From the NCBI GenBank assembly GCA_016490735.1, contig JAEMWC010000046.1, forward strand, positions 1,116,001 to 1,180,000: a stretch of 64,000 nt of DNA. Direction: 5' to 3'. The DNA comes from Pachyseris speciosa. Taxonomy: Eukaryota; Cnidaria; Anthozoa; Scleractinia; Pachyseridae. Position 1 is the first letter of the stretch. Every line of letters starts with the position of its first letter. A program made the translations under genes and the position numbers. The notes beneath the pieces are model-generated. The model was not told the origin of the DNA and did not search any database. It was given only the letters and a program-made list of their open reading frames with translations. Shown here in pieces: positions 1 through 64,000 of the stretch.

Positions 1-276
1 AGGGGAGTAGAAACAGATAAATAAGACCTACACTTATAAAAACATTGTAAGCAATACACTTTGCTGAAGCCTTTGAGGCAACTTCTTCAGATATGAGAAT
101 GGCACCGAACAGGACACTTGCTCCATAAGTGAACCAGTGCAGCACAAACCACACACTGTAGGCTGACACGGTATTGAAAACAACAACGCACAGATCTTTA
201 TGGATGCTGATGATGTCATCAAGGCTGCCATTTTGAATATTCTTGATGCGTCTGAAGGTGTCCTGCGTAAGCGTCC
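1..276 (-). CDS. Gene A exon 2 (GRL-like multi-span membrane protein), runs off window
   Basis: Minus-strand exon with no internal stop, parallel to gene B exon 2 (52413-52724). The protein reads from a conserved TQDTFRRIKNIQNGSLDDI stretch through two hydrophobic segments (around VVFNTVSAYSVWFVLHWFTY and VFISVGLIYLFLLP). The acceptor is the AG at 278-277 after a pyrimidine-rich tract, and the same acceptor is conserved in gene B. The exon continues beyond base 1. No start codon is expected because this is an internal exon. Its reading frame is open although exon 1 of the same copy is damaged, so loss of the gene may be recent, or exon 1 may contain errors. Family identity is inferred only from gene B. 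Confidence 0.7.
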
Positions 277-340
277 CTGGGAAATTGAGAGAATCAAAAG
301 CGACAATGTGTCTCTTCAGGAATAGGATAGGTATGGTTCT

Positions 341-353
341 TTTGTTGTTGTTG

Positions 354-391
<38 letters not shown>
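341..391. repeat. (GTT)n/(ATT)n microsatellite
   Basis: About five GTT units followed by about twelve ATT units. It lies in the intron just upstream of the gene A exon 2 acceptor. Confidence 0.95.
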
Positions 392-690
392 TTACCAAAA
401 CACGCAAGCAAGTGAATTCCCGTTTGTATCAATACAGCGCATGATCCATTTATATACATATCGCAGCTTATGGAACTGATTGTCCGTACAACGGAATAAT
501 TGTAAAGAATACATACGAAGAACTCATAACCAAGTACCAATGTACGCTTTACTAACCCCCCAACCCCTCCCCCCACCCCCCGCCCCCCAAACCCAAGAAA
601 TTGATTAGCGAGATAATGTCAGAGGAGGCGCCATGACGTTTCTCTTTCACGGCCTTTTCATGAATTCAGATGGCTGGCCTTTCAGGGTTC

Positions 691-745
691 ACGAGAAAAA
701 AAAAGGAGAAAAAAAAAAAAGAAAGAAAGAAAGAAAGAAAGAAAG
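691..745. repeat. Purine-rich A/GAAA tract
   Basis: Runs of A with interspersed G leading into about six GAAA units. A C-rich tract lies at 555-592. Both are simple-sequence intron DNA of gene A. Confidence 0.9.
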
Positions 746-794
746 CAAAGCGGCCGACTATTTGTCATCAAGGCAAGAGGGTGTGAATGGGGTT

Positions 795-910
795 AACCGA
801 CTAGCGACAAAGGGCGAAAAATATTACTGACTACCGACAAAACGCGGAAAAAAAAAATTACCGACTAGCGACAAATAAATTCTAAAAGACAACCGACATG
901 GTCCGACGTT
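795..910. repeat. CCGACNACCGACAAA minisatellite, left half
   Basis: Several degenerate units built on CCGACTAGCGACAAA or CCGACAACCGACA separated by short A-rich stretches. The same motif reappears at 2750-2830, on the other side of the Penelope fragment and its MITE. This suggests one array later opened by an insertion. Confidence 0.65.
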
Positions 911-1139
911 AGAGGGATGATTGTATTCATAAAGAACAGCAATTTATTTCTATCTCAGGAAAAGTCCAGATCCTTTGGTGGGCTCTATTTCACTAGACGT
1001 AACCACATTAATTCCAAATTTGGTCAATCATAGACTTTCTTGTCTTCAAATTACTTTAAACAGTTTAAAGCCCTGGGATTCTTCTTTTCGGGGAGCAGCG
1101 AGGGCTCATTTCTAAAACAGCGGCTCGTAATCGAGCTGA

Positions 1140-2652
1140 CGAGACACCCATGCTGCTGTTGTATTTTCACTGCGCGTTGATGCGGTCAAAGTGTGAAAAC
1201 GCGAGGGGTGACAGGCCGCACAGTCCCTACTGGCGTGAAACATATTTTGAAACCATTTATATTTTGATCCTAACGAGCAGATCCTTTAAGGATTTCCCTT
1301 TCTTATATGAAAGGATAGGTGGTTGTTTGAATACCTGGCAAAGTAGCAGTTAATTTTGTATTAGGTGGCATTTTTTGAGTAAAGCTTCTTTTAAATTGGA
1401 TATTGATGGTTGATATTGTATTACAGAAGGCAAGATTTCTTTCTTTTCTTTGTTGTTCTGTTTAAGCGCTGTAGCTCTTCCTGTGAACTTTATTTGTGAT
1501 AGGATTTTGTCTATTAGATTGTGTAGGTAGCCTCTGTCCAGCAAGTGTTTCTTGAAATTTGAAATGCTCTCTTCAAAAGTAGCTTTCGCCTCCCGCGGGG
1601 GGTACTCCCTTATTTAGGCTATATAGGTATGTGAGGCCCCAAAGGGTGTGGTTTTTAGCCGTTTTGGTCTGAAATAGGGCATCGATTTTCACCGTTTTGG
1701 TGTGAAATAGGGTATGGTTTGTGCACTGTCTCTAGTCTTGTCTTGGACATGTTTTTTCGAAGAGGCTATTTCTTCATCATTAGGCTGATAAGACCATCAA
1801 CAAGAGCCCTTCTTTTTTGTCTTTTAATTGTGTTTACGCCAACCATGTACGTGAAATAGGTCTGAAAAAGGGTATCGAATTTTTGGTCAGGTCTGAAAAA
1901 GGGTAGGAAAAATCGCAGATTTTGGTCTGAAATAGGGTAAAGCGGTTTCAGGAAGCGGGCCGCACACCCCCACCCAATTTTTCTGGGAGTACCCCCCCGG
2001 GCTTTCGCCCTTCACGAATCCATTTTTAACACTTGGTGGGTGGAAAGAGGTGAAATGTGTGTACCGGAAGATGTCCGTTGGCTTAAAATGTGTTTTTATA
2101 TCAAGGATCAACTGTTCCTCGAATCTGTTGCCTTTCCCAACCGTGTCTAGGGACACAGACTCAGTGTCAGAGATATCGGCCTTGAATTTGATAGCTGGGC
2201 GATGTGAATTTGCTTGTTCGATGAAAGTTTCAATGTTGGGATTTTTGGTTTCAATCTTTGCCATGAATATGAATATGATGAATATGTTGGCAAAGGAAAC
2301 AGCCACTTTCGCCTCCCATAGCCATCCCATGAATTTGAAGATATTGCTTTCCATTGAATTGGAAAGAATTTTCTTTGAGAATTAGCCAAAGCATTTCTCA
2401 GAGGTAGTGTGTCGGTTTGGGAGGGCTGCCTTTGTAAAAATTGTCGTATGCTGTGCATACTGTGTCAATACCCTCGTTTTGCGGTATATTTGTGTAGAGA
2501 CTTGTGACGTCCTTCGATACAAGGAATGTGCGGGTGTTAACCTTTGTGCTTTCGCGGATATTGTTTATAAAGTCAGTTGTGTCTTTAGGGTATGACTTTT
2601 GTGATTTAGAATTATATCGAAATATTACAAGTACATCAACGTCTCTTTGCAT
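1140..2652 (-). pseudogene. Penelope-like element reverse transcriptase fragment
   Basis: Minus-strand reading frames give the Penelope RT signature in order: SKDVTSLYTNIPQ (palm), a block with AMGAKVAVSFANIFI, a KPTDIFRYTHFTSFHPPS block and the thumb block HLLDRGYLHNLIDKIL, ending near HIRKGNPLKDLLVR at about 1270. The 5' part of the RT is missing (start near 2620), and past 1250 the frame decays without a convincing GIY-YIG domain. Reading shifts frame several times, so the copy is dead. It is split by a MITE at 1591-2000. Assignment rests on motif recognition. A search of the translated frames against Penelope RTs would settle the clade. Confidence 0.8.
1591..2000. mobile_element. MITE with 9-bp target duplication inside the Penelope fragment
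   Basis: About 410 bp with short G/C-rich terminal inverted repeats (CCGCGGGGGGTACTCCC at the left, the complement of GGGAGTACCCCCCCGG at the right). It is flanked by GCTTTCGCC at 1582-1590 and 2001-2009. An 8-9 bp duplication fits hAT or Mutator-type elements. The Penelope reading frame resumes on the other side. The interior holds repeated GTCTGAAATAGGG-type motifs and no coding potential. Related sequence, also with TACTCCC ends and TATGAAAGGGTAGG motifs, is seen near 13330-13460. Confidence 0.8.
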
Positions 2653-2749
2653 TTGTTGCCTGTATTATAGACACAATGCATTTACTCGGTATCACATTTA
2701 TTCTCTAAATGTGAATAATTAACTTGCATCTTTAATTATTAACTGAGAT

Positions 2750-2830
2750 TTACCGACAACCAACAAAGATCAAAACTTTTAACCGACAACCGACAAAGTA
2801 ATGAAATTGTAACCGACAACCGACATGTGG
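2750..2830. repeat. CCGACAACCGACA minisatellite, right half
   Basis: Three units of ACCGACAACCGACA type separated by 15-20 bases. Same family as 795-910. Confidence 0.65.
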
Positions 2831-3464
2831 ACCTCCCACCCCCCTCCCATTCAGACCCTCAGGCAAGCATGTGCAAAAACAACATACATGTTTGCATATT
2901 TGCAAGAAAACGAAGGTGATGTTTGCTTCTCAGAGGCAAATTTGTTGTTGATTTGAATTAATTTTTGGCTGTAAGACGTTTTGTCTTTGTTAATTTATAG
3001 TTGTGATCAATAAGCCGAAAGCGAAGTTGTGTTGACATTGACTAATTTGCTCTAATATGTGGTTGTCATGTTTCGATCAACGTCCGTAAACAGTTTAGCA
3101 ACTTTTGCTTTCAAGACAGTTTTCTTCATGTGCAATTACTATGGGTATCCCCATGTCTGGGTATCCCCGTACGCAAATCCCAAATGATATGGCCATGGGT
3201 GTCCCCTTATCACCGGCGGCTGCTAAACAGGGCTGAAACTTGAAAGCAGTACGTTAACAAAAGAAAAAAAAAAAAAAAATAATTCAATAAAACTACTTTT
3301 AGGCAACATTAGATTAACTAACATCAGGAGCTCATGGGCTCCTGTTAACATGCAAAGTTGCATGAGATCTAAAACTATAAGGGGTCATTGACAGCCGGCC
3401 GGAAAAAAAGTTCTATTGAAAACCAAAACGTTGCAAATCAGATTCCTTCCATGCAAATTATATA
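2831..3464. other. Non-coding intron sequence
   Basis: No gene seen. Holds a short repeat of GTATCCCC motifs (3140-3210) and a poly(A) run at about 3262-3279. Confidence 0.5.
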
Positions 3465-4080
3465 TATGGGTTATTGGCCAAGCGTGAGGTTAAGATGGCG
3501 GGAGATTGGCCAAAAAAAGAACGAGGCCAATATCCTGCCATCTTGACCGCAAAAGCTTGGTCAATAAAGGATTTATTATATAACTCAAAGGACGCTATTA
3601 AGGCTATGTCTACGCTATACCGGATAGCTCTTGTGCCGGCACGAAAACCATATCGGATAGGGCTTTTGTTCACATTCAAAACGACGATTTCGGCACGATT
3701 TTTGCGTCGGAGCGATGCTGGGCCGCTGCGGTCTTGAAAGTGAATCGTCACATATCGGATAGGTTTTCGTGACACTTTCTGGAGTAGTGTGAACAAAGAA
3801 TCGAACCGAAACGGAAATCAACAACGAGGAGCAAAAATTGGATTCTAGTGGAAAGATAGTGGCGGTTTTGGGCCACTGCCGTTCACACCAGGCCGTGGTA
3901 TTTTTCACAACGGCATAAAATGCTATCCGGCATAGTGTAGACATAGCCTAAAAGACAGCAAAACGCGGGACGAACGGGCTATCCCGAGTGGTCAAAATGG
4001 CTCCATTTTGACCTCGCAGCTAGCCAATCACAGCTGGAGAATTGCTTCATCTTGACCGCTGAAAGAGCCCGTCATATAGT
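3465..4080. repeat. Foldback-family repeat (CCATCTTGACC type), interrupted by a MITE
   Basis: Shares its left segment (GGTTATTGGCCAAGCGTGAG, present in reverse complement near 17930) and its right segment (AACGCGGGACGAACGGGCTA) with the foldback element at 17905-18262. A separate MITE (3602-3948) has inserted in the middle. The uninterrupted version at 18000-18040 shows the empty site. Confidence 0.7.
3602..3948. mobile_element. PIF/Harbinger-like MITE, TAA target duplication
   Basis: About 347 bp. Terminal inverted repeats start GGCTATGTCTACGCTATACC at the left and end with the complement at the right (TAGTGTAGACATAGCC). TAA is duplicated at 3599-3601 and 3949-3951. The related foldback element at 18013-18023 has the empty site GCTATTAAAAGA with a single TAA. 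Three-base TWA duplications are typical of PIF/Harbinger. No transposase. Reading frames through it are not protein-like. Confidence 0.8.
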
Positions 4081-4194
4081 AAAGTAACAATTGCCCCGCG
4101 TCCGCTTTTGAAAACGACTATGCAACGTAAAAACCCAAATTCAATTATAAAGATATCTCTGTAGCCCCAAGTACTAATTACTGTTCGCAAAGAC

Positions 4195-4530
4195 TAGAGA
4201 GCTTCGTTGTCGTGGCAAGTTCTGGTGTAAATCTGAGGGCGTGATCTGTCGTTGGGACTGTTATGGTCATTCATATCCCGGATTAGGGATAAGACAATAT
4301 GGGGAATAAGGTTTACAGAGAAATCAAAGGATCACTTGTTCTTAAAACGGAATATTTATTCTTGGTGGAGGCGACCTGAGAAGCGGAATAGTCTGCACTT
4401 CAATCGCGATCAAACTCAAAAAAAAAAAAAAAAAAAGAAACGAAAGGAAACGTCTGTTAAAGATAGACTTAAACGGTTTACGACAAATCAGGGCTATCAC
4501 AAATACAATACACACCCAGCCCTCTAACAG
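4195..4530. repeat. Gene A intron 1 segment duplicated in gene B intron 1
   Basis: Clearly similar to 57655-57985 (shared blocks GACTGTTATGGTCATT, AAACGGAATATT, CGGAATA). It lies just downstream of exon 1 in both gene copies, so the tandem duplication included intron sequence. A poly(A) run sits at 4419-4436. Confidence 0.75.
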
Positions 4531-4564
4531 GCAGCACTGATGAATGCAAACAACTTAAACTTAC

Positions 4565-5179
4565 CAAGTGTGAGAGAACTGATCGCGAATGTGACATGTG
4601 CTCACTGACGCCAAATGAGCGAGACATAAGGCTACCACTCCTGTAGTCACAAGAGTGTTGTTAATTAAGAAGGAGTGAAAGATTATCGGGGCTGACACTA
4701 TGACAATAATAAAAAAGCGATAAACAACAAGAAGACCTCACACTGTGAACATCCACGGTGGACTGTGACGAAGAAATTAAGGCCGAGTCTTTTCGTTTGG
4801 CGGCCATGAAAGAAGTTGTGAAAGCAAAATATGAGATGATAGCGACCACAGACGCAACGCCATGGAATATTTCCTTAGTTCCATAATTGGCACACGGGGT
4901 AAAATCTGGTGCAAAAATCGAGAAAGCAGCTTGATAAAGGCAGAGTGAGCTGAATACAACACGAAGGATGTAGTTCCACGCCTGGTGTCCCCACAATCCA
5001 ATCAAACAGAAGAAAAACTTGAAACCAAACAAGGCAAACCTCGTGCACCTCTTGGGATTTCGCGTCTCTCGGCCAACCCGGAAGTGTAGGTAGGTGGGTA
5101 CTATGGGATGAAGAAATGGTTCCATTTCACGACCTTCATCTCCTCCATTGATATCTTCTCCCATTCTTCCGTCTTCCAT
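4565..5179 (-). pseudogene. Gene A exon 1 (GRL-like membrane protein), frame-disrupted
   Basis: Paralogue of gene B exon 1. Start ATG at 5179, then an acidic N-terminus, the conserved EMEP-LHP-PTYLHFRVGRET block, a hydrophobic stretch with GLWGHQAWNYILRV, and FMAAKRKDSAL. Splice donor TTG|GTAAGT at 4565/4564, at the same place as in gene B. From 4756 onward, alignment with gene B needs a 2-bp net loss, a 15-bp gain and another 2-bp net loss. The first change breaks the frame, and exon length is 0 mod 3 where gene B has 1 mod 3. After correcting for these the remaining membrane segments are still recognisable. It is most likely a pseudogene; sequencing error is the alternative. An upstream in-frame ATG at 5269 extends the frame but has no counterpart in gene B. 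Confidence 0.75.
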
Positions 5180-5310
5180 CTTTCCAGTGTTAGTGCTACA
5201 ATTCCCGAACTGTTCATTCATTATGTATCTTGAATCTGAAGAGCAAACACATAACACCTCTTCACACACAGCTTTAGCAGTTTGTTGTCAGTCGATGGAT
5301 CGTTAGCACT

Positions 5311-5750
5311 AGAGACCTTAAGATCGAGGTTTGGCCATCTTACCGCAAACGGCAAACCACGGTTTGCAGTTAGCGGTTTCACGTTAGCTGTCTGCCCATA
5401 TTCGGGACTTAAGATTCGCGGGTAACAAATAGCCGGCCGCCATGTTTGTTTTCATTCATTCGTTCACTTCTTTTTAGCTGAGAAATCGTCTTAAAAATAA
5501 CGTGTCTATGAAAAAGAATTCAATAATTAATAGGCGAAAGAGTTCTAAAAAGTAGTATTTCCTCTCAAACGTGGGATTGTGATGTTTTAGGGTGCAAAAC
5601 ACCTTGCGGCAAATCACTTACCTCTAGAGCGTGGTCTAGCCGTACAAACGTGAACCTCAAACCGCAAACCTGACGGCAAGGCTGGTCACGTGACTTCTTG
5701 ACGTTCGCGGTTCGCGGGAAATGCCGAAAAAGCTCAATCTTAAGGTCTCT
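5311..5750. mobile_element. MITE with AGAGACCTTAAGAT ends
   Basis: About 440 bp. Left end AGAGACCTTAAGATCGAG, right end CTCAATCTTAAGGTCTCT (inverted), with a possible ACT duplication at 5308-5310 and 5751-5753. Sub-terminal inverted segments (GCGGTTTCACG and CGTTCGCGGTTCGCGGG areas) also pair loosely. No coding potential. Sits directly upstream of gene A exon 1. Confidence 0.7.
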
Positions 5751-5969
5751 ACTTTTGTTAATTCCACTGACTAGTGCATAAGAAAGCTTTCAGCGGTGTA
5801 GTAGAATGGCGGCATTTTGCCCGACCACTTTGCGGCTGACAACAAGAATCTCAAAAAAGCGAAGAACTTATTCCTACTGAACGCGCGTGAATGTATTTGA
5901 GGTACTTCATTTTACTGAAATTACGACGATAGTTTATTGTACTTTACGTTGACATAACAAGCTATGAAC

Positions 5970-6464
5970 CAGGGACCGCGCAGAGGGAGGGGCTGAGAGG
6001 GGAGGGGGGGCCTTAGCCCCCACTTTTTAACAGTAAAAAGCAAGTTATACTAAATTAAATCGTTTTTACGAAAACTGATTATTCTTGTTTTAAGACACCA
6101 CTGTTTAAAAACTTGAATAGACCTTCTCTGGCTAAAAAAATTTCCTTTGTCAATGATCGATGCAGTGTTGAAGTCAAGAACGTGGTTGTGAGACCAAGCA
6201 TGATTGGCAATTCTGGAGCCTTTGGCCACTGTCTTCATATTCCTAACATGTTCTTTTTTCCTCGTGGCAAAGGATCTGTTGTTGTTGCTAAAAGTACAAA
6301 AGTTTCATTATACCATGTTTACTTAGTTTTAAATGCATTTCCGGCCTTTTCAAAGGACTTTAATTTTCCGGGGGAGCATGCCCCCGAACCATCCCCCCTA
6401 GTTGACGCACGCTAGCGCGTTCGAAGTGAGGCCCCCCAGTTGTAAACTTGCTGCGCGGGCCCTG
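5970..6464. mobile_element. MITE with CAGGGACCGCGCAG ends, 5-bp duplication
   Basis: About 495 bp. The left end CAGGGACCGCGCAG mirrors the right end CTGCGCGGGCCCTG. TGAAC flanks both sides (5965-5969, 6465-6469). Interior is G- and C-tract rich. Superfamily not assigned. A similar GTAGGGACCGCGCCC string occurs at about 17529. Confidence 0.7.
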
Positions 6465-7239
6465 TGAACTGTGTACATTTGCCGAAATTCATGATCAATA
6501 ACAGGACACACAGACAATAGACACACCAAAAAACTGACATTAATTTGTTTTCAACGTAAACAAAACCCTGAAATGATGAAGTGCGGGGTTTTCTTAGGAG
6601 AAAAGACACTGACTGCAAACATAAATGGAAACGAATTTTATTGAAAATGACGCATACGTTGTCAATAGCTTTTCTCGCTTTCTTCAGTTAAGATTGGCCA
6701 CGTACAACAGCGAAGAAACTTCCGTCATTGGCAACAAAGTTGACAGTTTGACGCGGAAGGATTCAATGTACGATCTGAAAGGCCTCGGAGAGATGTAAAG
6801 CGCGGCTATTTTTGGCCCGTGCCTTGGTATAAAACTTTCGTCTCGCTCTTCCTCTATAATTCAATGCAAGGTTTTTGTTTAGTTCTTGTTCAGAGCATCA
6901 TTCGACAGATTGAAAAGTTACAAAAAGTCTAGTAAATATGTCTGTTAAAAGAGTTACCGTGTGTCTTTACCTAAAAAAATGTGTGTTTAGATTATAGCCT
7001 TTGGACTCAACGTTTCAAGCAATTTCTTTCAAGTTATCTCGGTCCGCTTAGTTTCGGAAGCCTGGTTGTTCTTTTTTTCAGATGCTTCATTTTTGGGAGC
7101 TTCTGCACAAAGGCCTCCCAAGGGGTTGAAGTGACAAGCGACATGGCTCCAAAAACAGGCAACAGTCTTCTCCCAAAACACCGACAGCCTCCGGACAGAA
7201 AATGTATTTTCCGCAGCAATTAGTCGTGCTTGTTTCGCT
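6465..7239. other. Upstream region of the DIRS-like element
   Basis: No reliable gene. A TATAAAA box-like string at 6829 and a TCTATAATTCAATG string near 6853 could belong to a promoter, possibly of the retroelement. The 5' terminus of the DIRS element was not found. Confidence 0.3.
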
Positions 7240-7439
7240 TTAACACCTGCCGCACCCTTTCTTGCATCTTCTATGCTGTTATTGGTCAGTTTCTAGTACT
7301 TACACTCTCTGCCATTTACTGCATGTCATTCACGTTTGCGGTTCCTACTACACAGTTTATATCCATTCAGTCGCGGGGCATCCCCCCCCCCCCTCTACTT
7401 ACTACGATTTCTTTTATTTCTTGGATTTAGGCTGTAGAG

Positions 7440-7609
7440 ACGCTTCTTGCGACTACTCGCGTTGCTACAAGTGTGGAAAACTTGGACACTGGGCTAGAGA
7501 CCGTAGATGCATGTTCTGGCCAGGAAGCTATCAGTCCCCCAGCTATAATACCTATGCTGGACTCTCCTACAACAAGCCGGCGGGAAGCCTTGCCACTCAG
7601 TATCAGTCA

Positions 7610-7652
<43 letters not shown>

Positions 7653-7663
7653 GAAGAAATTGT
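7440..7663 (+). pseudogene. DIRS gag-like zinc-knuckle segment
   Basis: Contains CYKCGKLGHWARDRRC, a gag-type zinc knuckle in which the last cysteine is displaced (CX2CX4H then six residues to C), followed by a Tyr/Ser/Pro-rich stretch. A (ATT)n array then encodes a run of isoleucines, which can hardly be functional. The upstream part of gag is not recognisable. Confidence 0.65.
7608..7651. repeat. (ATT)n microsatellite within retroelement coding sequence
   Basis: About fourteen ATT units between the gag-like and RT regions. Read in frame it gives polyisoleucine or polyleucine. Confidence 0.95.
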
Positions 7664-7664
7664 G

Positions 7665-8807
7665 CCGAAATATGAGTTTGAAAGCGGTCAGTCTTTAACC
7701 GTTAAGGGTAATTTAAGGAAAAATCTAGGCGTTTTGGAGATCTATTGGTGCTCCAAATTTCATTTTGACAACCATTGAAAAGGGGTACAAATTACCTTTT
7801 GCCAGCCTTCCTTTGGCCGTAAGGTTAAAAAATAATAGGTCAGCTCGACTTCACGCTGATTTCGTAGACCAAGCCGTTCGCGAGCTTGTTAATTCAGGTC
7901 GAGTTTGTAGGGTTTTTAGGCAGCCTTTTGTTGTTAACCCCTTGTCAGTATCTATTCAGCCGTGTGGTAAAAGGAGGTTAATTCTCGATTTACGCCACGT
8001 TAACAGGTCGCTTATTAAGCAAAGAGTTAAATACGAGGATTGGAAAATTGCTATGGCTTATTTCTCCAAGGATTCGTACATGTTTTCTTTTGATTTAAAA
8101 AGTGGCTACCATCATATTGAAATTTCGCAGGATCACCAAATGTTTCTGGGCTTTTGCTAGTTTTCTCCAGATTCAGATAATGAAGCGTTTTACGTTTTCA
8201 CCGTTCTTCCCTTTGGTTTGTCTACAGCTCCCTATATTTTCACAAAGCTTCTTAAGCCTTTAGAGAAACATTGGAGAATACAGGGTACTTGCATAGCTGT
8301 TTTCTTAGACGATGGTTGGGCTATAGTTGAGGATAAAGAAGGTTGTCTTATTAAGGCCCAATCTGTAAGGCGGGACTTGTATAGTGCGGGTTCCGTAATT
8401 AATGAGGAGAAATCGGTATGGAAACCCACTCAAGTTTTGGACTGGTTAGGTATTACTTGGAATTCTCTATTGGGTACCCTAAAAATTGTAGACAGAAGAA
8501 TAACAAAGATTACCAACACTATAGATCGTATTATTGCAGCCGATTTTAAACTCTCTGCTAGAGAGGTGGCTTCCTTTACGGGTCAAATTATCTCCACTGC
8601 ACCTGTAGTTGGAAACATTGGAAGGATTATGACCAGACATTGTGTCATGTTTACCTTGTGTGTAGATAAGTGGGATTCAGTATTCTGTCTCGATGATTAT
8701 TGCAAAGAGGAATTATATTTTTGGAAAGAAAATTTGATTAATCTCAACAGCAGGAATTGCTTTGTAAGTATAGATCCTAGTTATTTTGTTTATTCAGATC
8801 CTAGTGT
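7665..8807 (+). pseudogene. DIRS-like reverse transcriptase
   Basis: RT blocks in order: LPLAVRLKNNRSARLHADFV, the RLILDLRHVN block, FSFDLKSGYHHIEI (first catalytic Asp), VLPFGLSTAPYIFTKLLKPL and VFLDDGWAI (LDD catalytic pair), then the GxTWNSLLG and SAREVASFTGQIIS connector. The frame changes at about 7745, an in-frame TAG falls at 8158-8160, and coding stops at YFVYSDPS where another element has inserted (8808). It continues after 9642 as the RNase H domain. Catalytic residues are intact, so decay is modest. Confidence 0.85.
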
Positions 8808-9635
8808 AAACCTATATTTTGGTTTCTTTGATGAAATTCTAAAACAAAGGTTTATTTTCGAACAAAATACATGTTCAGTTTGGACAACATGAGAATTAGA
8901 ATTTTCGAAGCAGTCTTGTGAATTAAGGAATATATGGTTTCCTTGGTTATTTTAGCTTATTGGAAAACCTCCCTCTAGAAGGTGTTTTCAGCTGAAAATT
9001 GGTAAACGAAACAGTCATAGCTTAATGAAGGTTTGTTTAAGGCTCATGCCCATTCACACGTAAAGCCGAGATTCGCATAATGATTAGTTTTACGAACCTC
9101 ATTAAAACTGAGTTCGCTCATGTAGTTTTAACACCTCGTAGCATCACTGTTGCCAACCCAACCTTTTAAGTTGAATTTTACTCTTCTTTTCGAACTTTAA
9201 ACTGAAACCCGTTTTCGACAGAATCTTGGCAAAACATATGGACTTTTTAACTAGCGTTTCGAATTCTCATATCGGAATTCGGTCTTCTAGATATCTTAAC
9301 TAATTTCATATTCTTTTACTTTTCCGACTCGTGGCAGCTGAAGACACCTTGTTTTCGCATAACAATAATATTTATCTTAGGTAAAAATCAATTAACTTGA
9401 ACGTTTGACATAAATAGCACTGCTTGTAATCCGCTTGACGCACTTGGTATTGACTAGACCTACTACGCTGGTGAGTTGATCACATAGCCAGCTCGGGTAC
9501 ATGTTGGTGTGTTTTCACTCTCGACACTGACGCTGTAAAACTTCTTCCTGAGAAGCTAGCTGCTCACCTCCAGAATAAAGCCGTTTACTACAAAATCCAA
9601 CTGTGTGCGTGGTCTCTAAAATCTGTCCCGTAACA
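8808..9635. mobile_element. Insertion splitting the DIRS pol, 7-bp target duplication
   Basis: 828 bp flanked by CTAGTGT at 8801-8807 and 9636-9642. Removing it puts the RT and RNase H halves next to each other at a sensible position. The first 80 bases (TAAACCTATATTTTGG and on) match the two direct repeats at 12297-12590 and 12808-13107, and parts of the interior match them in reverse complement. No coding sequence. The ends are only weakly inverted, so the superfamily is open; 7-8 bp duplications would fit hAT. Confidence 0.7.
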
Positions 9636-9642
9636 CTAGTGT

Positions 9643-10491
9643 CACTGGAGGCGGTGCATTCATTGACTTTAACGATGACTTTGTGTGTCACAGAGTGTGG
9701 ACGGATAATGAAAGCTCGCAAAGCTCAACATGGAGGGAGTTATCTGTGATTGAATTTTCATTGCAATCATTTGCCTTTTTATTGGAGGGATCGCGTGTTA
9801 AGTGGTACACTGATAGCCAAGCCGCTGCTAAGGTTGTTGAAGTGGAGGGATCGCACGTTAAGTGGTACACTGATAGCCAAGCCGCTGCTAAGGTTGTTGA
9901 ATTGGGAAGCATGAAACTTGATCTACACAGGATCGCACGCAGCATTTTCAGTATTTGCATTCAATCTGGAATTCATTTAGAGGTCCAGTGGATCCCACGT
10001 TCTTTGAATCAGCAAGCTGACTATATAAGTCGATTAATTGATACCGATGATTGGCAAATTACCAACGAATTTTTTCTTTTTCTTGATGAGCATTGGGGCC
10101 CCATACTGTTGATTGTTTTGCCAATTTTTATAATCACAAGCTTGCTAAATTCTTTTCAAGATTCTGGAATCCCAACACTGCAGGCGTCGATTTCTTTTTT
10201 CAGCCTCTTCGCGGGGAGAATTGTCTCGTCGTTCCACCTGTGAGTATTGTTGCGCGCGTTTTGCATTATATGAAGTCTCAGAATGCCTCTGGTACTCTTG
10301 TTGTACCTTTCTGGCCCTCGGCTCATTACTGGCCGTTAATTATGCATAAATATGGTAATTACCTTGTAGCTCATGCTATTCGTGCCGGGAAGGAGGTTCT
10401 AACTCACGGAAGGAACCATAATTCGCTCTTAGGGTCCCATCAATTCGCAGGTTATATTATAGCCCTAAGGATGGAGTTTACCGAGTTATAA
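9643..10491 (+). pseudogene. DIRS-like RNase H and C-terminal pol domain
   Basis: RNase H block with SSTWREL and YTDSQAAAKVVE, then WIPRSLNQQADYISR. After a frame change near 10090 comes the DIRS-type block WGPHTVDCFANFYNHKLAKF and a VPPVSIVARVL stretch. A 60-bp segment (9788-9847) is repeated in tandem (9848-9907), duplicating the YTDSQ catalytic motif and 20 residues in frame. Confidence 0.8.
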
Positions 10492-10514
10492 ACTGGGCAT
10501 GTTCATCTTCTGTG

Positions 10515-10615
10515 TTGGGCACTGGCCTAACCTTATGTGACACTGGCCAAAGTAATGATTTGTATCTTGTGGCACTGGCCAATTAATGTTGTCTTTATGG
10601 GGCACTGGCCCAGAC
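10515..10615. repeat. Spaced GGCACTGGCC repeats between RNase H and recombinase
   Basis: Four copies of a CACTGGCC core (10518, 10541, 10571 and 10601 regions) at about 20-30 base spacing, in the linker just before the recombinase gene. Could be a vestigial terminal or internal repeat of the DIRS element, or chance. Confidence 0.55.
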
Positions 10616-10746
10616 TCTGGCACAAACATTGATTTGTCGGCATTTTGCGTATCACCATCTTTGTGGTCACGGCACGATGGTGTTTGTTCCTTTTAGTTTG
10701 TATCTTGTGTTCTTGTTTTCTTTCAGTTAATTTCTTCAAGCAAGTC

Positions 10747-11769
10747 ATGGAAAGGTTCCCCAATTCTCTCAATGAGCGCCAATTAGGTTCTAGACGTGAT
10801 GTTGAAATCCAGAGCAGATGCGACAGCTAAATCTTACATGCGAGTTATTAAGAAGTTTTTGGGCTGGTGTAAAAGTAGGCCTATAAGCATTGAGCTGCCT
10901 TTTCCTTTAGGTGTTGTATCTCTTTATTTATTCGAAGTCCAGCAGTCTTGTACTTCCGGTTCTTCTGTGATTTTGAACCATGCTGCCCTTAAATGGCTGC
11001 ACTCATTTGTTCCCAGTGTCGATTGTAATCCGCTGAATAGTGACTTTTGCAGGAACATTATCGAGTCTGCCAAACGCCAAAGGTCACAACCGATAATGAA
11101 AAAGAGGCCCATTACCACAGAGATCATTAGAAATATTTTAGATGTTTATAACAAGAAGTATTCTAATTTAAAGGCCCTTCGTATTGCCGCGTTATGCTTA
11201 TTAGCCTTCGCCGGATTTCTTAGGTACGATGATTTATGTAATATCGTTCCCAAGCATATTGAGTTCCATAATGATCAGATATAAGGATCTTCTTGCCTCG
11301 AAGCAAGACTGATATATATATAGGGAAGGGAATTACGTCTATATTAGTGCTTCCAGTTCTAAGTACTGTCCTGTCGGTGTTTTAAGAAGGTATTTGAATC
11401 TTTCTGGTATTGATAGCGATAGTACTCTTCCTTTATTTAGGCCTCTAACCTTTCATTCTAGTAATTCAAGTTATACCCTGAGAAGTGGTAAGATTTCTTA
11501 TACTAGGTGTAGGGAAATTCTTAGAGATTGCTTAAGTAAGCTGGGTTATAACCCTAATGATTACGGTCTTCATAGCTTAAGATCCGGTGGTATTACTGAT
11601 CTGTAGTGCGTAATAGTAGTAATTCGGTTCCCGAAAGACTACTTAAAATACATGGCAGATGGCAGTCCGATTCTGCTAAGGATATGTATGTTGAAGAGAG
11701 CCTTGAGAATAGATTGCAAGTAACTAAGTATTTATGTTTGCAATATTATCGAGCGTTTATTCCTCTGTG
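10747..11769 (+). pseudogene. DIRS tyrosine recombinase
   Basis: Starts with MERFPNSLNERQLGSR, then after one frame change SRADATAKSYMRVIKKFLGW (core-binding domain). The catalytic domain follows: the first Arg in FAGFLRYDDLCNI, then HSLRSGG (His-x-x-Arg), HGRWQS (His/Trp) and the tyrosine in DMYVEES. All catalytic residues of the phage-integrase family can be seen, but they are spread over at least three frames (breaks near 10800, 11285 and 11600), so no functional protein is made. It would insert a circular cDNA intermediate. Ends with TGA at about 11770. Confidence 0.85.
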
Positions 11770-11850
11770 AAGAATTGTAAAAAAAAATTGTACTACGGAT
11801 AATTTAGTCTACAATGTAATAAACTGTGTTTTGGATCCGCTTGCGTATCC

Positions 11851-12296
11851 TCCCATATTCCTTGTCTGATTTATTTGTATTACGGGAATTTAAGGGTAAA
11901 ATAATTTACGTTCGTCTGAGCGAAGCGAATTAGAACGTAATTGACAGAAAAAGAGCGACAGTTTATGACAGGGACAATCTACTTTCCATCCCTCTTTGCT
12001 TTCTTTGCGACAGTGACATTTTTCCCTAACGAAACAAGCGACAGACAGACTGAGAGTCGTCAACGAGCGACAAAGCGACATCATAAAAGCTTTCTTCGGG
12101 AGGGGGAATATTTCATATCAAGTCAATCTAAAATAAACTCATGGACACCTGTAATTTTACCAAAAAAGGTGAAAAATCGAGCTTGAAAAACCAGCCTGCG
12201 GATGAGTTACCTTTTAAGGGCATGTGAACTCACCCTTAGCTACCATTTATTGGCCTTTATTGTCGGACTTCGTACCCATCAGAATTAATTTTTGCA
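11851..12296. other. Non-coding sequence
   Basis: AT-rich sequence downstream of the DIRS element. No gene seen. Confidence 0.5.
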
Positions 12297-12590
12297 TAAA
12301 ATGTAATTTTGAAGAAGTGTTCAGACATATTTCATTTTCGTGCCTTTTACGTGTAAACCTATATTTTGGCTTATTTCTTGAAATTCTTCAACTTATGTTT
12401 ATTTTGGATTATCTGAGTTTCCGACAGTGCGAAATTCTGAGCGGTCGTGCGCCCTAAACAAACGAGGTTCGTTGAAAAGTTACTTATTTTCCAATCTCAC
12501 ATCTGGAAACACCTTGCGATACTTTGAGTTTCGCAAAATTTTGCACGGACAGTTGAAATTTAAGCTCAATTTAAATCCTTTTGGGTTTCG
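12297..12590. repeat. Direct repeat copy 1 (TAAACCTATATTTTGG family)
   Basis: Shares about 290 bp with 12808-13107, including ACGTGTAAACCTATATTTTG and GCGCCCTAAACAAACGAGG blocks. Related to the start of the insertion at 8808. Confidence 0.75.
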
Positions 12591-12807
12591 GAAGGGTCAC
12601 AAGTCGCTGTCATAATTTCATGCAGTGACATTGATGTCGATGTCGCAATTTCAGAAAGTTCAGAACGTTTCTGAGGACGTTTCTCCAACAAAAGCTGCGT
12701 TGTCGTAATTCAGGGGTCGTAACTCAGTGTATTTCCACACAGAAGACTGACAGAACGATTAATGATTTTGAAAATACAAACTCTTTCTCGACTTTCTTGC
12801 TCAGTCT

Positions 12808-13107
12808 ACATAAAATGTATTTTGACGAAGTGTTCAGAAATATTTGTCGTGTGTTTTACGCGTAAACCTATATTTTGGCTTATTTCTTGAAATTCTAAAA
12901 CTAATGTTTATTTTCGATTATGCGAGTTTGACGCAGTGCGAAAGTGCCAGAGTGAGCGGTCGTGCGCCCTAAACAAACGAGGTTCGTTGCGAAAGTAACT
13001 TATTTTCCAATCTCACATCTGAAAACACCTTCCGATTCTTTCAGTTTCGCACAATTTTATACGGACAGTTGAACTCAGCTCAATTTCAATTATCTTTTTG
13101 GGTTTCC
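12808..13107. repeat. Direct repeat copy 2 (TAAACCTATATTTTGG family)
   Basis: Second copy about 510 bp downstream of the first, with moderate divergence and small indels. The pair may be two insertions or parts of one larger element. Confidence 0.75.
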
Positions 13108-15239
13108 GATTTTAATTAGCCACCTGGAGACACTGCCTTGTGTGCACTTCCCCTCTAAAATCTGTACTCTGATATACGGCTTGTTTGCGTTTGGTCCGTT
13201 TGTTGTCACGCTCGCCGCCGCTTGCTAGTAATAATCAAATATTATAAAGAAATTACTCATCAGTAGACGGCGCACCATAAAGACATAGGGAAATTCACCC
13301 TAAATACAGAGAATTCTGGTGTTTTGATCGCCCGGGAGAGGATACTCCCCATAATGGCCTATACTGGGAGGCTCCTCCTGAAGGATTTCCTTTTGCACGC
13401 TTCAGGTATATGAAAGTGTAGGGATTTCACGAGTCGAAGTATATGAAAGGGTAGGATATTCTGTTATTTAGGTATTTAAAATCGTCTCTGCAAGCCTTGT
13501 TGAACCGGAGATATCACGTTTTGTGTTTGCTTTGGCGCCATAGATTCACGCCTTGCGAAATAAAAAATTCTCGAACGCGATCAGCTAAATACTTGCACCG
13601 TTCTTTAGCGAGCTTTGTTGAATGTTTTTTTGCCTGTGTAGGGATTTCTTTTGTATTAGTTTCTGCTCAATGTATTGATTATGTCAAAACGCGAACCGCA
13701 AAATATCTAGGATATTATTGTTACGCTTACCTTTCTCGTGTGGTGCCGTGGGCAAGCGAGATTCGTGAATGGTTAGTGACAATAGTTGGATGGATTCAGG
13801 CAATGATTCAGGATAATGTTGATTAGTATTCAATTTATTTATTTCATACTTACTGAGATTTTCGAATAGAAACGATCGCATGAAAAACCCATACGAAAAT
13901 TTCTTCATCCAATCACAATATCGAAAAGCGTTTTATCCAATCAGAAATCAGCTATATCACTGTAAATCAGTCCGTTCGCAACGCTTGCACGCTGTTGTTG
14001 GTGCCCCTTCATTCAGTCTTCATTCACAGCGGTTTGTAGGGGGCGTTTTTTATTTAGCAAAAAATTCCGGAAATGGCCATCGGTGAAGAACGCGTTCCAT
14101 TTGACAAAAGGTCCATTAATTCCTACGCTCCCACCTTTCCCGCTAAACTTCAAAATGGCGGCAGAGTTTGATTTGCAGAAAAAGATCTTTTAAACTCAGA
14201 AGACGATGATGACGCTCCTATCCCTTCTGCGGTTGCAATTTATATGAGGCGCGATCTTCACCGAAACGAAGGTTTCTTTTTTTTTTTAATATATTGCCAC
14301 GATATTCCATCGATGAATACTTGTAAGCCACTTCAGGATGCCTCGAAGGACCCTTGAAGCTCACTGCAGGGAAATACAAGCCACTGGAAGATTCCTCAGC
14401 GATACTCTTATTGGTTGAATGGCAATGCCGCACTTGAAACGCCTACTGTGAAAGGAAAATAACGAAAGAGAATTATAAATGAAATACTTTACGCGGGAAA
14501 CATTCGGAACACTCAAAGAATCCCTGGGCAAATTTAATGTTTTTTTCAACATATACTACTCACCATTAACGAGCACAGTCGTGATTTATTTATGTCTGCT
14601 GATGTGGCGCAAGGCTGTGGAAAACTGAGCATTCGTAAAAACTATTCGAGTTGATGGAAGAAGCAGGACGAAAACAAGCACCTGCACAAATTTATTTTAA
14701 GCGTCAAACTAAACGATCGCGAGGATTAAGAACCATGAAGCCTTAGAGAGCTCTTTTCAGATCTTTTCAAGTGATAAGCGGTTTTTGAAAGTAGAAAGGC
14801 AAATTCCCTAAGCATTTAATTGACAACAAAGAATTTGACCAAGCGAGGAAATGTCTGCAAACTCGAAGTAAACGCGACCTGTAAAACGAGGCAAAGGAAG
14901 TAAACCAAACGCAGTTAAAGGGTTGACTGAGCTGATAAAGAGGAAAGCATTCTTTAGCTAGGCTGTCGAAGAAACGACAAAGTCCTTGCCGTACTTACTG
15001 AATAAAAATATAACTTGACTACTATCGGCTGCTGAAGGAAAAAGCAAATAGATTTTATCAAAACGTTGAAGGTGAAAATATCATTAATTATGAAATAAAC
15101 AAATTACTGCATGGAAGGTGCTTTGTACGGTAATTACGAACTCGTCGTTTTTGTATCAGAAAACTCACTCGTTCGCTACGCTCACTCGTTCGTTTTCTGA
15201 TACGTCAACAGCTCGTACGTAAATACCGGACGCGCGCAC
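13108..15239. other. Repeat-rich non-coding stretch
   Basis: No supported gene. A MITE remnant with TACTCCC and TATGAAAGGGTAGG motifs lies at about 13330-13460. A short hairpin (AAACTCACTCG ... CGTTCGTTTTC) is at 15171-15203. A T-run lies at 14277-14289. Confidence 0.4.
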
Positions 15240-15242
15240 TCA

Positions 15243-15863
15243 GGCATCGTTTACACGGACGCGGTTTCCAATCGACACGGTTTCATGATCTCGAAACCGC
15301 ATCGAAAACGACACGATTTCGAAGTGTTTACACGGAACCTATCCAATCGTTTACGTCATGGCTATCTCGTTCTCAGGCATTCTTCCGGAAGCATGACACC
15401 TTCCAAAAAATGTCCCACCAAACACTAGTTCTCCCAGGCCGAATCCAGAATCGTCGGTTTGCTTTCCTCTTCGTTATTCTGGAGCATATCGACGAAAAAG
15501 TCAGCATTTCAAGACATCTCTGCCTGTTATTACGATATGCCTCTCGGTTTATAGAGAGTAAAATATATGAAAGCTTTGTGATTGTGCAACAAAGCGCTGC
15601 ACTCCGTGCGAGGTTCACCATATTTACCCTTCGCGAGCCAGGCAATTTCGCACGAAAATAAGCAACCGTTTTTAAATCGATGCGGTTTCGCCGTTTACAC
15701 GACCCATGAAACCGTATCGTTTTGAAAACGCTCCACTTTTGAAAGCGTTTTCAAAACAACCCGGTTCTGATAACGAACTCGACCGGCGCCGTGTAAACGA
15801 AAGGCGTAACCGCATCGAAACCGATACGGTTACAAATGAAACCGCGTCCGTGTAAACAGTGCT
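15243..15863. mobile_element. Harbinger-like MITE with GTTTACACGGACGCG ends
   Basis: About 620 bp. Left end GCATCGTTTACACGGACGCG, right end (inverted) GCACTGTTTACACGGACGCG. The duplication TCA lies at 15240-15242 and 15864-15866. Sub-terminal ATCGAAACCG / CGATACGGTT-type repeats occur on both sides. Short ORFs in the middle are not recognisable. Confidence 0.75.
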
Positions 15864-16235
15864 TCACTTTCCATGAAGTAATCCATATGTTTGTCTTTCT
15901 TTAACAATATAATATAATTACCCTCGGCTTCCCTCACATATACCACAGAGATATTCTTTGTGTAACAAGTGATAGGCTGTTTTTATCGGCGATTTTTTGA
16001 GGACTGAAATGGAAATTTATGTACTGATATGTTTTCGTGTCTGCGGTTCTCCAGTTAACAAAACTGTATCTTTAATCTGTAATCTTTAATCTTTAATCAT
16101 TATTTTATACACGGTAAAAAATTCATCAGGTATCCTAAAACCTAAAATCCTAATCCTATTATTACCTTAACTTACTTTAATATACTACTTATAAACCTGT
16201 TTTCCATGAATGCCGCGTGTTTAAATATTAAGATT

Positions 16236-16545
16236 TAGTATAAATCTACTATAGCGCTCTTTAATACGTTACTCACTATCTATTCTGTGACAGATAGTGA
16301 GTAGCGGTAGTCAACAAAATGGCGGCCGCTTCTTCGCATTTTAGTCATTTTGGAAGTGTCTGCGAGGAGGATTTAGAAAATTTACTTGTTTCGTTTTGAA
16401 CGACTAGTAAATTTATACTAAAACAATTAGATTATTCGCTCTCGATTTCTATGCGTGATACTTAGCTGATTCGGGCTGCGCCTTCATCAGCTATCACGCG
16501 ATAGAAATGTCGAGCTCATAATCTAACTTTTAAATAGAAGTCGTT
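16236..16545. repeat. Interspersed repeat with long stem and hammerhead-like core (copy 1)
   Basis: About 300 bp shared with 57995-58290. Contains the inverted pair ATTTCTATGCGTGATA / TATCACGCGATAGAAAT (16448-16507) around a CTGATGAAGGCGCAGCCCGA loop on the minus strand. Non-coding. Confidence 0.75.
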
Positions 16546-16554
16546 TAAATTGAT

Positions 16555-16692
16555 TTTATGAATCAGACTCTCTAATGATACAGGGTAAGCTGTTCCAGAG
16601 GGTTGCGCCGCTGTAACTAAAACTATTTTTCATGTAATTAGTTCTCGGAAAGGGGACAACAAATACCACTTTTGGCACCGAGGAAACGGTTT
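16555..16692 (-). pseudogene. 3' end of a non-LTR retrotransposon RT (fragment)
   Basis: Reads PFPRTNYMKNSFSYSGATLW then NSLP-IRES, the characteristic end of CR1/Jockey-like LINE ORF2 proteins (compare ELWNKLPDDIR in the 53.7-57.4 kb LINE). Only about 45 codons remain. Confidence 0.65.
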
Positions 16693-16799
16693 GTCTTCCC
16701 AGTGATTTGTCCTCAATATTTACCACCTGTAAGTGCCAAAAATGGCAAAAACGGAAGAAATGCATCCTATTTCAAAGGTTTACCCTTTTTTATTTATTC

Positions 16800-16930
16800 T
16801 GCTTACATGACTATTTTATTCACGAGTTGGCTCAAAGGAGCTCTTTGATTCGCTTTCCAATTGCAACAGCCTCAATATCAAACCCATAGTTCTTAGTCAC
16901 CGGGTCAGCGGTAAAACATAGTTACGTTAC
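16800..16930. repeat. Gene-upstream segment duplicated at 59010-59290
   Basis: Shares CGCTTTCCAATTGCAACAGC and GGGTCAGCGGTAAAAC with the region just upstream of gene B exon 1, where a MITE (59042-59219) has inserted. It is the empty-site version and shows the gene A side of the tandem duplication. A GGCTCAAAGGAGC block also has a match near 60177. Confidence 0.65.
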
Positions 16931-17396
16931 TTAGCGGAACCAGTAGTCGTACTTACATGCGCGAACGGATGGTTTCGCCTCTCGCCACGTGCTAGATCCA
17001 AGGCGCACTACAGAATTAGGAGAAGAAAGAGATTGCTCACAGCCTACGGATCCAAAGTCTTGGGCTCTTGGCTATCCCTGTACCCTAATACTATTTGGTT
17101 CCCTGGGTTTTCCGTTATCATGTCCCGTGTTGGGTATTCCCTGGTGCCGTGGTTTTAGTATGCTCCCCACCCTTGCCATAAATAACAGGATTTTGTGAGA
17201 AAATGGGAAAGCGTTCTAGCGAAAGATCCCGAAAAATAGCAAACCTTTAATATTCATTTATTTATTTTATTTCATTCATTTATTCAGTTTTGTTATTTTC
17301 TGTGCTTTCTTCGGTCTCAGAGTCAGCAGCGATCAGGCGCGGGAAACATGCAACGATCGGTGATATTAGAGGACTATAAAGAGCGACGGTGAAATT
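16931..17396. other. Non-coding sequence
   Basis: No gene recognised. Short TTTATTTATTT tracts at about 17260. Confidence 0.4.
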
Positions 17397-17528
17397 GGGC
17401 CTGGGCCACAGTAACCTGTGGTGTTCCTCAAGGATCCATTCTAGGACCTCTTCCATTCTTATTACATGTCAATGATTTGCCTAACACTCCCAGCTCTCTA
17501 ATTTCTCATTTACTTGCTGATGATATTG
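17397..17528 (+). pseudogene. LINE reverse transcriptase fragment
   Basis: Encodes VTCGVPQGSILGPL, a stretch up to NDL, then LLADD, i.e. RT motifs B to C of a CR1/Jockey-like LINE. The frame is lost after the LADD, where a GTAGGGACCGCGCCC string resembling a MITE end begins. Confidence 0.7.
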
Positions 17529-17904
17529 TAGGGACCGCGCCCACTTTTCATCAGTATTATGTCTCGAGGGCAATCGTATTTGTGGATACGTTACGAATAG
17601 ACCTTTCAGAAGTTTATGACGCCATTTTGACTGGGGGGACAAACACGGCTTAAATAACAGTAAATGTATGGGCCGACTTTGAACCACTGTAACTCTGCTA
17701 CAAAGAGGCGGTTTTCCAACATTTGCCACTACTTTAAATAGTTCTATTGATATCATTCATTCAACAGAAAATAAGGCCATTAAAGAAAGTACAACGTCCG
17801 TAAATTCGAATTTTAAATCTTCGCACGTGGCTTCTAATTTCGCGGCAATTTGCATTCAATTTCGTCTCGGTCCATAAACACGCAAAAGAAAAAAAAAAAG
17901 GAAC

Positions 17905-18262
17905 TTGGCCAATATCCCGCCATCTTGACCTCACGCTTGGCCAATAACCCATACATCTTGACCGAACAAGCTTGGTCAATAAAGGATTTATTCTATGACT
18001 CAAACGACGCTATTAAAAGATAGTAAAACGCGGGACGAACGGGCTATCCCGAGCGGTCAAAATGGCTCCATCTTGACCTCGCGGGTAGCCAATCACAGCA
18101 GGAGAATTGATTCATTTGTCCTGCTGAGATTGGCTACCCGCGAAGTCAGGATTGAGCCATCTTGACCGCTCGGGATAGCCCGTTCGTCCCGCGTTTTTCT
18201 GTCTTTTAATAGTGTCCTTTGAGTCATGAAATAAATCCTTTATTGACCACGCTTGTTCGGTG
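17905..18262. repeat. Foldback element (large imperfect palindrome)
   Basis: The left arm (AAGCTTGGTCAATAAAGG, AACGCGGGACGAACGGGCTA, CGGTCAAAATGGCTCCATC) returns in reverse complement in the right arm up to about 18262, with the centre near 18115. Each arm is roughly 150 bp. Non-coding. Its central unit is also found at 3465-4080. Confidence 0.8.
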
Positions 18263-18286
18263 AAGATAGCGAGATATTCAATGAAG

Positions 18287-19095
18287 AAGGTATGGTCGAC
18301 AGAAGGAATTCCTCTTCCGGCCAAGTTCCTTGCTTGAGTCTGTCACGCAGGTAAAACTGAAACTATCAAGTCAAGCTTTCCTCACGCTATGAACTACTAA
18401 CGACTTCTAAATAACATGAAAGTCAACACACTATGCATACTATGCTGTAAACATGTTTGTGACTCTACCGAAAGTACACCCAACTGCGTACTACTTTCAG
18501 ATGATGGGGACTAAGCACAACCGCTCCTGGCAATTAAACGAAAGAGGTCTCAATGCTTAGACCGGGCCAAGGTCAAGAGAAGTTGCAAACCCGCTGTAGC
18601 ACAACTGTTCATAACATTTCTTGAAAAATAGGAAAACGCCCAAAAAGGCTAACTTTGAAATTGACCTTATAGCACTACAGAAGTTTATTTCAAAATAAAT
18701 TATTGAAGTAACGTTTAAATCAATGTTCTTAGATACGTTGCACACAATTATGTTGCTTTTACTGACATGAAGACGCTTTTAATTAGCTTTTAAGTGTTCT
18801 GCAACATGTAACTAAAGCCATTCGGAACGTTTGCTTTTGGAGTTGATTATGATTGCGATTATGAATATTACCTACAATACAAACCGACTATATAGACCGT
18901 CTACATGAAATAAAGAAAATTAGGGAAAAATCGATACCCGATGCACAAACATATACAGCGATTTTCAATCGAGTGTGATCAATCATAAACCAAACCAACT
19001 GCTCTGCCAAATCATAACAGAAGCAAACAGTGCAACGAACCAATCAGAATTCGAAGCATTCACTTGTAGCTGGGTAAACGCGGGAAAATGCGTGC
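18287..19095. repeat. Segmental duplication copy (partner 63088-64000)
   Basis: About 800 bp collinear with 63088-64000 with small indels. Shared blocks include TTTCAGATGATGGGGA, CCCAAAAAGGCTAACTTTGA, TTTGCTTTTGGAGTTGATTA and CGAAGCATTCACTTGTAGCT. Lies 3' of gene B and 5' of gene A. The partner lies 5' of gene B and continues past the window. No coding potential seen. Confidence 0.85.
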
Positions 19096-19619
19096 GAGCC
19101 AGTACGTCAAGATTCGTTTTGGTCTTACCTCTCATTGGCTAAAAAGTAGTGAGTTGTGCTAACCAAATAGCGCTGAGTGCTTGGTGTTTTAGAAAATGAT
19201 AAACTCGGACGTTGCGCTAGTTTTCGTATCTTTTATGTCAACCTCATTCTCAGAGACCGCGTTTCTGTCCTCGAAAAGTACACTAAAAGGAAAGGTTTTT
19301 ACTTTGAGAGTTAAAAGGTAATAATTTTGTTGCAAGTCTGTGAGTCACTAAATCTTTTCACGATGTACTAAATGAAGTTTAGGACCCATTACAGGCCCGT
19401 AGCTGGGGTATTTCAAGGGGGATTCGTATCCATTTGTCTGACGAAAAACGTTTAGCTTATGGTTGGGGTAGGGAAGAAAAAGCGCTTTTAATCAAACGTC
19501 AGTTTGGATCACTCTGGTATTGTAAGTCCCGTAATTCCCTACTATACAAAAAGCTAGTGCATTATTGGTATGACACTAACAGTCCATATCACAACAAGGG
19601 GCCACAGTAACATTAAGCG

Positions 19620-22271
19620 TCACAGCAAATTTGATAGCTCTACCATTCGCGGAGGCATGGTACCAAATAGCTCCACCACTTCTTCAAGGTCTATTTGCAT
19701 GTCGTAATGGATATGCATAAGTGCAAGTGACGCTAATCTGTTCTCGCTCATCGTGCATCGCAAATAGGTGTTTAACCTTCGCATCGCGCTGAAGGACCTT
19801 TCGCACTCGCAGCTAGTTACGGGCAAAGTGGATAGTATTTTGAGCAGAGTGAATATGTTGGGAAATTCATTCTCGTCGCACTGCTTCAGGGCTGTGGCAC
19901 ACGAGCCCAGGAGCTCTTTCTCCTCTGCATACTTGATTCTCCACCGCCGAAATTCTGCCGGGAATAGCTGTGGAGATGGAAGATCGTCCCTGTACATATC
20001 GACGACCCCTTGTAACTCTTGCGACTTCGTTTGATTCTCGTTCATTACAGAGGGAACCAAAGAAAGCAGCCTTGAGGCTTGGACGGTGAAGGCATCGAAG
20101 CGCTCTCCTAGCTGCAAAATGATGTGGTCAAGAAATGGAGCAGCCACGTTGATCCGATAATACTCCTTTGCTGTTGGAGCTGGAGCGTTGGCGCGATGAC
20201 GTTGCCTGCCAGCAACTCTGGGAGCTGTTGGCGCCACTCCCAACTTAGCTGCCATTGCCATTGCCTTCTCATACGCATCATCATACATCTCGTCCATATC
20301 GGCGCGCATGTTCTGGTACGACTTGAGCACACTCGAAACCATCGTGAAAGCCTTGAAAATGTCATTGCTCTTCCGTTGCAACTTCGCTGTTAGAGCACTC
20401 ATGTGCGACAGGTAGAGGTATCCAATGACAAAAGTCACGACAAATTCAAAGTTCGTAATGGCTTGGAGTAGTCCAGAGGCATCCCTCTTAGTGGCTGTGT
20501 TCCAGCATCCATAGAACTGGGCTGGACAGTCGTCGTGGTGTAGATTATGTGCCATGACTTCCAAAACATACACGACATACTCGAAGGATTCATAAAAATG
20601 CTCGTACGCTTCAGACCTCTCTGCCCATCTGGTCGTACAAAGAGTTATAAGAGGCTTTTTCCTTGCATTTTCAGGATATTGATCCTTGATTACTGCTGAT
20701 AGGAAGCCATTTTGCTTAGGGCTGTAATTGAAAAAAATACACACTTCCTTCACCTTGCTTATCATATTTTGGATTTCTGGAAGACCGCAACAAGAACTTA
20801 TCACAAGGTTAAGACTGTGCCCCGCACAATGGATGTACACTGCCTTTGGCGCACGTCGGCGTATTTCTGCTTGTACACCAACCCCCTCGCTGCTCATAGC
20901 AGCCGCGCCATGATATCCCTGGCCACGGCAATCTGTTATGGGAATGTTAAGGTCTCTCAAGCACTCCAGGATAGAATTTGAAATTGCAGCTCCAGTTGTC
21001 CGCTCCAGGCTCTTGAAATCTATGAACTCTTCTCGTATATCCCTGTTACTATCGACAAAACGTATGACGATGGCGAGTTTTTCTTCATTATGAGATGTAG
21101 ACTCGTCGGCTAAGATGGAGAAAAAACGAGCATCTAAGATCTCTTGTGCGATTCTTGCTTGGATGAATTTTTTTCCTATCACCTCAATCATCTCGTTTTG
21201 GGACTGGGGGGAAATGTATGTTACCCTGTTGGCATTGCGCAAATGCTGTGCAAGCATATCGTTGTCTTCTGACATCAGCTTCAGCAACGCGCGGAAATTT
21301 CCTGGATTTCCAGGCTGGTCAAGCCTTTCCTTGTCACCTCGAAGAGCAATGCACTGGCGCCCACAATATAGCACCGCCTTAGCTATGAGTTGCAGTAGTT
21401 TTCGATTTTCTTTGATTCGTTTCTCCCTCTCTGTACTAATATGACACTGGATGGTTGACGTTGGATTTTCCATTGTTTTGCAAAAGGCCTTAGCAGCTAA
21501 CATTGCATCTCTGTGGTACTGTTTTTCAGCGTGTGCGACAATGACGTTAGTGTATCGAGCCCACTTATTGAAAGGAATTGTGACAAGGGCCCCCTTATTT
21601 GAACGGTCAGCAGCGAAAAGTGCACATGGCACGCAAAAAGCACCATCTAGACGAGGGCTGTATTTGAGCCAAGGGCGATTTCGTGTGTATTCCATGCGGA
21701 AGGAGCGGTGGCAGCCATTATCATAGGTTTCAGGAAACTTCTAGTCAAAGGAAGGAACGAACGAAATGCCTGGTAAGGAGCTGATATTTTGTCCCCCTAT
21801 CCATTGCGTTGATTAATCTGTGCAACTGCTCTGGTGTCTTTGTACCGTCGATGTAGCAGCCAATGTCTTCGCTACCGCCTTGCACTGATGTCAGTTGTGG
21901 AACATCTGTGGCAGCACGCCCACTAGCACTGCAAACTTGGGAAGCCAAGGATGCTTGCTGGCTGGCAGAAATTGTATGGGGGTTCCTTGCATTTCTTGAG
22001 CCAAGCTCGAGCTTTTGTTGACACTGGTTTGGCTACTACTCTCAACTTGATAACTAGAGCATGCTTGCTCACTGATAGAAATTTCATCGAGGTTTTCAAC
22101 TTGGGGCTCTGGAGCGACGCTCGAAGTTTGACCGTCACTTTCTTCAATTTCTCCTGTTTGGCCTTTCTCAAGCTCATCTACATTTTGTTCAGCCTCAGAC
22201 TGGGAATCTTCTACTTTAAAAAAGAAGCTTGTAATCAAACTCGCTGTTTTACTCTTCTTTTTTGGAGGCAT
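19620..22271 (-). pseudogene. hAT transposase (TTF-type zinc finger, DUF4371-like, C-terminal dimerisation domain)
   Basis: Start at 22271 (MPPKKKSKTASLI). The N-terminus is Ser/Glu-rich. A TTF-type finger block follows (PWLKYSPRLDGAFCVPCALF), then an RNase H-like core with ILADESTSHNEEKLAIVIRF, CRGQGYHGAAAMSS and the VYIHCAGHSLNLVI block, and the C-terminal dimerisation block SCECERSFSAMRRLNTYLR. The core (19620-21695) is one open frame of 691 codons. The N-terminal third is split by frame changes near 21.92 kb and 21.73 kb plus a stop, so this copy probably cannot make full-length transposase. The family cuts and pastes DNA using a DDE-type catalytic core. Confidence 0.85.
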
Positions 22272-22746
22272 CGTAAAGTGAATCACCGGTGGCTGTATCA
22301 AAGCGAATGGCAATAGATGACGAAATCAAAGGAAAGCCTTCATCATTCGTCCAGACATTGTCCTACATGCCGGGAAAACCCGCTCTGACACTGGCCAATC
22401 ACAAGCGACTGTTCCCACGCGAGAGAGAAGGCCGAAAATATGTCACTACTTTGTACAAACCCCGACGGAAAAGGCGTATTCAACTCTTTTAACTTAATAC
22501 CAGCTGCTGGGAAATGTTAAAATTGTTTAGTTGAACATTTCAAATAAGTAAATTAAAAAAAAAAACATTGCCAGCCACACGGTTTTCTGAAATGAAATTC
22601 ATTCACAATTAGGCTGAAGAACTAAAAGCAAATCATTAGCAACATTCAAATGGTTTCCCAATCATGATTTAAGGATTGTGCTAAAAAACCCGAAAAGGCC
22701 CTTGTATTGCAGATAGTATTACACCTGTTTTTGACAAATATTAATA

Positions 22747-23152
22747 CTACCGTTTGCGAGCTTGCATGAAGCGTGACGAAATAGCTTGGTTCGCAGACGT
22801 TTGCGGTTCAAAACTGTTAGTTAATGTCTGGAAACTTTGCGAAGCACGCGATCATGTTCAACGGTAAAATTAAAATTCCAAGTCGATTATCTGAGTTTTG
22901 ACTTCAAAGTTCCCTAATTTAGATAAGATTAAATATCTTTTTAACACATTCAGCGGATTTCTCGCGGTTTTTCATTGATTTAGCGAGTTTGATGTTTAAA
23001 ACTTGAAGTTTCACGGGAAACTAAAAGTTTTGTCTGGCTCGGGCACAAGTTTCACCTGTATAACTAATACGTTTTGACCCCTAAACTACTAAGTTATAAC
23101 TTTTCAAAACAAAGTTATTTCGTCACGCTTCACGCAAGCTTGCAAACGGTAG
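22747..23152. mobile_element. TA-flanked MITE nested in the hAT 5' region
   Basis: About 406 bp. Left end CTACCGTTTGCGAGCTTGCA, mirrored at the right end (complement of GCAAGCTTGCAAACGGTAG), about 38 bp of inverted repeat continuing into GAAGCGTGACGAAATA. Flanked by TA at 22745-22746 and 23153-23154, as expected for Tc1/mariner-type elements. Confidence 0.75.
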
Positions 23153-23773
23153 TAATCATATCTAGCGGGGGCGAATTTGTCTTAATTTGCCTGGGCCCAT
23201 ACGGACCTCGCTGTGTTTTTCGTGTTTTTTTTTTCCGGGATCCTGGGCTTTCTAGTTTGTTATATAGTTAGACAGCAGTCACAAAGCGTCCTATGCGGCA
23301 GCATTTTGACCACGATGGCTCCCAAAACCGAAAACATAACAGTGAAAACAACAAATACTTTATTTTGAATAGGCTAGCGCAAGCTCAATTCTGACAATCC
23401 AAGAGTCGGCGCTCGGTTAGGTCGGCAACAGCAAAAAATAAAAAAATAAAAAAATCTTGGGCCTCAATGGGGGTTCGTTCGAACCCCTCGAACCCCCCCT
23501 CCTACGGGCCTGCATTAGGTGAATCGATCGGTTTAACGGAAGTCACTCATTTGAACAGAAAATAAAGACACACAACGCCGATTCGAGTTCAACAGCACTT
23601 CGCTTTCAAAGGACTTAGCACTTGTTTAGTAAATAATAAAACGATTTAGTAAAGTCACAGACTCACCGAAAACTTATCCTGTTCAAACGACTTAAGTTAT
23701 TCTTTACGTTTTACCGCGGTTAAATCGCAACGTTATTAGTTCCGCTGAATAAGGGAAACAAAGGCTCTGTTGA

Positions 23774-23979
23774 CTAGAAGAAATGAAACATCAAAGCTGT
23801 CAGACCAAAGAAAAAGGAAATCCAAGCCAGAGAGGTGTCGAACGTAATTCGTCCAACTTTAAACCCACACCGCCTGTCTTTGGCGTAGGAGATGAACATG
23901 GATATGTTTCGACGATCTCTGAACGGATGGCCTTCTTTCCAGTCAGCTGAGGTTGTGCAGTTGATTTTTTCGCAGATTT
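23774..23979 (-). CDS. Gene B exon 3 (last exon, GRL-like membrane protein)
   Basis: Acceptor TTTCGTAG at 23981-23980. The first two bases complete the codon begun by exon 2, then 67 more codons run to TAG at 23776-23774. The peptide has a soluble part (CTTSADWKEGHPFRDRRN) and ends with one membrane segment: CGFKVGRITFDTSLAWISFF, then FGLTALMFHFF. A short final exon with one span closing in an aromatic-rich tail is what gustatory-receptor-like proteins have, where insect members end in a TY-5 hydrophobic-QF signature. It is a family resemblance, not proof. Exons 1, 2 and 3 sum to 1128 nt, an exact multiple of three. It lies 461 nt from the hAT element. Confidence 0.8.
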
Positions 23980-25755
23980 CTACGAAAGGAAAGAGAAGAA
24001 AGAATAAACATTACAGATGCAGCCTGGTCTAACACTTTAAATCAGACGTCTGCGAATTCCTTCAACTTGGTTTTATAATATATACAAAAAAATTACTCAA
24101 TTCTGATTGGCTAAAAAAGCAGTGCCGTTTTGCTGTAACACAGTGAATAAACGTGTACGGGTGTTCTAAAACAAGTAACGGAGTAACGAGTAAAGAGTAA
24201 CAGAGTAACGAGAAAACGAGTAACGGACAAAAATCTCGAGTGGTTAATTTTTTTTGGATATCACTAAAAACATACAGAATACAAGCCATGAGCCAGTTTT
24301 TGAGGTGTAAAAATTTGTCATTATCTTTTAAAGATGCGGAAGATATATCATTTGGCGCCGATCGATGGCCCTGGGAATGAACTCGTTGGTAGTGCCCAGT
24401 ACACTGAAATGTCTGGGATAGACGGTCGGAAATGACAAGAACCATCAACATGGTGGCGTACAAATGTAAGACTACAACGTGTAACTATTACACTGCTATT
24501 ATGCTTCAGAAGAAAGTGAAATGAGTGCTAGTTCCACATTTGGGTAAGTCGTTTTAACTGTGAATCAAAGTGTTTATTGAGTTTATTGTTAGAATACGAT
24601 GCCACAATGAAATAAATTTCGATAAAATACTACACGATGCGGATGTCTATATGTCTGGGCGCAACAGATACCCAACCATCTTTGTAGTTCAATCAATCCA
24701 ACATAGTGGTCAGCAAATCTGCATTCACTGTACACAAAACTCGCCAAAAACACGCGAACTCTACACCCCCCCCCCCCACTAACGTCATTTTAGCAGCTAG
24801 TGATATGGAATGGTAAATGTCCCTTAAACTTGCTATAACTACAGTTCAAATGTTTCATCTCGGCTTCATCAGGCGTCCTTTAGGTATAAGATAAACATTC
24901 CACTTTGAACTCAACAACTGCATCAGTTTTCAAGAAGCTACATAGTTTGAAAAATGTCTCTTAAACAAAGAAATAACTGGAACAGCAACTATCAATATAA
25001 ACGAAACAATAACCCAAATAACAACTTTTGCTTTGCTATAAACAAGACAACTTCAAAAACAGAATGTAGGAATTCATGACAGTATCCCAGCTAAGTCTGG
25101 ATGTTAAATGAGTAACATAACCTTTAGCATAATCATTACACTCTCAAGTAACCTAATAATGTGATAATAAATTTGCTGCCATGGAAATATATTTTGTACC
25201 AGGCCTATCTGATTACTCAAACAAGTTGAATTAGTTTTTGCTATTACAGTTCGAATTTGACTGGCCCAACAATTTTTTAAGGGCATCAGTGTGCCCAGAA
25301 CATTTGCAAATTACTTGTATTTCTCCATACCGGTTTAAGTTTCATAGAAATAAAATCGAATGTGTGCTCTAAGTTGGCAGAGCCTCACCACAAAACCATG
25401 TTTGGTAGCAAAAAAAAAAAACATTAACTGTTGTAAAGAGGCTCTATGTAGCATAAGCATGGAACACATCTTTTCTTTGAAAAAAGTTGTAACGTACATA
25501 AGTTAAAATCTCGGAAACAGCCTGACTTAACTTCAGGGGAGGCAAACCTAGCAGCAAGGAAGGTTCAGCAGGATCTGAGGGCATGTTTCCCCAGCTCTGG
25601 AGTTTGAAAATCAGGTTCTCAGAAATGGTATTTCCCTTCCATTGAGGGTATTTTCAATCAGACTTTTCGGTCTTAGAAATAGGGTGTTCCTAAAGAACAC
25701 AAAAATTGGCCTCCTCTGACTGATGCTGGCTTGACATCCCTGAAAATAGACCTCT
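23980..25755. other. Gene B intron 2, left part, non-coding
   Basis: No gene seen. An (AGTAACG)n-like imperfect tandem lies at 24165-24236. A CTGATGA...GAAAC string occurs on the minus strand at 24846-24874 (see rejected items). A C-run lies at 24767-24777. Confidence 0.45.
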
Positions 25756-28467
25756 TTAATTAATGCAAGATGAAACTTCAATACTCAGGTGCAGCCTAAG
25801 GTGATTTGCTTGGGGAGCAGTAATGCTGACAGTGGGATGGAGCTGTAAATACCTGGAACTGAAATATGGATGCCTCAGTGCAATACAAGCTTGTTGCGGA
25901 TGGTAATAACGAGCTTGCTCAGTCGACAGACGGCGGAAATCATTCTTGTCATTGTAGAAATCCCGTTCAACGTGCTGAACTACAAAACCGACAGATGGTG
26001 GCCCCAGTGGATCTGCAAACTCCCTACGACAAGCAGCACACTTCTTAATTCTACTATTGATATTTATAATAACAAAGGGTTGCTACTTTGCCACGGCTGA
26101 CAAGGCTGGTGGAACTGTTGTGGCTGATCCATGCTTGGGTTTGAAACTTGGAACATGTTGGACACTAAACGGCTTGGACCTCCTTGTTGTGGCATGAGGG
26201 TGTTGTGAGGCGATGGTACATGACATGACTGAGAGTTGCTTCCAAACATACTTGATGACTGATTTAGCTGACTCTGTGGTATTACTGGCCAAGCCGTCGT
26301 GTTATTCCTACACACGGTTCCTTGCAACTGTGGTGGTGTCTGTCTGACTGGCACTGCATCAATGCCTTGCAGTTGATATGGTGGTTTCTGACTGACTGGT
26401 GTGGTAGACAGCATCAGCTGCTCTTGATTAGTTACAGTAGCCGTCGGTTTGCTCTTATCTTATCGTTTTCTTACTTGTGTTTCTTTACCACCTTGCTGTC
26501 CACAGTGTGTCCAGAAGCTCTGACATTCACATTCTTTGTTGAGAGGTTGTACAAATTGCAGTCACTCTGTGATTGCCTTACCCATTCAAAGTAAATAGGG
26601 AGCACACTTTCTTTCTCTGCAACTGCCACACAATGTGAACAAATGTTAGAACTAGACTTGAACATCAGGCAGGGACACTGCATAGACCCATTATAGCACA
26701 ATTTGACAATGTTGGGACAATCAGGGTGTGATTTGCAGTAAACAGCAAAGCTCTTCTGGATTAAGCTTGATGCTTCTGGATTGTTGTTTGAAGGTAAAAC
26801 AAATATGCTGCCAGGGGTACAAAGGATCTCACCAGCTTTGGCCCGGATAGAATCCATAAAAGTTGGTGACTTGTCCAACTGACCCACATAGCTCATAGAT
26901 ATAGGATCCTCAACACCACTTGTGTCCTTTGCTGAAACTGGCCTTGCCATCACCTTCTTCGTGTGTTTCTGCCGCTGTTCTCGGGACATGTTGTATATCC
27001 ACATTGTGTCGCTGATTTCTAAGCATGAATGGTTCTCCTTAAAATGATATTCTCGCTCGATTCACCTCTTGGCGCTGACTCAATGCAAGAGATTTTGCAA
27101 GGCTGATAAATTCTACCATAGACATCTCTTCCTTATCAGTCGCAGTCTTTAGAACTCTCTATGCTCTCTCTATGCTCTCTGCATCGTTTGAAGTACTGAT
27201 GCCATCCTTGCTCAATCCAGCGGTCATCATCACCCCCAAGATCATTGACTTCTTCATGGAATCTGCATGGCTCTTAATCCACTTGTGGAACATGGGTTCT
27301 GCATTGGGACGTAGCTGCGACTCTCTTTCACCCACTTCCCTGCCAAATGCCAGTAGCAGGGAATCAAACTCTGTTTCATCCATTGCATGAAGAAGGCCTT
27401 CAACTGCAACGTCACCACACAAATAGCCAAAAACTTTATTAAGGAAGTACTTTTGGTCACCTCCTCTGATGCCAAGATCTTTCAACTTTGCAGAAGCATT
27501 TTCACGAAAGTGTCCAAGACATCTCAGTTTGATGCTTCTTCTCAATAAAGGATTCAGTGCGTTTATCAGACCAGGCTCTCCATCATTCATCGTTGCTTGA
27601 ACATCATCAATCTCAGGCTCCAATTCTTTCAGCTTAGCAATTAAGTGGGAGTAAGAGGCGTAGGAACGTGTCATGTGGACTAATATTGGGCCAAGAAAAC
27701 GTGGGCTCTGGCCAGTCCTATTACTTTGGAGAAGACGATTTCTGTAACTTGTTGGTGTAACATAGAAATTACCCAGATTGAAAGTTGTATCAATTGTCAA
27801 GGAGCAATGAAGGGAGGGGTCACAACAAAATCTTGCAATGTCATGGGATTGGTGCTGAAATTCCGAGGATGCACATGGACTCTGGCCAAGAGGCAACATG
27901 CTGAACAAACCGCTCCCTCCTTCATCTTCCCCTGCAGATGCTTGCATCATGATTCCATAAATTTCATCCCTTGTTCCTTGCAAATTACTATCCTTCTTTC
28001 GCTCACTGCACTTGAAGTTATAAACTTGTTTTCTGTCTCGAGGTGTCTCAGCAAGGGTGCTTGCACTGAGAAGATCGGAACTCCCCATAAACTTAATGGT
28101 TGCCTGTTGGGGATTCGTTGCTTTTGCTGTCTCCCTTATTTTATCTTTGGTACTCTTGTTAGTGGGAAGACATGCTTCTGATGACTTTCTCTTATTCCTA
28201 TGTGGCTTAGAATCAAATGAATGTTCCTTGCCTTTGAAATTGTACTGCAGTAATGCAATGTTGTTGGTAATGTTCCCATTTTCATCCTTCAACCCAGGAG
28301 ACAATTTGCTTGAAATCATTACAAGCCTTACTTGTTCGGTAACTCCTTCGCAAATACAAATGTCGAGTGGTGGAGCTTGTGGGCGTTTCCCGTTTCCTGC
28401 TCTGAAAAACTGCATCAGTGGGATTACTTCCAGCAACGTTGAAAGTCCACGTGTGTGATCCACTCCC
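25756..28467 (-). pseudogene. MULE-type transposase gene, main exon (exon 7): MULE core, SWIM zinc finger, C-terminal Cys motif
   Basis: Begins at acceptor TTATCAG|GG (28469-28468). Residues from 28463 include a MULE-like catalytic core: LTIDTTFNLGNFYVT (first Asp) and TMNDGEPGLINAL (second Asp). After 27004 comes a SWIM zinc finger (CPCLMF ... ICSHCVAVAE). A Gln/Pro-rich region follows (26414-26064), then KKCAACRREF and a tail to TAA at 25758-25756. Mutator-like transposases and host genes derived from them share this MULE + SWIM layout. Damage: an in-frame TAG within a GAGAGCATA repeat near 27165, a one-base frame change near 27060, and frame changes near 26440 and 26060. So it is a decaying copy, or there are unrecognised introns. 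Confidence 0.75.
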
Positions 28468-28621
28468 CTGATAAGTCATAAGCCAGATCTTTTATTGGGA
28501 CTTTAGAATTGTTGACAAGGAAAGCCATACTCTTCTGACAATGCATTGGCTGCGTATAACACAAAGTTTCACTTGAATGTTCTGAGAGTAATATCTGAAG
28601 TACTTCTTCAAATGAATTTAC

Positions 28622-28699
28622 TTTTCAGTGTCCCCTTTCTTGTACACAGGACAGCCCCTAAACTTATCCACCACAGTGGTACTTTCTTTCACTGGTAAT
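28622..28699 (-). CDS. MULE gene exon 6
   Basis: 78 nt. Acceptor TTAATTTTAG at 28701-28700, donor AAAA|GTAAAT. Encodes LPVKESTTVVDKFRGCPVYK then KGDTEK. Joining to 28467 keeps phase 2 and opens the frame into the main exon; without splicing the frame hits TAA at once. An alternative frame stays open from about 28610 to 28455 and might be coding instead. Confidence 0.6.
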
Positions 28700-29596
28700 C
28701 TAAAATTAAGCAATTTGGCTTTTAGTAATTTGCGTTTTTACATTTCCTGTTGGTTATGATGTTTTTACTGAATTCTAAGACTTTCTTGTTCTTATGTGAT
28801 TTGGCAAACCAGTACATAATGTAAAACTAACAAACTGTAAACCTTGTTCCAAATATATTGAGTTATATTAACACTCTAAAAAAATACTTGTTTATCCACT
28901 AAGCCTCCAAACCCTCAAAAAAAAGAATATAGCTCCACCTCTTACAATCCTCAATCCTTTATCTGTTCATCGCTTGAATATTAAAAGAGCAACATGCAAA
29001 AACCAAGACAGTTTTTCTTCCACACAACCAAGAAAGCAGTGTTTTAAAGGGCGTTTTCTTTTTTAAACGCCCTCATAAATACATAGTCTTGATGCTTTGC
29101 CTTTCAGAGATATGTCCCCTTTTGCCAAGCGCCTCTATAATGTCAAAACTTGAATAGAGGACCATTCTGACTACATTTTTTATGGGATGGATTGGGATTT
29201 GATGGGTATCTTTTTTAATACATAATGGGCCCCACTACTAAAAATTATTAATAGTGGACTGTTACAACTATCATAATCTTACTGTGATCTACAGGGAGAT
29301 TGCAAATAGCCCCCTGCCCTCCCAAAGAAAATAATCAGGGGAATAATCAAGGCCATGGGTCTATTTCAGTTTTTGAATATTTCAGTTTACTAATGCTATC
29401 TATTGCAATCCAATCAAGCACAACTGAGTCACTGTATATCATAATGGAAGCACTTGGAAAAATAGCCAAGAACTGTATTGGTCAACATTAGGATTAAAAA
29501 CTATTAAATAACGAGGCAAGCACAGGAGGCAATGGGCTATTTAAATCAGCCTGTCATGCCACTTTTGTATTTAATGTTCAAAAACTGTATAAATAC

Positions 29597-29650
29597 CTTT
29601 TAGTAGTTTGTTTGCTTGGTGACTCCAGTTCATTGATCTTTTTCATGATA
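29597..29650 (-). CDS. MULE gene exon 5
   Basis: 54 nt. Acceptor TGTTTCAAG, donor AAAAG|GTATTT. Phase 2 at both ends. Encodes SIMKKINELESPSKQTTK. Confidence 0.65.
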
Positions 29651-29685
29651 CTTGAAACACTAATTCAAAACAAAAGGGAAATTAA

Positions 29686-29889
29686 CCCTTTGAACCCTGA
29701 CATCAACATGCATTCTGGTCACCTCATATTTCTTATACCACTAGTTCAGAGAGTTTAGGTAAACAGCAAGACGTTTCTGATTTTCATGTTTGATGATCAT
29801 TTCCTTTATTCTCATAACCTGTGTGTTAGCTGAAATGGTGATTACTGTAAGGAGAAAGTAGGCTCTGGTCACTGTTAGGGCTCAAAGGG
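29686..29889. mobile_element. piggyBac-like MITE, TTAA target
   Basis: 204 bp with ends CCCTTTGAACCCT and AGGGCTCAAAGGG, flanked by TTAA at 29682-29685 and 29890-29893. TTAA duplications and CCC-starting ends are typical of piggyBac. Lies in an intron of the MULE gene. Confidence 0.8.
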
Positions 29890-30247
29890 TTAAGGTTATT
29901 GCTCAGCAATAACTGAACATTACCGAAGTCTTGTAAACCACTTATAATAATTAGGTTTGTGTATGCTGTAATCTCTAATCTAACGTTTGGTTAGACACAG
30001 AATTCAGTGCAAAATCCTGACCTTGATTGTAAGTCGCTATCAAAGTCATCATCTGAAGTAAGATAGCAAAACCATGTGTGAGAACGGAGAAGTGCAAACC
30101 AAAGAGCATATGATCATCACCTTTTTGTAATATTTTGATAAGTACTAGATAACACATATGAGTTGAAGATCTAAAACAGTCTGTAGACTATTGTTGCTGA
30201 GTATTACAATTTATCATTCACATAACCAAGAACTTCATCACAAGTAC

Positions 30248-30277
30248 CTGTGAACTTTTTCTTTGCTTTGATGTTCA
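30248..30277 (-). CDS. MULE gene exon 4
   Basis: 30 nt. Acceptor AGTATTTTCAG, donor CACAG|GTACTT. Phase 2 at both ends. Encodes SEHQSKEKVH. Confidence 0.6.
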
Positions 30278-30318
30278 CTGAAAATACTGAACGATAAAGA
30301 TGCTTATATCAGTTATAT

Positions 30319-30461
30319 ATATTGTGGTTCAGTTTTATCCTTGGATTAAAATTTTTTTCCCTTTGTTTTTCGCTGTGGTAATGTGTGATAATGTATGATA
30401 ATTAGCTCAAAACAAAGGGAGAAAAATTTTAAGCCAAGAATAAAATTAAACCACAACATAT
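30319..30461. mobile_element. Short foldback MITE (TTGTGGTT...AACCACAA)
   Basis: About 143 bp. The left arm ATTGTGGTTCAGTTTTATCC and on pairs over about 50 bases with the right arm ending AAATTAAACCACAACATA. The arms include TTAAAATTTTTTTCCCTTTG and its complement. Probably TA-flanked. Confidence 0.75.
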
Positions 30462-30602
30462 ACATGTACCTCAATCAATTGAATTAAATATGGAAACTTT
30501 ATTTATAAGCACAAAAACTTTCCACATCGCACTCTTCAAATACAAAATATACTGAGGATTTTACTGGAGCCTGAGTCCAAGTGCGTTAGTCACATCACCT
30601 AC

Positions 30603-30641
30603 CTTTTCTCAAGGTCACTGTCGCTGTCAGACTCGGCATCA
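30603..30641 (-). CDS. MULE gene exon 3
   Basis: 39 nt. Acceptor TTTCATTTCAAG, donor AAAAG|GTAGGT. Phase 2 at both ends. Encodes the acidic SDAESDSDSDLEK. Confidence 0.65.
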
Positions 30642-30832
30642 CTTGAAATGAAATAAGAGAGTCATTCATTAGACTAATAGAACTGAGCAGTAGAAACTTA
30701 AAAGCACATTACAATAACCTTTCTTTAATTTTAATTACTGCAGTATAAAACAAATCAGCTGAACAGAAATCAAGCTTACGGTCGCAGAGTATTACAAAAT
30801 GTGCGATGTTAGTGACAAGCAATCCAACAAAC

Positions 30833-30877
30833 CTTTTTTCTGTGAGATCAATAACGATCCTCTCAGTTGAATTTACT
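30833..30877 (-). CDS. MULE gene exon 2
   Basis: 45 nt. Acceptor TTTCCGTTGCAG, donor AAAAAG|GTTTGT. Phase 2 at both ends. Encodes VNSTERIVIDLTEK. Confidence 0.65.
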
Positions 30878-30975
30878 CTGCAACGGAAAAATGTCAATAA
30901 GAGGATAGATTCTATGTTAAAACTACAAAAATCTGAAAAATGCAAGCAAGAGTGAAAACGACACGAAAAGCTCAC

Positions 30976-31001
30976 CTCGTGTTTAATCCCGCCATTTTCA
31001 T
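30976..31001 (-). CDS. MULE gene exon 1 (start)
   Basis: 26 nt: ATG AAA ATG GCG then GLNTR, donor CACGAG|GTGAGC. Either ATG could initiate. Exons 1 to 6 all join in phase 2 and exons 2-6 are multiples of three. The BEL retroelement inserted about 105 bp upstream of this start, so its LTR may now influence transcription. Confidence 0.65.
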
Positions 31002-31110
31002 GCAGTGCTGTGAGGAATGGTCACGTGACTAATAGAGAACCTCGGCCACGTGATAAAAATGGCGCAAATGTAAGGAAGATTAAAAGAGAGACAAAATATA
31101 TAAGCATCAG

Positions 31111-31535
31111 TGTAGCCGCTGTATACGAACTCAGCACTCTACTTTATTTATGTCACTTTGATACTCGTCCCGTACGGTACACAAACTCCGTCCCAGAACG
31201 GTTCTTAAAGGAAAATTACAAAAATATATTAAGAATAAGACGACAGAAAGCTTGCAACAATACAGGAAACATGCGGCCAAAATACAAACGTACCTTATCG
31301 GTGACTCTACGTACGACACAGAAAAAAACTACCAGCAGCGAAAAACAAAACTAAACAACCTGGCATACACTATAAGCAACGAGGCGAAAATGAAAACTTG
31401 CACAAAAAAGATTGGCTTTTAAAAACTAAGACAAACAAAAGAGGTGTGAGCGTACATGGACATGAAAAAGTTACGTAATGAAACAAAAGGAAAAACAAAT
31501 AAAAGTATTGAAACGGTTACGCAACTGCGGTAACA
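31111..31535 (-). repeat. BEL 3' LTR
   Basis: 425 bp, TG...CA ends. Matches 48105-48529 except G/A at about 31449 (GAGCGTACATGG versus GAGCATACATGG). Confidence 0.92.
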
Positions 31536-31639
31536 TACCGGCCCCCGAAAGGCGCATACGGTAAAGCCTTTCCAAAACTAAGTAAACTAAAGCATTCGCC
31601 TAAGTTTAAAGCACATTAAAGTTTCGTTTTCAAGTCAAT

Positions 31640-32846
31640 CTTTTTAGTATAAAGTTCCTTCTAAGAGACAAAGTTTGCGCACGTCACGCCGTAAAACCGA
31701 AGAAGCTGTCCTGACTAAGACAATTCCGTGTTTGTCTGGGAACACTTCCTGCACAATCTCTTTTGGCCAGCGACCGCGCGGAGAGGCGACAAGGACGACA
31801 AGGACTACGTCACCAACTGCTAAGTTTGGGCGAGGACGAAGTCATTTCTGCTTTAGCTGAAGAGTTGGTAAATATTCGCGAATCCATCGCTTCCAAAATA
31901 CATCTGCCAAGTAATGGGCTTGCTTCCAACGTTTAGAGGCATACGACACAACACGTTCCGAACCACTTGGGGACTCACAAACGTTTGGGCGAAGTAGCAG
32001 CAATTTGCTTGGAGTCAAGGGGTCGAGGACCTTTGGATCGCTAGACGGCGGCGTAAGAGGACGATCGTTAAGGATCTTCTCAACCTCTGCCATGAAAGTA
32101 AGGAGAGTCTCATCATCAACCAACTGTTCACCAAGGAGAGAGGGAAGAATCTTGCGTATGGAGCGAATAATTCTTTCCCAGATTCCACCTGCGTGACTTG
32201 CGGAAGGTGGGTTGAAATGCCACGACACTCCTCATCCTCTGAGACACTTGTCGATTTGGTCAGTGTTTCATTTCTCCATAGCTGTTCGTATCTCCATTTC
32301 TGCTCCTCTAAAGTTAGTTCCATTATCGCTGAAGACTTCAACTGGTGATCTACGTCTACTAACAAACCTGGTGAAGGCTTGTATAAACGAATCGCTAGAT
32401 AAGTCGTGCGCAATCTCAATATGCACTGCACGGACAGCTAAACACGTGAACAGGCAACCGTATCTCTTCACATGACTTCGTTTCATCTTGACGAATATTG
32501 GGCCGAAGTAATCCACTCCCACGGAAGAAAACGGAGGCGATTGCGGAGTCACTCTGGAACTGGGAAGAGGAGCCATCACTTGTTCGCATGGCTTAGCATT
32601 CCATCGTCGACATTTGAAACACTTGCCAACAACACGCCGAACAGCTGCATGTCCTTGTAAAATCCAAAATTTGCGTCTAATGCTGGTTAAGACCTGACTT
32701 GCGCCCACGTGGCCTTCTGCTTCATGATACTGTTTGATGATCAGGTCGGTGACGAAACACCTGCCGGGCAGGACCATTGGGTGCTTTGCATCAAAGCCAA
32801 TTGGAGCTCTCTCAAGACGTCCTCCCTCACATATAACCCCGTTATG
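31640..32846 (-). pseudogene. BEL integrase (HHCC, DDE core, DUF5641 tail)
   Basis: Integrase half of BEL pol. HHCC zinc domain (YHEAEGHVG ... CFKCRRWN), DDE core with VGVDYFGPI (Asp), VFSDNGTNF (Asp) and [11 protein letters not shown] (Glu), then a DUF5641-type tail. The frame changes near 32250, between the second Asp and the Glu, and a TGA near 31842 interrupts the tail, whose downstream part (PNLAVGDVVLV) is still readable to about 31690. Would integrate the cDNA if intact. All three catalytic residues are visible. Confidence 0.85.
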
Positions 32847-33340
32847 AGTAGTATACTATGTTGTTTTTACTCCGTTTTGGTGTCGAGCCAGGTCGAGTTA
32901 GGTCGAGTTAGGTCGAGTTAAGTCATAAATATGTATAAGCTGGGTTCCCCTTGAGTCGAGCCAGGTCGAGTTAGGTCGAGTCAATGACGTCACCTATTGT
33001 AATAACCTAGGGAAAAAATGCGTTCCTCCATACTAATTAAGTGCCTAGGTAAAATTGCGTTCCTCCATATCATACTAATTAAGTGCCTAGGTAAAAATGG
33101 GTTCCTCCATACTAATAAGCGTCGCTCTAGTACAATAAAAACAATAGACTTGCCCAGAGTTGCCCGGTCTATGTTCACCCTGATTGGTTCATGTAGAATC
33201 TATTCTATCTTCCAAATAAAAGCGGGTAGATTTCGAAAGCGCTATCGTTCTTGCAATCGCTTCGCTAAGGAAAATTTATATCCGAGATTATCGTTCGATT
33301 TTCCGAAAGTGTTAACAGTTTCGCCTATAAAAATAAATTC
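32847..33340. repeat. Mini-Polinton left TIR, outer part
   Basis: Pairs in reverse complement with 42590-43052. Contains clusters of the 10-mer GTCGAGTTAG (32880-32925, 32955-32985) and repeated TGCGTTCCTCCATACTAATT units (33020-33110). Ends where the LINE inserted. Confidence 0.9.
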
Positions 33341-33600
33341 TTTTTTTTTTTTTGCACATTTTATTGGAAACATAGAACATAGATTTACAACAATAACATA
33401 TTACTACACTTCAAGAAAATAACAAAGGATAAAGTCACTTTAAAGAAAAAGAAACGAAAATTAATCACTACTCTTAAACAATAATCACCCGCGCACGCGG
33501 ACACCGAGAGTGGATATTGATGCAAATATAACTTGGATACACCTTGCAAACTATCGACTTATGTTGCAACTGCCGCAATTATAAACTCTTACGTGAAGAC

Positions 33601-36600
33601 TTAAGGTAGAGGGGCCCTTCTATTAAAACGAGACCACTTTTGTTGGAATGCTTTCCTAGTGTTGTTCCCAGAAGCTATTTGTCTTTCAACATTCATAGAA
33701 TTTATAACTTGCTGTATGAAAACCTCCAGCCTAGGAAGGGCATTTGTTAACTTGCAGGAGTAAATATAATATCTCGCAATAAGGAGTAGGTGATGAACTA
33801 GCAGATCAGATATTTCGTCACTAATGCCCAGACAAAGAGGCGAGGAGAGTTGAAGGTCCTTCAATCCGCTAAAATTTTGTGATATCCATTGGAAAATTTC
33901 CTCCCAAAAGGCCATTGTATATTTACAATTCCAGAAGAGATGGATAAGGGTTTCTGTAGTTTCTTCACAAAAGGAACAACTGTCGATTTGTTTTAATCCT
34001 ATTTTAACGAGAAAATCGTTAGTAGCAATCCTTCTATGCAGGAGCTTGAATTGAAACACTCTAAGCTTTGTTTCTCTCGTACATAAAAAAGGCAACCGAT
34101 ATGTATTTTTCCAACTGACAGTGGATATTCCGAGTACTTCCCCTTGAGATAACCATTTCTCCTCGCTTCTTTTTGGGTTGGAAGCTCTCTTTTGAATGAG
34201 AAGCCGATAAAGCTCTTTAACAACCTTCGGTGAAGACTGGACAACCTCAATGACACCTTTTGGACATGGCCTATTGATATCCGGTGAACAGAACTTCTTG
34301 AAGTATTTCAAGGCGGACACAACTTTGTAGTATTCGAAGTAGTTAATGTTTATTTTAAATTTCGCTGCAAAAGCAGCATAGCTCAGAAAATTTTGCTCAT
34401 TGTCCAACAGATCTTCAACTGTTTCCACACCTGCATCTAACCACGATTTATAAAAAAAGGGTTGATTTCCGATTCTAATCATCGAGTTATGCTAGATTCG
34501 GGAGGAGACAAATTCCAAATTCTTATCTCTATAGTTTAAATTGGACCAGAATTTAACAATCTCTTTTAGGAATGGATCAGTTATATTAAGCCTTGAGGCG
34601 TCCTGCCATTTTAAATTACCAAGAAACAATAGCTTCCCTCCATATTTTCCTAGATGGTAATCAAAAAAGAGCTTCCATTTACCTTGGTTATTATCATCTA
34701 AATAACCTTGAATCCATTTTAATTTTAACGATTCGTTAAAGCTATGAACGTCAATCATTTTAAGACCTCCCTTATCATAGTCATTAACGATTTCAGTCCT
34801 TTTTATTTTGTCGCCCTTGCCATCCCAGAGGAATTCATACAGCGCAGAGTTTATCTCTTTTAGGACACCTGGAGGTGTTGGGAGAGAAGACAGGACATAA
34901 ACAGCCTGAGATACCGCCAAACTTTTTATAACTGCAATCTTACCCAAAAGAGTGAGTCTCCTGATAGACCACCTGTTTAGCCGGAATCTTCTTCAATTTT
35001 TCAATTTTGTCAGACAGGTTAGCCAAGACGGCATTTTTTTCTGCTGCCGAGAACCATACTCCTAAGGCGTAGACCTTTCCCTCAGCCCATGTTATTGGGT
35101 TATTTACGGGTAGCTTAACGTTCGAATTTCGACATGAGCCGATCCAGAGGGCTTCGGTCTTCTCATAGTTGACTTTTAGGCCAGAAGGGAGCGCAAATGT
35201 ATCGAGCATATACAGAGTTCTAGAAAAGGATGTTTCACTGCCATCCAAAATCATTGTTGTATCGTCTGCATATTGTGATATTTTGCATTCCGTTCCAAGG
35301 ACCTGTATGCCACGGACTTTTTCATCCTTTCTTATTGCACTACCTAGTATTTCTGCACATAAAATAAATAAATAAGGGGAAAGTGGACAACCTTGTCTTA
35401 CTCCACGACTCAAGGTGAAAAAGTCTGATGCCCAGCCGTTGTTCTGTATGCAGCTGCTAATATCGGTATAGAAAAGATTTACCCAAGCCACTAGGGACGA
35501 TCCGAAGTTGTAATAGTCTAAAGTTTTTTCGATGAAGGACCATTCTAGGCTGTCAAAAGCCTTCTCAAAGTCCACGAATAATAGTAGACCTGAAATTTGT
35601 TTTTCGTTTGTGTAATTTATGATGCTATCTATCAGCCTAATATTTTCTCCAATGAATCTGTTTTTCATAAAACCAGTCTGATCATTATTGATTATTTTTG
35701 GTAGGACTTTTCGTGTCCGGCTAGCAATAGCTTTAGCGGCTATTTGATAATCACAATTGAGAAGAGTAATTGGCCTCCAATTCTTTAAAACATTCGTAGC
35801 TTTGTTCTTTTTGGGAATGAGGGAGATCAAGCCCCTCCTTTGAGTAATTGATAACAAGCCCTTTGTATATGCGCTATTTAAAGCATTTATTAAGTAAGGA
35901 TGGATATCGTTCCAGAGAATTTTGTAAAATTCGGCTGGTAGGCCGTCACTCCCAGGGCTTTTACCTATTTCCATATGTTTCAAGCTTTCCAAGCATTCAG
36001 TCTCCGTTAACAAACCTTCACATTCTCTCTGCTCGAACTCGTCTAAAGTTAAAGTGTTTCCTTCCGGAAAGAAAAGTTCCTCGCTGACTTTAGAATATGG
36101 AGGGTTACTCGAGGTGTATAGGTTTTGGTAAAAAGATTTCGCTTCTTCAAGAATCTCACTATCGTTATTAATGATTCTGTCATCGGCTAACTGTAGATGT
36201 TTAATAGTCTTTTGGTTAAAGTGACGTTTCTCCAGAGATAAAAAGTATTTCGTGTTCTTCTCTCCTTCATTATACCAGCGGGATTTGGATCTTAATATTG
36301 CCCCAGGAGTTTTATGTTTTAAGATCTCTTCTCTTTGGAGGATTTTGAGGTTTAATTGATTTGATATTTCTTTTCTACGGCTTTCGGTAAGATTATTTTC
36401 TTCCAGTCTCTTTTGAAGAGACAGTATATCAGATTCAAGGCTTTCTTCCTCCACTTTCATTTTAGCTTTCTTTTTCCTCGCGTAAATTATCGAATTTGAC
36501 CGTATTTGCATTTTCATGGTGTCCCACAGGAGAACAGCGTCAACCTCATTGTTATGTTCATAATCGTTGGCTACTTCAGCAATTGTGCTCTTCATTAATT

Positions 36601-37372
36601 TGACATATTCCTCGTCTGACAGGAGAGAAGTATTTAACTTCCAAAAACCCGGTCCCCTAGGGTTTTGATTGTGTGCAAGATGTAGAGTCACAAGAGAGTG
36701 GTCGGTTTTATATCCAGGTAAAATGTCCGCTTCAGTAGTTTTTGTGTGAAGACTCGTGCTAGTTAAAAAGAAGTCCAAGCGACAGTGCACTTCGGGATTA
36801 CTTCTTCTCCAAGAAAACCTTTTAGCGTTGGGATTAAGGATGCGCCAAATGTCTGTGAGATCGAACAGATCCATTATATAGCGGACTACTTTCAGCGAGT
36901 TAGTATGGGTCACTGGGTTACCTCCTTTTTTGTCTTTTTGTACATCCAACACCAAATTGAAATCCCCTCCAAAGACTATATCCTCACATTCAAAGGAGAG
37001 AAGCTGGGAGAGAACCGTCCTAAAAAAGGTCGGATTATCATCATTTGGTGCATAGATATTCACTAATGTCAGGGTTTTGTTCTCCATTTTGATGTCAACT
37101 ATAATAAACCGTCCGTCTGGATCAGCAAATTGTTTTAACAATTGAAACTCAAAGTTGTTATTGAAAAGCATACACACTCCAGCACTTGCACTGGAGTAGC
37201 TGCTGAAAATAGCTTTAAACCCCCATTCTGATAACCAGTAGACTTCTTTCTCTTTCGTGCAGTGAACTTCCTGCAGAAAATATATTGCATATTTTTTTAA
37301 CTTAAGCCAGCGAAAGGTCTCACCCCTTTTCAAGGTGTTCGACAGACCCCTCACGTTTAGAGAACAGATCAC
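33601..37372 (-). pseudogene. LINE ORF2: endonuclease, reverse transcriptase, zf-RVT
   Basis: APE-type endonuclease at the N-terminus (LNVRGLSN, LQEVHC, GGDFN, SDHSLV-type ending KTDHSLVTLHL), then RT with GSDGLPAEFYK, a LLFVDFEKAFDSLEW palm motif, GVRQGCPLSPYLF and SQYADDTT (YADD). After a one-base frame change near 34955 the reading continues with TLLGKIAVIKSLAVSQ. A TAG at 34494-34492 then interrupts the frame; beyond it the last part carries CSFCEETTETLIHLFWNC, a zf-RVT finger. Only these two lesions separate the copy from an intact ORF of roughly 1255 codons. The protein nicks the target and reverse-transcribes its own RNA in place. Confidence 0.88.
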
Positions 37373-37688
37373 TATTTCTTCCGCGACAAAGGTGTTAATT
37401 GGAACTTATCATAAACAAAAGAGTGTTGAAGCGGCAACGATATGCATAACAATCGATACTTTGCAAGATAAAACAAGAATAAAAACAAACCAGCATTGTA
37501 TAAGAAAAAGAAAACAAGGACATATATATACACAGCTAAAACAGGGCTAAACATAAAACGGAAAGGGTAAAATTCCTTCTGGGTTGGGGATACATATCCA
37601 TCAAGTTAGTAACATATGTGAAGGGGCATGATCATGATTCATTTAATATGTAGCAGGAACACTGGTTGAGGAAAGCGGCGATGATAAT

Positions 37689-38549
37689 TTAGTAAGAGGC
37701 TTTAAGATCATCGGGGATGTTTCCCACATGAAAGACTTGATTGTCCACAATGAGATTTCTATTAACTACTCTAGCGTCCAAACCTTTTTCCTTTGCTTTA
37801 AACATCGCCTTTATTAGAGTCTTTCTTTCCATCTGAACCGCTCTTGCATAATCTTGTGTGATGTACGCGTCCTTGTATTTTTCAGATTTCTTCAGCTTGT
37901 TTTTTGCTTTCAATACATAATCTCTGTCTTCCCTAAGAAGAAATCGAGCGATAATGGGACGTGGAGAGGCCTTAGCTTGTTCGTTAATGGCGGGGCGAAC
38001 CTTCCCAACTCTGTGCACCGCTTGAAATTGGATGTCGTCCGTGCTGATTTTCAATTCATTTTCGATAATGTCATAGACTGTATCGATGCAGTTTTCCTCT
38101 GTTTGTTCTGGTATATTCATGAATCGAAGGTTTTCTCTTCTGGGGTAGGTTTCCAGGGCAATAACTTTCTCTTGCTCCTCCGCTAGCTTCATTTTTAACT
38201 GATCGATTTCAACTCGCTGGTTATCCAGTTGTAGCTTGTTTCTTTTTAATCGGTTAATTTCTGTTTGTTGGCTCTCCAGATCCCTGTCGGATTTTTCTTT
38301 AGAATCGCTGACATCTTTCAGTTGCGTTTGGATCTCGCCGATTACGGCCCATGCTGTTTCAACTGATTTTTCCATTTCTGCCATGTTGTTTTTGACACCT
38401 ACGATTTCTTCTTTTAGCTCGTATCGTAAAGTTGACAACTCCGTACTTAGATTTCCAAATAAGTCCTCCAATCTCTTGTCCAAGTAATTTAGTTTATCTA
38501 ATAAGTGCGAAAGGGATACTGACGGTTCCGAGTATTTCTCGTTTACCAT
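37689..38549 (-). CDS. LINE ORF1 (L1-type RNA-binding protein)
   Basis: 286 codons, uninterrupted. Coiled coil over about residues 15-135 (heptad-rich, with NRLKRNKLQLDNQRVEIDQL), then an L1 ORF1-type RRM/C-terminal region with YPRRENLRFMNIPEQ, HRVGK, RPIIARFLLREDRD and VNRNLIVD. Trimerises and binds the LINE RNA in the family. Separated from ORF2 by 316 nt. Confidence 0.85.
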   Translation of the reverse strand: MVNEKYSEPSVSLSHLLDKLNYLDKRLEDLFGNLSTELSTLRYELKEEIVGVKNNMAEMEKSVETAWAVIGEIQTQLKDVSDSKEKSDRDLESQQTEINRLKRNKLQLDNQRVEIDQLKMKLAEEQEKVIALETYPRRENLRFMNIPEQTEENCIDTVYDIIENELKISTDDIQFQAVHRVGKVRPAINEQAKASPRPIIARFLLREDRDYVLKAKNKLKKSEKYKDAYITQDYARAVQMERKTLIKAMFKAKEKGLDARVVNRNLIVDNQVFHVGNIPDDLKASY

Positions 38550-38825
38550 TTCGTCGTTCTTAAATCTGCGGGAAGGTGGAGACTCTGTCGAAGATGAACT
38601 TGTCGAGCGCTCAGAGCGCTTTGCAATTAACGGGGAATGTCAGATTCAAAAAAAGATGCAATGGCGAAAGTTGTGTTTGGTAAAAATCAGCCTGCTTCAG
38701 ATCTTGTGCGCTATTTGAGAGAACATGGCCTTCACCTGGATGTGGGATCACAGAGCGACTGGAACACGACCGTACGCCATCACTGTCTCCCCAGTCCCCA
38801 TAAAAAAATAATAAAAAATAAATTC

Positions 38826-39092
38826 TTAGCTAACTTTTTTTCGTTTTCCGCTCCGTTAGTCACTAATTATTCAAACTGCCCTATATTTGCATACAAACTC
38901 TAAAGTATAAATGCCCATGGGAGAACCTTCTACCATTCAACAACGACACTAGACGGCTTAAGTTGTTTGGAACGATCAATATAAACACGCGACTAATATA
39001 AATTAAACGTTTCTTGAGAGACAAACATAAACTTTATTGCCTTTTCTCAGGGAATACAGAAACAATACAGAAAGTGATTTGAAATGAATAAA
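38826..39092. repeat. Mini-Polinton left TIR, inner part
   Basis: Pairs with 42300-42589. On the minus strand contains GGCAATAAAGTTTATG (about 39025-39040), a poly(A) signal for the minus-strand genes that end at 39130. Confidence 0.88.
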
Positions 39093-39129
39093 CGTCCGTC
39101 ATCCTCTTGAACTTCGTGTGGAGGAAAAA

Positions 39130-39498
39130 TCAATCGTCTTCATCTTCGCTTGGAAGATAATGACTATTCTTAAAAGTTTCTGAATCAATGTGTTTCACTG
39201 CGTGACAATCAGCGCAGCAAATAAATCCATCCGTCGAGTGTTTACGATCAACAGGAATTTTGTATGCGCAAATCGGACAAGTCTTATAACCATGCCAGTG
39301 GCATCTTGGGCATTTCACTACTGCAGTTTGGTAGATGTTTCCTCCGTTACAATGGTAGCAAGAGCCTTTTCCTTGACGCAAAATCTCTGGACTTGCGCTC
39401 TCTTCAGAACATTCAACGTCTGAATTTCCTTCATGTTCCAAATTTGCAGGGTTTTCGGTTTCTCTGCCATCTTCAACATCACTGCTTTCGGAAACCAT
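39130..39498 (-). CDS. Mini-Polinton Cys-rich zinc-ribbon protein
   Basis: 122 codons, intact. Acidic N-terminal half, then CYHC, CPRC, CPIC and CADC pairs within about 45 residues, giving probably two zinc-binding knots, and an acidic tail SEDEDD. No named family recognised. Last gene of the minus-strand set, 15 nt after the previous one. May bind nucleic acid or act as a regulator; this is a guess from composition. Confidence 0.7.
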   Translation of the reverse strand: MVSESSDVEDGRETENPANLEHEGNSDVECSEESASPEILRQGKGSCYHCNGGNIYQTAVVKCPRCHWHGYKTCPICAYKIPVDRKHSTDGFICCADCHAVKHIDSETFKNSHYLPSEDEDD

Positions 39499-39513
39499 TT
39501 CTAAATCACCAGC

Positions 39514-39939
39514 CTAACCTTCTTCATCTCGATAGGCTCGTTCTTTTTCCATTAGCTCAGCCAAAGTTTTCTTATTCTTTATATACCGTTTATTAATTCC
39601 TAACTCTGCCAACCCGTCTATAAATGTTTTGAGGGCGCGGGGTTTGGCAACCTCGTCGTTATAAGGGAGTAACACATATTCAACCAGCTCTGAGATGTTG
39701 GTCACTGGTATTATTCGCTGGTTTCGAAGTAACTGTCCACGAGGTGTCCAAAACAAGATATCCTTGGAAGCCGCCATGCTGTGTAATAAATCGGAGGCCT
39801 GTTGTCTGGAAACAGCTTGGGAAAGTCCTTCTAAAACATCTTTAATTCGAGGTTCTTCGTCATCACTTTCCTCTTCACTTGTGTTAGTGTCATCATAATC
39901 ACTCTCTTCCTCTTTATCCCAATCGACTTTTCTCTTCAT
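39514..39939 (-). CDS. Mini-Polinton conserved acidic protein
   Basis: Start ATG at 39939 (MKRKVDWDKEEES); the track of codons upstream lacks an ATG. About 141 codons. Acidic N-terminus (EEESDDEEPRIKD), then a compact segment with SMAASKDILFWTPRGQLLRN and an ELVEYVLLPYND stretch. I know similar proteins from cnidarian genomes next to ATPases of this kind, without a known function. Intact. Confidence 0.7.
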   Translation of the reverse strand: MKRKVDWDKEEESDYDDTNTSEEESDDEEPRIKDVLEGLSQAVSRQQASDLLHSMAASKDILFWTPRGQLLRNQRIIPVTNISELVEYVLLPYNDEVAKPRALKTFIDGLAELGINKRYIKNKKTLAELMEKERAYRDEEG

Positions 39940-40002
39940 ATTGACCAGCAATCGCTAACGACAAGAACCAACTGAACACACTACAGAGTAGTTCGCGATT
40001 TT

Positions 40003-40335
40003 TTATAAGATTAGGGGCCCCAAGCTAGTTACAACTGGTATCAACAAATCTTGAATAAAGCCTCCACCCTCTTGAGCAAGGGTTTGCTTCTTTGTCTTGT
40101 AATGAATACTTGGCTCAGCAAGATTAAGAATGGCATCCTTGAATGGAATCATTTTACGCTTATCTTCTTCAGAGACTGGAATATTTCCACGAAGCACATT
40201 ATAAATAATTTGCACTAATGCGTGCATCTGTTGTGGAGTGGCTGTTTCTAGGAGAAACTGACGCTGATGTTCAGGGCAACAAGTTAAGATTTCAAGGAAA
40301 CCGCGATTGTTCTTTACTACTCGAGACATGGTCAT
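40003..40335 (-). CDS. Mini-Polinton small protein with GGGF motif
   Basis: 110 codons. N-terminal SRVVKNNRGFLEILTCCPEH helical domain, then QEGGGFIQDLLIPVVTSLG with a hydrophobic end. The GG-x context resembles the cleavage sites of adenovirus-like proteases and the membrane-lytic or virion-associated small proteins of adinto-/Polinton-like viruses. That link is inference, and no protease gene is present here. Intact. Confidence 0.65.
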   Translation of the reverse strand: MTMSRVVKNNRGFLEILTCCPEHQRQFLLETATPQQMHALVQIIYNVLRGNIPVSEEDKRKMIPFKDAILNLAEPSIHYKTKKQTLAQEGGGFIQDLLIPVVTSLGPLIL

Positions 40336-40388
40336 AGAATGAATTAAGGATAGTAGGCGCCAGTATTTTATAGAGAGCCCAGCTTAAT

Positions 40389-40633
40389 TTACGACCAAAG
40401 TTCAAAGTCGTCTTGGTCTTGATCCAACACAACTGTTTTTCCTTTCTTCCCTGGAGGTAAACAACGAAACTGCACTTTTCTTTTTGTAGAACTCTGACCA
40501 CTCCCAGCCTGAGATACTAGATCACCAATAGCTTCTCTACTTCGCTTTGCAAGCGCTGTGTTCACATGATCTCCATCAAGAACATCTTGAGCGACTTGAG
40601 CACCTGTTTGTAGTGCCTTTTTCCGGGTACCTT
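40389..40633 (-). pseudogene. Mini-Polinton virion-type basic protein, C-terminal part
   Basis: Readable from KKALQTGAQVAQDVLDGDHV through AKRSREAIGDLVSQAGSGQ and a basic STKRKVQF stretch to TAA at 40391-40389. Upstream the frame meets a stop near 40630 and then the GGT minisatellite, so the N-terminus seems lost or moved to another frame. Composition recalls core/minor capsid proteins of Polinton-like viruses. Low-level identification only. Confidence 0.55.
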
Positions 40634-40649
40634 AGCACCTTGTTTCAGG

Positions 40650-40812
40650 TGAGGTGGTGGTGGCGGCGGCGGTAGTGGTAAACAATAGAATTGTGGTGGT
40701 GGTGGTGGTGGTGGTGGCGGTAGTGGTAAACAATATAATTGTGGTGGTGGTGGTGGTGGTAAACAATAGAATTGTGGTGGTGGTGGCGGTGGTGGTAAAC
40801 AATAGAATTTTT
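40650..40812. repeat. GGT-rich minisatellite between the divergent gene sets
   Basis: Four units of (GGT/GGC)n + AAACAATAGAATTGT with a 35-45 bp period and variable GGT number. The G-rich strand is the plus strand. Sits between the two gene sets, next to a CTATATAATTG string at 40826-40836 that may serve as TATA box. Confidence 0.9.
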
Positions 40813-40861
40813 GTGCTGATCAAGCCTATATAATTGTGAACATGACACATTATGTCAGTTG

Positions 40862-41599
40862 ATGTTAAGCTTCGATTCAGTTGACATGAGTTGGTCCTGT
40901 CCTGTTTGTCAAAAGGTTTTTTCCAGAAAAGATTGTATGCAAAGACACATGAACAGTAAACACAGTTATTCCGGTTTCGCTCCAGTTATACCGATGTCTC
41001 AAGAAAAGTGTCGGCGGTTTCAAATGCTTCACCCATTTACCTGCATGGTTGCAGGGATGACTGGCCCGGGAAAAACGTTCTGGGTGCAATCAATCTTGCA
41101 ACAAGCTCAAACCGTGATCGATCAGCCACCGGAGAGAATAATCTGGTGTTATTCAAAGTGGCAACCCGCTTACACCCAGTTATTGATGGTGATACCGACA
41201 ATCGAATTTGTCAAGGGGATTCCGCCTTCTCTAGACAATGATTCCTATTTGGATATCAACATACGCAACTTGATTGTCATCGACGACCAAATGATTGAAG
41301 CAGGGAGTGATAATCGGATCGTGAACCTGTTTACAAAAGGATCCCATCATCGAAACCTGAGCGTTATTTACATTGTACAAAATCTGTTTCACCAAGGCAA
41401 AGGCAACCGAAGCATCAGCTTAAACAGTCATTACTTGGTCCTTTTCAAGAATCCTCGGGATAAACTGCAGATTTTGACTTTAGCCAAACAAATGTACCCA
41501 AGACAAACTGCTTTGTTTTTAAAAGAGTACGAAGAAGCGGTGAGAAGACCGTTTGGGTATATTTTTGTTGATCTCAAGCCAACGACTCCAGATAGTTAA
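40862..41599 (+). CDS. Mini-Polinton packaging-type ATPase with N-terminal C2H2 finger
   Basis: 246 codons from the ATG at 40862. N-terminal finger CPVCQKVFSRKDCMQRHMNSKH (residues about 12-33), then a P-loop ATPase: Walker A GMTGPGKT, Walker B NLIVIDDQM, and a conserved SVIYIVQNLFHQGKG (sensor/arginine region). This fits the A32/FtsK-HerA-type packaging ATPases of Polintons and related viruses, which drive DNA into capsids. A fused zinc finger is a feature of the cnidarian group. The proline in GPGKT is unusual (normally small residue). Ends at TAA in frame with the next ORF, so the protein was probably longer. Confidence 0.82.
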   Translation: MLSFDSVDMSWSCPVCQKVFSRKDCMQRHMNSKHSYSGFAPVIPMSQEKCRRFQMLHPFTCMVAGMTGPGKTFWVQSILQQAQTVIDQPPERIIWCYSKWQPAYTQLLMVIPTIEFVKGIPPSLDNDSYLDINIRNLIVIDDQMIEAGSDNRIVNLFTKGSHHRNLSVIYIVQNLFHQGKGNRSISLNSHYLVLFKNPRDKLQILTLAKQMYPRQTALFLKEYEEAVRRPFGYIFVDLKPTTPDS

Positions 41600-42235
41600 A
41601 GATTGCGAACAAATGTATTACCTGGCGAAGAAAGATTCGACAAAGCGTTCGAAGAGAGTAACATTTCCAAGGAACTGCTCCAGTATCTCAAGCAGCAAAC
41701 CCAGATGGTTCCCCCGGTAATTCCGGAGATGCAGCACATTCAGAATAATATGGATAACCTTCTGTATCGTACAAACCTTGGAGACGACGAAAGAGCGAGG
41801 CAGTACATGCAGTTGCAAAACAAGTTTTTAACATATAAACACCAGTTCAATTCCTTAACACCTGAAGCAAACATTCTGCCTCAACCTCAAGGGCGAGAAC
41901 ACATTTCTAACGAGGCTATGGTAAACAATTTGCCAACAGTGCCACCAACTCCAGCTCAAGCGCCAGCACTTGAACCAGCGGTAAAGGAACCAGCCCCACA
42001 TCCCTTATCTACCATGGCAACCTCCACGCTCGCACCTCCCTCCCTCCCTCCGTCGATCTTGACACCCCCTCCCACAGTCGAAACGCTGTCGCCAGCAAGA
42101 AAGCGTAAACGCCCACAATTAAAATTTGTAAATTACATGGACGATGAACCGAAGAAGCTTTCAAGACGATCTCGACGTTTACACAGGAAGTCACCTTACA
42201 AGTATTCTAAATATCAACGATTGATTGCATCCTAA
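41600..42235 (+). CDS. C-terminal extension of the ATPase ORF (after in-frame stop)
   Basis: Same frame as 40862-41599, separated only by TAA at 41597-41599. Begins RLRTNVLPGEERF, has a helical region with LLQYLKQQTQMVPPVIPEMQ and RTNLGDDERARQYMQLQNK, a Pro/Ala-rich linker, and a basic end (RKRKRPQLKF ... KKLSRRSRRLHRKS). Either an unannotated separate gene or, more likely, the C-terminal half of one polypeptide cut by a nonsense mutation. The basic tail could bind DNA or mark a virion protein. Confidence 0.65.
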   Translation, partial: RLRTNVLPGEERFDKAFEESNISKELLQYLKQQTQMVPPVIPEMQHIQNNMDNLLYRTNLGDDERARQYMQLQNKFLTYKHQFNSLTPEANILPQPQGREHISNEAMVNNLPTVPPTPAQAPALEPAVKEPAPHPLSTMATSTLAPPSLPPSILTPPPTVETLSPARKRKRPQLKFVNYMDDEPKKLSRRSRRLHRKSPYKYSKYQRLIAS

Positions 42236-42299
42236 TTTCCTGATATTTTGTGCTAAGCATTTCGTAGTTGTTGGAGCTTTCGTTGTCAATAAATGTATT

Positions 42300-43052
42300 T
42301 TTATTCATTTCAAATCACTTTCTGTATTGTTTCTGTATTCCCTGAGAAAAGGCAATAAAGTTTATGTTTGTCACTCAAGAAACAACGTGTAATTCATATT
42401 AGTCGCGTGTTTATATTGATCGTTCCAAACAACTTAAGCCGTCTATTGTCGCTGTTGAATGGTAGAAGGTTGTCCCTTGGGCCTTTTTACTTCAGAGTTT
42501 GTATGCAAATATAGGGTAGTTTGGATCACTAGTTTTGAATAATTAGTGACTAACGGAGCGGAAAAGTTAAAGTTAGCTAAGTGGAATTTATTTTTATAGG
42601 CGAAACTGTTAACACTTTCGGAAAATCGAAAGATAATCTCGGAGATAAATTTTCTCAGCAAAGCGATTGCTTGAACGATAGCGCTTTCGAAATCTACCCA
42701 CTTTTATTTTGAAGTCATAATAGATTCTTGACTAACCAATCAGGGTTAAAAAAGATCGGGCAAGTTTGGGCAGGTCTATTGTTGCTATTGAACTAGAGCG
42801 ACGCTTATTAGTATGGAGGAACCCATTTTTACCTAGTTAGCTAGACACTTCATTAATATGGAGGAACGCATTTTTTCCCTAGGTTATTACAATAGGTGAC
42901 GTCATTGACTCGACCTAACTCGACCTAACTCGACCTGGCTCGACTCAAGGGGAACCCAGCTTATACATATTAATGACTTAACTCGACCTAACTCGACCTA
43001 ACTCGACCTGGCTCGACACCAAAACGGAGTAAAAACAACATAGTATACTACT
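42300..43052. repeat. Mini-Polinton right TIR
   Basis: 753 bp, inverse of 32847-33340 plus 38826-39092, diverged by roughly 8-10% by eye with small indels. Contains GGCAATAAAGTTTATG at 42350-42365, the poly(A) signal for the plus-strand genes. Confidence 0.9.
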
Positions 43053-44091
43053 GTTATGGATAAATGGGCTAAGCTTTCGTAACGGACTAAGGTAACCAAC
43101 ACATGCCAACTTCTTCTTGGAAGATCGTGAACGGCTTGAATCTGGTGAATTTGCTAACTGCTTTTCAGACAGCATTTCTAACTCCTTTGGAAAGGTATGC
43201 ACTTGAACAATTCGGACTATTGTTCTTGTTGCTTTGGAAATGTCTCCAGTCGTCAAGCTGCCTTTACGAAGTGGCACCTTGGACACACGCGACCGTAGGT
43301 ATTCCCTGAAACGTAGCAACCAACCAAAGGATGCTTGAAGCTTGTGAAAGGAGGAATATCTCCCAAGTAATTGCTCTAGAATATCTTCTCTCATCACAAG
43401 GTAGGTTTGTGGCTTTCCCCTTTTCAGTTCCCGGTCTTCTTCACAATAATCAGGTATTTGGGTTGGGGGTTGTGGCCATTCACTTTCATCTTTGCGGAGG
43501 AAGGCTGGTCCTTTGAGCCAAAACTCTAACTTCTCTGTTTCAAGAATTGATAGTCCACGGGAGGCGTAGTCTGCTGGATTTGATTGTGAATCCACGTAAT
43601 GCCATTGAGACGGCAAGGAAGCATCATGAATTAATGACAGCCTGTTGGCTACGAACGTTTGAAACCTCCTTGCTTCATTCCGTATGTACTGAAGGACTAT
43701 TGTGGAATCTGTCCAAAACACTGCTTTGTGGACTGGCAGATCGAGTTGGTCATCAAGGAACTTGTGCAACTTCACAGCAACGGTCGCAGCGGTCAACTCC
43801 ATTCGAGGGATCGAGATGGCCTTCAAGGGTGCCACTCGTGACTTTCCAAGGAGTAGTCCACTGTGAACATGACCTGAAACATCCACGAGCCGGATATACG
43901 AAGCTGCTCCGTATCCTTTCTCGGATGCGTCACTAAAATGGTGAAGCTGGACATTATGAAGTTCGCCAAACCCTTGAGGCATCAGACAGCGTGGCCAGCT
44001 AACAAGCTTCAGTTCCGGAAGATTCTCAACCCACTTGCGCCAACTCGTTAACCTTTCATTGGGAATTTCGTCGTCCCAGCCGTAGTCTTAC
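43053..44091 (-). pseudogene. BEL RNase H and connection domain
   Basis: RNase H with HHFSDASEKGYGAASYI, MELTAATVAVKL, FWTDSTIVLQYI and SNPADYASRG, i.e. the four catalytic acidic positions. Continues toward integrase until the Polinton-like insertion at 43052. A TAA in frame lies near 44090 just upstream. Confidence 0.85.
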
Positions 44092-46201
44092 TTACACAAT
44101 TCTTGGAGGAGCATCTTGGCTGGCAAAACAAGTGGTGCTGCGAAGCCTAACGTACAAGCCGGATACCAAGGACAGTATTCCCCTTCTCGTATCTGGGACT
44201 TGTTTCTCGGTGATTCGAAAGCTTAGTGTGTCGTTCTTGACATCCCATTGGGTGCCTAAAGCTCGATCGATGGGCAAGTCATCAAGATCCAGGCTCATCA
44301 CAGATGGTGACCGCTCGGCAACTGGTATGGACTCAAGGACTTCCCGGTGGCTGCTTACCCACTTCGTAAGACGAAAACCGCCTTTGGAAAGCAGATCTGC
44401 CAATTGCGGCACTAGGCTTTAGGAACCGTGGAGACCGATTTCAAGCAATCATCAACATACAAGTTGCGGTTCACTGTGTCAACTGTTTCGACGTCAAACT
44501 CACTCTGGTGGTCATGCGCTGTTCTCCTGAGAGCAAAGCTTGCACAGCAGGACGATGACGTGGCGCCAAACAAATGGACCAACATCTGATGATCGACGAG
44601 GCCGTTAGCTGGATTGCTGTCTTTCCACCAAATAAAACGTAGGGCATGACAATCGTCTGGTACAACAAGTACCTGGTGGAACATTTGCTCTATATCCGAC
44701 ATCAACGCTACGGGTGCTTGCCGGAATCTCAGTAAGACACCTGTGAGATTATTCGTAAGATCGCGTCCTTGGAGGAGTTGATCATTCAAGGATGTATCGC
44801 AAAATCTGGCTGCACAGTCGAACACAACTCTTACTTTGCCTGGCTTTTGGGGATGAAAAACAGGATGATGGGGCAAATACCATAGTGGTTTGGCAATAAC
44901 ATCAACTTGGTCTTCTGGAACCATCCTGGCGTGGCGCTTTGAGATATAGTGATCAATCGTCAATCTATACTTCTCAAATAGTGATGCGTCTTTCTGGAAG
45001 CGCTTCTCAAGGAACCTCATTCTGCGCACAGCGACATCACGGTTATTCGGCAGGCGAGGAGACTTGAAGCGCCACGGGAGAGGTAATTGGTAATGACCGT
45101 TTCTCGCACAAACTGAACCTTCCAGAATGGCCAGGGCTCGTTGGTCTTCAACTGATATGGCTTGTTTAGAACAAGATACAGATTCGTTGAAGTCTGCGTC
45201 ATACAGCCTCTTCAGCTGACTTGAGATCATTTCTTGACCAGCACTTATAAAGTTAACGTGCACCTCGGAACTCTTTCGACAATCCATAGGACCAATAAGT
45301 GTCCACCCTAGAAGCGTACGGACTGCATACGGCTGTTTTCTTTTACCGCATCTTTGTTCGAACACCCAGTGTGCCTCAGGGTTGTCGTTACCGATCAGGA
45401 TATCCACCACCTTGCCTTCAAGCTTCGGAAATTCAATACCTCGCAAGTGAGACCATCTTCGAACATCTTCATCGGAAGGTATATTCTGTCTGGAGACTGG
45501 GAAACGTTCGACTGTCCACACTTTATCCAAATGTATGCTATCATCTGACTTGAGAGCCTTCACATTTAATTCCACTTTAAATCCACTTCTTGGACGGTCT
45601 TCCTCGTTCACAGTCGTAAGAGAAAACGTTAGAGGCTTCCCTGACAAACCCAGGCCTTGAGCCAAACTATGGGAACAGAGAGTGATATCCGAGCCATCAC
45701 CTAGGAAAGCGTACGTTTCTATCTCGGGACCGCCATTTGTGCCACTAACTCTCACAGGAACTATTCGCAGGCTCACACGAGGCTTTCCGGAACCAATAGC
45801 TGCACACTGGCCCTCAACACTATCACTGCCAACATTAACCGTACTGCTTTCAACAACGGAGTCTGCTGCATCTCTGCTAACAGGTTGGTTCTTCCTTCAG
45901 TGATCCTCTCCCCGTGAGGAGGATGTAACAGTGAGTGATGACGTTTTCCACATCCGCTAAATAGACACGCTCTGAACAGCCTGCACCGCCTTACGAAATG
46001 GTTTTCCTTCAAACAGTTCACACAAAGTCTCTTATCCATCACAAACTTCTTGCAATCTTCGAATGACTTGTCTCTGAACTTGAAACATCGCTCTAGGTCA
46101 TGGTTACCCTGGCAGAACAGACAGGTAGTCATAAACTCACGCTGACTTGCATTTTGTCTCCAGCCAAGAGCTTTCTGAGGACGTGGGGGTATTGGCACCA
46201 T
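44092..46201 (-). pseudogene. BEL zinc knuckle, protease and reverse transcriptase
   Basis: Zinc knuckles CLFCQGNHDLERC and CVNCLKENHFVRRC (46100-45980). Then a DUF1758-type aspartic protease whose catalytic motif reads FLGDGSD, so the expected D-S/T-G Asp appears replaced by Gly. The RT has VFDCAAR, VALMSDIEQMFHQV, QMLVHLFGATSSSCCASFAL and LYVDDCL (YVDD). One base is missing near 44412 and the frame changes again near 44140, so pol is not translatable as one protein. Gag-to-pol passage is by frame change near 46190. Confidence 0.85.
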
Positions 46202-48043
46202 TTAGACCTTGCGTAGCGAGGGTGGTTACTTTCACTGGAGTAGCGTCTTCTAGTTTCCCTTTTGCTCTGTGCGTAAAATCCTTATCTCCGTCTGGCTTAG
46301 CACCGACTAAATTTCCGAACGCAGTATTCGCTACAGCAGCTCTTTTTTCCACGAAGTCTGTGAGGTGGGAGAACTCAGGTTCAATATCAGCCTCAATCAG
46401 CTTGCTAGACTCTTCTGCCCACTTGGCCTGGATACGAGGAGGAAGGCGCATGACGATCCTTCTTAGAGTGTCCATGGAGTTGATGTCTGCTTTATAGCGC
46501 ATATGCTCAGAATTCAAAGCGCAGATCCTCATGTCTCTTGCTAGCTGCGACAACTTCTCAGCTTCAGATGGCCGAATTTGAGGACCCTGAATAACCCTTT
46601 CAATAAACGCACGAACAATAATGTGTTTATGGCCAAAGTTCTTGCGCAAAATGTCTTTTGCCTCACGGTACCCTTGCTCAGCAGGCAAAATAACACAGTT
46701 CTCAATTGCGTCCTTCGCGACACCCGTGCAAAACTGAATTAAGTAGGAGAGTCTTATGTCTTCCTCAGTGACTCTGCGTTCCACATTGGTTTCGAAGCTC
46801 TTTATAAAACGAGGATACTTCCTAGGATCACCATCAAATGATAGCACTTCTCCTTTAGGCATTTCAAGCTTCTCGAGACCAGAAGCTAACAACCGAACCG
46901 TTTCTGACTGCTGTTGACTCAGGAGGTGCTGGAGGTCCGAGGCTCCAAAGACTGTTCTGTCCTGCTTCTGTTCTCCGGACTGTTGCTTTCGATTCACCTC
47001 AGAAAGATCGAGTTCCCTCGGCAGAAAACTAGACGATACTCCAAATGCTTGTCCCGGGGGATATGAGCCATCTTCAAAAGACTGGAAATATTTTCCAACA
47101 ACATCACGGGACGTTTGCTTTGGCAAGCGATTAAGAGCCTCAAACGTATGTTCCGAATATCCGCCTGAAACACTGAAGTCCACTTCGATCTGAGCCTGTT
47201 CAGCCTCATATCTCGTTTCAAGCAGCTCCTTTTCCATATCCAAACGCTGTTTTTCATGCTCTAAGTGTTGCTGACGACTCAAGAGCCTCTGCTCCTCTTC
47301 AACCCTCTTCACTTGAAGTCTAGCCATTGCGAGTTTTGCTTTAGACGATTGTGAAGCTTTACTAATTCTTGAGCTACCACGTGATTCCCCGGCATATGAC
47401 CAAGTAGAGAAGACTGATTCGTCATCTAAAGGCATGTCACGAAAACTTCCGCTAGAACTCTGCAGATCAGCTTCTCGTGGAACAGCGCGTGAACTCCCGC
47501 GTGAACTCTGAGGGATTAGCTCTCGCGTATCCTCGCGTTGGTGTTGCAGAGGTCTCTCGTGTGAAGTCGCGCGAGGAGGGTATGGGCGTGGCTCATTTTC
47601 CTTTAAAACGGTGGTGTGAGGAGTCCCAGGAGTGCCCTCGCGTGGAGCGGGAAATAGCTCAGCTTGACAAGTTGCAATTTCACGTGACTTCTTAAACCAC
47701 AGAGCAAACTCTTCATCGAATAAGCGTTTCAGCTCTAATTCTCGCGAATGATCTTGAAATACCCTTTCATATCTGTCTGAGCCAGCCACCAAATGTAAAA
47801 GTTCCTTGGCCTTTGCATTGTATCTCGCGAAAGACCATCCAAAGTACTTTTCCTCTCCAGAGCTACCATATGAGATTCGAAATTTAGAAACAACGTTTCA
47901 ATGTCATTATGCAGTCTCGTTAAATGACCTCTATAAGCGGATAACGAACGTGTTACTTGCTCGATCCGCACTGAACCATCTTCGCTAACCAACGCGTTAC
48001 TCAACATTCGCTGCTCGTCTTCTGACCCGCGACCTGACGCCAT
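46137..48043 (-). pseudogene. BEL gag (DUF1759-type)
   Basis: Starts MASGRGSEDEQRMLSNALVS at 48043. The frame changes near 47790 and continues to 46137. Central coiled-coil, Arg/Glu/Gln-rich region (VKRVEEEQRLLSRQQHLEHE), then the DUF1759 block LSFDGDPRKYPRFIKSFE to LPPRIQAKWAEESSKLIE. One shift apart from this, it is open. Forms the retroelement particle. Confidence 0.8.
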
Positions 48044-48084
48044 CTCAGAACTTGAATCGGCTTGGAGGAAAATTCTGTTAAAAC

Positions 48085-48104
48085 TTGCCGTCGATAAGAA
48101 CCAA
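48085..48104 (-). promoter_or_regulatory. Putative BEL primer-binding site
   Basis: Next to the 5' LTR, minus-strand TTGGTTCTTATCGACGG. TGG one base in from the LTR is the usual start of a tRNA-complementary site. The tRNA is not identified. Confidence 0.45.
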
Positions 48105-48529
48105 TGTAGCCGCTGTATACGAACTCAGCACTCTACTTTATTTATGTCACTTTGATACTCGTCCCGTACGGTACACAAACTCCGTCCCAGAACGGTTCTT
48201 AAAGGAAAATTACAAAAATATATTAAGAATAAGACGACAGAAAGCTTGCAACAATACAGGAAACATGCGGCCAAAATACAAACGTACCTTATCGGTGACT
48301 CTACGTACGACACAGAAAAAAACTACCAGCAGCGAAAAACAAAACTAAACAACCTGGCATACACTATAAGCAACGAGGCGAAAATGAAAACTTGCACAAA
48401 AAAGATTGGCTTTTAAAAACTAAGACAAACAAAAGAGGTGTGAGCATACATGGACATGAAAAAGTTACGTAATGAAACAAAAGGAAAAACAAATAAAAGT
48501 ATTGAAACGGTTACGCAACTGCGGTAACA
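48105..48529 (-). repeat. BEL 5' LTR
   Basis: 425 bp, TG...CA in element orientation. Near-identical partner at 31111-31535. Flanking ATCAG at 48530-48534. Confidence 0.92.
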
Positions 48530-48534
48530 ATCAG

Positions 48535-48977
48535 TTTAAAAATATTGACTGCCCATTGTCACCCTTGGTGCATCGCGTGCCGCGACTGTTAATTCGAAAT
48601 TACTCAGACTTCGAAGCCTTTGTTTTATCGCTCTTGTTTTATCGCATCGTGAACAAATCTCCAAATTTATGGCCGTAAATATGTTCTCTGTTTAATCTTT
48701 TTCATTTTCCTTGTATTATTTTTTGAACAATTTGTGTGTATGTAAAGTTTGGCCCGTGCAAAGTCAAAAGAGTCAGTGTGGCAGTAAACGGTTGCGGTAA
48801 CTTCGCAGCGTTGTTTTATATCAAACGGTGAGGTTCAAGGAAGATTTACAGAGACTCGTTAAAGTTTGGGGCTTTTTACCTCGGAGCTTTCAAGAATTCG
48901 CTGAGGTTGTTGGAGCTGACTTACTGCGATTTGGAAACTGATTTGATGGCGAGTATTAAAGATTTTACTTGGCTGGC
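48535..48977. other. Gene B intron 2, non-coding
   Basis: No gene or element ends recognised. Continues the sequence interrupted by the BEL element at 31110. Confidence 0.4.
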
Positions 48978-49310
48978 ATTTGTATCAGTCCAGCATAAGG
49001 GCCTTTTACGTGCACACCCGCTACGTATGGAATAGTCCGTACTTCCGAACACATATGCACAATTCACAATCTAGTACCAGTTTATGATCTTCCATCTCAG
49101 CACTCCTGCTTAGATTTTGAAGGAAACAAGACTGTTCTAACACTCTCCTCGTTCCCAGGACTTTTCCCTGCCCCTCTCAATTTCCAAGAGAAAAGCCCTG
49201 GAAACGAGCTAGGAGAAGGTCGTTAGACCACTCGCGGATGCTAAGCTACGGGGCCGGAATGTCCTTTCCCCGCTTTTTTTAAACAACATTAAATCAGTTC
49301 TTCTGTGCAT

Positions 49311-49313
<3 letters not shown>
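48978..49313. repeat. Interspersed repeat copy 1 (TTTGTATCAGTCCAGCATAA)
   Basis: About 335 bp, over 90% matching 52797-53144 by eye. No inverted ends or coding potential. Could be a SINE-like or segmentally copied piece. Confidence 0.85.
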
Positions 49314-49344
<31 letters not shown>

Positions 49345-51166
49345 TCGAAATCATGTGATTACCTATAATATATACATTTAGCCAAGCCTAAAAGCGGAGC
49401 TCCACGATTATTATTTTTTTTACTGGTATTGAGCAATACAGCATGGCTTTCCTGGCGCCAATATTTTATGTTTAGAGTAGTCAACAGGAATTGACCGCGG
49501 TTCAAAAACATCAAAACATTACAAGAAAACAATACAGTCGACGCGTGTGTTTGTTCAAAAACAAATTTAGCAATCAAAGAATGATCAAATATTTTCATCC
49601 AACATCGTTGGACGAGCATGTTTGACGGTTTAGCCACCTAGTGCGCCATTAAATGGCTTTCCATGTTTGATCGAAATCAAACATGTTCATCCAAAATTTC
49701 GCATTACGAACAAATGTTTGATCGTTTAGCCACCCCAACAAACAAATCGTGCACAAACGGTAAAAAGCAACCAAATGAACCACGTAACGTAAAAAATTTC
49801 AGCGGCAATAATACGCAAAAATCATTGTTTTTGGGCTCACTTGGTCCCGTGTTTGGTCAAACATTGTTTTGCGTTTAGCCACCAAACGTTATGCTTGACA
49901 AACACGATAATGGATTAAAATGTTTTTTTCTTTTAGCCGGACTTAACAAACATATTTTATAGTACGTTAAGCTTAGACATAAGCTTAAATGTCGTAGAAA
50001 AGAGAAAAAGGAAAACAATCCTGATAGTTTGGATAGGTAATCGCATGGGGCCGAGTAAATGTCACTTGTGCCAGTTTTCAGAAAGCTGCTGAAATTGCCC
50101 TCGTCGCACAAAACATAAGTGATACTAATCCTTAATTTTACGCGGATTCATTGCGATTACGTGTTAATAACACAAAGGCAAACGTATCAGTTCTTAACAC
50201 TGCAGAAACACAGACGCCGAAAAACATGTGCAGTCAGCCAAGCGGAGGAAAACACTTGTTCGCTTGTAAAACAACAAACAAACAATTCGACTAGCTACTT
50301 CTTTGTGTCCAAAACGAGTAGATTGTTATTTATATCCAGTCGAGACAAAAATACAAGTTTCATTCCTTAACAAAATTAACAACTATTAAACCAAATGCTA
50401 AGCTTCAATTTATTTAAGTTACCTGTGTTGTCGAGCTTTCTACCACTTGTAAATACGAATCGATCCACTATAGTAAAAACACGCATCTACAAAAATAGCA
50501 AACGGTTTGTTCAAAGAAAGAACTTCTTCCACCGAGTGTGAGCTACTCGTTCCTCCCATTAATTCCGGTGAGTTGTTAAGAACTTTCTTGGTGAGCTGCA
50601 AGATGTCGCGGTAAAGTGAAGAAGCCCTTTGTTTTTCAACCACACAATCCGGGCGCGATAGAAGTGGATCCAAAAATTGAAGAATTTCCTGCGAACAACC
50701 TTTTGCTGTTCCATTTTCCAGTTGAAAATTCACCTTCCGGAGTATCTTTTAAGTAGTTCTTGATTTTTATGCCTTTTATGCAAATTAAGAGACAGAAACT
50801 GAACTTCGAAGATGTTGTTGTTTTGCTCAACATGAAGACACCAACTGAATGTGAAATCTCGAGCCGCAGAAAGCGCGCGAAAAATTAAGCCTTGTTTTGG
50901 CTTGGGTGTCTCGTTTCGGTTAAATTAACTTGACTTGAGCCTGCGATCCAATCGAAAACCATTACCTGGTCAGCGGTCAACTTCAAAAAAACAGCGAACC
51001 TCGATGAGCTCTAACTTGAGCCCGCGATATTGTCACGTGGTAACGGTCAGCGGAAACCTTGTTTTGACAGGTGTCAATTAGCCATGACACGGATGCCCTA
51101 TATCAAAGATGTACGCTGTAAACTAGGTGATCAGCTAGAGTATGGCCGCCATGTTGGATTATTATG

Positions 51167-51199
<33 letters not shown>

Positions 51200-51250
51200 C
51201 TCCGTCGTCGTCGTGCGTACGCGCCCACGAGCAATACCGCTAGCCATTTT

Positions 51251-51282
<32 letters not shown>

Positions 51283-52412
51283 AGGTATGGTGCTCCGCCG
51301 GAGCTCCGCTACTAACTGTTTTCTCGCTAATCAACATGTTATACGGGCCCGCACAATGTTGACGATTGGCTTTGGCCAAATACACATCTCACGGCCAAGG
51401 GCGAGTGAAATAACGGCCATATTAAAAAGAGACAAGGAATATTTTTAAATCTTGCTGAGTTCATATTGTAAGAAAGAGCGAAAGATGGCTTTTAATTTAT
51501 GGCCGCCATTTGGTGTAATGGTTGATATCCCCTGGCCCGCGCTAAGTCAATCAAAACCATGAAACTACATCACCCTTATGAGCCAGTTTTCGATAATTTC
51601 TGTTATCAACAAGATTATGAGCGGACAAAGCCAGAAAGCTGACCCAATGGAGAAAGTCTTACGAATCTCTTTCAGCGTCGAACCATGAGTAAGTCCGGCC
51701 ATAATTTTCCGAATTGTATAGAAAGTAATGTTTGGTGACGCGAATCGAATCTTGCAATTAGTTTCCTTCTCATCGATGCGATTTGATATACGTTCCTTGC
51801 CTTGCTAGTGTACAAATCGATTTTTTTAATCGTAACTTGCAATCTTTTCAATCGGAATAAGATGTCGGTCGTAATATGTTCGTCAAAGATTGCTGAGGAT
51901 TTACGAGGCATGTAAGAGTGCGGAAATACAAAAAAATTGTAGGCGACTAGTGCCGTCATGTTTTGTTACCATGACGTCGAGAAAACGAACTTTGGTTAAT
52001 GAGTGACTACTAGTGAACTTAATAGAGGATGAATATTATTGAGATAATCGATGAATATTTTAAGATGATCTAGACCTTCAGTCAGTCGACACACATGCGA
52101 TATTTAGCTTCTCACGCATCCCAGCTTTCCCACCTCCCCCCTGTACCATGTTGCCTGTCAAATGGACCAAGTGTGCAAGAACGACAACATTGACTGTGGA
52201 AGAGGAAGTTGTGAGAGATGTGGCCTTTTGTTATGTGGTGGGTTAGGGTTTGCGTATGTAGCAATCCTGTTCTGGATAATCTAGAGGGGAAGCCATGAAC
52301 AACGCGGCTCGTTCGCTTCACTTGTTAGACTTTTCGCGTGCCCGCTCGACCATTCAGAAGAGGACTGCTGGCAATCTGTAAAAGTTGTTTCTAGTGTTCC
52401 AAATCCATTTAC
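49314..52412. other. Gene B intron 2, mostly non-coding
   Basis: A GTTTAGCCACC motif recurs at about 49628, 49726 and 49875 near GTTTGATCG strings, perhaps a decayed MITE. A minus-strand open stretch 50763-50440 (GCSQEILQFLDPLLSRPDCV) ends 16 nt before a CAACACAG|GTAACT donor and may be an exon of another gene. It is not recognised. Confidence 0.4.
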
Positions 52413-52724
52413 CTGCGCAGCGGCTCGTTATCTTTGCAGCATAAATACAGGGAAGTAGGAAGAGATAAATAAGAATTACAACCACAAATGCATGGTAAGT
52501 AATACACCCTGCTGGAGCCTTCGAGTGAACTTCTTCAGATATGCATATGGCACCGAGTAGGACACATGCTCCATAAGTGAACCAGTGCAGCACAAACCAC
52601 ACACTGTAGGCTGACACGGTATTAAAAACTACCAAGCAAAGATCTTCATGGATTCTGATGATGTCATCAAGGCTGCCATTTTGAATATTCTGGATGAGTC
52701 TGAAGGTGTCCTGTGCAAACGTGC
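52413..52724 (-). CDS. Gene B exon 2 (GRL-like membrane protein)
   Basis: 312 nt. Acceptor CTTAATTTCCCAG|G at 52726-52725 after a strong pyrimidine tract, donor CGCAG|GTAAAT at 52412-52411. Phase 1 entry and phase 1 exit. Encodes TFAQDTFRLIQNIQNGSLDD, an amphipathic stretch, then two membrane spans (VVFNTVSAYSVWFVLHWFTY and TYHAFVVVILIYLFLLPCIY). The arrangement of an IxxHxxL helix before a span is typical of gustatory-receptor-like proteins. Gene A exon 2 keeps the sequence closely, including the acceptor, which supports real coding use. Confidence 0.8.
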
Positions 52725-52796
52725 CTGGGAAATTAAGAGAATCAAAAGAGAAGTGAGTATCTGTAAAAATGCGATAGGTAAAGCAAGTTACTTCCA

Positions 52797-53144
52797 ATTT
52801 GTATCAGTCCAGCATAAGGGCCTTTTACGTGCACACCCGCTACGTATGGAATAGTCCGTACTTCCGAACAGACTTAAAGAAAACATATGCACAATTTACA
52901 ATCTAGTACCAGTTTATGATCTTCCATCTCAGCACTCCTGCTTAGATTTTGAAGGAAACAAGACTGTTCTAACACTCTCCTCGTTCCCAGGACTTTTCCC
53001 TGCCCCTCTCAATTTCCAAGGGAAAAGCCCTGGGAACGAGCTAGGAGAAGGTCGTTAGGCCACTCGCGGATGCTAAGCTACGGGGCCGGAATGTCCTTTC
53101 CCCGCTATATTTAAACAACATTAAATCAGTTCTTCTGTGCATAA
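52797..53144. repeat. Interspersed repeat copy 2 (TTTGTATCAGTCCAGCATAA)
   Basis: Direct repeat of 48978-49313 with a GACTTAAAGAAA insertion near 52870. It begins 72 bp upstream of gene B exon 2 on the transcript side. A small palindrome around TCCCTGCCCCTC / CTTGGGAACGAG areas lies inside. Confidence 0.85.
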
Positions 53145-53213
53145 GGTCAGTTTTGGTCCAACACTACTTCCTGGTTTATTATCTTGAACCGTCTGAAAGA
53201 CCATCCATCTGAA

Positions 53214-53270
53214 TAATGGTAATGGTAATGGTAATGGTAATGGTAATGGTAATGGTAATGGTAATGGTAA
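53214..53270. repeat. (TAATGG)n microsatellite
   Basis: About 9.5 perfect six-base units. A run of C follows at 53380-53397. Confidence 0.97.
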
Positions 53271-53949
53271 TATATACCGCTAATATCACATAGTCTCGTG
53301 ACGGTTTACAACGCTGGCCGGAGGACTTTACCAAACTGCTTGTAACGCAGTTTACAATTAATGAAGTAACTAATGAGTGCCCCCCCCCCCCCCCCCCGTA
53401 ATGTGAATATCGAATTAGGACAGACACAAGGGGTGGTGACAGCCAGTGTCCCTAGTGGTTCGTTTACGTCCCACAAAGTCAGATTAAATGAAAGTACTGT
53501 GAGACGGTACCTACGGTTTATTGTCCTTATCCGAGAAGACGAGAAAGTCTAACCGTTCGTAGATATCATTACAAAGGCAGCACTTTCTCCTCAATTATTT
53601 AAAGACCTTGAATGTTGGCCCGGCCGGGGTTTAAACCCGCAACCTCGAAAAGGCTGTGAAAGCCAAATTTCATGGCCCCTGCTATGCATGTTCTAATTCT
53701 AAGCAGACAAGGGGATGATCTGTGATATATGCGCCAGTATGGCTGCTGGTTACAATTCACTGCTCCGCACATTATGTGTATTTTTGTTTCTTTCCTCCCT
53801 CGCTTGCTTTTATTGTCAACGGCAATCCATTTTTAAGGATCTCAAAACTACTGTTATCAAGCAAGATTTTGGAGTTTAGTCCATCTTAGGCCAGAAAATT
53901 TTAAATGCTTTTACTTTAACGTTAGCTTTCACTTCAAGCGTCGACCGCC

Positions 53950-54985
53950 TGTCTTCATATCTGACAAACTTTCGCTTCCAATTTCCAAGACAACGAAGCA
54001 AGGACTGATCACTTTAGCTCTTCCTCGTTCTTTCTTCGACATCGATCTTACCGTATGCACGGATGTTCACTGCAATCCAAGTCCTGATCTCGAAAATTCT
54101 TCGCTTCATCGACCTGCTTTTTCAGACAGGCCGGGATTTGCATATTACTTCCCTCGTCCAGGATTATTCAAGACAGCAATTGCTGGATCTGAGAGCGAGC
54201 GAAATCTAAACTTCAACCCGACTTTTAACAGTTCCTGGAAATTCAAGGGATTCTTAGAACACGTCGCATTCGAGCAGGCAAGTCCATGAAGCAATTGCGT
54301 GGCTTCCACAAAATTAGCCCTGTATGGAATGTTCGTAAACCTTCAAACTGGATGATTGTTCCGACTACATCATTCGTGATATCAGTCCCACAGGATACGC
54401 CGGCTTTTGTTCATACACCAAGACCTAATGGAAATGGTGGAGGTGTTGGTCTACTTTACAGGAAAAATCTAAAAATGGAGCAAATTAAATCGGATCCGTG
54501 TAAATCGTTTAAATTTAAGGAACTACTGCTTCACTCCTCCGCATCCATGATACGTATTATCATTATTTACCGTCCTCCAATTTCTGTCATGAACGGTCTT
54601 ACACATGCTGCTTTTTTGATGATTTTTCTTCGCTGCTGGAAAGGCTAGTGTCTTATCCTGGGTATCTTCTTCCAGCCGGTGATTTCAATTTTCATGTCAA
54701 CCATCCATCTGACAACACCGCCAATAAGTTTCTTGACCTCTTAAACTGTTTCAATCTGGAAGTCTGTAATGTCTACACCCCGACGCATAAAAACAATAAC
54801 ATCCTGGACCTCATAATCACCAGATCCGGCGAAGCGACCGTCTTAAATTTATCAGTGAATGACCCGGTTCTCTCTGATCACTTCTCTGTTCATTGCACCT
54901 TGGCTATCAAGAGACCACCGAAAGCTAAGCTCACCCTCACATCACGTAAACTGCGCACCACTGATACCGACAATCTACGGTGAGA
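53950..54985 (+). pseudogene. LINE endonuclease part
   Basis: Starts near VCTDVHCNPSPD, then KQLRGFHKISPVWNVRKPSN, GGGVGLLYRK, AGDFNFHVN (catalytic Asp/Asn) and LSDHFSVHC (catalytic His) of an APE-type endonuclease. Frame changes near 54280 and 54645. Confidence 0.8.
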
Positions 54986-57112
54986 CATTCGTTCCTCTGC
55001 CTTATACAACTCACCGTCTCAGAAAATTAAGGAGCTCTGCGACCAGTATGACTCAGTCGGTTCTATCTTCAATCTTAGATAAACATGCATCTCTGCGCAC
55101 AAGGATCATCACTTTGCGACCTAATGCTCCTTGGTACAGCGAGGAAATCAGAAAACAGAAATCAACCTGCCGTAAGCTTGAAAGGCGCTGGCGACGCTCC
55201 AAACTTGAATCAGACTATCGACCTTATGCAAATCAACGCACTGTCATTTGGAACACCATTTTCAAGTCAAAAATGGACTACTACTCTAATCTTATTTCGG
55301 AGGCTGGCAAGGACAACAAAGCCCTGTTTCGCAGGTTCAATCGACCGTCTCCTTTACAAGAAAGCAGAGAAAAGTTCCCCAACCAGTTCGTCGACTGAAG
55401 ATCTCGCTAATACATTTGTCACCTTTTTCGAAGATAAAATAACCCGTATCACAAACATACCTACTCCTCCAGAAATTCCTTAATTCTTTTCCTCCCTGGA
55501 TATTTCCACCATTAACTGTGAACTTACCAACTTCTCACCTATCTCGAATTCCGAACTATTGAAAATTTCTGTTGTGCAGAAATCATGCTGTCTGGATCCT
55601 CTACCGGGCACGTTACTGAAAGAAAACTTCAACTTGCTCTTACTATCTATTTGTAGGATTGTAAACTTGTCGCTGGAATCTGGTCATTTGTCTTCGTCTC
55701 TTAAAAGCGCCATTTTAACACCTCTACTCAAGAAACCTAATCTGGATCACGAAGTTCTTAGTAATTTTAGGGCCTATCTTGAACCTCAATGTTATCTCAA
55801 AAGTTATTGAGAAGGTTGTGGCAGTGCGTCTTCAAGTTTATCTTGATTCAAACCAACTCACAGCGCCGCTACAATCAGCCTATAAACCATTTCACAGCTT
55901 CGAAACCGCGCTTGTCCGTGTCCACAACGACATTTTGCTTGCTATCGATAATCGCCACTGTGTGATATGCATGCTCCTGCTACTTGATCTCTCCACTGCA
56001 TTTGACACTGTTGACCATGAAATATTGCTCAATAGATTGAATTATAAATTCTCGATATGTGGCACTGCACTCGATTCGTTCCGCTCCTACCTTACTAACC
56101 GCACGCAAGTTGTCTTAGTAGACGGGAGGAAGTCACAGTCTCGTGTGCTCAAATGTGAAGTACCTCAAGGCTCCGTCCTTGGGCCAATCCTCTACCTACT
56201 TTACACTGCTCCACTTGCAGACATTCTACGTTTCCACGACATGCAATTTCATTTCTACGCCGATGACACTCTGAGTTATACATTCCTTTTTTGCTAACGA
56301 CGATCTGGAATTAACCAGCAGCATCGCTAAAATTGAGGAATGCTTATCCGATCTTGATAAGTGGATGTCTTTAAACAAGCTGAAACTAAAAAAATACAAA
56401 ATTGAACTTCTTTAATTACCTCTACTCAAAGCATAGCCCTCGACAGTCTTTACCTTCACTTCGTTTTGGATCTGATACAATCCAGCCGTCTCCATGTTCC
56501 AGAAATATCAGTGTCGTTTATGATAGTGCTATGTCAATGCTCCCTCGTGTCAATTCTGTTCGTAAATCTGCCTTCTATCATCTTCGAAACATTTCCCGTA
56601 TAAGAAAATTACTATCCACTAAAACCACTGAGACTCTAGTCCACGCCTTCGTAACCTCCAGGTTGGATCACTGTAACTCTCCTCTATACAATGCCCCGAA
56701 ATATGTTATTAAAAAGCGTCAATCAGTACAGAATGCCGCGGCTCGACTGATTACAAGCTCTCGCAAGCACGACCACATCAGCCCTATTTTATTCGACCTG
56801 CACTGGCTTCCAGTTTCCGAGCGAATTAAATTCAAAATAATTCTGCTCACCGACAAAACTCTTCACCAGCAGTCTCCTACCTATATTCAAGACCTGATAC
56901 GCCGCTATTCAACTTCAAGAACGCTCCGGTCATCTTCATCATTGCGCCTGAGCCAGTCCTGTAAACTTTAATCTCAAGTCGTATGGCTCCAAAGCTTTTG
57001 CTGTTCCGGCTCCTGAACTGTGGAACAAACTACCTGATGACATCCGTTCTTGTGACAATTTAAATCTTTTTAAACGCAAACTTAAGACTCATCTTTTTAA
57101 AAGTTATTTTTA
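54986..57112 (+). pseudogene. LINE reverse transcriptase part
   Basis: Connector with APWYSEEIRKQKSTCRKLER, then [50 protein letters not shown] (first Asp), [13 protein letters not shown] and FYADDT (YADD). The end reads ISPILFDLHWLPVSERI and WNKLPDDIRS. At least five frame changes (about 55390, 55490, 55795, 56295, 56965). The copy is inactive but every RT motif can be read. Confidence 0.85.
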
Positions 57113-57302
57113 ACACTTATGAATTCTTTTCTTATCCTTGTAAGGCACCTAGAACTTAGACATCCGTTCTTCTGACAGTTTAGATCTTTTTAAACGTAAA
57201 CATAAGACTCATCTTTTAAAAAATTTTTTTTAACATGCATGAATTCTTTTCCTACCTTTGTAAGGTGCTTACAACAGGACTGGATAAGCGCTATATAAGT
57301 AG

Positions 57303-57307
<5 letters not shown>

Positions 57308-57369
<62 letters not shown>
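57308..57369. repeat. (ATT)n microsatellite at LINE 3' end
   Basis: About twenty ATT units. Likely the 3' tail of the LINE. Confidence 0.95.
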
Positions 57370-57654
57370 GCAGCAGTTAAAACTTTTGTGTGCAATATAC
57401 AATTAAAATAGTATGACGGGGCGCTAGAGCGTAGCCCGTTAACTATAGTGAAAACTTAATACAACGCTATAAATTTAAAATTTAAAATATATATAAAAAC
57501 TAGCACTATCAATAGTAATAAAAAGAAAAAACATGGATAAGACACTTTTGGACCTAAAATTGTAATTATACAATCTTTAAAATTCTCTTAAATATATTAT
57601 TTATATTATGGTCTCAAAATGAGTGGTAAGATCTTGCTGGCTGCCGCTGGCCTC

Positions 57655-57985
57655 TTTTCCTTAACCGCCACACGCAGAATAGACGGGGACGTAAAAGAAC
57701 CCACACACGTCTGGCAAGAAATAGTACGTTGTTCTGGCAAGTTCTAATATATTGTGACTGTTATGGTCATTACGGCTTAGGAAAAAGAGAATACGCGGGG
57801 AAAGGTTTCAAGAGAAACTAAAAGGTAGTGTTTTCTAAAAACGGAATATTGTTGGCGGAGGAGACCTGGGAACTAGCTAGGCGCGGAATACTCTGAACTT
57901 CAACCGCTATCAAACTCAAAAATTAGAAATGTCTGTTATAGATCGACTCGATTATCAAAAATACACTACGCACCCACCCATCTTA
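57655..57985. repeat. Gene B intron 1 segment duplicated in gene A
   Basis: Partner of 4195-4530. In this copy an interspersed repeat (57995-58290) separates it from exon 1. Confidence 0.7.
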
Positions 57986-57994
57986 CGGGCATCA

Positions 57995-58290
57995 GTATAA
58001 ATCTACTAGCGTTCTATCACGAATGCCGTTCTCTAACCCGCTATCCATTCTGTGATAAAAAGTAAGAAGCGGTTGTCAACAAAATGGGAGCCTCTTCTTC
58101 GCGTTTTCGAAGTGTCTGTGAGGGGGATTTACATAATTCACTTGTTTTAAGTTTTGAAAAACTAGTAGATTTGTACTAAAACAATTACATTATTCGCTCT
58201 CGATTTCTATGCGTGATAGCTTACTCGGGCTGCGCTCTCATCAGCTACCACACGATAGAAATCTCGAGCTCATGACCTAACTGTTAAATA
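57995..58290. repeat. Interspersed repeat with long stem and hammerhead-like core (copy 2)
   Basis: Partner of 16236-16545. Inserted in gene B intron 1 just after exon 1; the gene A intron lacks it at this place. Confidence 0.75.
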
Positions 58291-58317
58291 CTGATGATTC
58301 CAAACAAATAAACCTAC

Positions 58318-58927
58318 CAAGTGCGAGGGAATTGATTGCGAAGATTTGACATGTGGTCACTGATGCCCAATGAGCGAGACCTATGGTCATCACTCCTGTC
58401 GTCACGACACTGGAATATAAGATTATCGGGATTGAAACCATGAACATAAAAAAGAAAACGATAAACAACAAGTAGACGTCCGCACTGTAAACATCCACCA
58501 TGGACTGTGACGGAGATACCAAGGCCGAGTCTTTTCGCTTCGCTGCCATGAAAGAACCGATGAAAACAACATATGAGATGCAAGCGGCCGCAGAGGTAGC
58601 GCCATAGAAAATTTGAACTGTTTGCTCCGTCCTACCACACAAGGTTAAATCCGCTTTACACAACACGGAAACAGCTTGATAGAGACAGGTTGCGCTGAAT
58701 AGAACGCGAAGGATGTAGTTCCACGCCTGGTGTCCCCATAATCCGAAGAAACAGAAGAAAACCTTGAAACCAAACAAGACGAACCTTGTGCATTTATTTA
58801 GATTTGGTGTCTCTCGGCCAACCCGGAAGTGTAGGTAAGTGGGTGCTATGGGATGAAGAAGCGGTTCCATTTCACGAAGACCTTCATCTACTCTATTAAG
58901 GTTTTCTTCGATTCTTACTTCTACCAT
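58318..58927 (-). CDS. Gene B exon 1 (GRL-like membrane protein, start)
   Basis: Start ATG at 58927, 610 nt, donor CACTTG|GTAGGT at 58318/58317, phase 1. N-terminus is charged (MVEVRIEENLNRVDEGLREM), followed by EPLLHPIAPTYLHFRVGRET. Membrane spans lie near residues 33-60 (FVLFGFKVFFCFFGLW), 62-85, 95-120 and 150-195 (LLFIVFFFMFMVSIPIILYS, then TTGVMTIGLAHWAS). With exons 2 and 3 the product is 375 residues with about seven spans, the size of gustatory-receptor-like proteins. Alternative: another lineage-specific multi-span family. All three exons are intact. Confidence 0.82.
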
Positions 58928-59041
58928 CTTCCAGTAATAGTGCTATATTTCTCGAACCGTTCACTCAATATGTATCTTGAATATGTATCTTCTCATACAA
59001 ACACAGCAACGCGCCGTTTTCGCTTTCCAATTGCAACAGCT

Positions 59042-59219
59042 TAGACTGCGAGTAGTCTCTAATTTCGGCGATGGATTGTGGGGCGAGCAAAAGACACGCG
59101 CGCGCGCCAAGTTGCGAGGAGACGCTCCTCTCGCGTCGCGTCTCCTCGCAACTTCGCGCGCGCGTGTTTTTCGCCCACCGCAAAACCCATCGCCGAAATT
59201 AGAGACTACTCGCAGTCTA
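59042..59219. mobile_element. Near-perfect palindromic MITE with 9-bp duplication
   Basis: 178 bp. TAGACTGCGAGTAGTCTCTA at the left pairs with the right end. Arms extend almost to the centre through GCGCGCGC and GAGGAGACGC tracts. GCAACAGCT is duplicated at 59033-59041 and 59220-59228, and the empty site is seen at 16867. Nine-base duplication fits Mutator-type. Lies about 115 bp upstream of the gene B start codon. Confidence 0.88.
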
Positions 59220-59228
59220 GCAACAGCT

Positions 59229-60555
59229 GCCCTACAGTCCTCAGTCTCCAGGGTCAGCGGTAAAACAAACGTTATTTACTGGATCTGGATCTGGTCTTGG
59301 CCTACCCCTTATAAAATCCCCAGTGTACTGGATTTCCCTTTTTAGCTCATGGATGACGTAGTCATGGCATGAGGAAAAGGAGGCACTTTGATGTCACTCA
59401 CTCACTCACTCACAAAACTAGGCATGCTATGGCCACCGAGTTTTGGAAGTAAATCTCTGCGACCGCAAACAAAGAAATAAGACATTTCCTATCCTCAGGC
59501 GCTTTAGACAAGGACCAAAAGCAACTAATTCGTTTGAGCAAATGATTAGAACATTCAGCAATGAATTGAATCCCCCGTCGCATGATGAGTGGCTGCGTGT
59601 AGTTGCATATCAGGTTAAAGCTTAGATCCTATGTTTGACACAACATATCGCTACACTGATACACTACATCTTACATAAACTAAGTAACCAGCAGAGCTTA
59701 GCCTGCGTCGTAAACAGTGCAAACCACCGGTATACCCAGGTTTTCACCAAGGTTTTGAGACACGAGTCCGACTGCACCGCAGGCTAGATTACTGAAATGT
59801 CTGAAACAGCTTTCCAAGTCGGAGGCATATTACAATGGACGCTATTGTTATTCAAAGGTTTGTAAATGAAATAACCGCGTATTCTGAAATCTAGTCGCCA
59901 AAACACCAATCTTGTTCAGAAAGTCTATCCTATGTCTTAAATAAACGATCAGTGTTAAAATTCAGAAGTAATTCAATATTGTGAAAACAGTTACTATGCT
60001 GTAACTTTAGGGGTGTCACACAACGCTCTCTTTGATGGGAGGTTACGTGCGTGCGGGCGAAAATACATCACAACCAGTCTAGTTTGAATAATAAGTTAGA
60101 TAGACTCTGGAAAAGAGGTTGCATTACTAGTCAAGTGAAGATCGCAACTAGTGTAGCAAGATACATCCATGAGCTGGCTCAGAGGAGCCTTTGATTCATA
60201 TTACTGCCGTGGTTTGTGTCAGTACCCCCGTGCAGGGTTTCGCGTGATCGATTGACTGAATTGTTGTCATGTTGCTCGCGAAGCTTTGCGGTTACCGTCT
60301 ATGTCTTGAGCGAAGTTTCCAAACCCAAGAAAATTCTTTACTGCACAATAAACCTTAAGAAAGATAATCTTGTTGATGCACTATACAGATCGATTTCGCA
60401 ATTTTGTGACTGTTAAATATAGCTCTTGAATAATAATATATGATTTGTTATATCAATTCTTACTAGTATTTCAGTGTATTTATTGTATTTATAATATTTA
60501 TTGCTGACGAACCTATAATTCAGCAACTAGGCTGCGAGAGGTGCGAATGAACAAA
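59229..60555. other. Upstream region of gene B, non-coding
   Basis: Contains remnants matching the gene A upstream segment (GGGTCAGCGGTAAAAC at about 59251, GAGCTGGCTCAGAGGAGC at 60170). No gene seen. Confidence 0.4.
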
Positions 60556-60612
60556 TCATTCATTCATTCATTCATTCATTCATTCATTCATTCATTCATT
60601 CATTCATTCATT
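60556..60612. repeat. (CATT)n microsatellite
   Basis: About fourteen CATT units. Confidence 0.97.
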
Positions 60613-62353
60613 ATATGTGCTAATGACGACGACTCTTCTCTGGCCCCAGTCTGATGTATTTGACGCGATGAACGATCAGTGTTTTGGATTTGCAATGATG
60701 GATTAGTGGGTGGTCATTTAAAGCAGGGAGGGGGGAGGGGGGGGATCAACCATATCAATGTGATTTTTGAGTCACTCAAACAGTATATTTTCATTGGATG
60801 AAGTCTTGCAAATTGTCTGATTATTTCTTCCATTAAAACGTCCAAATTTATTTTTATTCCAAAACATATATTTATGCCGATACAATGTTGTGTTCCGAGT
60901 ATACGGGAGCTCTGCGTGGCGTCGAACTATGCACAATATAAATGTTAATCCAACAGATGGTATTGTATAGGGAGAGGAGGGCGGGAAAGTTGTTTTTTCC
61001 AACAGGGATAATAGCCATCTTGGTGCATGAAAGCAAGAGGGAGTAGTTGTAAGCGTGTCTTCTGTTTTACATTCACGGGCAACTACGTTCTTCAACATAA
61101 TTGGCTATAATGCCATATGTTGTGCCACATGATAAACCACCAGCGGATGAACAAATATGTGCGGATTAAAAGTATAATAGGGCATTCTATCGATTTATTT
61201 GTCTGTTGGTTCGGTTTCCTTGGTTCTTTTCAGGGGAATATATCACATAGGCCCTGATCATTATTCACTGTCTGAAAAGTTGGTGGCGGCTTTGATTATA
61301 ACAGGGGAGGGCGGGGCTGAAACAATAGCAAAACAATAGCAAAACAATAGCAAAACAATGCAATATATATTTCCCCTGCTCATATTCACCTGCTCATATT
61401 CCCCTGTTCATATTCCCCTGGTCATATTCCCCTCGACTTAGTCTCCCATTACTTGTAAACTCTAAAGAAGAAACAAAAAAAACAAAAACAAAAAAAATTC
61501 GGACCTTACATACAAATGTTAGCGCTTTGCCACGGCTGGTTGTGATTTAATCTTTAGCCAATTTCTACTCCTTTGGTTTCATTTCATATTGAACACAACT
61601 TTACAATTTGTGAAAGTAAACTGGTCTTCCTAGCCTTCGATTTTAAACAGTTTTTTGTCAGGAGAGGACTTTAAGCGAACTTTCAGCAGGCAACGATAAA
61701 GCTCATCAACTCGAATTGTTGTGGAAACAAAACTAGTCTGAAACAGCTTCTCCTACACATAACTGCGGCCCACCTGCTTCCAAACGAGGAACATCATCTT
61801 GTAGCAATAAGCCGTAAACCTGTAAGGACAATCGAATCGGAAGACCCTGAAAAGCTGTCCTGGGTTAAGAAGACTTCATCTTCACTATCGTTCATCGTTG
61901 TTTACAATGCTAGCCGAGAGCTCACTTTTCCCAAAATTTAACAGCAGCCATTCAACCACGTGTAGTGCACTGAATGCACTGTTTATGCAAAAGTAACATG
62001 TAACATATGGCGTGTTTACCACGCATGCCAGCAGACAAAAGAAATTTCTATACATATTGTTCTGTGTACCAGAAAACAGAACACGATGTCTACGCAATGT
62101 TGTAATAAATTCAGAAAACCGAAAGTCAGAAAACATGTTTATAGTCGAAATCTCACAATCTGCCATTAAGTATAAATTTAAAGTAAAACTCGACCAAGTA
62201 GAAAATAAGTTTTCGTTATTGAATAACCTTTTATTTCTTTTAAACCAGGTAAATAACCCTCACATAAATAATATCATGCCCTAACATGATGTTTGTTTTT
62301 TTAGTTTTCAAAAATCTGACCGTTTTCTGTTAAGTAATGGCAATAGGACTGAG
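60613..62353. other. Non-coding, simple repeats
   Basis: Includes (CAAAACAATAG)n at 61318-61360 and four to five units of a 15-mer CTGCTCATATTCCCC at 61376-61436. No supported gene. Confidence 0.5.
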
Positions 62354-62667
62354 TGGAGTCCAATTAGATCTGTAATCATACGAGTAATAACAAAATCGGA
62401 CGACCGCGCAGCGGGAGTCCGATTTGTTCATCACGAGTATGATTGATAGCTGAGTTAATCTTTTGTCTCACGATTGAGTCACAAAGATGTGGATCGCCAC
62501 GTTTCGACCGCTATACTGCTGGTCTTCATCAGGCGATGGTGTCGACTGGCTGCGTGTGAGTATAAGAAGCACCGTGGCTGGTGGTGATTGGTGCGTTTCG
62601 GTCCTCGCTTAGGCTGTTGTTGATTGGAGGATTTCGGGTATGATTACAGACCGAATTGATTGGACGA
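62354..62667. repeat. Inverted-end element enclosing a Penelope-type hammerhead motif
   Basis: Ends GTCCAATTAGATCTGTAATC at the left and, inverted, ATGATTACAGACCGAATTGA at the right. A strong inner hairpin sits at 62375-62443 (AACAAAATCGGAC / GTCCGATTTGTT). Non-coding. Confidence 0.6.
62493..62537 (-). ncRNA. Hammerhead ribozyme motif, Penelope type (probably inactive)
   Basis: Minus strand: stem I ATCGC / GCGAT, core CTGATGA, stem II AGACC...GGTC, core GAAA, then palindromic ACGT as the very short stem III. This is the minimal hammerhead of Penelope-like elements, which works as a dimer. The base at the cleavage position is G where A, C or U is required. Confidence 0.65.
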
Positions 62668-62920
62668 CACTAAGTCTTATTACCAATTAATCATAAAAAT
62701 TGCAATTTCCGAGAAAAGAAGAAGAGCCAAGTTATAAAAGGGAGGGAAATTTTGCATTAAAATACTGACAAAGGAAACGTAAATTGTTTAATGTCGCTCT
62801 GAAATTGACTACGATCAAAATGTATGGCGACTGTAACCAAGGTTGTTGTAACCATTGGTTTATTTAAACTACAACTTTGAATGTGATTTGTTGACTACTT
62901 TGAGTGTGATTGGCTTATTG

Positions 62921-62985
62921 AACTGTCCGATAACAAACTGTCCAATAACAAAGTGTCCAATAACAAACTGTCCGATAATAACTTG
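62921..62985. repeat. ACTGTCCRATAACAA tandem repeat
   Basis: Four units of about 17 bp (AACTGTCCGATAACAAACT and variants). Confidence 0.9.
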
Positions 62986-63087
62986 GCACGTGAATTAGTG
63001 GAAAAAAGGAGTTTTTTAAACCAATCACAATCGAGGAAATTGTATTTTTATGATTAAAGGTGGAAACCGGTCTGGATCCACGCTAGC

Positions 63088-64000
63088 CCAAGTATGGTCA
63101 ACACTAAATTCCCCGTCCGACTATGTTCCTGGTTTGGTTGAGGCTGTTTCTGCAACTAAAACTAGAACTATGAAGTGAAGCTTTTTTCACACTATGAACT
63201 ACTAGCGACTACTGAGTAAGAATTTAATACATGAGTACGAAAGTCGGTCATCCTTACACTGTGCTCTCAACAAGTTTTTGACCGCACCACTAATACATCA
63301 AGCTGCGTGCTTTCAGATGATGGGGAATGAAACAGCCAAAACACAACCGCCCCTAGAAATTATATGAAAGATGTCTCCATGCCTTAGACCAAGGTTAAGA
63401 GAAGTTTCAAACCTGCTACAGCACAGCTATTCATAACATTTCTTGAAAAGTAGGAAAAACACCCAAAAAGGCTAACTTTGAAATGATTTATTGATCACCT
63501 AGCTCTACCAATATTCATTGCCAAACAGTACAAAATTATTAAAGTACCATTTAAATAAATGTTCTAAGATAAATTGCACAAAATTAAGTTGCATTTACTG
63601 GCGTGAAGGGCTTTAAGCTTGTTCTTGTCGAGTGTTCCGCAACATGTAAGCCATTGATTGCAACCAGTGTTGGCCATTAATTGATTGAAGTAGTTCTAAG
63701 CTGTAGTCACATTAGGAGCTGTCACTGATTTTTTATTGCCTTAATCTAGAAAGTTTGCTTTTGGAGTTGATTATGATTGTGATTGCAATTGTTACCTACA
63801 ATACAAACCGACTGTGTAGACCGTCTGCATGAAATAAAGAGAATTCGGGAAAAGTCGGTCCCCTATGCACAATTGTATAGAGCGATTTTTAATCGAGTGT
63901 CATCAAAAAAAGCCAAACCAACCAATAAAATCTGTCCAATCTCAACAGAAGCAACACAATTCGAAGCATTCACTTGTAGCTGGGGCGGCGCGGGAGAATG
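63088..64000. repeat. Segmental duplication copy (partner 18287-19095)
   Basis: See the partner. Runs to the window edge, so the duplicated unit probably extends further upstream, where a third gene copy may lie. Confidence 0.85.

What the first reader, a model, noticed from the sequence alone, without database searches (positions are those of the whole stretch)
32847..43052. Mini-Polinton-like element that encodes a packaging-type ATPase but no polymerase, integrase or capsid
Exact termini (AGTAGTATACTATG), a 6-bp target duplication (GTTATG) and about 750-bp TIRs place it with Polintons/Mavericks, yet the body is only about 4.7 kb and holds an ATPase with a fused C2H2 finger, a basic virion-type protein, a GGGF-motif small protein, an acidic conserved protein and a Cys-rich protein. 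A parasite of a larger Polinton/adinto-like virus that keeps its own packaging motor, and not its replication genes, would be an unusual satellite strategy.
Basis: partly seen in the sequence, partly recalled or inferred. Interest (0 to 1): 0.9.

Follow-up and report, generated by a model that had tools for sequence, protein, structure and literature searches.

The report
Small parasitic Polinton with packaging genes
This is one decayed copy of a large family of about 5-kb mobile elements in a eukaryotic genome that lack recognisable polymerase, integrase and capsid genes, share their ends with full-size virus-like Polintons of the same genome, and have kept a packaging-type motor and three small virion-type genes under natural selection, as a satellite of those Polintons would.

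Summary
The element is real: 14-bp termini, GTTATG duplication, TIRs of about 750 bp; a LINE sits in the left TIR, so the element itself is about 4.7 kb. Its ATPase recurs at 147 or more loci. Of 21 copies read, 13 carry the same four genes and none matches helper PolB, integrase, protease or capsid sequences. The genes are an ATPase with C-terminal extension, a GGGF protein, a basic protein and an acidic/Cys-rich protein; all four show purifying selection on internal branches. The genome also holds 12.9-15-kb, capsid-bearing Polintons; the helper ATPases read are only 47-56% identical. Outer termini differ between mini subfamilies; 7 of 15 match one of eight sampled helpers at 88-100%, and both termini searched genome-wide also bound capsid-bearing elements. 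A 366-bp patch (tail of a helper 158-aa gene plus start of the basic gene) is shared at 87-95%, while ATPase and GGGF synonymous sites are saturated. Best reading: a satellite mobilised in trans by Polintons. Mobilisation is inferred from shared ends, packaging from homology only.

The parts
32841..32846 (.). left target-site duplication GTTATG
43053..43058 (.). right target-site duplication GTTATG
32847..33341 (+). outer part of the left terminal inverted repeat
   Evidence: I3, I4, I1, I6; 98% identical over 223 bp to the end of the 15-kb Polinton C822:30644-45654
32882..32983 (+). subterminal iterons, unit GTCGAGTTAG (10 bp), two clusters 32882-32924 and 32955-32983; the unit differs between mini subfamilies
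33342..38827 (-). L1/Tx1-like LINE (ORF1, endonuclease, reverse transcriptase) inserted in the left TIR; a later insertion, not part of the element; borders approximate
   Evidence: short direct repeat at both borders read by eye; the clade name is recalled
38828..39092 (+). inner part of the left terminal inverted repeat
   Evidence: I8, I2, I5
39130..39951 (-). acidic/Cys-rich gene, two pieces here (39130-39498, 39514-39951), one 270-aa ORF in L015; one domain related to a helper protein (25% over 75 aa, E 3e-5)
40003..40335 (-). GGGF gene, 110 aa; homologous to the helper protein next to the helper ATPase (30% over 107 aa, E 6e-21)
40386..40640 (-). 3' remnant of the basic gene (141 aa in relatives; 69% identical to the helper homologue)
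40653..40809 (+). GGT-rich minisatellite (33-48-bp units) between the two divergent gene groups
40862..41599 (+). packaging-type ATPase with N-terminal C2H2 finger; a stop ends the frame here, relatives run on to 455 aa
41600..42235 (+). C-terminal extension of the ATPase ORF (Pro-rich, basic); a stretch of it is related to the N-terminal half of a helper protein (30% over 57 aa, E 5e-6)
42300..43052 (-). right terminal inverted repeat, with iterons at 42908-42944 and 42975-43017
31842..32846 (-). host site: integrase part of a BEL/Pao-type retrotransposon, split by the insertion
   Evidence: Integrase_H2C2 4.9e-10 at 32271-32777
43053..45776 (-). host site: Pao peptidase (42981-43982 tested) and, by inference, the upstream part of the same retrotransposon
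   Evidence: Peptidase_A17 4.1e-25

Best explanation
A multi-copy satellite of Polintons. Cis parts (shown): TIRs with subterminal iterons and 6-bp duplications, with termini that in several subfamilies are nearly identical to those of full-length Polintons in the same genome. Trans parts (inferred): the helper's PolB replicates it, the helper's integrase inserts it and, if it is encapsidated, the helper supplies capsid and protease. Own parts (shown to be coding and under purifying selection; role inferred): a diverged packaging-type ATPase with a C2H2 finger, plus three small virion-type proteins, all related to helper proteins. Most likely they load the short genome, rather than the helper genome, into helper capsids, as phage satellites redirect packaging (recalled comparison). 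Dependence is kept up by recombination: outer TIR modules match those of particular helpers, and the start of the basic protein, which I suppose has to fit the helper's capsid, stays helper-like.
For: 147 ATPase loci among the listed rows. Same four genes in 13 of 21 copies; 0 of 21 match helper PolB pieces, integrase C-terminal frame or capsid or protease. Purifying selection on internal branches for all four genes: omega-like 0.42, 0.19, 0.45, 0.28, P 1.8e-5, 1.4e-8, 0.0042, 0.00081; terminal branches 0.67-1.09. Helper C822:30644-45654: same termini, TSD AACAAG, a frame with chromodomain (3.3e-13) read as integrase C-terminus, ATPase, capsid with double-jelly-roll matches. Capsid-bearing elements of 12.9-14.7 kb share the L013 terminus. 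Terminus matching in 7 of 15 minis at 0.88-1.00 against a shuffled maximum of 0.57. 366-bp shared patch in 6 of 6 minis tested. Helper ATPase (C703, C625) over the Pfam cut-off for Adeno_IVa2, mini ATPase (L016) just under it for Pox_A32.
Against: No evidence of virions, transcription or movement today. ATPase function rests on weak profile matches; its structure model failed (pLDDT 34). Of 15 minis, four have no partner terminus in the helper sample (0.64 or less) and four match at best at 0.72-0.76, while second-best helpers of an evidently different type reach up to 0.70, so these eight are not counted as matched. Terminal branches also fall slightly below neutral for three genes (P 0.03-0.05), so the selection test is not perfectly calibrated; for the acidic/Cys gene internal and terminal branches do not differ (P 0.13). 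8 of 21 copies lack one or more of the four genes. In L028 the Walker A motif is altered. Selection could act through a role other than packaging.
Confidence: 0.62

Rival explanations
1. Ordinary non-autonomous Polinton: mobilised in trans by helper polymerase and integrase through shared ends; the genes are leftovers with no role, as in a long MITE.
For: Shared ends; still shorter elements of 1.1-3.1 kb with the same ends exist (contents not read), so ends alone may suffice for spread. Many copies have broken genes.
Against: All four genes show fewer amino-acid changes than neutral on internal branches, and the 455-aa ATPase frame is open in L010, L011 and L016.
Confidence: 0.15
2. Interference element: the ATPase and small virion proteins are kept because they jam helper assembly (dominant negative), so the element is a parasite or defence factor and is not itself packaged.
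For: All four proteins are related to helper proteins; the start of the basic protein stays helper-like, which fits a decoy as well as a partner.
Against: The ATPase keeps Walker A and B motifs (motif names recalled) in L016, L010, L014 and L015, which a jamming protein need not keep; in L028 Walker A is altered.
Confidence: 0.15
3. Split genome: mini and full-length element are two segments of one virus, the mini supplying an ATPase that the helper needs.
For: Shared termini.
Against: Helper copies C703 and C625 carry their own open 243-aa ATPase frame, and the helper also has relatives of the other three mini proteins.
Confidence: 0.05

Closest known systems
Polintons/Mavericks (polintoviruses)
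   Same: 6-bp duplications, long TIRs, packaging-type ATPase, related small proteins; in several subfamilies the same ends as full-length Polintons of this genome
   Different: No match to PolB, integrase, protease or capsid. In Krupovic et al. 2014 (PMC4028283, passages seen) nine Polintons without a capsid gene also lacked both protease and ATPase; here the ATPase is kept and the capsid gone
Phage satellites such as PICI and P4 (recalled, no call)
   Same: Use helper capsids and carry own packaging-specificity genes
   Different: Prokaryotic and terminase-based; no sequence relation was tested
Virophages and transpovirons (papers seen only as listings; details recalled)
   Same: Small DNA elements depending on a larger DNA virus
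   Different: Virophages encode their own capsid; helpers are giant viruses, not Polintons
Adintoviruses and adomaviruses (BFVD matches of the helper capsid model)
   Same: The helper capsid model matches an adintovirus capsid-type protein and adomavirus LO7
   Different: These are complete viruses (recalled); no capsid gene was found in the mini

Membership tests
Polinton/Maverick | 6-bp target duplication and long TIRs | tested here: met
Polinton/Maverick | Protein-primed PolB | tested here: not met
Polinton/Maverick | Retroviral-type integrase | tested here: not met
   0 of 21 match the helper frame with chromodomain; only this C-terminal frame was used as query, and no listed Pfam integrase-core match was seen in the mini genes
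Polinton/Maverick | Double-jelly-roll capsid and protease | tested here: not met
   capsid 0 of 21, protease 0 of 21; only a tail of about 33 aa of the helper 158-aa gene in 14 of 21
Polinton/Maverick | FtsK/A32-type packaging ATPase | tested here: inconclusive
   mini Pox_A32 1e-4, 22.3 against cut-off 22.8 bits; helper Adeno_IVa2 4.4e-5, over the cut-off; mini and helper 47-56% identical
Non-autonomous Polinton derivative | Same termini as a full-length element in the same genome | tested here: met
   for 7 of 15 minis compared
Satellite virus with own packaging function | Genome found in particles made of helper capsid | not testable with these tools
   needs particles from the host
Satellite virus with own packaging function | Packaging-type genes under selection | tested here: met
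   within the limits given; that they package is inferred

The most novel reading that the evidence does not exclude
A satellite virus of Polintons, in a eukaryotic and probably animal genome, that keeps its own packaging motor and three cargo proteins, borrows replication, integration and capsid, and follows its helpers by swapping whole subterminal iteron modules with them while converting the capsid-facing part of one protein to the helper sequence: an evolving helper-recognition code readable in one genome.
Probability: 0.42. Interest if true: 0.9.

Novelty: new variant of a known kind. Interest (0 to 1): 0.74.

Why it matters
Polintons are taken to be viruses that have hardly been seen as particles (recalled). 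A satellite that conserves packaging-type genes but no capsid would be indirect evidence that Polinton particles form and that packaging specificity is worth parasitising. The matched termini of minis and full-length elements make helper recognition testable: one can ask which helper protein co-varies with the iteron type. If particles exist in the host, mini and helper genomes should be found together in them.

Tried and rejected
Deletion copy of a full-length Polinton: rejected for the Polintons whose ATPase was read (C822, C703, C625), which are 47-56% identical with saturated synonymous sites. An unseen parent family remains possible, since only the best candidates were scored (150 of 2329, 95 of 383, 80 of 2628), and the PolB list does not contain C822 itself.

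Fused C2H2 finger as a novelty of the mini: not upheld; helper copies C822 and C703 have a finger-coding frame overlapping the start of their ATPase (the frame is broken in C625).

Relatives in viral contigs: ATPase and basic protein none; the GGGF hit (L029) is a bacterial phage contig by the look of its frames, taken as a chance match. PHROGs: nothing useful. Capsid by sequence in Pfam and PDB: nothing. ATPase structure model: pLDDT 34, not searched. PDB by ATPase profile: zinc fingers and one P-loop protein, none convincing. PolB pieces of the helper reached no Pfam PolB model, so helper PolB rests on motifs read by eye (a DTDS motif, recalled as PolB motif C). The helper integrase rests on a chromodomain frame; no integrase-core match was found in it.

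Literature: prior reports of a Polinton derivative with ATPase but no capsid were looked for in the listings (15 of 33 papers shown; 15 of 20 shown), 103 and 114, and by word search inside PMC6431247 (passages), PMC11071308 (no occurrence of the six words tried), PMC10120064 (two reference-list passages), PMC4028283 (passages) and PMC10680173 (passages); none seen. Other searches failed. The paper describing Polintons (PMC1450207) and the adintovirus paper are not held, so a report there cannot be excluded.
Full report
The element and its site. Window 32847-43052 has exact inverted termini and a GTTATG duplication. Self-comparison gives a TIR of about 750 bp, the left arm cut by a LINE of about 5.5 kb (RVT_1 2.5e-36). 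Without it the element is about 4.7 kb. It lies inside a BEL/Pao-type retrotransposon, whose integrase and peptidase parts flank it.

It is a family. The ATPase has 153 matches in the 984-Mb genome, a lower bound since 150 of 2329 candidates were scored; the 150 rows that I copied are 147 loci, partial copies included. I read 20 loci of 9.9 kb, chosen from the ATPase list, best and weaker ones, so they are biased towards copies with an ATPase. Of 11 fetched copies with both ends read, 10 are 4.5-5.9 kb long and one (L022) 6.5 kb. Eight of the 21 (20 plus the window) have perfect and different 6-bp duplications. 13 of 21 carry ATPase, basic, GGGF and acidic genes; eight lack one or more of them. 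Three of these eight (L014, L025, L027) have assembly gaps in the stretch, in L014 where the missing genes would lie.

The genes. In less decayed copies there are four: an ATPase ORF of 455 aa (L010, L011, L016), a GGGF protein of 110 aa, a basic protein of 141 aa, and an acidic/Cys-rich protein of 270 aa. The window copy is broken in three of them.

Minis are not trimmed copies of these. Mini and helper ATPases are 47% identical over the alignment and 47-56% in local matches, while two helpers are 90% identical to each other. GGGF is 30% identical, the acidic domain 25%, a stretch of the ATPase extension 30% to the first half of the same helper protein. Synonymous sites of ATPase and GGGF are saturated (pS 0.92, 0.75). 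None of the 147 mini loci is within 29 kb of 79 listed capsid places or within 110 kb of 65 listed PolB places; as a positive control, capsid and PolB lie 6.6-9.1 kb apart in the six nearest pairs, all of other Polinton families.

Two stretches are shared recently. First, the ends. Outer termini of minis differ between subfamilies: mostly iterons of about 10 bp with different units. Full-length elements differ in the same way: of 13 helper ends fetched, seven gave a recognisable terminus, and their capsids are 82-95% identical to that of C822, five of seven at 94-95%. With C822, eight helpers were compared with 15 minis over nt 15-110. Seven minis (window, L012, L013, L015, L020, L023, L027) match a helper at 0.88-1.00; four (L011, L018, L019, L028) at best at 0.72-0.76; four (L009, L016, L021, L022) at 0.64 or less. 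Shuffled control (300 trials): mean 0.15, maximum 0.57; real helpers of another type reach up to 0.70, so I count only the first seven. The window end matches C822 at 0.98-1.00 but no other fetched mini above 0.53. The L013 end matches helper C625 at 99.5% over 202 bp, but minis L020 and L023 only at 87-91%; L020 and L023 in turn are closer to each other (0.95-0.96) than to any helper sampled. Genome-wide, the L013 terminus bounds its 5.46-kb mini and elements of 14.7 kb (C625), 13.4 kb (C62), 12.9 kb (C8) and 9.0 kb (C1544, C2236), all five with the capsid gene; pairs at 17.7 kb (C1069) and 9.2 kb (C576) have no listed capsid match. Second, a 366-bp patch from the last 35 or so codons of the helper's 158-aa gene into the basic gene is 87-95% identical (6 of 6 minis tested; for L015 pS 0.18 in the first 70 codons of the basic gene against 0.49 in the rest); 14 of 21 minis carry that fossil tail. 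I read the element as a mosaic that keeps exchanging its ends and this patch with helpers.

Selection. Counting changes on trees of 17, 13, 11 and 14 copies, internal branches have omega-like values of 0.42 (ATPase), 0.19 (basic), 0.45 (acidic/Cys), 0.28 (GGGF), P 1.8e-5, 1.4e-8, 0.0042, 0.00081; terminal branches 0.81, 0.67, 0.74, 1.09, the first three also slightly below neutral (P 0.047, 0.027, 0.043). Internal against terminal differs for ATPase, basic and GGGF (Fisher 0.006, 0.0005, 0.004), not for acidic/Cys (0.13). The basic gene may be affected by conversion with helpers. Plain pairwise dN/dS is 0.31-0.47.

Mechanism. Shown: shared ends, duplications, conserved coding. Inferred: replication by helper PolB, integration by helper integrase, possible encapsidation in helper capsids, and use of the element's own ATPase module to favour its own genome. 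The helper has its own ATPase, so the mini ATPase is hardly there to complete it; the simplest reason to keep a second, diverged packaging module is specificity for the element's own DNA. Interference with the helper is the main rival that the sequence cannot separate.

Novelty. One survey passage describes loss of capsid, protease and ATPase together (PMC4028283). No listing or passage seen describes Polinton derivatives that keep the packaging module and lose the rest (calls named under Tried and rejected); the founding paper was not held.

Noticed in passing
L018:2168-7734; L027 (C978:36700-46600): Head-to-head inverted minis: in L018 the TIR has grown to 2.7 kb (98% identical arms) and contains the ATPase gene on both sides in opposite orientation, with a perfect TSD; L027 has two ATPase pieces head to head. 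May be a product of strand switching during replication.
   Followed up: partly
C67:692227-694755, C385:97131-99058, C71:1665015-1666958, C71:1507085-1508978, C25:54342-55467; C1278:147684-148967, C1087:228627-231733, C841:55147-57441, C36:23425-25684, C1542:65349-68245: Still shorter, MITE-like elements of 1.1-3.1 kb with the same termini (sizes from paired inverted ends); perhaps a third tier below helper and mini. Contents not read.
   Followed up: no
window 40653-40809 and other mini copies: GGT-rich minisatellite between the two divergent gene groups, very variable in length between copies (about 1 kb or more in L020); perhaps the promoter region.
   Followed up: no
G000: Full-length Polintons whose capsids are 94-95% identical to that of C822 carry quite unrelated subterminal repeats, so end modules seem to be swapped among the helpers too.
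   Followed up: partly
G000: Other Polinton families in the genome (capsids 26-34% identical to C822, long open PolB frames); their ATPases were not compared with the mini ATPase.
   Followed up: no
window 33342-38827: L1/Tx1-like LINE inserted in the TIR, its reverse transcriptase region in several frames.
   Followed up: partly
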